This document shows positions 1 through 35,756 of a stretch of 35,756 nt of DNA, piece by piece. Position 1 is the stretch's first letter. The number at the start of each line of letters is the position of its first letter. The notes under the pieces were generated by a model. That model had not been told where the DNA came from, ran no database searches, and saw nothing but the letters and a program-made list of their open reading frames with translations. Source of the stretch: a bacterium (GTDB lineage: Bacteria > ARS69); contig JALGZR010000065.1 in NCBI GenBank assembly GCA_025774805.1, forward strand, positions 1 through 35,756. The letters are read 5' to 3'. A program made the position numbers and the translations under genes.

Positions 1-100
1 CGTCCCGGCCGACGGGATCGCTTCCGCCGCCGCGACCGGGACGAATCGACTGCCCGGAGCGACGGGGGCCGGTGGGGGAGGACCCGGGGTCGCGCGATGA
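1..100 (+). CDS. possible 3' end of an upstream gene (partial)
   Basis: One frame is open from base 2 and ends at a TGA at 98-100 that overlaps the ATG of prfA as ATGA. This is the usual layout of a translationally coupled gene pair. The visible tail is about 32 residues and rich in Gly and Ala, and I do not recognise it. In many bacteria prfA follows rpmE or a DUF1385-type gene, but nothing here identifies either. All three frames in this short stretch are GC-rich, so the reading could be chance. Confidence 0.25.
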
Positions 101-1164
101 ACGAGCGGGCACGGCAGGCTCTGACGCGGTATCGCGAGCTGGATGAGCTCCTCGCGAAGCCGGAGGTCGCCTCCGACGTCGAACAGCTCAAGCGGCTCGG
201 CAAGGAGCGGGCCGAGCTCGAGGAGCTCGCCACCGCGGCCGCCGAGTACGAGCGGACCGAGACGGCGATCCGGGAGGCGCGGGAGATCCTCGCCGGCGAC
301 GACTCCGAGCTCGCGGAGCTGGCCCGGGCCGAGCTGGCCGAGCTCGAACCGGCCTTCGAGAGGCTCACCGACCGTCTCAAGGTCCTATCCATACCGAAGG
401 ATCCGGACGACTCCCGGAACGCGATCATCGAGATCCGCGCCGGCACGGGGGGAGAGGAGGCCGCGCTCTTCGCGGCCGAGGTCTACCGGATGTACCTTCG
501 CTACGCCGACCGGATGGACTGGAAGGTCGAGACCCTCGACTCCAACCCGACCGAGATCGGAGGGATGAAGGAGGTGATCTTCTCCCTCCAGGGTGAAGGC
601 GCCTTCGGGAAGATGCGTAACGAATCGGGCGTGCACCGGGTGCAGCGCGTGCCCCAGACGGAGACGAGCGGACGCATCCACACCTCGGCCGTATCCGTCG
701 CGGTGCTTCCCGAGGCCCGGGAGGTCGACGTCGCGATCGATCCCGGCGACCTTCGGATCGACGTCTTCCGCTCGCAGGGACCCGGCGGCCAGAGCGTGAA
801 CACGACCGACTCGGCCGTGAGGATCACCCACATCCCGAGCGGTCTCGTGGTGAGCTGCCAGGACGAGAAGAGCCAGCACAAGAACAAGTCCCGGGCGCTC
901 AAAGTGCTGCGCTCCCGGCTGCTCGAGCGGGAGCGTGAGTCCGCGGCCAAGGAGCGGGCCGACGCCCGCCGCAGTCAGATCGGCTCGGGAGATCGCTCCG
1001 AGAAGATTCGCACGTACAACTTTCCCCAAAACCGGATCACCGACCACCGCATCGGGTTGTCGGTCCACAACATCGACGGGGTGTTGGCCGGTGACCTGGA
1101 CCGGATCATCACGGCCCTGCAGGAGACGGTAGTCTCCCGGCGGCTCACCGGAGACACGTCCTAG
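97..1164 (+). CDS. prfA: peptide chain release factor 1 (RF1)
   Basis: RF1 reads UAA and UAG in the ribosomal A site and triggers hydrolysis of peptidyl-tRNA. The 355-residue length is normal for the family. The catalytic GGQ motif lies at about residues 230-232 in the context [18 protein letters not shown]. The stop-codon recognition tripeptide is of the RF1 PxT type (PQT at 186-188, in [14 protein letters not shown]), not the SPF of RF2. The GGQ glutamine sits in the normal context for methylation by PrmC, whose gene lies downstream at 4383, so enzyme and substrate are linked. The start is an ATG with a GGGGGAGG stretch upstream; the spacing is somewhat long. The PxT middle residue is Gln rather than the common Ala or Val, a tolerated variation. 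Confidence 0.97.
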
Positions 1165-1279
1165 CCCGGACTATTCATGAACGACCTGCTGCGATCGCGG
1201 ATCCGCACCACCGGACGGGCGTCCTCGCGTCTCGCACCCTGCGACGTATCGTTCAGATACGACTCGGGTTCGAGAACCC

Positions 1280-2857
1280 ATGGACCTCTCGCTCCCCCCC
1301 ATTGTCCGCCGGTACTTCTTCTTCACCGCCGCGCTTTCTCTTCCCCTTTCGACGCTCGCTCCCCCGACGGCTCGCGCCCTGCCGGGAGACGAGGCCCCTC
1401 CGTCCTTCCGGCCCGGCGTGTTCGACCGGGTCGAGGAGTTCCGTCTCGACAACGGGATGCTGTTCCTTCTCCTCCCGCGGCGCGACACCCCGACGGTTTC
1501 CGGCCACCTCATGGTTCGGGCCGGGAACGTGGACAATCCGGTTGGCCAGACGGGGCTCGCGCACATGTTCGAGCACATGGCCTTCAAGGGAACGGACCGC
1601 ATCGGCACGACCGACTGGAGCGCGGAGAAGGAGATCCAGGACAGCGTGTCGACCATGACGTCCGCCCTCGCCCGCGAGACGGGACGGCGGGAGCGTGGCG
1701 ACGGTCAGCGAGTCGAGGAGCTCCAGGGGGAGCTCGACCGTCTGCTCGAACGGCAGTCCGAGTACATCGTCCCCGTCGAGTTCCCCCGCCTGTACGACGG
1801 GTACACCGTGAACTTCAACGCGTGGACCTCGCCCGACTTCACCACGTATTGGACGGAGCTTCCGGCCAACAACCTGGAGGTCTGGATGCTCATGGAGAGC
1901 GAGCGGCTCCAGAACCCGGTGTTTCGGGAGTTCCCCCAGGAGCGGCAGGTCGTCATGGAGGAGCGACGGCAGCACACCGAGGAGAGTCCCGTCCGGGCGG
2001 CCTGGGAGCTCGCTTACTCGCTGGCCTTCACGGCGCATCCGTACCGCTTTCCGACGATCGGGTACATGAGCGATCTCGAGACCCTGACGCTGGAGCAGGC
2101 CGATCGGTTCTTCGAGACGTACTACGTGCCGGCAAGCTGCGTCGCCGCCCTGGTCGGGAACTTCGACTCCGGGCAGGCGAAGCAGATGATCCTCGACTAC
2201 TTCGGTGACATTCCGGCCGGCCCCCCTCCCCCGGAGATCACGACGGTGGAGCCGAGTCCTCGGGGAATGCGACGGGCCGAGCTGCGCCAGGGATCGCAGA
2301 GGCGCGTCTTCCTCTGCTTCCCCGGCTTCGGCCCCTCCGATCCGAAGCGGATCGTCGCCGGTCTCCTCTCGAGCGTGCTCGGGCGGGACGAGACGAGCCG
2401 CCTCAATCGCCGTCTCGACGTGGAGGAGCACGCCGCCGGCAGGATCAACGTCAGCTCCACCGGGGGCTATCTGCGTTACCCGGGGGTCTTCGAGATCGAG
2501 GTCGAGACCCTCGAGGGCTTCACGAACGAGAGGGTCGAGGAGCTGGTCTGGGAGGAGCTCGAGAGGGTCGTCTCGGCGCCCGTGTCCGAGGAGAAGCTCG
2601 ACGAGATCCGGCGCTCCTATCGGAACTCGTACCTTCGCTCGCTCGAGACGAATTCCGGTCTCGCCGAGGAGCTGGCCGGGCACCAGCAGATACACGGCGA
2701 TTGGCGAGTCACCTACCGGCGGTTCGAAGACTACGCGCGCGTGACTCCTGAGGACGTCACCGACCTCGCCCGCGAGCTCTTCCGGAGGGATCTGGCCACG
2801 GTGGTGTACCTCGAGCCGGAGGAGGCGGAAGACGAAGGGAACGGAGGTGAGTCGTGA
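1280..2857 (+). CDS. M16 family zinc peptidase, catalytic subunit, exported
   Basis: This is an M16 (pitrilysin/mitochondrial processing peptidase-like) protease of 525 residues. An N-terminal hydrophobic stretch (about residues 8-33, ending AxA-like at ARA) looks like a signal peptide. The inverted zinc motif HxxEH is present at 95-99 (HMFEH), followed by the FKGT element typical of active M16 proteins. The conserved M16B segment with NPVFREF and QVVMEERR is at about 210-230, and an M16_C-like half follows. The gene ends in a GTGA overlap with the next gene, so the two are made together. Active and inactive M16 subunits commonly pair in bacteria, and the partner here lacks the zinc motif. 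A 6-bp hairpin (1266-1279) ends directly before the ATG, and the ribosome binding site is weak. Confidence 0.92.
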   Translation: MDLSLPPIVRRYFFFTAALSLPLSTLAPPTARALPGDEAPPSFRPGVFDRVEEFRLDNGMLFLLLPRRDTPTVSGHLMVRAGNVDNPVGQTGLAHMFEHMAFKGTDRIGTTDWSAEKEIQDSVSTMTSALARETGRRERGDGQRVEELQGELDRLLERQSEYIVPVEFPRLYDGYTVNFNAWTSPDFTTYWTELPANNLEVWMLMESERLQNPVFREFPQERQVVMEERRQHTEESPVRAAWELAYSLAFTAHPYRFPTIGYMSDLETLTLEQADRFFETYYVPASCVAALVGNFDSGQAKQMILDYFGDIPAGPPPPEITTVEPSPRGMRRAELRQGSQRRVFLCFPGFGPSDPKRIVAGLLSSVLGRDETSRLNRRLDVEEHAAGRINVSSTGGYLRYPGVFEIEVETLEGFTNERVEELVWEELERVVSAPVSEEKLDEIRRSYRNSYLRSLETNSGLAEELAGHQQIHGDWRVTYRRFEDYARVTPEDVTDLARELFRRDLATVVYLEPEEAEDEGNGGES

Positions 2858-4290
2858 GAACGTTCCAGGCCGCGATCGGCATCGCTCTGCTCTCGGTCAC
2901 CGTCCTCTCGGTCGGGGAGTCGCTCGGAGGGGACACGCCGCGACACCCCTTGGAGCTGACCCTGCCTCCGCTCGACTTCGAGCTGCCCGCGCTCGCGCAG
3001 GAAACCCTGAAGAACGGAATCCCGCTCTACGGAGTGGAGAACCACGACCTTCCCCTCGTGACCGTCGTCGCCAGCTTCCGGGTGGGACGTCGCTACGTTC
3101 CCGTCGAGGAGTTTGCCGCGATCGACCTGCTCGGGGACGCGTGGGAGAGCGGCGGCACGAGCGCTCTCGATCCGGACGCGTTCGATGCGCGACTCGCCGC
3201 GCTCGACGCCACGATCCGCGTCGGCATCGGACCGAGGTCCGGTCAGGTGACGGTGAACTGCGTCCGCGAGGATCTCGGCGACGTTCTCGAGCTCTGGCGA
3301 GACGTCCTCCTCCATCCCCGCTTCGCCCCCGATCGGCTGGACCGGGCACGGGCCAAGCAGCTCCAAGGGCTCCAGTCGATCAACGATCACCCGAACCGCA
3401 TCGCGGCGAGGTGGTTTCGCTGGCAGACCCGGGGACGGGACCACCTCGGTTCCCGCATCGAGACGCGGGCGAGCTTCGAGGCGGTCACGAGCGACGATCT
3501 GCACGAGCTGCACGGCCGCTTCGTCCATCCCGTGAACGCGATCCTCGGAGTGAGCGGAGACGTCGACCTCACCGAGCTCGCGGGCCGTCTCGACGATCTC
3601 TTCGCCGGATGGGAGACGGAGGGCTTCGAGGCTCCCGCTCTCCGCGACTGGCCCGTCGAGCCCTCGGCCGGCGTCTTTCTCGTGCCGGGGGAGTTCGCGC
3701 AGTCCCACGTCGAGGTGGGGCACTACCTTCCGAACCTCGGGATGTCGTCGACCGACTACCCGGGATCGCAGATCCTCGACTTCGCGGTGGGATACGGGCG
3801 CCTGTTCTACCGGTCGCGGGAAGCGGGACTGACGTACGGCACCGGCGTCGTGCTCCGGATCGGAAGCGAAGACGGGCTCCTGGAATCCTTCGGATCCTGC
3901 CGTCCCGAGGTCACCTCTGATCTCGTCGAGATGATCCTCGAGGAGCTCCGCGGCGTGAAGACGAACCCGTTGAGCGCCGACGAGATCGCGGCCTCCCGGA
4001 CGTTCCGCGTGGGAGGCTTGATCTCGGAGAGCGAGGTTTCCCGGAGGCTCCTCCGGAGTCGTCTGGTCGACCTCTCCGAGGGCCGCACGGAGAGCTTCCG
4101 GAACGAGTATCTGCGAGGACTCCAGGCCTGCTCTCCGGAGGGCGTCCAGGGGATCGTCGAGCGGCACTTCGCGCCCGAGGACGAGCTCACCGTTCTCGTC
4201 GTCGGGGACCCCTCGAAGTTCGATCGGAGTCTCGACGAGCTCGGCCTCGGCGAGGTGACGGAGCTCGCGCCCGTCGTCTTCGGGGAGTAA
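2854..4290 (+). CDS. M16 family peptidase-like protein, non-catalytic partner, exported
   Basis: A 478-residue M16 homologue starting at GTG in a 4-base overlap with the preceding M16 gene. An N-terminal hydrophobic segment (about residues 5-25) suggests export. The fold signature is clear: the strand after LKNGIPLYGVENHDLPLVTVVASFRVG, then the helix that should carry HxxEH, then the C-terminal domain with SHVEVGHYLPNLG. At the expected zinc position it reads IDLLGDAWESGGT, so the two His and the Glu of HxxEH are missing. By family precedent such subunits bind or gate substrate and pair with the catalytic protein; that role is inferred here from coupling and the missing motif. Confidence 0.9.
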   Translation: MRTFQAAIGIALLSVTVLSVGESLGGDTPRHPLELTLPPLDFELPALAQETLKNGIPLYGVENHDLPLVTVVASFRVGRRYVPVEEFAAIDLLGDAWESGGTSALDPDAFDARLAALDATIRVGIGPRSGQVTVNCVREDLGDVLELWRDVLLHPRFAPDRLDRARAKQLQGLQSINDHPNRIAARWFRWQTRGRDHLGSRIETRASFEAVTSDDLHELHGRFVHPVNAILGVSGDVDLTELAGRLDDLFAGWETEGFEAPALRDWPVEPSAGVFLVPGEFAQSHVEVGHYLPNLGMSSTDYPGSQILDFAVGYGRLFYRSREAGLTYGTGVVLRIGSEDGLLESFGSCRPEVTSDLVEMILEELRGVKTNPLSADEIAASRTFRVGGLISESEVSRRLLRSRLVDLSEGRTESFRNEYLRGLQACSPEGVQGIVERHFAPEDELTVLVVGDPSKFDRSLDELGLGEVTELAPVVFGE

Positions 4291-4334
4291 GAGGGGTCGA
4301 AAGGGAGCGAATGGGGACCCGCCCTCGACCGCGC

Positions 4335-4382
4335 ATCTCACCCGGCGCGGCTCGCCGCCGCCGCCGCAGAAGCCGGTGAGAT
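4335..4382 (+). promoter_or_regulatory. hairpin ending at the prmC start codon
   Basis: Bases 4335-4345 (ATCTCACCCGG) pair with 4373-4382 (CCGGTGAGAT), with one bulged C and a loop of about 27 bases. The right arm contains the GGTGAG that would be the ribosome binding site and ends at the base before the prmC ATG. If it forms, the site would be shut away. The match may be chance in such GC-rich DNA. Confidence 0.3.
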
Positions 4383-5255
4383 ATGCAGGCTGACCTCACG
4401 CTCCGCGAGCTCCTGGAGGTCGGGGCGGAGGAGATTCGCTCCCGCCGCGAGGCGACCCTTCTCCTGAGCGCGGTCGCCGGTCTCGACTTGGCGCAGCTTC
4501 ACTTGCGCGGGGACGATCCCGTCCCGCCGGAGCTCGAGAGGCGGTACCGGCAGACGATCCGGGACCGCGCGCGGGGCGTTCCCTTCCAGATCATCACGGG
4601 CACGACCGAGTTCCACGACGTCACGCTGAGGATGGAGCCCGGGGTGTTCATCCCCCGACCCGAGACGGAGCTCCTCGTCGAGGAGGCGCGAGAGGCGATC
4701 ACGGCGCGGACCGGCCCCGTGGCCGTGCTCGACCTCGGCACCGGAAGCGGAGCGATCGCCGTCGCCCTGGCCGTGGCCTTCCGGGGGCGGGAAGAGGTCA
4801 CCGTGTACGCGGGAGACCGGGACGGACAAGCGGTCTGTCTCGCCCGCGAGAACGCGGAGCGCAACGGAGTGGATCACCGCATCGACGTGCGCGAGAGCGA
4901 TCTGTTCTCGGCGTTCTCCGAGCTCGCGGGGACGCTCGACCTGGTCGTCTCGAATCCCCCCTACATCGATCCCGCGGATTCCGACACCCTGCCGGTCGAG
5001 GTGCGCCTCGGGGATCCCGCGGGCGCGCTCTACGATTCCGAGGGGGGCACGGGGTTCCACCGGCGGATCGCGGCGGAGGCGGTTAACTTTCTCCAGCCGG
5101 GGGGGCACCTCATGCTGGAGATCGGAGAGACCCACGGCGACGAGGTCGCCGCCGTCCTGAGGGAGCGGGGCTACCGGGACGTGCGCGTGCGGCAGGATCT
5201 CGCCGGCCGCGATCGGTTCGTGATCGGGGAGCGGCCGGGCCCCGGCGTCGGGTAG
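4383..5255 (+). CDS. prmC: release factor glutamine N5-methyltransferase
   Basis: PrmC (HemK) methylates the Gln of the GGQ motif of RF1 and RF2 using S-adenosylmethionine. The 290-residue protein has a helical N-terminal domain, the motif GVFIPRPETELLV at about 87-99, the SAM-binding motif DLGTGSGAIA at 117-126, and the signature NPPY at 191-194. All are in the expected order and spacing, and length is normal. It lies two genes from prfA, the gene for its substrate; the usual adjacent pair is split by the M16 genes. The start at ATG 4383 has GGTGAG just upstream, in a possible hairpin. It ends 41 bases before the convergent end of the ATPase gene. Confidence 0.96.
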   Translation: MQADLTLRELLEVGAEEIRSRREATLLLSAVAGLDLAQLHLRGDDPVPPELERRYRQTIRDRARGVPFQIITGTTEFHDVTLRMEPGVFIPRPETELLVEEAREAITARTGPVAVLDLGTGSGAIAVALAVAFRGREEVTVYAGDRDGQAVCLARENAERNGVDHRIDVRESDLFSAFSELAGTLDLVVSNPPYIDPADSDTLPVEVRLGDPAGALYDSEGGTGFHRRIAAEAVNFLQPGGHLMLEIGETHGDEVAAVLRERGYRDVRVRQDLAGRDRFVIGERPGPGVG

Positions 5256-5296
5256 CATCGCCCCCTCGGCCCATGGGCGACGACCCGAATCGATTT

Positions 5297-6457
5297 CTAC
5301 CGCAAGCGGTTGACATCCTCGAGCAATCGCCTCATCGCGACTGCACGAACGGCCTTCCCCATCGGGAACGTGGCATCCCCCGCGTGAATGACGTCGAGTC
5401 GCCTCAGCTTCAGATCTTGCATGGCCACGTCCATGGACTTCGTGACGGTTGGTGACGTGGTTCTCTTCGCCTCGAAGCCCAGGCGCGTCCTGCCACGTAC
5501 GACCAGGAGGTCGAGCTCCGCTCCACCGTGCGTGGCCCAGAAGAAGCACTCTTCCGGCTCGGCACCGAGGCGCGCGACGATCTGCTCGAGGACGAACCCT
5601 TCCCAGGACGCGCCCACCTTGGGGTGGGCTTCCAGGTCCGCCATCGTTCTCAGATTGAGCAGCGCATGCAGCAGGCCCGAATCCACGATGTACGTCTTGG
5701 GAGCCTTGACCTGCCGCTTCGACAGGTTTTCGTGCCAGGGTCGGAGCTGGCGCACGACGAGTGCGGAGGTCAGCAGATCCAGGTAGTTACGGACGGTGGT
5801 GTCCGCCAGCCCGAACGAGCGGCCGAACTCCGACGCATTCCAGAGCTGACCGTGGCGGTGCGCGAGCATCGTCCAGAATCGGCGCAAGGTCGTCGCGCCG
5901 ATCGTGATCCCAAGGGCTGGGAGATCCCGCTCCAGAAAGGTCCGCACGAAGCCGGTTCGCCATTCGTGGCTGGCGACGTTTGAGCGCGCGACATAGGCGC
6001 GTGGGAACCCCCCGCGGAGCCACCGTCGATCGGCATTCTCGATGCCGACTTCTTCGACGGTCAAACCTCCGAGCTCGTGATAGACGATGCGGCCGGCCAA
6101 AGTCTCCGAACTCTGCCGCAGCAAATCGGGAGACGCACTTCCGAGCACGAGGAAGCGGGCCCACGACCGGGGGCGGTCGGCGAGCACCCGGAGGGTCTCG
6201 AAAATGCCGGGAGCCCGCTGGACTTCGTCGATGACGACGAGTCCCCGCTGCCTCCGGAGCGCCAGCATCGGATCGGCGAGACGGGCCCGGTCTCCGGGAT
6301 CCTCGAGGTCGAAATAGGTTGTTGGTCCCTTGCGTTGTGCAACCAGAGCGCGGGCCAGAGTGGTCTTGCCTACCTGTCTGGCTCCGATGATACCGACGAC
6401 CGGGTACCTGGTGAGGTGCCGACGGAGTGCATCGAGGTGCGCGGGTCGGGGAATCAT
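5297..6457 (-). CDS. AAA ATPase with C-terminal DUF4143 domain
   Basis: A 386-residue protein of the AAA_14/DUF4143 family. The Walker A motif is GARQVGKTT at 25-33, Walker B is LVVIDE at 73-78 followed by VQRAP, and a sensor-like FLVLGSASPDLL follows at about 102-113. The C-terminal half has the family feature in which the region after a winged-helix-like segment (YLDLLTSALVVRQLRPW) leads to a restriction-endonuclease-like fold (GAELDLLVVRGRTRLGFEAKR). The cellular role of this family is poorly known. The gene is alone, points against its neighbours and splits prmC from murA, which often lie together, so it looks like a recent or mobile insertion. A strong palindrome lies 14 bases before its start. 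Confidence 0.9.
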   Translation of the reverse strand: MIPRPAHLDALRRHLTRYPVVGIIGARQVGKTTLARALVAQRKGPTTYFDLEDPGDRARLADPMLALRRQRGLVVIDEVQRAPGIFETLRVLADRPRSWARFLVLGSASPDLLRQSSETLAGRIVYHELGGLTVEEVGIENADRRWLRGGFPRAYVARSNVASHEWRTGFVRTFLERDLPALGITIGATTLRRFWTMLAHRHGQLWNASEFGRSFGLADTTVRNYLDLLTSALVVRQLRPWHENLSKRQVKAPKTYIVDSGLLHALLNLRTMADLEAHPKVGASWEGFVLEQIVARLGAEPEECFFWATHGGAELDLLVVRGRTRLGFEAKRTTSPTVTKSMDVAMQDLKLRRLDVIHAGDATFPMGKAVRAVAMRRLLEDVNRLR

Positions 6458-6471
6458 GCCAGGAACCTACC

Positions 6472-6504
6472 TTGAAATTTCGGTTCTGTCCACCGAATTT
6501 TCAA
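6472..6504 (-). promoter_or_regulatory. inverted-repeat operator candidate before the ATPase gene
   Basis: Two 13-base arms, 6472-6484 (TTGAAATTTCGGT) and 6492-6504 (ACCGAATTTTCAA), are complementary at 12 of 13 positions around a 7-base spacer. It is AT-rich in a GC-rich region. It ends 14 bases before the ATPase start codon, where a promoter would lie. It could be a binding site for autoregulation; no regulator is identified. Its length and near-perfect symmetry make chance unlikely. Confidence 0.5.
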
Positions 6505-6763
6505 TGATGCACGACCGGAATGGCGACCGCGCGCCCGGGGTCCTCCCCGCGGGGCAGGAATTGCCGTTCGCTGAGTTCCGGGGAGACGAGCGGAGGAGAG
6601 CGGCCGGGCTCCGCCGCCCGGTAGCCCGGTCGGCCCGGCGAGACAGCGGTGGATCGTCGTGCGAGATCCGGGCTAGACTGACCGAGCCGGCGTGCCGGGG
6701 GGCCGACCCGGCCGCCGGACCGTGCGACCCGGGTGGACGTGACGACGGGAGGAGGAGCACCCC
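6505..6763. other. intergenic region upstream of murA
   Basis: Together with the operator candidate this is a 306-base gap between divergent genes. It should hold the murA promoter. The best -10-like hexamer is TAGACT at 6674-6679 with only a weak -35 candidate, so I do not call a promoter. The murA ribosome binding site GGAGGAGG is clear just before the ATG. I see no gene or RNA here. Confidence 0.5.
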
Positions 6764-8032
6764 ATGGACGCGATCCTCGTGCGTGGGAACAGTCCGCTTC
6801 GCGGTGAGGTCCCGATCAGCGGATCGAAGAACGCCGCGCTTCCCATCATCACCGCGAGCATTCTCTTCGAGCGCCCGATCACGATCGAGAACGTTCCCGC
6901 GCTCCGGGACATCCGGACGCTCCTCGATCTGCTCGAGGTGCTCGGTGTTCGCGCCCGGCGCGAGGATCACACCCTTCACATCGACGCGAGCGAGCTCTCC
7001 GGCTCCGAGGCGCCGTACGATCTCGTCCGGCGCATGCGGGCCTCGATCTACGTGCTCGGGCCGTTGCTCGCGCGACTGGGCGAGGCGAAGGTGTCGCTGC
7101 CGGGCGGCTGCGCGTGGGGTCCTCGTCCCGTCGACCTTCACATGATGGCGATGGAGCGCCTCGGAGCGCGGGTCGAAGTCGATCACGGCTACCTGGTCGC
7201 GAAGGCGCCGCCGGGCGGGCTCGTCGGAGGCACGATCACGTTTCCCCTCTCCAGCGTGGGGGCGACGTGCAATGCGCTGCTCGCCTCCTCGGTGGCCCAT
7301 GGCACCACCGTGCTGGAGAACGCGGCGACCGAGCCGGAGGTGGTCGCGCTCGCCGATTTCCTCGCGGCCAGTGGGGTCCGCATCGAGGGACAGGGAACCC
7401 GCATCATCCGGGTTACGGGAACGGACCGGCTCGTGCCGGAGCGATTCTCCATCATTCCCGACCGCATCGAAGCCGGGACGTTCCTCGCGGCGGCCGCGAT
7501 CACGGGGGGAGATCTCCGCCTGATCGGATGTCGGGCCGACCATCTCGACGCGGTGATCGAGACGATCCGCTCCACCGGCTCGACGGTCGACGTCGGCGAG
7601 GGGGAGATCCGGTGTCGGGGGAAGGTTCCGCCCCGGGGCGTCCACGTCGTCACCGCCCCCTATCCCGGCTTCCCCACCGACATGCAGGCGCAGATCATGG
7701 CGGTCGCGTCGATCGGGACCGGTGTCAGCGCGATCACGGACACGATCTACCCCGACCGCTTCACGCACGTCGCCGAGCTGGCCCGGATCGGCGCCGACAT
7801 CCGCCTTGAGGGGAACACCGCCGTCGTCCATCCGGTCGACGGGCTCTCGGGCGCGAACGTCATGGCGACCGATCTGCGGGCCTCCGCCGCTCTCATTCTC
7901 GCGGGACTCGTCGCCGACGGAGAGACGAAGATCAGTCGCGTCTATCACATCGATCGCGGCTACGAGCGGATCGAGGAGAAGCTCCGCGCCGTCGGCGCGA
8001 ACATCGAGCGGATCGACGAGGAGGGGCCGTAG
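6764..8032 (+). CDS. murA: UDP-N-acetylglucosamine 1-carboxyvinyltransferase
   Basis: MurA transfers enolpyruvyl from phosphoenolpyruvate to UDP-GlcNAc, the first committed step of peptidoglycan synthesis, in the cytoplasm. The 422-residue length is typical. The substrate-binding Lys-Asn pair is at 22-23 (GSKNAALP), and the catalytic Cys, target of fosfomycin, is Cys116 in PGGCAWGPRPVDLH, so the enzyme should be fosfomycin-sensitive at this residue. The two EPT-synthase repeats run the full length, with the C-terminal DRF and GYERIEEKL segments. The start ATG has a strong GGAGGAGG. The gene follows prmC in the common bacterial order, but with the ATPase gene inserted between. Confidence 0.97.
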   Translation: MDAILVRGNSPLRGEVPISGSKNAALPIITASILFERPITIENVPALRDIRTLLDLLEVLGVRARREDHTLHIDASELSGSEAPYDLVRRMRASIYVLGPLLARLGEAKVSLPGGCAWGPRPVDLHMMAMERLGARVEVDHGYLVAKAPPGGLVGGTITFPLSSVGATCNALLASSVAHGTTVLENAATEPEVVALADFLAASGVRIEGQGTRIIRVTGTDRLVPERFSIIPDRIEAGTFLAAAAITGGDLRLIGCRADHLDAVIETIRSTGSTVDVGEGEIRCRGKVPPRGVHVVTAPYPGFPTDMQAQIMAVASIGTGVSAITDTIYPDRFTHVAELARIGADIRLEGNTAVVHPVDGLSGANVMATDLRASAALILAGLVADGETKISRVYHIDRGYERIEEKLRAVGANIERIDEEGP

Positions 8033-8053
8033 GCGGCGTAATTCCCCCGGCTC

Positions 8054-8105
8054 GTCCTGCTCCCACCACGGGATGTCCCCTGGGACGGAATGTCCGCAGC
8101 AGGAC
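8054..8105. terminator. nested hairpin between convergent genes, probable terminator
   Basis: An outer stem pairs GTCCTGCT (8054-8061) with AGCAGGAC (8098-8105), and an inner stem pairs GTCCC (8075-8079) with GGGAC (8082-8086). It lies between the end of murA and the end of the minus-strand gene at 8144, the place for a two-way terminator. There is no T-run, so an intrinsic terminator is not certain. Confidence 0.4.
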
Positions 8106-8143
8106 GGAAACCCGTGCCCGATCCGTCGCCGCGCGCCCCAAGG

Positions 8144-8584
8144 CTACGGCCGCTTCCTCCGGGAACCGATCAGGACCCCGACCGCTCCGACGAACGGGTT
8201 GGCGAACGAGACCCAGGCCGGATGCCGTCCGACCTGCATCGCCTCGAAGACCCCCAGCTCGCCGTCCCGAGCGGTGGGCTCCTCGTCGTATCGCGGCGAG
8301 AGCGTCGGCAGGGCCATGACCAGCCCCAGCACGAGGATCAGGGCGGCCAGGACCCACGACGCTCTCTGGCCTCGCGCGATCGCCGCGCACACGGCGCCCC
8401 CGAGGATGGCGGCGAGAAGGCCCAGAAGAAGGACGACCGTGATCCACTGCCCCGAGACCTCGAAGGACCCCGGTCGGAACGCCACGTCCGAGCCGAGGAT
8501 TCCGTAGGCGGCCAAGATCCCGACGAAGGTCAGGACGGCGATCACGAGGTATCCCACGATCACGCTGGCGATTCTTCTGAGCAT
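8144..8584 (-). CDS. small four-helix membrane protein of unknown function
   Basis: A 146-residue protein with about four hydrophobic segments: residues near 8-30, 45-68, 76-95 and a short C-terminal one near 125-140. There is a positively charged tail (GSRRKRP) and an acidic loop PTLSPRYDEEPTARDGELG. I do not recognise a named family. The start is supported by AAGGAGAAGAG eight bases before ATG. It stands alone, convergent with murA and separated from the M56 gene by 284 bases in which I see no gene. Confidence 0.75.
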   Translation of the reverse strand: MLRRIASVIVGYLVIAVLTFVGILAAYGILGSDVAFRPGSFEVSGQWITVVLLLGLLAAILGGAVCAAIARGQRASWVLAALILVLGLVMALPTLSPRYDEEPTARDGELGVFEAMQVGRHPAWVSFANPFVGAVGVLIGSRRKRP

Positions 8585-8868
8585 CGTCTCTTCTCCTTAC
8601 GAACCGGATCGCCGGATCATACCTCCGAGAAGAGCCCCCGAGAACCGCCGCCCGGGGGGCGGACGTACGGCGCCGCTCGTCCGGCGGCTCGCCAGACGCG
8701 GCCATCTGCGGCCTCGCGACGAGCCCGGTGACGAATGCGCGCTCGCCGCCGCCGCAGAGGTCACTACCGCAAAGGGAGGATGGTGAGCCCCGTGGGCTCG
8801 GAGAGAATCGTCGGTCAAGCGCCACGGGGGGTCGGCCGCCCCCCCGGGCCCCGTCGGAGAGGGCCGGA

Positions 8869-10263
8869 CTACGTTCCCGGTCCGCTCTCCGCGGTCTGGA
8901 CGGCGACCACCACGTCGCAGTCTTCCGGCAGGTCGGAGCAATCGACCGCCCCCCCGTCCGGGCAGCAGTCGGGCATTCCCGCCCCGGCGCCATCCGGCCC
9001 CTCAGGGCCGCAGACGACACCGATGCTGATGCAGCCCTCCGGCGGCCCGTCTCCGGGGCAGCACCCGGACGGGTCCCCGACGAGGACGTTTCCGGCTCGG
9101 ACCTTTTCCAGGATCCGGGCGGCCAGCGCGGGCTCGATCTGTCCGGAGTCCCGGGCGGCCTCGATCTTCTCGACCGCGAGAGCCAGAAGGGTCTGCTGGT
9201 CCGCCGGTGTCATGGCCTCCACGGGCGCGGGTCCGATGAGCGCGTTCGACTCGGTCGCCGCCTCTCCCGGCCGCTCCAGGCAGCCGCTCCCGAACAATGC
9301 GAGAGTGACGAACACCCCCGCGACCCCCGCGATCGCCGGAATCCAGGTCACCGGCGCCATCGGCGCGGCGCGCCGACGGTCGAAGATTCTCGCGATTCGC
9401 CTCATCAAGACTCCTCCTGTGGCAGCGAGTGCAGGTCGAGCTTCCCGGTCACGAAGCTCGTCCAGGGACGACAGCGCTCGGGCGTATTCCAGAGGGCCGT
9501 CACAGACCGAGAGGGCGATGTCGTCGCAGCAGTACTCGCGCTCCGTGCGAAGACGACCGGACACCCACCAGGTCACGGGATGGAAGAAGAGAAGGGATTC
9601 GAAGACGCACTGGAGGACGTTCACGAGGTAGTCGTGACGGATCACGTGCGCGAGCTCGTGGGCCAGGACCGAACGGATCTGCGCCGGGGTGAGACGCGTC
9701 GCGAGGCGGGCGGGAATCAGGATGACCGGAGCCGCCCAGCCGATGAGCGACGGGATCGTGACGAGAGAGGAGCGAACGATCCTCACCGGTCTCGAGACAT
9801 CCAGGCGGGCGGCCAGGCACTCGATCTCCCGCCGCCAAACCTCCGGCACGGGGGCGATGCCGACGCGTCTCATCCTCCGGGCCCCGAGCCAGCCGACGAT
9901 CAGGCGCACCTGGAGAGTGGAGACGCCGAGCATCCAGAGGCCGGTGATCCACGGGAGCACCGGGTGGGCCCAGTGGGCGACCGCCGTCGGCGCCACGAAC
10001 GACGGGAGCCCGAGCGACACCCGGTCGAAGGGGTTCGAGACGCCTTCGAGAACGAGCCAGGTCGTGACGAGAGGAGCCGCGAGCAGGGCGAGCATTCCGC
10101 CCAAACAGGCGACATACCGATGGGCGGGGGATCGCGTGCGCAGGGAGGCGAGCAATGCCGCGAGCAGCGCGCCGATCAGCAGCCCCTGCCAAACGAAGTG
10201 GACGAGGGCGAGCCCGATCGCGCGCAGGAGCGGCGCGGAACCGAGAGCCTCGAGACCGCTCAT
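8869..10263 (-). CDS. M56 family membrane protease (BlaR1-like) with cysteine-rich tail
   Basis: A 464-residue BlaR1/MecR1-type membrane metalloprotease without a penicillin-binding sensor domain. Hydrophobic segments lie near residues 10-40, 50-73 and 98-128. The zinc motif HELAH is at 202-206, the third ligand region EREYCCDDIA at 241-250, and the last helix is near 304-325. After it comes an extracytoplasmic tail with an unusual eight-cysteine region (401, 402, 411, 418, 433, 434, 442, 449). The start at 10263 is set by an ATGA overlap with the BlaI-type gene, so repressor and protease are made together. In this family the protease, when signalled, cuts or inactivates the BlaI repressor. 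The signal is unknown; the tail may sense a metal, redox state or envelope damage (inference). Confidence 0.88.
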   Translation of the reverse strand: MSGLEALGSAPLLRAIGLALVHFVWQGLLIGALLAALLASLRTRSPAHRYVACLGGMLALLAAPLVTTWLVLEGVSNPFDRVSLGLPSFVAPTAVAHWAHPVLPWITGLWMLGVSTLQVRLIVGWLGARRMRRVGIAPVPEVWRREIECLAARLDVSRPVRIVRSSLVTIPSLIGWAAPVILIPARLATRLTPAQIRSVLAHELAHVIRHDYLVNVLQCVFESLLFFHPVTWWVSGRLRTEREYCCDDIALSVCDGPLEYARALSSLDELRDREARPALAATGGVLMRRIARIFDRRRAAPMAPVTWIPAIAGVAGVFVTLALFGSGCLERPGEAATESNALIGPAPVEAMTPADQQTLLALAVEKIEAARDSGQIEPALAARILEKVRAGNVLVGDPSGCCPGDGPPEGCISIGVVCGPEGPDGAGAGMPDCCPDGGAVDCSDLPEDCDVVVAVQTAESGPGT

Positions 10264-10649
10264 GCGGACTCCTCCTCCAGACGATCCAGAAGCTCCCGGA
10301 TCTGCCGGCGCTCCTCCGGGGTCGCGCTCTTGGTCGAGAGCGCCTGGAGCACCAGGTTTCCAGGAGAGCCGCTGAACGCCCGATCGAGGAGGTGCTTCAC
10401 GAGGCGACGCTGGGTCCGGTTCCGGGGCTCGACCGTTCGATAGACCTGGGGCCGAACCGACCGGTCCACGCGGATCGTGCCCTTCTCCGTCATGATCTGC
10501 ATGAGCTTGAGAACGGTCGTGTATCCCGTCTCCTGGCGCTCGGCGAGCGCCTCGTGGACCTCGCGAACGCTGCTGGGCCCCCGGGACCAGAGCACCTGGA
10601 GGATCCTCAATTCGCCGTCCGTCGGAAGGCCCGTGCTCTGCCGCGCCAT
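10260..10649 (-). CDS. BlaI/MecI family transcriptional repressor
   Basis: A 129-residue winged-helix repressor. The N-terminal domain (LPTDGELRILQVLWSRG then VREVHEALAERQETGYTTVLKLMQIMTEKG) matches the BlaI/CopY family, and the C-terminal helical part (ATPEERRQIRELLDRLEEE) fits dimerisation. Start at 10649 is chosen because GGAAGGGGAG lies ten bases before and the longer frame upstream is poor. It overlaps the M56 gene by four bases. Two palindromes at 10749-10784, two helical turns apart, lie before it and would suit a BlaI dimer binding its own promoter. Family members control beta-lactam resistance, copper or other stress genes; none of these is shown here. Confidence 0.9.
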   Translation of the reverse strand: MARQSTGLPTDGELRILQVLWSRGPSSVREVHEALAERQETGYTTVLKLMQIMTEKGTIRVDRSVRPQVYRTVEPRNRTQRRLVKHLLDRAFSGSPGNLVLQALSTKSATPEERRQIRELLDRLEEESA

Positions 10650-10748
10650 CGCGTCTCCCCTTCCCGGCCCGGGCCTTCCCGGGCCGGCCGCCGGGCGACC
10701 CCCGACCACACCAGGGGTGCGTTCCCGTAGGGTGGAACCGCACATTAC

Positions 10749-10784
10749 ACGAAAAGTTTCGTCATTCGCCACGAAATCCTTCGT
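10749..10784 (-). promoter_or_regulatory. tandem BlaI-type operator palindromes
   Basis: Two 14-base palindromes: ACGAAAAGTTTCGT (10749-10762) is perfectly symmetric around AG, and ACGAAATCCTTCGT (10771-10784) has five-base arms. Their starts are 22 bases apart, two DNA turns, so two dimers would bind the same face. They lie about 100 bases before the BlaI-type start codon. BlaI family operators are dyads of this size near their own gene. Confidence 0.65.
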
Positions 10785-10919
10785 AAAAATCGACCGGGCC
10801 GAACGGCCTTCGAGCCCGCGCCTCGAGCCGGGTGGGACCCGCGGACCAATGGCCAGTCCGTTGGCTCTATTGGAGTTGGGTCCGAAGAGGGCCGATCGGC
10901 CCGGCTCCGACGGCGGACG

Positions 10920-12725
10920 TCAGGAGCCGATCTCCTGCCACAGGAACACCTTGCCGACCATGAACGTGAACGGCGGCTGGCCGGCCGCCCCCTGGAGAGC
11001 GGAGTCGTACTTGTATTCGCGCCGCGGGGGAGTATAGGCCGTCCAGCGCACCCACGAGATTTCCTCGTCCCGCTTCCCCGTGTTGTAGATGTTGTCGGCC
11101 ATGTCGGCGTTCTGGAGATGGACGATCGATCCGGTCTTCCGCAGCCTTCGCGAGTTGCCCCACGTCTCGAGCAGGCTGTCCGCGTTTGCGTTGGCGTCTC
11201 CGGCGTTCGGATCGTCCCGCTCTCCGTCCCCGTCCAGGTCGGCGTAGTGCGCCGTCCCGACCGCGGGTTGGGAGTCGATCAGCGCCGCATTGATGGTCGT
11301 CGATCCGTTCGTGGCCTGACGCACGGTCCGGTCTCCCTTCGTGAAGGCCTCGTCGTCGGACCAGGAATCCGAAAGGTGCCAGATTCGCCCGGCAGAGATG
11401 ATGGCGGCCGCGCGCTTGTTCTCGCTGTTGAAATCACCCTTGGTGTAGACGGAGTGGGAGGCGACGATCGTCAGATCGCCCTGCAGGTTCTCCCCGTTGA
11501 CGATTCGAAGCGGAACCTCCGAAAAGATCAGACCGTTCGGGGGGAAGTTCCCGTCCGCGACCAGTCTCTCCACGTCCAATTCCTGGACCGTGACGTCCTC
11601 GCCGATGGCGGCATTCCAGAACGATACCTCGCGGACCGCGTCGCCGAGAGCACCGCTCAGGTCGGCGCCGGACTGGTCGGACTGCCGGTCCCCGGCGTGG
11701 ATCCGGATGGAGGCGCGCTGGTCGTACCATCCGCCGGGAGCGATCGTCTCCACGGGGGGCGGGTCAACCGAGACGGCGCCGAGCTGACCGTCCCGCACGA
11801 TGCCGTCCCAGAGCTCGAGCGCCCCGTCCACGCCGTCGGTCGGATCGTCGTTGATCCAATCCGGATTGTCCGAGTCCATCGCCACCCCGGGCGCTCCCAG
11901 CTCCATCTCGACGTAGTTCCCCGAGGCGTTCTTGATCTTGACCGTGCTGCCGGTGAAGAGATCCCGACCGAAGATGTCCGTCGTCCGGATCATGCGGCCC
12001 GTCGCCGTGACCGACGGTGCGTCGATCGTGAGCTTTCGAGGGTCCCACGGCCGGAAGTACATGTCTCCGTTCGCGTGAATCTTGCCTTCGACGTGCTGGT
12101 CCTCCCCTCGGGTGAACTCCGACAGGGGGCCGTTGGAGAACAGGGCATAGGTGAATGCGGGCTCCGAGTATCCGAGAATCTGAAGTCGCTGGCGCCAGTG
12201 CCCGACCGCCCCCTCCACGTCGATCACGAACTGCGTGTCGGAGGGGTCGCTCGACGCCCGGCGGACGGCGAAGCGGAAGGACTCCGGGAGGCCGGACCGC
12301 GTCAGACCGCTGCCCGAGTCTCCCGGCGCCCACTCCCAGACCAGCCACCCGTCATCGCGCTCGTCGTGGAGTCCTTCCGTTCCCGGTCCGTCCCAGACGA
12401 GTGAGCCCGCGAAGCTGACCGGTTGCAGGACCTGGGACGCGATGGTGCCGTCGGGCTCGTGCGTCCAGCCCTGATAGTTGTTTGCCGCGAGCTCCTTGTA
12501 TGCAACCTGCGCCCCCGACTCGGCCAGGAACAGGGCCTGAACGTCCGCCTTCTGGTTCGTGGAGATCCGGCCCTCGGTGGTCGCCAGAGTCAAAAAGGTG
12601 GCCCCGACGAGCGTGAACAGCACGACCATCGCGAGCGAGATGACGAGAACCGACCCGCGCTCTCCCTCGGATGGAGTCACCATGCCATTCCTCGGCGGCA
12701 GGGGATCACCCCTCCTCGACGTCAT
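10920..12725 (-). CDS. PilX-like pilin-related protein
   Basis: A protein of about 601 residues with an N-terminal pilin-type helix. After a charged leader comes GERGSVLVISLAMVVLFTL, then LAESGAQVAYKEL, matching the PilX N-terminal domain of type IV pilus minor pilins; the leader would be cut after ERG. The rest is large, polar and Gly/Asp-rich with no family I can name, far longer than a standard PilX. The start at 12725 overlaps the upstream gene's stop as ATGA; ATG 12683 (GAGGAAT before it) is an alternative. The neighbour is a HAMP-like membrane protein. No pilus motor or secretin genes are in the window. Confidence 0.72.
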   Translation of the reverse strand: MTSRRGDPLPPRNGMVTPSEGERGSVLVISLAMVVLFTLVGATFLTLATTEGRISTNQKADVQALFLAESGAQVAYKELAANNYQGWTHEPDGTIASQVLQPVSFAGSLVWDGPGTEGLHDERDDGWLVWEWAPGDSGSGLTRSGLPESFRFAVRRASSDPSDTQFVIDVEGAVGHWRQRLQILGYSEPAFTYALFSNGPLSEFTRGEDQHVEGKIHANGDMYFRPWDPRKLTIDAPSVTATGRMIRTTDIFGRDLFTGSTVKIKNASGNYVEMELGAPGVAMDSDNPDWINDDPTDGVDGALELWDGIVRDGQLGAVSVDPPPVETIAPGGWYDQRASIRIHAGDRQSDQSGADLSGALGDAVREVSFWNAAIGEDVTVQELDVERLVADGNFPPNGLIFSEVPLRIVNGENLQGDLTIVASHSVYTKGDFNSENKRAAAIISAGRIWHLSDSWSDDEAFTKGDRTVRQATNGSTTINAALIDSQPAVGTAHYADLDGDGERDDPNAGDANANADSLLETWGNSRRLRKTGSIVHLQNADMADNIYNTGKRDEEISWVRWTAYTPPRREYKYDSALQGAAGQPPFTFMVGKVFLWQEIGS

Positions 12726-13282
12726 GGATGGGAGCTCCCGGAACGACGGTCCCGGTGAACCGTGCTCGCCGGGTCCGGAGTCGATCTCTCCGGTCGACTC
12801 GGGTCGGGCGCTTTCGCCGCTCCGCTCTCCTCGGGGGAGGCAGTGCTGTGCGCGGCGTCGGTTTCCTCCCGAATCTCGCTCACCCACTGCAGAAACCTGT
12901 TGATGTCGTCTGCCAGGTCGAGCTGAAAGTCGCCCTTCCTCAGTCGCACGCGGGCTTCGTGATTCCCCCCGCGAAACTCCTCGAGAACCCGGCCGATACG
13001 GTACGAGGTCCCCGCGACTCTCTGAGACGTCGTCAAGCCGACGATGAGCAGAAACGCGGACGCCGAGACGAACAGGAGGAGCATCCCGAGGCGTTCCTCG
13101 GGCATTCCGAGGATCGTGCCGTCCGACCGGATGTTCCCCAGCTCCACGTGGTGCTGGTAGAGAAGCTCGAGCACCGTGGCCAGAACCAGGCAGGCGAACA
13201 TGGGAAGCGACGTCGCGAGAATGATCCGCGCCTGAACGCGCCGATCGAGGATGAACTTCTTGCGCATCCGTTTCCGGGCCAT
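12722..13282 (-). CDS. two-helix membrane protein with HAMP-like segment
   Basis: A protein of about 186 residues. A basic start (MARKRMRKKFILDRRVQ) leads to one membrane helix (RIILATSLPMFACLVLATVL), a short outer loop, and a second helix (LGMLLLFVSASAFLLIVGL). A HAMP-like linker follows (VLEEFRGGNHEARVRLRKGDFQLDLADDINRFLQWV shortened here to its ends, GGNHEARVRLRKGDF and LADDINRFLQWV). The tail is low-complexity and charged. It has no kinase or chemotaxis signalling domain, so it could be a scaffold or truncated receptor. Coupled by ATGA to the PilX-like gene, so the two are probably co-expressed. The start at 13282 has AAGG nine bases before; GTG 13291 is possible. Confidence 0.65.
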   Translation of the reverse strand: MARKRMRKKFILDRRVQARIILATSLPMFACLVLATVLELLYQHHVELGNIRSDGTILGMPEERLGMLLLFVSASAFLLIVGLTTSQRVAGTSYRIGRVLEEFRGGNHEARVRLRKGDFQLDLADDINRFLQWVSEIREETDAAHSTASPEESGAAKAPDPSRPERSTPDPASTVHRDRRSGSSHP

Positions 13283-13484
13283 GGGCGACACCTTATTTTG
13301 TGGACTTCTCTTGCCTTCTTCGGCCGATTCGGGGGGTGGCTTGAGGGTTGCTGGGGGTCGGCCGGGGTCCGCTGGGGCCGGAGGAAGGTCCGGAGGGGAC
13401 CGGGGGCTCGGGGGGCGCGGCCGACCGGCGCCTCTTCGGGCGGCCGCGGAAGCGGGAACCGGGGGAGCCCCCGGGGAGATCGCG

Positions 13485-13876
13485 TCAGACGGCTCCGACC
13501 TGACGAATCACCCGGATGAGCTTGGCGCGGACCTCGTCCGCGACCTCGGTCAGGGCGGCGTTGTCCACGGCCTGCATCGACTTCACGGGATCGATGGCGG
13601 CCACCTCGACGTCGTTCTCCCCGAGCTCCTGGACGATCACGTTGCAGGGGAGCATCAGTCCGATTCTCTCCTCGAGCTGGAGCGCCCGGTGGGCGAAGGG
13701 CGGATTGCAGGCCCCCAGAATCCGGTACCTGCGGAAGTCCACGTCCAGCTTCTCCTTGAGGGTCGCCTGCACATCGATCTCGGTGAGAATGCCGAAGCCC
13801 TCGGCAGCGATTCCGTGACCGCCCGGATGGCGTCCTCGAAGGACATTCGGAGTCTGGCGGCGTGGTAGTAGCTCAA
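13485..13876 (-). pseudogene. DUF302 family protein, frameshifted
   Basis: The two halves of a DUF302 domain lie in different frames. The start is TTG at 13876 (GGGGAGG before it) with MSYYHAARLRMSFEDAIRAV. The match then breaks at about 13803-13806 and resumes one frame over with ILTEIDVQATLKEKLDVDF and the strongly conserved YRILGACNPPFAHRALQ and GLMLPCNVIVQEL. Adding one base at 13804/13805 would restore a normal 130-residue protein. The rest looks intact, so this is either a recent single-base deletion or a sequencing error. DUF302 proteins are small cytoplasmic proteins of unclear role. Confidence 0.75.
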
Positions 13877-14045
13877 GGTAGATCCTCCCCTCTCTCGTGA
13901 GTGAGATCCGGCGACCGCGCGCCCGTTTCGCAGAGACGATAGGCGAGCGGGGGCGTCCGGGTCAGCAGATTCCTGGCCGGGGCCCGGAGGGTCGCGGCGG
14001 GCGAGGAGCCGGACCGGGACATCCGAGCTCGGGCCGACGCCGGGG

Positions 14046-14099
14046 CGCCATTATGGCAGCCCAGGCCGCCAGATCGACCACCACGGTGCCATTATGACA
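14046..14099. promoter_or_regulatory. paired palindromes between DUF302 and hsp20 genes
   Basis: Two 13-base sites with the same core are found: CGCCATTATGGCA (14046-14058) and TGCCATTATGACA (14087-14099). Each is near-symmetric around a central T, with one mismatch per site. Their centres are 41 bases apart, about four turns. They lie in the 471-base gap between the divergent DUF302 and Hsp20 genes and could serve either. I see no CIRCE or HAIR element, so the regulator is unknown. Confidence 0.4.
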
Positions 14100-14347
14100 G
14101 GGAACGGCCGCCACCCGGTCGTTCCGCCGGACTCTCGTCCCCGTCCCCGGCGGGCGATCACCAAGCACAATCCATTGTTTCGCAAGGAGTAGTGAGGATC
14201 CAACACGACCCTCTTGTCCCCTGGCACGTCCCCTGCTCTTTCCCGGGGCAGATCGAGCGAGGGTCGGCCCCCCGAAGGGATTCCGGGCCGGTCCCGCCGC
14301 AACCCCGCCGGCCGATTCGGAGCCGGCCCCATGGAAAGGAGAGGACG

Positions 14348-14785
14348 ATGTTGGTCCCACGCAATTGCAGCGTCGTCGCCCGGCCGAACGATCTCGCCGG
14401 CTTCGACCGCCTGTTCGACGATCTGTTCAGCGGTTTCCAGGCTTCCGGTCTCGGGTACTCCCGGTCCTTCCCGGCGATCGACAGCTGGGAGGACGAGAAG
14501 AGCTACCACCTTGCCGTGGAGCTCCCCGGCTTCTCGAAGAAGGACGTCGAGGTCTCCCTGCTCGGAAAAGAGCTCGAGATCTCCGGCAGCCGGGAGGAGG
14601 AGAGCGACGACGGCGCCACCTACCACCGTCGTGAGCGCTACTCCGGCCGGTTCCACCGGAAGTTCCGCTTCCCGGTCGACGTGGATAGCGGCAAGGTCGA
14701 GGCCCGCTTCGAGAACGGGGTCCTCACCCTGACGGTCCCGAAGGCCGAGGCCGCTCTTCCGAGGAAGATCGAGGTGAAGGGCTGA
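14348..14785 (+). CDS. Hsp20/alpha-crystallin small heat-shock protein
   Basis: A 145-residue ATP-independent holdase that binds unfolding proteins. The alpha-crystallin domain spans about residues 40-140, with the family signature ELPGFSKKDVEVSL and the C-terminal motif ENGVLTLTVPKAE. The start at 14348 is chosen because AAGGAGAGG lies six bases before and the N-terminus (MLVPRNCSVVARPNDLAGFDRLFDDLF) is typical; the frame is open further upstream but without family similarity. It is followed by a strong hairpin and, two genes on, clpB, which takes Hsp20-bound substrates for refolding. Confidence 0.93.
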   Translation: MLVPRNCSVVARPNDLAGFDRLFDDLFSGFQASGLGYSRSFPAIDSWEDEKSYHLAVELPGFSKKDVEVSLLGKELEISGSREEESDDGATYHRRERYSGRFHRKFRFPVDVDSGKVEARFENGVLTLTVPKAEAALPRKIEVKG

Positions 14786-14798
14786 TTCGTGTTCCGGT

Positions 14799-14822
14799 CC
14801 CCCGGCCCCCAAGGGCCGGGGG
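14799..14822 (+). terminator. G/C hairpin after hsp20
   Basis: A perfect 10-bp stem: 14799-14808 (CCCCCGGCCC) pairs with 14813-14822 (GGGCCGGGGG) around CCAA, 13 bases after the Hsp20 stop codon. It is a likely terminator or mRNA 3' end, although no T-run follows. Confidence 0.5.
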
Positions 14823-15028
14823 ATCCGGCCATCGCGGTGGATCCGGGGTGGAACGGGCGCCGGGCCCCGCGGGTTCCAGGATTGACTCGACCCGCACTCC
14901 GGCGAGATCGTGGGCACGGAAAACGAGCGCACGGGCCGGAGGTGGCTTCCGGAGACGGTTCTCCCGAGGACGGCCCCCGGAAGCGGGCCCCCGGCCCCGG
15001 CCGAAGACCCCAGCGGAGGCAGTGAGAG

Positions 15029-15727
15029 ATGCTCGGAATGTTCGATCCGGTCTACTGGATGATCATCGGACCCACGATGTTGCTCGCGATGTGGGCGCAG
15101 ATGAAGGTCAAGAGCGCCTACAACAAGTGGAGCCGCGTCGGGGGATCTTCGCGGCTCACCGGCGCGCAGGCGGCGGACCGGATGCTTCGCCACGCCGGCA
15201 TCCACGACGTTCAGATCGAGGAGACCCGGGGCTTCCTGAGCGATCATTACGATCCGAGATCACGCAAGCTGCGTCTCTCCCCGCACAACTACCAGCAGGC
15301 CTCGGTCGCCGCGATGGGCATCGCGTGCCACGAGGCGGGTCACGCGATCCAGCACGCGAAGGGCTACGGACCGCTGGCGCTGCGGAACGCGATCGTTCCC
15401 GTGGCGAGCTTCGGATCGTGGCTGGCCTGGCCGATGATCTTCGGCGGCATGATCCTCAACATCATGGAGCTGGCGATGGTGGGCGTGGTCGCGTTCGGCG
15501 GGCTGGTGCTGTTCCAGCTGATCACCCTCCCCGTCGAGTTCGACGCATCGAACCGGGCCAAGCGCCAGATCATGTCGCTCGGCATCATCCAGTCGGACCA
15601 GGAGGCGAAGGGCGTGTCCGCCGTGCTCGACGCGGCCGCCATGACCTACGTCGCGGCGACGGTCACGGCGTTGGCCCAGCTTCTCTACTTCGCGCTTCGT
15701 CTCGGTCTCCTCGGGCGAAGGGACTAG
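15029..15727 (+). CDS. YugP-type membrane zinc metallopeptidase
   Basis: A 232-residue protein of the neutral zinc metallopeptidase YugP family. An N-terminal helix (PVYWMIIGPTMLLAMWAQM) is followed by the G-x-x-R/S fold element TGAQAADRMLRHAGI, the zinc motif HEAGH in IACHEAGHAIQHAKGYGPL (about residues 98-102), and further membrane segments near 130-175 and at the C-terminus. It is membrane bound with its active site facing the cytoplasm or membrane plane. The substrate is unknown; it lies between Hsp20 and ClpB, suggesting stress or quality control (inference). The start ATG has GAGG near it. Confidence 0.92.
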   Translation: MLGMFDPVYWMIIGPTMLLAMWAQMKVKSAYNKWSRVGGSSRLTGAQAADRMLRHAGIHDVQIEETRGFLSDHYDPRSRKLRLSPHNYQQASVAAMGIACHEAGHAIQHAKGYGPLALRNAIVPVASFGSWLAWPMIFGGMILNIMELAMVGVVAFGGLVLFQLITLPVEFDASNRAKRQIMSLGIIQSDQEAKGVSAVLDAAAMTYVAATVTALAQLLYFALRLGLLGRRD

Positions 15728-15925
15728 CCGCCGCGGCCGGTACGACACGGCCCGCAACCTTCGCCGGAACCCACGAACCCACGCCCCGGACGGCGGGTCG
15801 CTTCGCGACACGACCGCGCCCGAGGCCGGGATGCGCCCCGACCGGGATCCCCTCCGCGATCGGAGCGGCTGCCGGCCCGACCCTGATCGGGCTCGAAAGG
15901 GGAAATGAGGGGAAGGAGGTTCCCG

Positions 15926-18670
15926 ATGACCGCTGACAAGCTGACGCGCCGGATGAGGGAGGCGCTCGAAGCCGCCCAGGCGATCGCGCTCCGGCGCCAT
16001 CATCAGGAGGTCGACGGCGAGCACCTGCTTCTCGCGCTTCTCGAGCAGGAGGAGGGTCTCGCCCCCCGCCTGCTGGAGCGCGCCGGGCTGTCCGCGCCGA
16101 CCGTGAAGGCTCGTCTCGAGGAAGAGCTCGACCGGCGCCCGCGGGTGACCGGCGGCTCGACGGAAGCGGGCAAGCTCTACGTGACTCAGCGTCTGAAGAC
16201 CCTCCTCGTGAGGGCGGAGGACGAGTCCCGCAAGCTTCGCGACGACTTCGTCTCGGTCGAGCACGTCCTGCTCGCCCTTCTGGCGGAGGGAACGGCCGGC
16301 CCGGCGGGGCGGATCCTCACCGAGCTCGGGCTGACCCGAGACGCCTTTCTCGAGGCGCTGAAGTCGGTACGGGGCTCGCAGCGGGTAACGAGCGACTCGC
16401 CGGAGTCGTCTTATGAGGCTCTCGCCAAGTACGGCATGGACCTCGTCGAAATGGCCCGGGAGGGGAAGCTCGACCCGGTCATCGGTCGGGACACCGAGAT
16501 CCGCTCCGTCATCCGCATCCTCTCCCGCAAGACGAAGAACAACCCCGTTCTCATCGGAGAGCCCGGGGTCGGCAAGACCGCGATCGTCGAGGGGCTCGCG
16601 CAGCGGATCCTGCACGGCGACGTCCCGGAGGGTCTGAAGGATCGCACGATCTTCGCGCTCGACATGACCGCCCTGATGGCGGGCGCGAAGTACCGCGGGG
16701 AGTTCGAGGAGCGGCTCAAGGCCGTGCTCCAGGAGATCAAGGCGTCCGAGGGACGCGTGCTCCTCTTCATCGACGAGATCCACAACATCGTGGGGGCGGG
16801 CAGGACTGAGGGATCCTCCGACGCCGGGAACATGCTCAAGCCCATGCTGGCCCGCGGCGAGCTCCACTGCATCGGCGCGACGACCCTGGACGAGCACCGC
16901 CGCCACCTCGAGAAGGACGCCGCGCTGGAGCGTCGCTTCCAGCCGATCCTGGTCGACGCCCCGACGGTCGAGGACTCGATCTCCATTCTCCGCGGGCTGC
17001 GCGAACGCTTCGAGGTACACCACGGCGTTCGAATCCAGGACGCGGCCCTCGTGTCCGCGGCCGTGCTCTCCGACCGCTACATCACGGAGCGGTACCTTCC
17101 CGACAAGGCGATCGACCTCGTCGACGAGGCTTGCGCGAGCATCCGGACCGAGATCGACTCCATGCCCGTGGCGCTCGACGAGATCACGCGCAGGGTGATG
17201 CGGCTCGAGATCGAGGAGACCGCGCTGAAGAAGGAGAAGGACGAGGCGAGCCGGAAGCGCCTGGAGGTGCTCCGCGCCGAGGTCGCCGACCTCCGCGAGC
17301 GGGCCGACGCCCTGCGTGCCCGTTGGGAGGACGAGAAGAGCGCCATCGCCCGGATCCGTCAGCTCCGGGAGCGGCTCGATGAGGCCCGCCGCACGCTGGA
17401 GAGAGCCGAGCGGGCCTACGACCTCGACCAGGCGGGGGAGCTGCGCCACGGCACGATTCCGCGTCTCGAGGCCGAGCTGAAGGAGGAGGAGGCGCGCCTC
17501 GGGGAGGGCTCCGACGAGGGCTCACTGCTCCGGGAGGAGGTGACCGACGAGGAGATCGCGGAGGTCGTGGCCCGATGGACCGGCATCCCCGTGACGCGGC
17601 TCGTGGAGTCGGAGCGCGAGAAGCTGCTCCGTCTGGATGACGTTCTCCACGAACGGGTCGTCGGACAGGACGAGGCGGTCCGAGCCGTCGCGGACGCCGT
17701 GATGCGGGCCCGCGCCGGAGTGAAGGACCCCCGACGCCCGATCGGCTCGTTCCTCTTCCTCGGTCCGACCGGAGTGGGCAAGACCGAGCTCGCGAAGACC
17801 CTGGCGGCGGCGCTCTTCGACAGCAGCGAGAACCTCGTCCGCATCGACATGAGCGAGTACATGGAGAAGCACGCCGTCTCGCGTCTGCTCGGGGCGCCGC
17901 CCGGGTACATCGGCTACGACGAGGGGGGACAGCTCACCGAGGCCGTCCGGAGGAAGCCGTACTCGGTCCTGCTCTTCGACGAGGTGGAGAAGGCCCACCC
18001 CGACGTCTTCCACGTGCTGCTGCAGCTGCTGGACGACGGACGGCTGACCGACTCGCACGGAAAGACGGTCGACTTCAAGAACACCGTCGTGATCCTGACG
18101 AGCAACGTCGGCTCGCCCCATCTCCTGGAGGGAATCGACGAGAACGGCGTGCTGAGGGAGGAGGCGAAGGAGCGCGTCCTGACCGAGCTGCGGCGGCACT
18201 TCCGTCCCGAGTTCCTCAACCGCCTGGACGACACCGTGCTGTTCAGGCCGCTGACCCCGGACGAGACGGGAGAGATCGTGGGGTTGCTGCTCGAGGAGGT
18301 CCGGGAGCGCCTCGCCGGGCACGATCTCGATCTCGAGATGACACCGGAGGCCCGCGCTCTGCTGGCGCGAGAGGGCTACGACCCGGTCTACGGAGCGCGA
18401 CCTCTGCGCCGGCTCATCCAGAAGGAAGTGGAGACCGCGCTCGCGAGACGAATCGTCCAGGGCGCCGTCCCCGAGGGATCGACCGTGCGGGTGGAGACGG
18501 AGCGGGATCGACTCGTCTTCAAGGTGGTCCCGCGGGAGGTGTGCCCTTCCGTGGCGGGGCGATCGGTCGTCGGCGTGGGGGGGGCATCGGGTGCGAAGGC
18601 CGCCGGTCCGTCGGGGGACGACCGGTCCGGGAACCGCCCGGTCAATCCACGCACTCCATCGCTTCCGTGA
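15926..18670 (+). CDS. clpB: ATP-dependent chaperone ClpB
   Basis: ClpB threads aggregated proteins through a hexameric ring with DnaK help. The 914-residue protein has the Clp N-domain repeats (about 1-145), first AAA domain with Walker A GEPGVGKT at about 211-218 and Walker [10 protein letters not shown], the long coiled-coil middle domain (about 410-530) that marks ClpB rather than ClpA or ClpC, and the second AAA domain with Walker A GPTGVGKT at about 613-620, then the ClpB C-terminal domain. Start 15926 has a near-ideal GGAAGGAGGT before it. The last ~45 residues are an unusual Gly/Pro/Ser tail, and the end overlaps cheW on the other strand. Confidence 0.96.
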
Positions 18671-19157
18671 TATCCGGGACGGTGAGGAGGCGGTCGATGT
18701 CCAACAGGATGATCATTCTGTTGTCGATCGTGGCCAGGCCGCTCACGATCTCCGCGATCATCATCGCGCCGAGGTTCGGGGGAGGGCTGAGCTGACCCTC
18801 GGCGATTTGGTGCACGTCGGACACGGCATCCACGATCATGCCCGCGATCCGGCTCTTCCCCTCCGATTCGACGCGAACGACGACCACGACCGTCGTGCGG
18901 CCGTAGGGGACCGGTGCGAGACCGAATCGAAGGCGCAGGTCCACGACCGGCGCGATCGTCTCCCGCAGGTTGATGACCCCCGGGACGTACTCGGGAGTGT
19001 GGGGAAGAGGGGTCACGTGCTCCCATGCCTTGATCTCCTGCACGCGGAGGACGTCGATTCCGTACTCCTCGTTCGCGAGGGTGAACGTCAGGAACTGCCT
19101 CCCCTCGGGACTCGCCTCGACGACGCCTTGACTCTCCGGGATCGGTTCCGGACTCAT
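18642..19157 (-). CDS. cheW: chemotaxis coupling protein CheW
   Basis: A 171-residue CheW, the scaffold that joins chemoreceptors to the CheA kinase. The domain starts at about residue 20 ([21 protein letters not shown]) and has the expected [26 protein letters not shown] and the later [10 protein letters not shown] and [11 protein letters not shown]. The start at 19157 has GAGGAGAA eight bases before; the upstream open frame has no similarity. Its last 29 bases overlap the end of clpB tail-to-tail. No other chemotaxis gene is in the window, so its partners lie elsewhere. Confidence 0.93.
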
Positions 19158-19484
19158 GTCGATTCTCCTCGAGCGACGGGGTGCGAGCTTCGCGGAGGCT
19201 CGGCCGACCGGAGGCTCGAAAGCGTCACTTCCCGTGGAGTCGCGGATCTCCGGGTGCGGGACACGGGAGGTCGCGCGGTCCCCGGAAGATCGTCCCCACA
19301 GCATGGCTTTCGGCGTGGGAGCGGGACCCCGTTAGCTCTCGATGGGGAGTGAGCAAGGGGCCAGGGCGCCTCCAACGCCGTTTTCCGGCCCGCTCGGGGC
19401 GATCGGGTTCCTTGCGGAGGGAATGGAGACGTGCGATTCTCCGCCCGACGACCGGGTCAGTCATTCACCAACGAAAGGGTGCGA
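19158..19484. other. intergenic region between cheW and the small membrane protein
   Basis: A 327-base gap between divergent genes that should hold both promoters. I see no convincing -35/-10 pair, RNA gene or repeat. A stretch at 19284-19294 resembles the start of a tRNA-Sec but has no matching 3' arm (see rejected items). Confidence 0.5.
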
Positions 19485-19616
19485 GTGAATCTTCTGAAGG
19501 AGAAGTCCTCCTACCGGCCGACCCGGCTGGAGTTCGCCCTCGCGTGGGTGATCACCGTGGCGTCCGGTCTCGTGACGGCGTGGTTCGTCCTCGTTCCCCT
19601 CCTGCGAAGGCAGTGA
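19485..19616 (+). CDS. 43-residue single-pass membrane protein
   Basis: From GTG 19485 the frame encodes a small protein with a basic N-terminus (NLLKEKSSYRPTRLEFA) and one hydrophobic helix (LAWVITVASGLVTAWFVLVPLL), ending in RRQ. AAAGGG lies seven bases before the GTG. It ends five bases before selB, so the two may be transcribed together. A longer version from ATG 19431 is possible but less likely. I do not recognise a family, and its link to selenocysteine is unknown. Confidence 0.55.
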   Translation: MNLLKEKSSYRPTRLEFALAWVITVASGLVTAWFVLVPLLRRQ

Positions 19617-19620
19617 CGCG

Positions 19621-21519
19621 GTGCGTTCGATAATCCTCGGGACGGCAGGGCACATCGATCACGGGAAGACCGCGCTGGTGAAGGCGCTCACCGGGATCGA
19701 CACCGACCGTTTGGAAGAAGAGCGCCGCCGGGGGATCTCCATCGAGCTGGGCTTCGCCCGCCTGGATGTCGGCGACGTGCGGTTCGGAATCGTCGACGTC
19801 CCGGGGCACGAACGATTCGTGAAGAACATGCTCGCCGGTGCGGGGGGAATCGATCTCGTCGTCCTGACGGTCGCCGCCGACGAGGGCGTGATGCCCCAGA
19901 CCCGGGAGCACCTGGACATCATCGACTTCTTGGGCGTCGAGCACGGTCTCGTGGCGTTGACGAAGTGCGACCTCGTCGACGAAGAGATGCGGGACATCGC
20001 CGTCCTCGACATCGAGGAAGCGCTCGTCGGAACGTGTCTGGAGGGATGCGGGGTCCATCCCGTGTCGGCGGTCACGGAAGAGGGGGTCCCCGAGCTGAAG
20101 AAGGCGATCGGGGCGCTGGGGGACCGGGTGCAATCCCGTCCCGACACGGGACCCTATCGGCTTCCGGTCGATCGGGTCTTCACGCGGGAAGGTTTCGGCA
20201 CGGTCGTCACCGGTACGAGCTTCGCGGGATCGGTAAAAGTCGGGGATCGGCTCGAGATCCTTCCCGTGGGCCGGGAGACCCGCGTGCGGCGAGTTCAAGT
20301 CCACGGAAAGGACCGGGAGGCGGCGCTCGCGGGTCAGCGGACGGCGCTCGCGCTGCACGGCGTATCCACCGAAGAGGTGAGCCGGGGCGACCAGCTCGTC
20401 TCCCCCGGATCCCTCGGGGCCGCTTCGATGGTGGACGTCCGCGTGCGCGTCTCTCCCCGCTGGGTGCGTCCTCTGCGCAATCGAGAGCGGGTGCGCTTTC
20501 ATCTGGGGTCGTCCGAGGATCTGGCCCGCGTGGTTCTTCTCGACCGCGACGAGCTCCCGCCGGGAGAGGACTGCCTGGCCCAGATTCGACTCGAGTCCCC
20601 GGCCGTCCCGGCGCTCGGGGATCGATTCGTCCTCCGCTCCTACTCTCCGCTGTACACGATGGCCGGAGGGACGATCGTCGACCCGCACCCGCAGAAGCAC
20701 AGGCGGTACCGCCCCGACGAGCTCGAGGCGATCGCGCGGCGCGAAGGGGGCGGTCCGATCGCGCTCCTTCTCGAACGGGTCGGAACGGCGGGTCTCGCCG
20801 GCGCGAAGTCGAAGGATCTCGTGGACGCCACGTCGCTTTCGCGCGAGGAGGTCGCCGCCGCGGTCGAGCAGGAGCGCGAAGAAGGTACGCTCCGCGTCGC
20901 GGCGAACGGGCGCATCTTCTCCGCCGATGCCTGGCGGATGGCCGCCCGCGCGATCCTCGACGAGGCCCGCCGCTTCCAGGAGCGACATCCGCTCCGCTGG
21001 GGCGTGACACGGGAGGACCTTCGCGCGACGATCGGGTCGGAGGCGACACCGGTCGTTCTCGCCGAGCTTCTGGAGGAGCTCCGGGAGGCGGGCGAGATCG
21101 AGATGCGCCGCGACCGCGTCCGCGTCGGGGGGGACGAGGTGCGCTTCGAGGGAAAGGCGAAGGAGGAGGCGGAGCGGCTCGAGGCGCTCTACCGCGAGGG
21201 CGGATGCTCCCCTCTTCTGCGGGTCGAGGTCCTGGAACGGGCGCCGGACTCGCGGCTCACCGCGGAGGTCATCGACGCTCTCGTCGATCGGGAAGTGCTG
21301 GAGAAGGTCACTCCCGAGCTCTACTTTCACTCCGAGTCCTTCGGGCGGTGCCGACAGGCGCTCCGCGATCTGGACGCGCGAGAGGGCGGTATCACCGTGG
21401 CGGCGTTTCGGGACGAGCTCAAGATCTCGCGCAAGTACGCCGTGCCGCTCCTCGAGTACTTCGACACGTTGAAGGTCACCCGCCGCGACGGAGACGTCCG
21501 GAAGCTGCTGGGGGAGTGA
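19621..21519 (+). CDS. selB: selenocysteine-specific elongation factor
   Basis: SelB brings Sec-tRNA to the ribosome at UGA codons that carry a SECIS hairpin in the mRNA. The 632-residue length is normal. The GTPase domain opens with GTAGHIDHGKTALVKALTG and has DVPGHERFVKNM (G3) and TKCD (G4). EF-Tu-like domains 2 and 3 follow (RVFTREGFGTVVTGTSFAG), then C-terminal winged-helix domains that bind SECIS. This shows the organism uses selenocysteine, but selA, selC, selD and any selenoprotein are not in the window. The start is GTG, five bases after a small gene. It is 28 bases before the glycosyltransferase gene. Confidence 0.95.
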   Translation: MRSIILGTAGHIDHGKTALVKALTGIDTDRLEEERRRGISIELGFARLDVGDVRFGIVDVPGHERFVKNMLAGAGGIDLVVLTVAADEGVMPQTREHLDIIDFLGVEHGLVALTKCDLVDEEMRDIAVLDIEEALVGTCLEGCGVHPVSAVTEEGVPELKKAIGALGDRVQSRPDTGPYRLPVDRVFTREGFGTVVTGTSFAGSVKVGDRLEILPVGRETRVRRVQVHGKDREAALAGQRTALALHGVSTEEVSRGDQLVSPGSLGAASMVDVRVRVSPRWVRPLRNRERVRFHLGSSEDLARVVLLDRDELPPGEDCLAQIRLESPAVPALGDRFVLRSYSPLYTMAGGTIVDPHPQKHRRYRPDELEAIARREGGGPIALLLERVGTAGLAGAKSKDLVDATSLSREEVAAAVEQEREEGTLRVAANGRIFSADAWRMAARAILDEARRFQERHPLRWGVTREDLRATIGSEATPVVLAELLEELREAGEIEMRRDRVRVGGDEVRFEGKAKEEAERLEALYREGGCSPLLRVEVLERAPDSRLTAEVIDALVDREVLEKVTPELYFHSESFGRCRQALRDLDAREGGITVAAFRDELKISRKYAVPLLEYFDTLKVTRRDGDVRKLLGE

Positions 21520-21547
21520 CCGGAGTCCGGGGTCAGGAGACGTTCTC

Positions 21548-22729
21548 GTGAGCACCGATGGGGGTCCGCGGACGAGAGTTCTGCATCTGATCACCCGGCT
21601 CATCGTCGGGGGAGCGCAGGAGAACACCCTTGCCTCGGTGGCCCGCGTCGCCCCCGACCGCTACGAGTCGCACCTCTGGAGCGGTCCCCAGACGGGAACC
21701 GAAGGCTCGCTGTTCGATGAGGCCCGCCGGCAGGACATCTCCGTCCGTGTGGTGCCGGGCCTGATCCGGGAGATCCGACCGATCCAGGATCTGCTCGCCG
21801 TCTGGCGGCTCGCGCGCCTCATGCGGCGAGAGAGATTCGACATCGTCCACACGCACACCTCGAAGGCGGGGATCGTCGGGAGGATCGCCGCGCGGATCGC
21901 CGGCGCGCCGATCGTGATCCAGACGGCCCACGGCTGGGGATTCCACGATCACCTGCCCCGGTGGCGGAAGGCGGCGTACGTCCTTCTCGAGAGGCTGACG
22001 GCGCGCTGGACCGATTGCCTGGTCTCCGTCTCCGAGGAGACGACCCGATTCGGCCTGCAGTACGGGATCGGCTCGAAGGAGCGCTACCGACTCATCCGAA
22101 GCGGGATTCCGTTCGAGGGGTTTTCTCCCGATTCCGATCGGGGGGCCCGGATGCGCGAGGAGATCGGCCTCGAGCCGGACGCGCTCGTCATCGGATCGGT
22201 GGGACGGCTCACGGACCAGAAGAACCCGATCGACTTCGTCCGGCTCGGGATCGAGCTGGCTCCGCGGTTCGACCGATTGCGTCTTCTTTACGTGGGAGAC
22301 GGTCCGCTGCGCTTCGATGTCGAGGCCATGGCGCGGGAGCGCGGAATCGCGGATCGTCTGAAGATCACGGGCGTGCGGCGGGAGGTGCCCGATCTGCTCC
22401 GGGCGATGGATCTGTTCGTGCTCACCTCGCTGTGGGAGGGACTTCCCCGCGTCGTGCTCCAGGCGCTCGCCACGGGAGTTCCGGTCCTCGCGTACGACAC
22501 GGCGGGGACCAAGGAGGTCGTCCAGGACGGGCGGAACGGACACCTCGTCGCCCCCGGAGACCTCGGGGCTCTCGCCCGCCACTGCGCGGACCTGCTCGGC
22601 GACGAGAACCGCCGCCGGACCATGGGTGAGCATGCACGCGAAGAGCTCGAGGAAGACTTCTCCGAGAGCGGAATGATCCTGCGGCTCGAGCAGCTCTATG
22701 ATGAGCTCGTGCAGAGGAAGTTACGCTAG
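21548..22729 (+). CDS. GT4 family glycosyltransferase
   Basis: A 393-residue GT-B fold enzyme that adds a sugar from a nucleotide donor to a glycan or lipid. The N-terminal half opens with VLHLITRLIVGGAQENTLA and has the typical FDIVHTHTSKAGIVGRIAARIAGAP; the C-terminal donor domain has VGRLTDQKNPIDFVRL and WEGLPRVVLQALATGVPVLAYD. In the E-x7-E donor motif, the first Glu is 297 and the second position (305) is Gln, a variation seen in this family. Start GTG 21548 has AGGAGA before it. The TAG stop is the first three bases of the 194-bp inverted-repeat element, so the element may have trimmed the natural end. Confidence 0.93.
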   Translation: MSTDGGPRTRVLHLITRLIVGGAQENTLASVARVAPDRYESHLWSGPQTGTEGSLFDEARRQDISVRVVPGLIREIRPIQDLLAVWRLARLMRRERFDIVHTHTSKAGIVGRIAARIAGAPIVIQTAHGWGFHDHLPRWRKAAYVLLERLTARWTDCLVSVSEETTRFGLQYGIGSKERYRLIRSGIPFEGFSPDSDRGARMREEIGLEPDALVIGSVGRLTDQKNPIDFVRLGIELAPRFDRLRLLYVGDGPLRFDVEAMARERGIADRLKITGVRREVPDLLRAMDLFVLTSLWEGLPRVVLQALATGVPVLAYDTAGTKEVVQDGRNGHLVAPGDLGALARHCADLLGDENRRRTMGEHAREELEEDFSESGMILRLEQLYDELVQRKLR

Positions 22730-22920
22730 CCTCGATCCGTCAGAAAATCTCGGCGAAAAGCGCTGGCGCTCGCACGATAGCATGCCATCCGCGGCCGTGC
22801 TCGCCCTCGCCAATACTCACTTATCGTGGGGATAAGCTCCGCTTGGCTCGGGCTGCGCGCGACCCCGGCTGGCGCGCTCTCGTGCGTTTTCCCTCGAGAT
22901 TTTCTGACGGATCGAGGCTA
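22727..22920. mobile_element. MITE-like element with perfect 26-bp terminal inverted repeats
   Basis: The left arm 22727-22752 and right arm 22895-22920 are perfect inverted copies (26 of 26), including TA at each outer end. The 142-base interior codes for nothing evident but has a small hairpin (CTTATC/GATAAG around 22821-22837). TA ends would fit a TA target duplication, as in IS630/mariner-type elements. The left end supplies the glycosyltransferase stop codon. It could instead be a long stem used as a terminator or an RNA element. No transposase is nearby. Confidence 0.6.
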
Positions 22921-22989
22921 ACCCGCATATCTCGCCAGTCTCGCGACGAGCCTGGTGAGGATTCCAGGCTGGCCGGGGCGGTGGGTTCC

Positions 22990-23892
22990 CTATTCCCCCG
23001 ACTTGAGATTCGCGGCGAGGAACGCGCGGACCTTCTCCCACGCATCGCCTGCGGCGTCGAAGTCGTAGCGCGCACTGGACGGGTTGGCGAACGCGTGATT
23101 CGCGTCGTACCGGTGGATCTCGTGCGGCACGCCGGCGTCGTCCAGTCCCTCCACGAACGCGTCAACGTTCTCGGGGGGAATCCCCCGATCCTGGTTCGCG
23201 AAGATTCCACAGACCCGCGCTCCGATCTTCCCCAGCTCGTTCGGATCGTCGACGAGGCGTCCGTAGTAGATCACGCACGCGTCGAGCTCCGGCTCGGCCA
23301 GGGCGAGGCGTAGAGACCAACCTCCACCGAAGCACCAGCCGATGGAGCCGCACTTCACGGCCCGGACCCGCGGCTCGCCCCTCAGGAACGCGAAGGCCGT
23401 CTGCAGGATCTCGAGTGCCTCCTCCTCGTCGACGGACGACATGTACTCGGAGGCCTCGTCGGGAGTCGTGGCGACCTTTCCCTCGTAGAGGTCGACGGCC
23501 AGCGCCGCGTAGCCGTCCGCCGCCAGGCGGTCCGACCAATGCTGGATGTTCTCGTTCAGTCCCCACCACTCCTGGATCACGACGAGGCCGGGGAACGGCG
23601 GCTCTCCCTCCGGAAGGCTGAGATACGCGCGGCCGCCGGCCAGTTCGATCATCTCGCCGCTCGGCTCGGGGGTCTCTCCCCGGCGAAGCTCGTGGAGACT
23701 CTTGAACTCCTCCTCGTTCAGGACGCCGGTCCAGCCCATCTGGGACGACACGGCATCCTCCGTCTCTGAAGCGGGAGGGTGAGACTCGGCCTGCCGCGGG
23801 GGCTCGGACCCCTCCTCGCCGCCGGAACAGGACACGGGCAGAAAGGCGGCCAGGAGCATGGCCGCCCGACATGCGGGGAGCACTCGCTTCAC
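22990..23892 (-). CDS. dienelactone hydrolase family protein, exported
   Basis: A 300-residue alpha/beta hydrolase. The dienelactone hydrolase signature includes Glu108 (VVIQEWWGL), the nucleophile Cys187 in IGWCFGGGW, and a C-terminal His in DANHAFAN; with an Asp between (GIFANQDRGIP) this gives the Cys-Asp-His triad. The N-terminus (MKRVLPACRAAMLLAAFLPVSCSGG) looks like a lipoprotein signal with Cys22, though the box is weak, so it may be anchored outside the inner membrane. Start is GTG 23892 with GAGG eight bases before. Substrate is unknown. It lies next to the PEP-CTERM gene, same strand. Confidence 0.88.
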   Translation of the reverse strand: MKRVLPACRAAMLLAAFLPVSCSGGEEGSEPPRQAESHPPASETEDAVSSQMGWTGVLNEEEFKSLHELRRGETPEPSGEMIELAGGRAYLSLPEGEPPFPGLVVIQEWWGLNENIQHWSDRLAADGYAALAVDLYEGKVATTPDEASEYMSSVDEEEALEILQTAFAFLRGEPRVRAVKCGSIGWCFGGGWSLRLALAEPELDACVIYYGRLVDDPNELGKIGARVCGIFANQDRGIPPENVDAFVEGLDDAGVPHEIHRYDANHAFANPSSARYDFDAAGDAWEKVRAFLAANLKSGE

Positions 23893-24013
23893 GGATGACC
23901 TCGAACCGGGGGGCGCGCACGGATGGTGCGCAAGCGAGAGACGGCTCGCGTGATGAGGAGCCGGTCGGTTCGGCGGGCCGTGATCCGTCCCGCCGGCCGG
24001 GTGACCTGCGGGC

Positions 24014-24319
24014 CTAGCGGCGACGGCGATACCGGGCGACGCCGAGCACGACGAGTCCGGCTGCCAGGAGCCCCAGCGTGCCCGGCTCCGGGACAACGAC
24101 CTTGTCGTCGTTGGGCGGAAGGTGGTCGCCGGTCGTGGGATCGTCCCAGTCCGTGTCCGTGCTGCGCACCTGCTTGAAGTAGGCCACGGACGACTCGTCA
24201 TCCTCTTCGAGAACGACGGAGTTGTCGGGGGCGTTGTCCGCCAACGCCGGAGATCCGAAGCCGAGGCTGAACAGTGCGACGCCGAGAAGGGCCGGCATCC
24301 ACCACCATGATCGCGCCAT
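24014..24319 (-). CDS. PEP-CTERM sorting domain protein
   Basis: A 101-residue secreted protein. It has an N-terminal signal peptide (MARSWWWMPALLGVALFSLG, cut near ALA), a short acidic middle (PDNSVVLEEDDESSVAYF), and a C-terminal sorting signal VVPEPGTLGLLAAGLVVLGVA followed by RYRRRR. This Pro-Glu-Pro, helix, basic tail arrangement is the PEP-CTERM signal recognised by exosortase. Start ATG has GGAGGATG close before. It is very short for such a protein. An exosortase is expected elsewhere in the genome; it is not in the window. Confidence 0.9.
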   Translation of the reverse strand: MARSWWWMPALLGVALFSLGFGSPALADNAPDNSVVLEEDDESSVAYFKQVRSTDTDWDDPTTGDHLPPNDDKVVVPEPGTLGLLAAGLVVLGVARYRRRR

Positions 24320-24861
24320 GATACATCCTCCGAGAAACTCGCCCCCACAAGGGACGCCGGGACGGGCCCGTTTTCAATCGCTCCGCGTCGATTCACCGCG
24401 CACGCCGCGCAATGCCGGCACTTCCCGCGCATCCTGCGCATCCTGCGCAGGGACCAGTAGACTATGCTCACACAGGCGCCGAGCCGAGGTCAAGACGGAT
24501 TCGCCTGATCGCGACCCTTTCTTCCATTCCGGAGCGACGGGTCGGGGATGCCACAAACCCGAAGACGTCCCTTCCGGGAGAGTGGGGCCCATTGACCTGG
24601 AAGTTATGGAGTGGAGCGTTATCGGGTGCCGTGATGAGGAATCGAGCGCGATTACACCGGGATCGGGGTTACACCCGACCGGAGACGGCCGGGAGGAGAT
24701 GGCTCATTGCCATTCGATGGCGCGAGGCATACAAGATCTTGTTGTTGGCAAGGTACCGCCACAACAAGATTTTGTTGTGCCCTCGGGCAATCAGGCAGGA
24801 CGCAACAAACTGCTAGACCGTGTGTAACACCAGGCTCGGGGCGAGGCGGCCGCAAGCCGTG
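24320..24861. other. 542-base intergenic region with palindromes
   Basis: The longest gap in the window, between the PEP-CTERM start and the end of the propeller gene. Its left part should hold the PEP-CTERM promoter and has a short repeated stretch (GCGCATCCT twice, near 24427-24450). The right part holds palindromes at 24731-24790. I see no gene. Confidence 0.5.
24731..24790. repeat. paired AT-rich palindromes forming a hairpin
   Basis: ACAAGATCTTGT (24731-24742) is a perfect palindrome, and ACAACAAGATTTTGTTGT (24771-24788) is nearly one. The two also pair with each other: ATCTTGTTGTTGGC with GCCACAACAAGAT around an 8-base loop, with one bulge. The AT-rich content contrasts with neighbours. 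It could be a terminator for the minus-strand gene, a repeat family or a protein-binding site. Confidence 0.5.
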
Positions 24862-27450
24862 CTATTTCCTCAGGACGAGCTTCCGGGTGACGCTCACGTC
24901 TTCCGAGCGGAGCACGACGAAATAGACGCCGGCCGCGAGATCGTCCGGCACCCACTCGATCGTGCGCACGATGCCGTCCCCTCCGTCCACCTCCGCGACC
25001 CGGGCGACGCGGCCACCGCGGACGTCGTGCACGTCCACCGTCGAGCGTCCCGGACGCCGCGACGCGAAGCGGAGAAGAGCGCGGTCCCGTACCGGGTTGG
25101 GAGCCGGAGGATCGAGGAGAAGATCGGGGTGGCGGACGTGGACCTCGGAAACGCTCGTGCCGTCGATCGCAGGAAGATCGATCTCCCACGCGCCGCGACC
25201 GTAGGTGCCCGCGACGAGCTTTCGGGCGGAGCGGTGGATCTCGAGATCGTAGACGACCACGTTCGGGAAGCCGGCTCCGAGCGGGCGCCACGTCGTTCCC
25301 TCGTCCGAGCTGAACCAGACCCCCGTGTCCGTGCCCGCGAACCAGTGCTCCGGGTGGTCCGGGTCGAGCGCGAGGGTGTTCGCCGGGTCGGACGGGAAGT
25401 CACCGCTCACGTTCTGCCAGGTCGCGCCGAAGTTCGTCGTGCGCGCCACGTGCGCGACCCCGTCGTATCCCGCGAACGTGACGAAGGCGGTACCGGCGTC
25501 CGTCGGATGCGCGACAATCTTCGTCTCGTTCCCCACGGAGAAGCCGTAGGCCGCGGCGGTCGACCAGTTGCTGCCGCCGTTTGTGGACACCCGGACCGGG
25601 GCTCCGGCGGTGCGCCCGTCGACGCTCCAGACCACGTTCCCGTCCACGGGGCTGACGGAGATCCAGGTCGCCTCGTGAGAGGCCACCGGCACCCAGAGGT
25701 CCCCGCCGTTTAGCGTGCGGTAGACGTTGTCGATCGTGGACGTGAAGAGGCGCCCGGTCTGATTCGGATCGAGCTCCAGCGGGGCGAACGGACGGCTGCT
25801 TCCGCTGATGCCGTTCTGGATCGCGAACCAGCTCAACGCCCCGTTCGTGCTCTTGACGCGACCGCCGAACTGCCACTCGGAGTAGATGACGTCCGGATCG
25901 AGCGGCTCGAAGTGACACGCGAAGCCATCGGCGATGAGCGTGGAGATCGTCCAGGTGTCCGGGCCGTCGAGCACGGGCAAGCCGTTGTCCTGACTCCCTC
26001 CGATCGCCAGGTCCGGATCGCTCGGGGCGACACAGACGTCGTAGTACTGCACGGTCACGAGACCGTCCCGGCGCATGCTCCAGGTGGAGCCGGCGTCCGT
26101 CGAGCGCCACCCCCCGCCGTCCGTGCCCACCCACAGGTTGCCGGTCGATCCGGGCTCCCAGGCGATCGCGTGATGATCGTAGTGAACGGCCGTCTCGTCC
26201 CCGAGCGGGGTCCCGTCCCCGGTCACCGCGAACGTCAAGCCGCCGTCGGTGGAAAGCCAGAGCTGGATTCCGCCCGCGATCACGCGATCGACGTCGTCGG
26301 GGGCGACCGCGATCGTGTTGGAGTAGGAGCCCTGGGAACCCGAGATGTTGAGCGACGTGTTGCGCGCCGACCAGGTGGCGCCGTCGTCCATGCTCCGGTA
26401 GACGCCGAGGGTGCCGTACGTCTGACTGTTGCCGTAGTGGGCGTAGATCACGCTCGGGTCGGCCGGGGTGACGGCAATCCGGGTCTTGCTGACGAGAGAG
26501 CTGGACGGCTGACCCGTCCCCGCTCCGGTCCACGTCAGACCGTCGTCCGTCGACACCTTGACCCGATTTCCGGACGTGTCGCCTCCCTTCGTCGAATAGA
26601 CCCGGGTGGCGCTGCCCGGCTTCCACTTCACGTCGTAGTAGTCCCCGCCGACCTTCACCTGCGTCCAGGTCTCCCCCTCGTCCGTCGAGCGCCAGAGACC
26701 GTCGTTGGCTCCCGCGAGCACGGTGCCGGTGAACGGATTCGCCTCCATGACGTGGAAGCCGTGATTGTCCGTGATGTCGTGTCCGAAGCTCGTCGGCCCC
26801 CACGTCTCGCCGGCATCCGTCGATTTCCAGATTCCCACGCCGTAGACGACGTAGCTCCAGTGGATGCCCTCGCCGGTGGCGATGAGGACGACGTCGGGAT
26901 TCGTAGGGAGAACACAGACCGCCCCGATCGCCAGCGAGGGGAGATCGTCCGTCGTGGTTCGCCACGTGGCACCGCCGTCGGAGGAGATCCAGAGTCCGCC
27001 GCTCGCGGACGCCGCGTAGATCTTCGCAGGATTGGTCGGATGGAACTTCAGATCCACGATCCGACCCGAGATGTTGACCGGGCCGAGAGCGAACCATCCG
27101 GTCGTCCGGCGCGGGGCGGCACTCCGGCGCTGGCGGCCGATCTCCCACGCACGGACGCGGTCCGCGGCGGTCGGCAGGCGCCCGTCGAGAGTCCGCGTCT
27201 CCAGGAACCACTTGATCTGGACGAAGTGCTTCCAGGTCGAGCCGCGCGGGGCGCGCAGCTCCGGGTGCGCCCGGAAGAAGCGGTCGGTCCGGTCGACCCA
27301 GTCGGCGGCGAGATTGCTCTCTCGGGTGGGGACGGGAGTGGGGGCGGCCGGGCGCGGGGAGGCTCCGGCGGAGATCGAGCGGGCGAGAGTGGCCGTCACG
27401 ACGAGCGCGAGGAGTGGCAACGGGCTGAAGAGACGGCCGGGCCGATCCAT
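24862..27450 (-). CDS. secreted Asp-box beta-propeller protein with type IX-like sorting domain
   Basis: An 862-residue exported protein. The signal peptide follows the start at 27450 (MDRPGRLFSPLPLLALVVTA; GGAG seven bases before). At least ten Asp-box (BNR, SxDxGxTW-type) repeats follow, such as SSDGGATW, STDAGETW, STDEGETW, STDDGLTW and SSDEGTTW, as in sialidase/sortilin-like propellers. The C-terminal ~90 residues (DPPAPNPVRDRALLRF ... AAGVYFVVLRSEDVSVTRKLVLRK) match the FlgD-Ig/type IX sorting domain seen in FCB bacteria. The catalytic residues of sialidase are not evident, so a binding or hydrolase role is open. Confidence 0.9.
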   Translation of the reverse strand: MDRPGRLFSPLPLLALVVTATLARSISAGASPRPAAPTPVPTRESNLAADWVDRTDRFFRAHPELRAPRGSTWKHFVQIKWFLETRTLDGRLPTAADRVRAWEIGRQRRSAAPRRTTGWFALGPVNISGRIVDLKFHPTNPAKIYAASASGGLWISSDGGATWRTTTDDLPSLAIGAVCVLPTNPDVVLIATGEGIHWSYVVYGVGIWKSTDAGETWGPTSFGHDITDNHGFHVMEANPFTGTVLAGANDGLWRSTDEGETWTQVKVGGDYYDVKWKPGSATRVYSTKGGDTSGNRVKVSTDDGLTWTGAGTGQPSSSLVSKTRIAVTPADPSVIYAHYGNSQTYGTLGVYRSMDDGATWSARNTSLNISGSQGSYSNTIAVAPDDVDRVIAGGIQLWLSTDGGLTFAVTGDGTPLGDETAVHYDHHAIAWEPGSTGNLWVGTDGGGWRSTDAGSTWSMRRDGLVTVQYYDVCVAPSDPDLAIGGSQDNGLPVLDGPDTWTISTLIADGFACHFEPLDPDVIYSEWQFGGRVKSTNGALSWFAIQNGISGSSRPFAPLELDPNQTGRLFTSTIDNVYRTLNGGDLWVPVASHEATWISVSPVDGNVVWSVDGRTAGAPVRVSTNGGSNWSTAAAYGFSVGNETKIVAHPTDAGTAFVTFAGYDGVAHVARTTNFGATWQNVSGDFPSDPANTLALDPDHPEHWFAGTDTGVWFSSDEGTTWRPLGAGFPNVVVYDLEIHRSARKLVAGTYGRGAWEIDLPAIDGTSVSEVHVRHPDLLLDPPAPNPVRDRALLRFASRRPGRSTVDVHDVRGGRVARVAEVDGGDGIVRTIEWVPDDLAAGVYFVVLRSEDVSVTRKLVLRK

Positions 27451-27627
27451 GATCTCACTCCGGGAGGACGTGGGTACGGACACGGGCGGCGGCGGGGCCC
27501 TCGCGTGCGAGGCCTCGCGGCCCCGGAGCTCCACGGACGCCATCCGACCCACGATGATATCACGGTCGATGGGACGGATTCAGAGGGTGGGCCGTCGGGC
27601 GGATCGTTTGCCGCCGCCGACGTGGCC

Positions 27628-27733
27628 GGGGGGGAGCCGGCGTCGTGCGGCCCGGGGGGGCGTCGGCTTCGCGCGGCTCGGGGGGGAGCCGGCGTCGTGC
27701 GGCCCGGGGCAGTCGGCGTCGCGCGGCCCGGGG
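27628..27733. repeat. 26-bp G-rich tandem repeat, four units
   Basis: Units at 27628-27653, 27654-27679, 27680-27705 and 27706-27729 each begin with a run of G (four to seven), followed by about 19 bases of C/G-rich sequence. Units 1 and 3 are identical, 2 and 4 are variants. A final GGGG follows. It lies between the propeller gene and the methyltransferase stop. Repeated G-runs could form G-quadruplexes. Confidence 0.75.
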
Positions 27734-27754
27734 TACGGGCCCTTGCCGCCCGGG

Positions 27755-28444
27755 TCACATGTCCGCGGTCCCCGGTTCGTTCGGCTTCGAGGATGCGCAG
27801 TTCACGATGAGGATCCAGTCCCGCCCCAGTTCGAGCAGATGCGCCCGGTCACGGGGCACTCCCGCGTCGCGGATCAGGTCCTCGACGTTGCGGCGGGAGT
27901 AGAAGCGGACGAAACCGCGGGCGACCAGGAATCTCAGCTTCCGGATCGGGACCCGCCACTCGAATCGCTTCGGGATCGACGCGAAGATCTTCCCCCGGCA
28001 GAGCTTCCGCATCCCGGCCAGGTGCGGCACGGGATTCTCGAGGTAGTCGAAGTATCCCATGGCCAGGACCGCCTCGAACCTCTCCTCGGTGTCGTACCCG
28101 AGGAAGTCGCCCGTCACGAACTCGAAGTCGGCCGGGAGGTTCGCGTTCTTCGTTTCCGCGTTCGCCAGCTCGATCATCGCGGGGGAGACGTCCACGCCGA
28201 CGACCCGGGCGGCGCCGAGCTTGGCCAACGCGATTCCGTACCTTCCCGACCCGCACCCGATGTCGAGCACCGACCACTTGCCGGGAACGGGAGCGAGCGT
28301 GCACACGAGATGAAACCGCTCGACGACGACGGCCCGAAGACGGTCCCGGAGGCGCTGCCACACCGGCTTCCTCGATTCGTAGATCGCGTCGAAGCGCTCG
28401 GCGTCGCGATCGAAGTGCTTACGTACGGTCTCCAAAGAGTTCAT
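27755..28444 (-). CDS. class I SAM-dependent methyltransferase
   Basis: A 229-residue methyltransferase. Motif I is VLDIGCGSGRYGIALAKLG (about residues 59-77), then the acidic GVDVSPAMIELA and the post-motif FEAVLAMGYFDYLE. The C-terminal half holds NPVPHLAGMRKLC and a basic stretch. No substrate can be named. The gene overlaps the polysaccharide deacetylase by 26 bases on the same strand, so the two are very likely one operon and it may act on a sugar, lipid or envelope precursor (inference). Confidence 0.85.
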   Translation of the reverse strand: MNSLETVRKHFDRDAERFDAIYESRKPVWQRLRDRLRAVVVERFHLVCTLAPVPGKWSVLDIGCGSGRYGIALAKLGAARVVGVDVSPAMIELANAETKNANLPADFEFVTGDFLGYDTEERFEAVLAMGYFDYLENPVPHLAGMRKLCRGKIFASIPKRFEWRVPIRKLRFLVARGFVRFYSRRNVEDLIRDAGVPRDRAHLLELGRDWILIVNCASSKPNEPGTADM

Positions 28445-29252
28445 GCTCGAGAACCTCTCCCAGCGGCGCGAACTCGAAGTCGGTCAGCAGGCGTCGCAGC
28501 CGGGACTCGGTGGATCCGAGGTTGAAGTAGTGGGTGATCCACGCCTTCCAGTAGAAGCGCACCCGGGGATGCTTCGGGTCGAGCTCCCAGGGGTGCAGGT
28601 AGAAGACGGCGGGGACGGACTTCTCCTGCAGGGCGAGGAGATTCCCTCGCGTGAAGCGGTAGGGATAGATCCGGAAGTAGGCTCCGCCGGTCACGGGGAT
28701 CGTCCGCCCGAAGAACTCGCGCACGCTCAGGGGGAGCTCCAGGATCGGGCCGGACGGCGTCTCGACGACCTGGGGCGAGCGGGGGAAGTCCGGAATCCCG
28801 TACCGCCAGTTGTGGACCGGGAAGATGCTCGAGTCGTAGCGGAACCCGAGGCCGGCCAGCTCCTCGAGAGCCCAGAACGACTTCCGGGTCACCGAGAAGT
28901 AGGCGGCACGGTAGGCCCGGACCGGCTCGCCGGTTCGCTCGGAGATCGCCTCCGCCGCCCGTCGCGTCTCCTCGCGAAAACGCTCCGGCGACATCTCGTA
29001 GAGCAGATCGTGCGACCATCCGTGGCACCCGATCTCGTGACCGGCGGAGGCGATGCGACGGACGAGCTGGGGATACGACTCCGCCACCGAACCGAGGAAG
29101 AAGAACGTGGCCCGGGTCGAATGCGCGTCCAGGAGATCGAGAAGGAGGCCGAGGCTGCTCTCGAGTCGGGGGGTCGCGGCGCGCCGGACCTCGGGGGAGA
29201 TCGGGATGCCGTCGCACCAGTCCTCCACGTCGACCGTGAATGCGTGACGCAC
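28419..29252 (-). CDS. polysaccharide deacetylase, PEP-CTERM/exosortase locus type
   Basis: A 277-residue NodB-type deacetylase that removes acetyl groups from a polymer of N-acetyl sugars. It opens with FTVDVEDW (Asp8 catalytic/metal pair), has ATFFFLGSVAE, and the metal motif HGWSH (HxxxH) in HEIGCHGWSH. The C-terminal part (FPVHNWRYGIPDFPR, FYLHPWELDPKHPRVRFY) is that of the DUF3473 extension found in deacetylases next to exosortase/exopolysaccharide loci. This fits the PEP-CTERM protein at 24014. Start GTG 29252 is chosen for the family N-terminus; the ribosome site GGAGG is rather far. Confidence 0.88.
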   Translation of the reverse strand: MRHAFTVDVEDWCDGIPISPEVRRAATPRLESSLGLLLDLLDAHSTRATFFFLGSVAESYPQLVRRIASAGHEIGCHGWSHDLLYEMSPERFREETRRAAEAISERTGEPVRAYRAAYFSVTRKSFWALEELAGLGFRYDSSIFPVHNWRYGIPDFPRSPQVVETPSGPILELPLSVREFFGRTIPVTGGAYFRIYPYRFTRGNLLALQEKSVPAVFYLHPWELDPKHPRVRFYWKAWITHYFNLGSTESRLRRLLTDFEFAPLGEVLEHELFGDRT

Positions 29253-29302
29253 GATGTTCCCCGCCTCCGGACCGGGAGAACCGCTGCGTGCCCGCGGTCC
29301 GC

Positions 29303-30331
29303 TCAGCTCTTGTTCAGACAGCACTTCTTGTACTTGCGGCCGCTGCCGCAGGGACAGCGGGAGTTCCGGCCCAGCTTGCCGCCCGTCGGAACGATCATGT
29401 TCCGGACCCGCGAGATCATGTCCTGTTGAAAGACCCGCGCCAACGTCCGGTAGAGCTCCGGGTGCCTGCGCTGCATCGTCCGGGGTCTCTCGAAGAAGTA
29501 CTCGGTGACCACCGCGAAGAACTCGGACTCGTTCGTGAGGGCGTAGGGATTGATGTCCGAGCGCCCGCTCTCGATCTCGGCCATCTTGCGGCGCATGAGC
29601 TCGAGCCACGGGCCGACCGTGCGACGATCCAGTCCCACCTCGGGAACTCCGTCCACGGCGCCGTCCGACTTGTCCACGAGGTGCGCGAACTCGTGGATTC
29701 CCACGTTGCGCCGATCGCGGGCGTTCCGGAACCCCTGGTGAAGATCGGGCTTGGAGAGGATCATCATCCGGTTCATCACGCCGGATCCGACCATGCCGAG
29801 CACGGGCCGATCCTCACCGTCCTCGATCCGGAAGCTTTCGTCGAACCTCGTCGGATAGATCAGGATCTCGCTGATCTGATCCCACTCCCACTCCGGGAAC
29901 CCGAAGATGGGGATGATCGCGCTGGCCGCCGCGAGGACCCGGGTGGTCTCGTCGACCTCGGTCCGGATCCCCGTGATCTGCTTCTCGGCGAGGAAGATCT
30001 TCAGCTCCTCGCGAAAGCGGGACTTGTCCGCCCGGCCGAGCGCGTTGAAGAAGGCGACCTTACCGTGGAGGATCTTGTCCCACTCCGGGGGGAACGGCTG
30101 GCGGCGAATGCGTGTCCGCCTTCGATCACGACGCGTCATCCAGCGATGGAGGACCCACGCCAGGAGAAGGGCGCCGAGTCCCCACCGCCAGTCCGCGTGC
30201 CCGGTCCCCCACGCGATCGTGAAGACGACCGCGCCCGCCGCGCACGCGGTGAAGAACGCGATCCTCGATCGCGCCCGCTCGCCGGTTGGGGCCGGGGCGG
30301 TTTCGGCGTCTCGCCTCGGGGTCTCGTCCAT
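29303..30331 (-). CDS. M90/MtfA-like zinc peptidase with SEC-C domain
   Basis: A 342-residue protein. An N-terminal part with two hydrophobic stretches (about 25-62) is followed by an MtfA-type (M90) peptidase domain: PEWDKILHGKVAFFNALGRADK, the zinc motif HEFAH in VGIHEFAHLVDKSDG, and the third ligand region NESEFFAVVTEYFFERP. The C-terminus has the SEC-C zinc-binding motif RNSRCPCGSGRKYKKCC. E. coli MtfA is shorter, soluble and lacks SEC-C, so this is an unusual fusion likely held at the membrane. Start 30331 has no strong ribosome site. It is 50 bases before the deacetylase gene. Confidence 0.88.
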   Translation of the reverse strand: MDETPRRDAETAPAPTGERARSRIAFFTACAAGAVVFTIAWGTGHADWRWGLGALLLAWVLHRWMTRRDRRRTRIRRQPFPPEWDKILHGKVAFFNALGRADKSRFREELKIFLAEKQITGIRTEVDETTRVLAAASAIIPIFGFPEWEWDQISEILIYPTRFDESFRIEDGEDRPVLGMVGSGVMNRMMILSKPDLHQGFRNARDRRNVGIHEFAHLVDKSDGAVDGVPEVGLDRRTVGPWLELMRRKMAEIESGRSDINPYALTNESEFFAVVTEYFFERPRTMQRRHPELYRTLARVFQQDMISRVRNMIVPTGGKLGRNSRCPCGSGRKYKKCCLNKS

Positions 30332-30614
30332 GGGGCAGGAGAATAGCCGAACCGGGCGTTTTGCTGTCGAGTTTCCGGGGCCGGGTGGGAGCGTTTCGTG
30401 CGTGCCGTGTCCGTCCGGGGTCCGGTGCCGGGCCCTGCGGCCCGGTCTTGTCGTGCGACGGTGGGCGGTGCGGTCCTGCCGCCTGTTCTTGTTGTGCAAC
30501 GCTCAATGGGGGTAGGCTGAGAGCGATTCGTGCCGGTCGCCGGGGATGCGCGGTGGGTGTCGCGCGGAGTGCGGTGGGACGATCGGTCGTGCCGTCCGGA
30601 AGGACCAGCAAGGG

Positions 30615-32378
30615 ATGGAATTGCGTCGACATCCGCTCCTCCACCTCCGGTTGCTGTCGGTCGCCGCGGTGCTCGGCCTCGCCCTGTCCGGGATCGTCTC
30701 TCCCGTCAGGGCGCAGTCGCTCGCGAGCTGGACGGGCGCCCGCGCCGACTACCGGGTCACCGGACCGAGCGGCGTCCGGCCCGAGCTGACGCAGGTAACG
30801 CTCAGTCTTCCGGGAGTGGCGATCCACGACGGACAGGAGCACATCTGGTTCCAGATGGAGGCCATCAACCGCGGGGCGCGACAGTACGCGATCGCGATGC
30901 TCGTTCCCTCGCTCGACTTCCTCAGCGGGGCGCGCGAGGCGGTTCCGGTGGCTCGCTACATTCTCTTTCCTCCGGGTGGGCAACCTCTCGAGTACGTGCG
31001 GAAGGCGACCGGTGAGGCGATGCTCCCCCGCTACGACTTCTGGGAAAGGCTCGTTCCACGAAGCGCAACGCCGGGGGGGATCGGACCGGCCCTCTTCGAC
31101 GAGGGAACCCTGATGGGACGCTCTCTGACGAGAATCGATCAGGGGATGGACGCGCGGTCTCTCCCGATCGAGGACGCGAAGCGTCTCGAGCTCGAACCGG
31201 AGGTGCTCATCGGAACGAGCCGCGACTTCCGCGACGACGGGACGGGACGTCGGCACCGTTCGACCGGCGGTGATGCCTCGGAGGGGCCCGACTACCGGTA
31301 CGTGAGTTTTGATGCCGAGAACTACCGGAGCATGATCGACGCGGGAATGAACTTGTTTCGCATTCGCGCCCCTCATGCGGCGTGGGTGATCGAGGAGCCG
31401 GTCTTCATCGTGCAGCTCGACGGTTTCGAGGACTCGCCCGAGGTCCTCTACCGCAGCAACTACTTTGGGGCAGTGATGTACATGGACGAGCCGATGGTGC
31501 GGGCGGTGGGCACGCTGATGTTCGCGCGGACCGGCAGCGCGAGCGAGGCCGCGACGTTGCAGATCGAGCTGATCCGCGGTCGCATCGAGGGGAGCAACAA
31601 GTACGGATCCCGGCACCTCGATCGTCTGCTTCGACGGGCAGGCTGCGACCTCGGTCCCGGCGAGATCCTTCAGGCGGACTATCCGGTTTGGGAAGCCATG
31701 GCGAGCGGTGCCTGGTACGAGCTCGAGGCCGGGGGGGGAGGGTTCTGTCACGAGAGTCGGATCCAGCCGGAGCGCTTCGCGGAGCTCGTCGAGTCGGCGC
31801 TCGGAGTGCGTTTTCCTTCGGATGTCGTGAGCTGTGTCGACTTCCACCTCTCGCTCTTCACGGGAGCCGCGCGGTGGTTCGAGCGTCCGTGGGGAGTTTC
31901 GATCTACGGTCAGACGGAGGAAGAGGCCGCGGAGATCCTCTTCCCTCGTGCTTACGAGAGGGGCGCTACCTACTTCTGGTTCTGGACGTCGGATGGAGCC
32001 CACCACGTTCCGTTCTCTCGGCAGCTCGAGCTGACGCGTCAGCTTCGTCGGTACATTCGGGAGAACCCGCGGGGGGAGGCGGAAGCGCGGACCGCTCTCG
32101 TTCTTCCCTGGGGTTACCTTCTCGACGACTTCGCCTTCCGGCCGAACTGGAAGCTCAGGAAGCCCGCGCTCTGGGGCAGCGAGAAGCTCTCGTTCGAGAA
32201 CCGGAATTCGGAGGGGGTCAGGTATCGCGAGGTGCTTGCCGCGGCGATGCGCGAGGCCGCCGACCTGCTGCGGGCCGGCGAGAGGTTCGACATTCTGTTT
32301 CTGCAGCCGGAGGAGAGGGCACGCGGGTATGCGCGGGTCCTCCGGGTCCGGGAGACGGGACGGGTGGAGGGGAGATAG
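30615..32378 (+). CDS. secreted protein of unknown function
   Basis: A 587-residue protein with a clear signal peptide (LLSVAAVLGLALSGIVSPVRA, cut before QSLASW). I do not recognise a family. The N-terminal ~200 residues resemble a beta-rich domain (VAIHDGQEHIWFQMEAINRGA). The C-terminal part has GATYFWFWTSDGAHHVPF and ALVLPWGYLLDDF, reminiscent of glycoside hydrolase TIM barrels, which is a weak suggestion only. The start has AAGGG close before. It faces the MtfA-like gene across a 283-base gap in which I see only weak promoter-like boxes. Confidence 0.7.
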   Translation: MELRRHPLLHLRLLSVAAVLGLALSGIVSPVRAQSLASWTGARADYRVTGPSGVRPELTQVTLSLPGVAIHDGQEHIWFQMEAINRGARQYAIAMLVPSLDFLSGAREAVPVARYILFPPGGQPLEYVRKATGEAMLPRYDFWERLVPRSATPGGIGPALFDEGTLMGRSLTRIDQGMDARSLPIEDAKRLELEPEVLIGTSRDFRDDGTGRRHRSTGGDASEGPDYRYVSFDAENYRSMIDAGMNLFRIRAPHAAWVIEEPVFIVQLDGFEDSPEVLYRSNYFGAVMYMDEPMVRAVGTLMFARTGSASEAATLQIELIRGRIEGSNKYGSRHLDRLLRRAGCDLGPGEILQADYPVWEAMASGAWYELEAGGGGFCHESRIQPERFAELVESALGVRFPSDVVSCVDFHLSLFTGAARWFERPWGVSIYGQTEEEAAEILFPRAYERGATYFWFWTSDGAHHVPFSRQLELTRQLRRYIRENPRGEAEARTALVLPWGYLLDDFAFRPNWKLRKPALWGSEKLSFENRNSEGVRYREVLAAAMREAADLLRAGERFDILFLQPEERARGYARVLRVRETGRVEGR

Positions 32379-32634
32379 GCGCGGGGAGGGAGGCGGGTTC
32401 GGCGGATCTCGGCCTGCGGGAGCCGGCGAGGATCCTGCCCCGGGAATTCCCGCGGGAGAAGGTGGCTCTCGGCCATCATCGGTTGAAGAGGGGCCGAATC
32501 GGGCGGGTGCCGGCCGGAGGAATGCCGGGCGCTTGCCTGCCACGAAGCGAGGTGTAGTCCATTGACGGTGATCCCTCCACCGGGAGGATCATCCGAATCT
32601 CCCCGCGGAACGACCCTCCCCGAGGGTCCGTTTC

Positions 32635-33651
32635 ATGTCGGCCACCGACTTAGAGTCTCCAGCCGCGACGGGGGCACCGGAAACGGCCCCCAGGCTTCTC
32701 GAAGGAGTTCGAGAGGCGACTCGGGTTCGCCACTACAGCCGAAGTACGGAGCGGAGCTACGTGAAGTGGGTCCGCCGTCTCGTCGTGTTTCACGGAATGA
32801 GACACCGGCGCCACATGGGGAGCTCGGAGATCCGAGAATTCCTGACGTCGCTCGCAATTGACAAGTCAGTCGGTGCATCCACTCAAAACCAGGCGCTGTG
32901 CGCCCTTCTGTTCCTTTACAGGGAGGTGCTCGATCAGAATCCCGGGTGGATCGACGACGTGGTTCGGGCGAAGCCGCCTCGCCGTCTTCCGGAGATTCTG
33001 TCCGGGGAGGAGGTGCGAGCCGTTCTGGATCGGATGCACGGGACGCCCCGGTTGATGTGCATGCTGCTCTACGGGGCCGAGCTGAGGCTCATGGAGTGCG
33101 CCACGCTCCGCGTCAAGGATCTGGACTTCCGTAGAAACGAGATCATCGTACGGAGGGGGAAGGGGGGAAGGGACCGGAGAACCATGCTCCCGGGTGCCGT
33201 TCAGGCAAATCTCCGTGAGCATCCATCCAGGGTGAGGGCACAACATCGGGAAGATCTTCGCCGGGGAGCCGGCTGGGTGGCGACGCCCGATGCTCTGGGG
33301 AGCAAGTTCCCCGGGGCGGGCCGCGAGTGGACTTGGCATTGGGCCTTCCCGGCGGCCCGGCGCTATCGAGATCCCGGAACCCGGCAGATACGCCGCCATC
33401 ATCTCCACGAGACCGTTGTTCAGAGAGCCGTCCGGGTAGCAGTGCAGCGCGCAGGCCTCTCGCAACGAGCGACGTGCCACACCTTTCGCCACTCGTTCGC
33501 AACCCATCTCCTCAAGGACGGCTAGGACATTCGGACGGTTCAGGAGCTTCCCGGGCACAAGGACGTAAGCACGACAATGGTTTACATTCACGTCCTGAAC
33601 CGAGGAGGTCGGGGAGTCCGGAGTCCGGCGGATCGATTGTGGGGAGGTTGA
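32635..33651 (+). pseudogene. intI: integron integrase, interrupted by an in-frame TAG
   Basis: A tyrosine recombinase of the integron type. It has the N-terminal SAM-like domain (RHYSRSTERSYVKWVRRLV), catalytic Arg151, Lys176, His282 and Arg285 (HTFRHSFATHLL), and the extra ~35-residue segment unique to integron integrases (about 205-240, with PDALGSKFPGAGREWTW and WAFPAARR). A TAG at 33523-33525 replaces the Tyr expected in the sequence DGYDIRTV. The frame then continues in clear homology through [20 protein letters not shown] to a natural TGA at 33649-33651. The stop removes His308 and the nucleophile Tyr317, so the protein as read is inactive. Confidence 0.85.
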
Positions 33652-33837
33652 TTCCCCGACTTACCCCGATCTGGGTGATTCCCTGTGGCGAGATGTCCCT
33701 GCGCGAGCCATCTGCCCATAATCCCTTTGACCCCAACCTTCTCCCGGCGCGAGAATTCCAGAGCGTACACCCACGTCGCCCGGGGAATGCTGCAATAGGG
33801 GCGGGGTATTCGATTCACCCGGGTCGGTAGGAGAATA

Positions 33838-33844
33838 GTCAGAC
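33838..33844 (+). other. candidate attI core / start of first cassette
   Basis: GTCAGAC lies 20 bases before the first cassette gene and differs by one base from GTTAGAC, the sequence expected from the R'' box (GTCTAAC) of that cassette's attC. The changed base is one of the two T's at the crossover point. It may be a decayed recombination core. Confidence 0.3.
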
Positions 33845-33866
33845 CGATACTGACGGGGAGGACATG

Positions 33867-34643
33867 ATGAATCGCATTCTGCTCATGGTCGCTGTCCTTG
33901 CGCTCGCGAGTCCCGCGATGTCGTCATCGCGCGGTCCCACGGAACGCGTTCTCGCTGACCGGGAAGTCGGTACTCCAGGTGCGGAACTGGCAGGTGGATC
34001 GAGTCCGACGCTCTTCTACTTCGGAAGCACCTTGGGCGGGGAACCCGAAGACTTCGCGGCCCTGGGGTTCAGCGTGACCGTCGCGGACACGGTCGCGGAT
34101 CTTCAACTCACCAATCTGCTGAACTTCGACGTGCTGATCCTAGGTTTCGTCCATCCGGACGATACCCGACTCGGTCCGTACCAGCCGGACATTGAACAGT
34201 ACGTGCTCGTGGGTCACGGCCTTCTGATCCATCAACCCAACGCGCCGGGGGTCATTCGATACGCGCCCACGGGGTTTGAGCTGGAGATCGAGAGTCAGTG
34301 GTGGTGTGGCGTTCCCGGGGGTGGGGCTTCCACGGAAACGGAGGTCGTCTTTCCGGATCACCCTGCAATTGCCGGCCTTCCCCCGGACCAGGTTGGATGC
34401 GACGCCGACCAGGTGGCGTGGATCGGTCCCGCGTATGCCCTGCTCACCCGCAATCTTGAGTGTCTCGACCCCGCGATGGCTGCCGGGACCTTCGGGCTGG
34501 GCCGCGTTGTGTTCGAGACCGGCAATGTGAAGTGCGGGTGCGAGGAGTACTGGATCCAGGTTCTGAACTGGCTCGGGCTCACGGGGCCGGTAAGTGTGAA
34601 GTCGCAGTCTTGGGGAGTGACCAAGGCCCAGTATAGATGGTGA
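33867..34643 (+). CDS. cassette 1: secreted protein of unknown function
   Basis: A 258-residue protein with a signal peptide (MNRILLMVAVLALASPAMSS) and a compact domain (PTLFYFGSTLGGEPEDFAALGFSV, LLNFDVLILGFVHPDD, YVLVGHGLLIHQPNAPG) that hints at a glutamine amidotransferase-like or ThuA-like fold without clear catalytic residues. Two Cys pairs lie in the second half. Start 33867 is favoured over 33864 because of its spacing from GGGGAGG. Stop at 34643 lies two bases before the attC R'' box, the usual cassette layout. No promoter of its own is evident. Confidence 0.7.
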   Translation: MNRILLMVAVLALASPAMSSSRGPTERVLADREVGTPGAELAGGSSPTLFYFGSTLGGEPEDFAALGFSVTVADTVADLQLTNLLNFDVLILGFVHPDDTRLGPYQPDIEQYVLVGHGLLIHQPNAPGVIRYAPTGFELEIESQWWCGVPGGGASTETEVVFPDHPAIAGLPPDQVGCDADQVAWIGPAYALLTRNLECLDPAMAAGTFGLGRVVFETGNVKCGCEEYWIQVLNWLGLTGPVSVKSQSWGVTKAQYRW

Positions 34644-34645
34644 CG

Positions 34646-34780
34646 GTCTAACTTGTGCTTGCAGCGGACGAGCGCCAGCCGCCGTGCCAAGAAGAGCCGG
34701 AGTTCGCGGAAGACGCCAGCGGCCGGAAAGAGCAAGGCGGGTCGCGGGAGCGCTCGCCGCTGAAGCGCAGGGCGTTGTGC
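34646..34780 (+). repeat. attC site 1
   Basis: R'' box GTCTAAC (34646-34652) and R' box GTTGTGC (34774-34780) bracket complementary arms. TGTGCTT(G)CAGCGG(A)CGAGCGC on the left pairs with the complement of the right arm, which lacks the bracketed G and A. Two extrahelical bases in one arm are the hallmark that guides integrase to one strand. The length (135 bases) and paired termini fit the attC family. Confidence 0.82.
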
Positions 34781-34799
34781 GGGATGACCGGGAAGAGCC

Positions 34800-35441
34800 A
34801 TGGGCAAGAAGATGTGGTGTGCCGCGACAGTGAACGTGCTGCTGGCCGTGATCATAGTGTTCTTCCTGATAGCGCTGTCCTCGTCGGTGTCCGGGCGTCC
34901 GCTCCATCCCTTTGTCGTGACCGTGTCTGCCATATGTGCAGCGATCGTAGCGATTGGTTACCAGCTCCTTTCAGCCAGTCGGACCCTTTGGGTTTCTCCC
35001 GGCGAGTTGATCGTCGGGTTCGGAGCTGATGGTGAGTCCAAGACCTGGACGGCGGCGTACGCCCGTGGCTGGCCGGTCGTCCTAGTGCTTCAGATTATCA
35101 CTCTCACATGGCTCGTCGTTCTCTGGCAGGAGCGAGCGCGGTCCGCCCCGCGGTCGCTGGCAGATGTGCTGCTACCGGCTGTCGTGACGTACCTCTTATA
35201 TCGGGGTCTGCGGTACTGGGGCCGAGGCGAGCGAGCTGGAGGTTTGATTGTCGGCGGGTACTTCGCCCTGGTCACGCTCGGGGTGCACGGCTGGCGGTTC
35301 CTTGCAGGAGTGCAGTTCTTTCCGCGGCTCAGAAGCGTGATGCCGGATGCAGCGCTCTCCGATTTGAAGCTTGTGCCGCCAGTGCTCGCTGTGCTGTCGT
35401 TTCTGTTGGTTGCGTTGAGCAGGCCAAGTCCGCACAACTAG
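34800..35441 (+). CDS. cassette 2: multi-spanning membrane protein of unknown function
   Basis: A 213-residue protein with about six hydrophobic segments (near 9-28, 37-56, 88-108, 121-135, 144-162, 190-208). No family is recognised. Its start lies 20 bases after the attC1 R' box and its stop (TAG) overlaps the end of the attC2 R'' box, so gene and cassette limits coincide. GGAAGAG before the ATG is a fair ribosome site. Genes in such cassettes often act in surface or interaction traits, but nothing specific can be said here. Confidence 0.72.
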   Translation: MGKKMWCAATVNVLLAVIIVFFLIALSSSVSGRPLHPFVVTVSAICAAIVAIGYQLLSASRTLWVSPGELIVGFGADGESKTWTAAYARGWPVVLVLQIITLTWLVVLWQERARSAPRSLADVLLPAVVTYLLYRGLRYWGRGERAGGLIVGGYFALVTLGVHGWRFLAGVQFFPRLRSVMPDAALSDLKLVPPVLAVLSFLLVALSRPSPHN

Positions 35442-35527
35442 CCGCTGCAGCTGACGGCGCTACAAACCGTGATAGGCGACGGCTGAGACCGGCCAGGGCC
35501 CCGCAGCTGAGCGGCAGCACGTTGGGG
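35432..35527 (+). repeat. attC site 2
   Basis: R'' box GCACAAC (35432-35438) and R' box GTTGGGG (35521-35527) bracket arms in which GCCGCT(G)CAGCTG(A)CGG pairs with the complement of CCGCAGCTGAGCGGC. The bulged G and A are spaced exactly as in attC1. The R'' box is the perfect complement of the R' box of attC1 (GTTGTGC), as expected if both came from the two ends of one circular cassette. R' has a G where a pyrimidine is usual. Confidence 0.78.
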
Positions 35528-35543
35528 CCCATGGAGACAAATC

Positions 35544-35693
35544 ATGGAAAAGTTGAGAGTTGGCTCTTGCCAATTCCCTGTGACAGAGGACATCAAGGGA
35601 AACGCTCGGTACATCCGTCGTTACATGAAAAGGGCAGCACGCCTAGCAGCCCGTGGCAAAAGTCCCTTCGGACGATCGGGGAGGAAAGGGTAG
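35544..35693 (+). CDS. cassette 3: N-terminal fragment resembling a carbon-nitrogen hydrolase
   Basis: From ATG 35544 the frame reads MEKLRVGSCQFPVTEDI and then NARYIRRYMKRAARL, which resembles the opening of nitrilase/carbon-nitrogen hydrolases. Similarity then stops, and the frame ends at TAG 35691-35693 after 49 residues. The catalytic Glu, Lys and Cys are absent. This looks like a truncated gene in the third cassette, or a new small protein. An overlapping frame from ATG 35531 is open to the window edge and is an alternative. A ribosome site is not evident. Confidence 0.4.
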   Translation: MEKLRVGSCQFPVTEDIKGNARYIRRYMKRAARLAARGKSPFGRSGRKG

Positions 35694-35756
35694 GATGGTG
35701 GCGTTTGAGGCTCACTGTCGACGCGATGGGGGGGATGAGAGATGGCGATGGGCCGT

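Follow-up and report, generated by a model that had tools for sequence, protein, structure and literature searches.

The window, by which we mean the whole stretch of DNA analysed (35,756 nt), corresponds to contig C266 in its entirety, from a metagenome-assembled genome of 5.1 Mb (completeness 96%, contamination 5.06%). At its right end lie an interrupted integron integrase gene, intI, a candidate attI site, cassette genes with two attC sites, the start of a third cassette, and a repeat with which the contig ends. The earlier note on this DNA had described an integron-type recombinase on the + strand, followed on that strand by two attC-like sites with unfamiliar genes between; all of these are present. 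The in-frame stop at 33523-33525, the candidate attI and the third cassette (ORF from 35544) were absent from that description.

The integrase gene and the candidate attI site

The intI pseudogene (32635..33651, +) is open to 33525, beyond which the same frame runs on as far as a stop codon that ends at 33651. Read through its one TAG codon, it matched the profile TIGR02249 with 415.8 bits over profile positions 2-315, where the curated cut-off is 265, and the truncated ORF scored 342.5 bits; the same search gave matches over the cut-off in none of 14 control genomes. The window integrase contains the IntI-specific stretch ALGSKFPGAGREWTWHWAFPA, and alignment also revealed the IntI-specific additional domain. 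Upstream of intI, none of three SOS-box-like patterns gave a match, and no synteny was seen with the corresponding regions of two genomes of the same family (G002 and G003).

The TAG (33523..33525, +) is the only interruption of the frame. It replaces a Tyr codon at a site where the aligned relatives continue to ...TTMIYTHV, and it removes the block with the catalytic residues H308 and Y317, so that the predicted protein ends ahead of the last catalytic His and Tyr and lacks the full catalytic set. The integrases of G002 and G003 have no such stop. Apart from the stop, few near-invariant positions are altered (V121I, G149E), which suggests that the inactivation would be recent. In the collection of 98 integrase rows, ten show a stop, lack a motif or are broken in frame, in some cases solely because the contig runs out.

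Downstream, at the 3’ side of intI, we found a candidate attI (33814..33844, +) with the core GTCAGAC at 33838-33844. It scored higher with a PWM than any other position on either strand of the window (12.1, the next being 9.2). The PWM was built from eleven same-direction relatives with the window left out; in leave-one-out trials it regained the chosen core in 7/11 relatives and fell one base off in an eighth. In the relatives a GTTRRRY-like core lies about 115-280 bases past the intI stop, and in the window the core begins 187 bases past that stop and 26 bases ahead of the cassette 1 ORF, with the usual GTT changed to GTC. As a short-motif match, this attI is a good lead, not proof. Between intI and attI there is also a weak candidate cassette promoter Pc, TTGACC-18-GAGAAT (33727..33756, +; one found, 0.1 expected in shuffles), and the + strand of this interval showed nothing resembling a terminator, so that transcription from intI might run on into the cassettes.

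Taken at face value, the TAG, which takes away the last catalytic block, and the GTC in place of GTT in the attI core suggest that the integron platform of the window is probably inactive. The TAG was called from the metagenome consensus rather than from reads, and it could instead be a sequencing or assembly error or be read through, leaving a functional IntI and an active reverse integron; the rest of intI is in frame and highly similar to its relatives with few odd substitutions, and the same-family integrases are intact. We nevertheless consider this reading unlikely, since TAG is an ordinary stop in this genome (it ends, for example, cassette 2 and the ORF at 30546-32378) and since G149E and the GTC core also point to decay. 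In one survey, moreover, about one third of chromosomal intI genes were pseudogenes (PMC2426708).

The attC sites

A structural scan of the 35.8-kb window returned exactly two attC sites, both with + polarity: attC1 (34646..34780, +; 135 bp) with a structural score of 46.5, and attC2 (35432..35527, +; 96 bp) with a score of 39.0. Both have R''/R' and L''/L' pairing, and in L'' they carry a G and an A as extrahelical bases, separated by 6 bp. The model behind the scan includes R''/R' pairing, spacers and L arms, and allows extrahelical bases in L'' only; it replaced two simpler scanners that gave ambiguous polarity and chance matches. Shuffled sequence never scored above 38 (whole window, 300 shuffles) or above 34 (33653-35756, 2000 shuffles).

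The parse rules of the structural scanner were written after inspection of the window’s own sites, and independently trained covariance models therefore matter here. Two such models, R1 with loops trimmed and R2 with natural loop lengths, were trained on attC sites of other lineages, with the window and same-family sites left out; the 40-site alignment shows strong covariation. R2 scored attC1 at 40.9 bits (E 2.4e-8) and attC2 at 43.8 bits (E 4e-9). R1 gave attC2 39.9 bits, its top match in the 5.1-Mb genome, and missed attC1 because of the long loop of that site. The covariance-model check that the earlier note had called for thus came out in favour of both sites as true attC. Rfam gave no gathering-level match in the window, and attC1 had no meaningful match to plasmids.

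These scores bear on the simplest objection, namely that there is no integron here and an unrelated tyrosine recombinase happens to lie beside chance hairpins. It is true that just two attC sites lie in the window, yet TIGR02249 exceeds its cut-off in the window genome and in no control genome, the attC E-values are near 1e-8 and below, and the shuffles never reached the score of either site; we regard the objection as refuted.

Cassettes, contig end and probable continuation of the array

Cassette 1 (33839..34774, +), with boundaries inferred from the attI and attC core sites, carries an ORF at 33864-34643 that encodes a 259-aa protein with a signal-peptide-like N-terminus and no Pfam or NCBIfam match. 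Cassette 2 (34775..35521, +) carries an ORF at 34800-35441 encoding 213 aa, by eye a membrane protein of no known family, and the stop codon of this ORF falls within attC2. These are the only two complete cassettes inside the window. The start of cassette 3 (35522..35642, +) has an ORF from 35544 (MEKLRVGSCQFPVTEDIKGNARYIRRYMKRAARL...), which is cut at about 35643 by the terminal repeat. By eye this ORF looked nitrilase-like, an assignment that was not confirmed, and it had no PDB match.

The first 114 bp of the terminal repeat (35643..35756, +) end the contig and are 100% identical to the end of another contig of the genome, C149. The repeat is thus present in at least two copies, with the ends of C266 and C149 in the same orientation (L011 1-114), and it is what broke the assembly. 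The 114-bp shared end is the start of a repeat, possibly of an insertion sequence. Both copies begin with CTAG. No match to the repeat was found in four genomes of the same family.

Further attC-bearing sequence beyond the window, as the earlier note had anticipated, is found on contig C120 of the same genome. Exact copies of the motif GCTGAGCGGCNGNNCGTT occur three times in the genome, once in attC2 (C266:35506) and twice on C120 (C120:530 and C120:1076). Toward the left of C120 a single good attC (39.4 bits) is accompanied by several decayed sites, and the eight best-scoring sites there all lie on the + strand. The two contigs have an attC motif in common, and the C120 sites are mostly decayed. 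Among the + strand ORFs of C120 are those for a PEMT/ICMT methyltransferase, a HEAT-repeat protein, a GNAT acetyltransferase and a VOC-fold protein. From the shared motif, we suggest that the array probably resumes on C120, the C266-C120 link being inferred, not assembled. Across L116 1-8400, cassette-type genes on the + strand (PEMT, HEAT, LiaG-like, GNAT, VOC, methyltransferase) are seen amid decayed attC, and the C120 array seems to end near 8.4 kb.

On this evidence, fresh gene capture by the window copy appears unlikely, because of the nonsense codon before the catalytic Tyr, the apparent GTC in the attI core, the degradation of several distal attC sites on C120 and the repeat-interrupted cassette 3; suppression of the TAG, or an integrase acting in trans, would change this.

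With 5.06% contamination, it is possible that C266 was misbinned, though the sisterhood of its integrase with same-family integrases speaks against this. We examined five genomes of the window’s phylum, all of one family, and found IntI in three of them. Elsewhere in the window (28419-29609, -) there is a gene for a polysaccharide deacetylase with DUF3473, with a methyltransferase and a SEC-C-containing M90 peptidase nearby; this type of deacetylase with DUF3473 is often linked to exosortase/EPS loci.

Relatives and the reverse layout

The + polarity of both attC sites and the + strand ORFs after a + strand intI confirm a chromosomal integron whose integrase points toward its cassettes. To place it, we compared 80 named integrase loci and 17 from further genomes. 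Those with clear arrays fell into two sets: one with attC upstream of intI and polarity away from it, the canonical arrangement, and one with attC downstream and intI polarity. The second set includes loci from Acidobacteria, Planctomycetia and Gemmatimonadetes and from the genomes G061, G088 and G003, a distribution that points to a wide occurrence of same-direction integrons across Acidobacteria, Planctomycetes and Gemmatimonadetes. In this set, three loci of Acidobacteria (L021, L022, L029), two of Planctomycetia (L030, L058) and one of Gemmatimonadetes (L053) have intI, an attI-like core and downstream + attC as in the window. Their integrases are 53-63% identical to the window’s and, L030 excepted, have no in-frame stop, unlike the window’s; their attC sequences also differ from those of the window.

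The earlier note had proposed a tree of the integrase with known inverted types. Of the 34 integrases placed in such a tree, those of the window, G002 and G003 grouped within a 14-row clade (support 95/91); eight of its rows are same-direction, none is canonical and one is from Treponema. The same-direction Planctomycetia row L030 lies outside this main clade. A 92-row tree agreed with the smaller one, with L023, a weaker reverse call, also outside the clade and with integrases of Krumholzibacteriia, whose contigs stop before any array, inside the wider clade. A single origin of the reverse layout was neither rejected nor shown (p-AU 0.37).

A close counterpart is G003. It has a closely related integrase and the layout and attC geometry of the window (spacers of 2 nt and 5 nt, two extrahelical bases), but its integrase is intact and its array is homogeneous and much larger. 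Its contig C23 has ten attC in the 8 kb examined, mostly near-identical, C20 has four, and on C352 a single attC, alike in type and polarity, comes after the integrase, which makes at least 15 in total (L118, L119, L013). G003 clearly has a long array of similar attC sites, and is a better subject than the window for study of the reverse integron system.

The same comparison bears on the idea that a canonical integron was flipped by a local inversion in the window genome and that the layout is no trait of its lineage. Inversions can flip intI, and the reverse rows L023 and L030 do lie outside the main clade; at the same time, the identical layout in G003 largely refutes the idea, the window integrase sits in a clade of same-direction integrons only, and the relatives also have attI-like cores downstream of intI, so that we consider a local inversion very improbable. 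We conclude with high confidence that the end of the window is a chromosomal reverse (inverted-integrase) integron, probably a sedentary one and with a platform that is probably decaying, its polarity and gene order being joined by an integrase that falls inside the inverted-IntI clade.

In such a system intI, attI and the cassettes would all lie on one strand. An intact IntI, judging from its family, would bind single-stranded attC hairpins, and would have carried out recombination between the bottom strand of attC, in its folded form, and an attI downstream of its own stop codon. Cassettes would be inserted at attI and read in the intI direction, with expression perhaps by read-through from intI, or perhaps from a promoter in the intI-attI interval. 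In the present genome, with a broken integrase and a GTC attI core, the array would be frozen and decaying.

More tentatively, and with rather less than even confidence, we can picture the reverse layout as an old, phylum-crossing lineage in which integrase and cassettes are transcribed in the same direction through attI, and which the very small phylum of the window carries in several genera, from large and intact (G003) to decaying (the window).

The earlier note had also taken the layout to be rare, known from only a few lineages, and its occurrence in an FCB-like genome to widen the known range. Neither claim found support, given that loci of Acidobacteria, Planctomycetes and Gemmatimonadetes share this layout. 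Chlorobium itself is a member of an FCB phylum. Reverse integrons are a published, named class that includes Treponema, Blastopirellula marina, Acinetobacter baumannii and Chlorobium phaeobacteroides (PMC6557892); the last three share the window’s layout, as published, in other lineages. In Treponema denticola and relatives, whose layout has been described (PMC3607928, PMC7691350), intI is likewise transcribed toward attI, in the direction of the cassettes, and the window differs from them in its host phylum, GC-rich attC, stop-interrupted integrase and GTC attI core. Inverted integrases have been placed as a sub-clade of soil/freshwater integrases (PMC8352920), a review counts them among three main groups of integrases (PMC10500605), and the integron hosts already include Gemmatimonadota and Acidobacteriota (PMC8618304). 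The understanding of integrons is therefore unchanged by this one, ordinary in kind and of known layout. What is gained is a phylum with very few genomes among the hosts of reverse integrons, and, in the decaying window and the large, intact G003, a pair for studying how such systems are lost.

Among the other loci, G088 has two separate same-direction integrons (L019, L020), the integrase of one being partial and that of the other broken. Single attC-like sites with polarity opposite to the canonical one were seen upstream of intI in L061 (near 100) and L096 (near 930), and may be due to chance.
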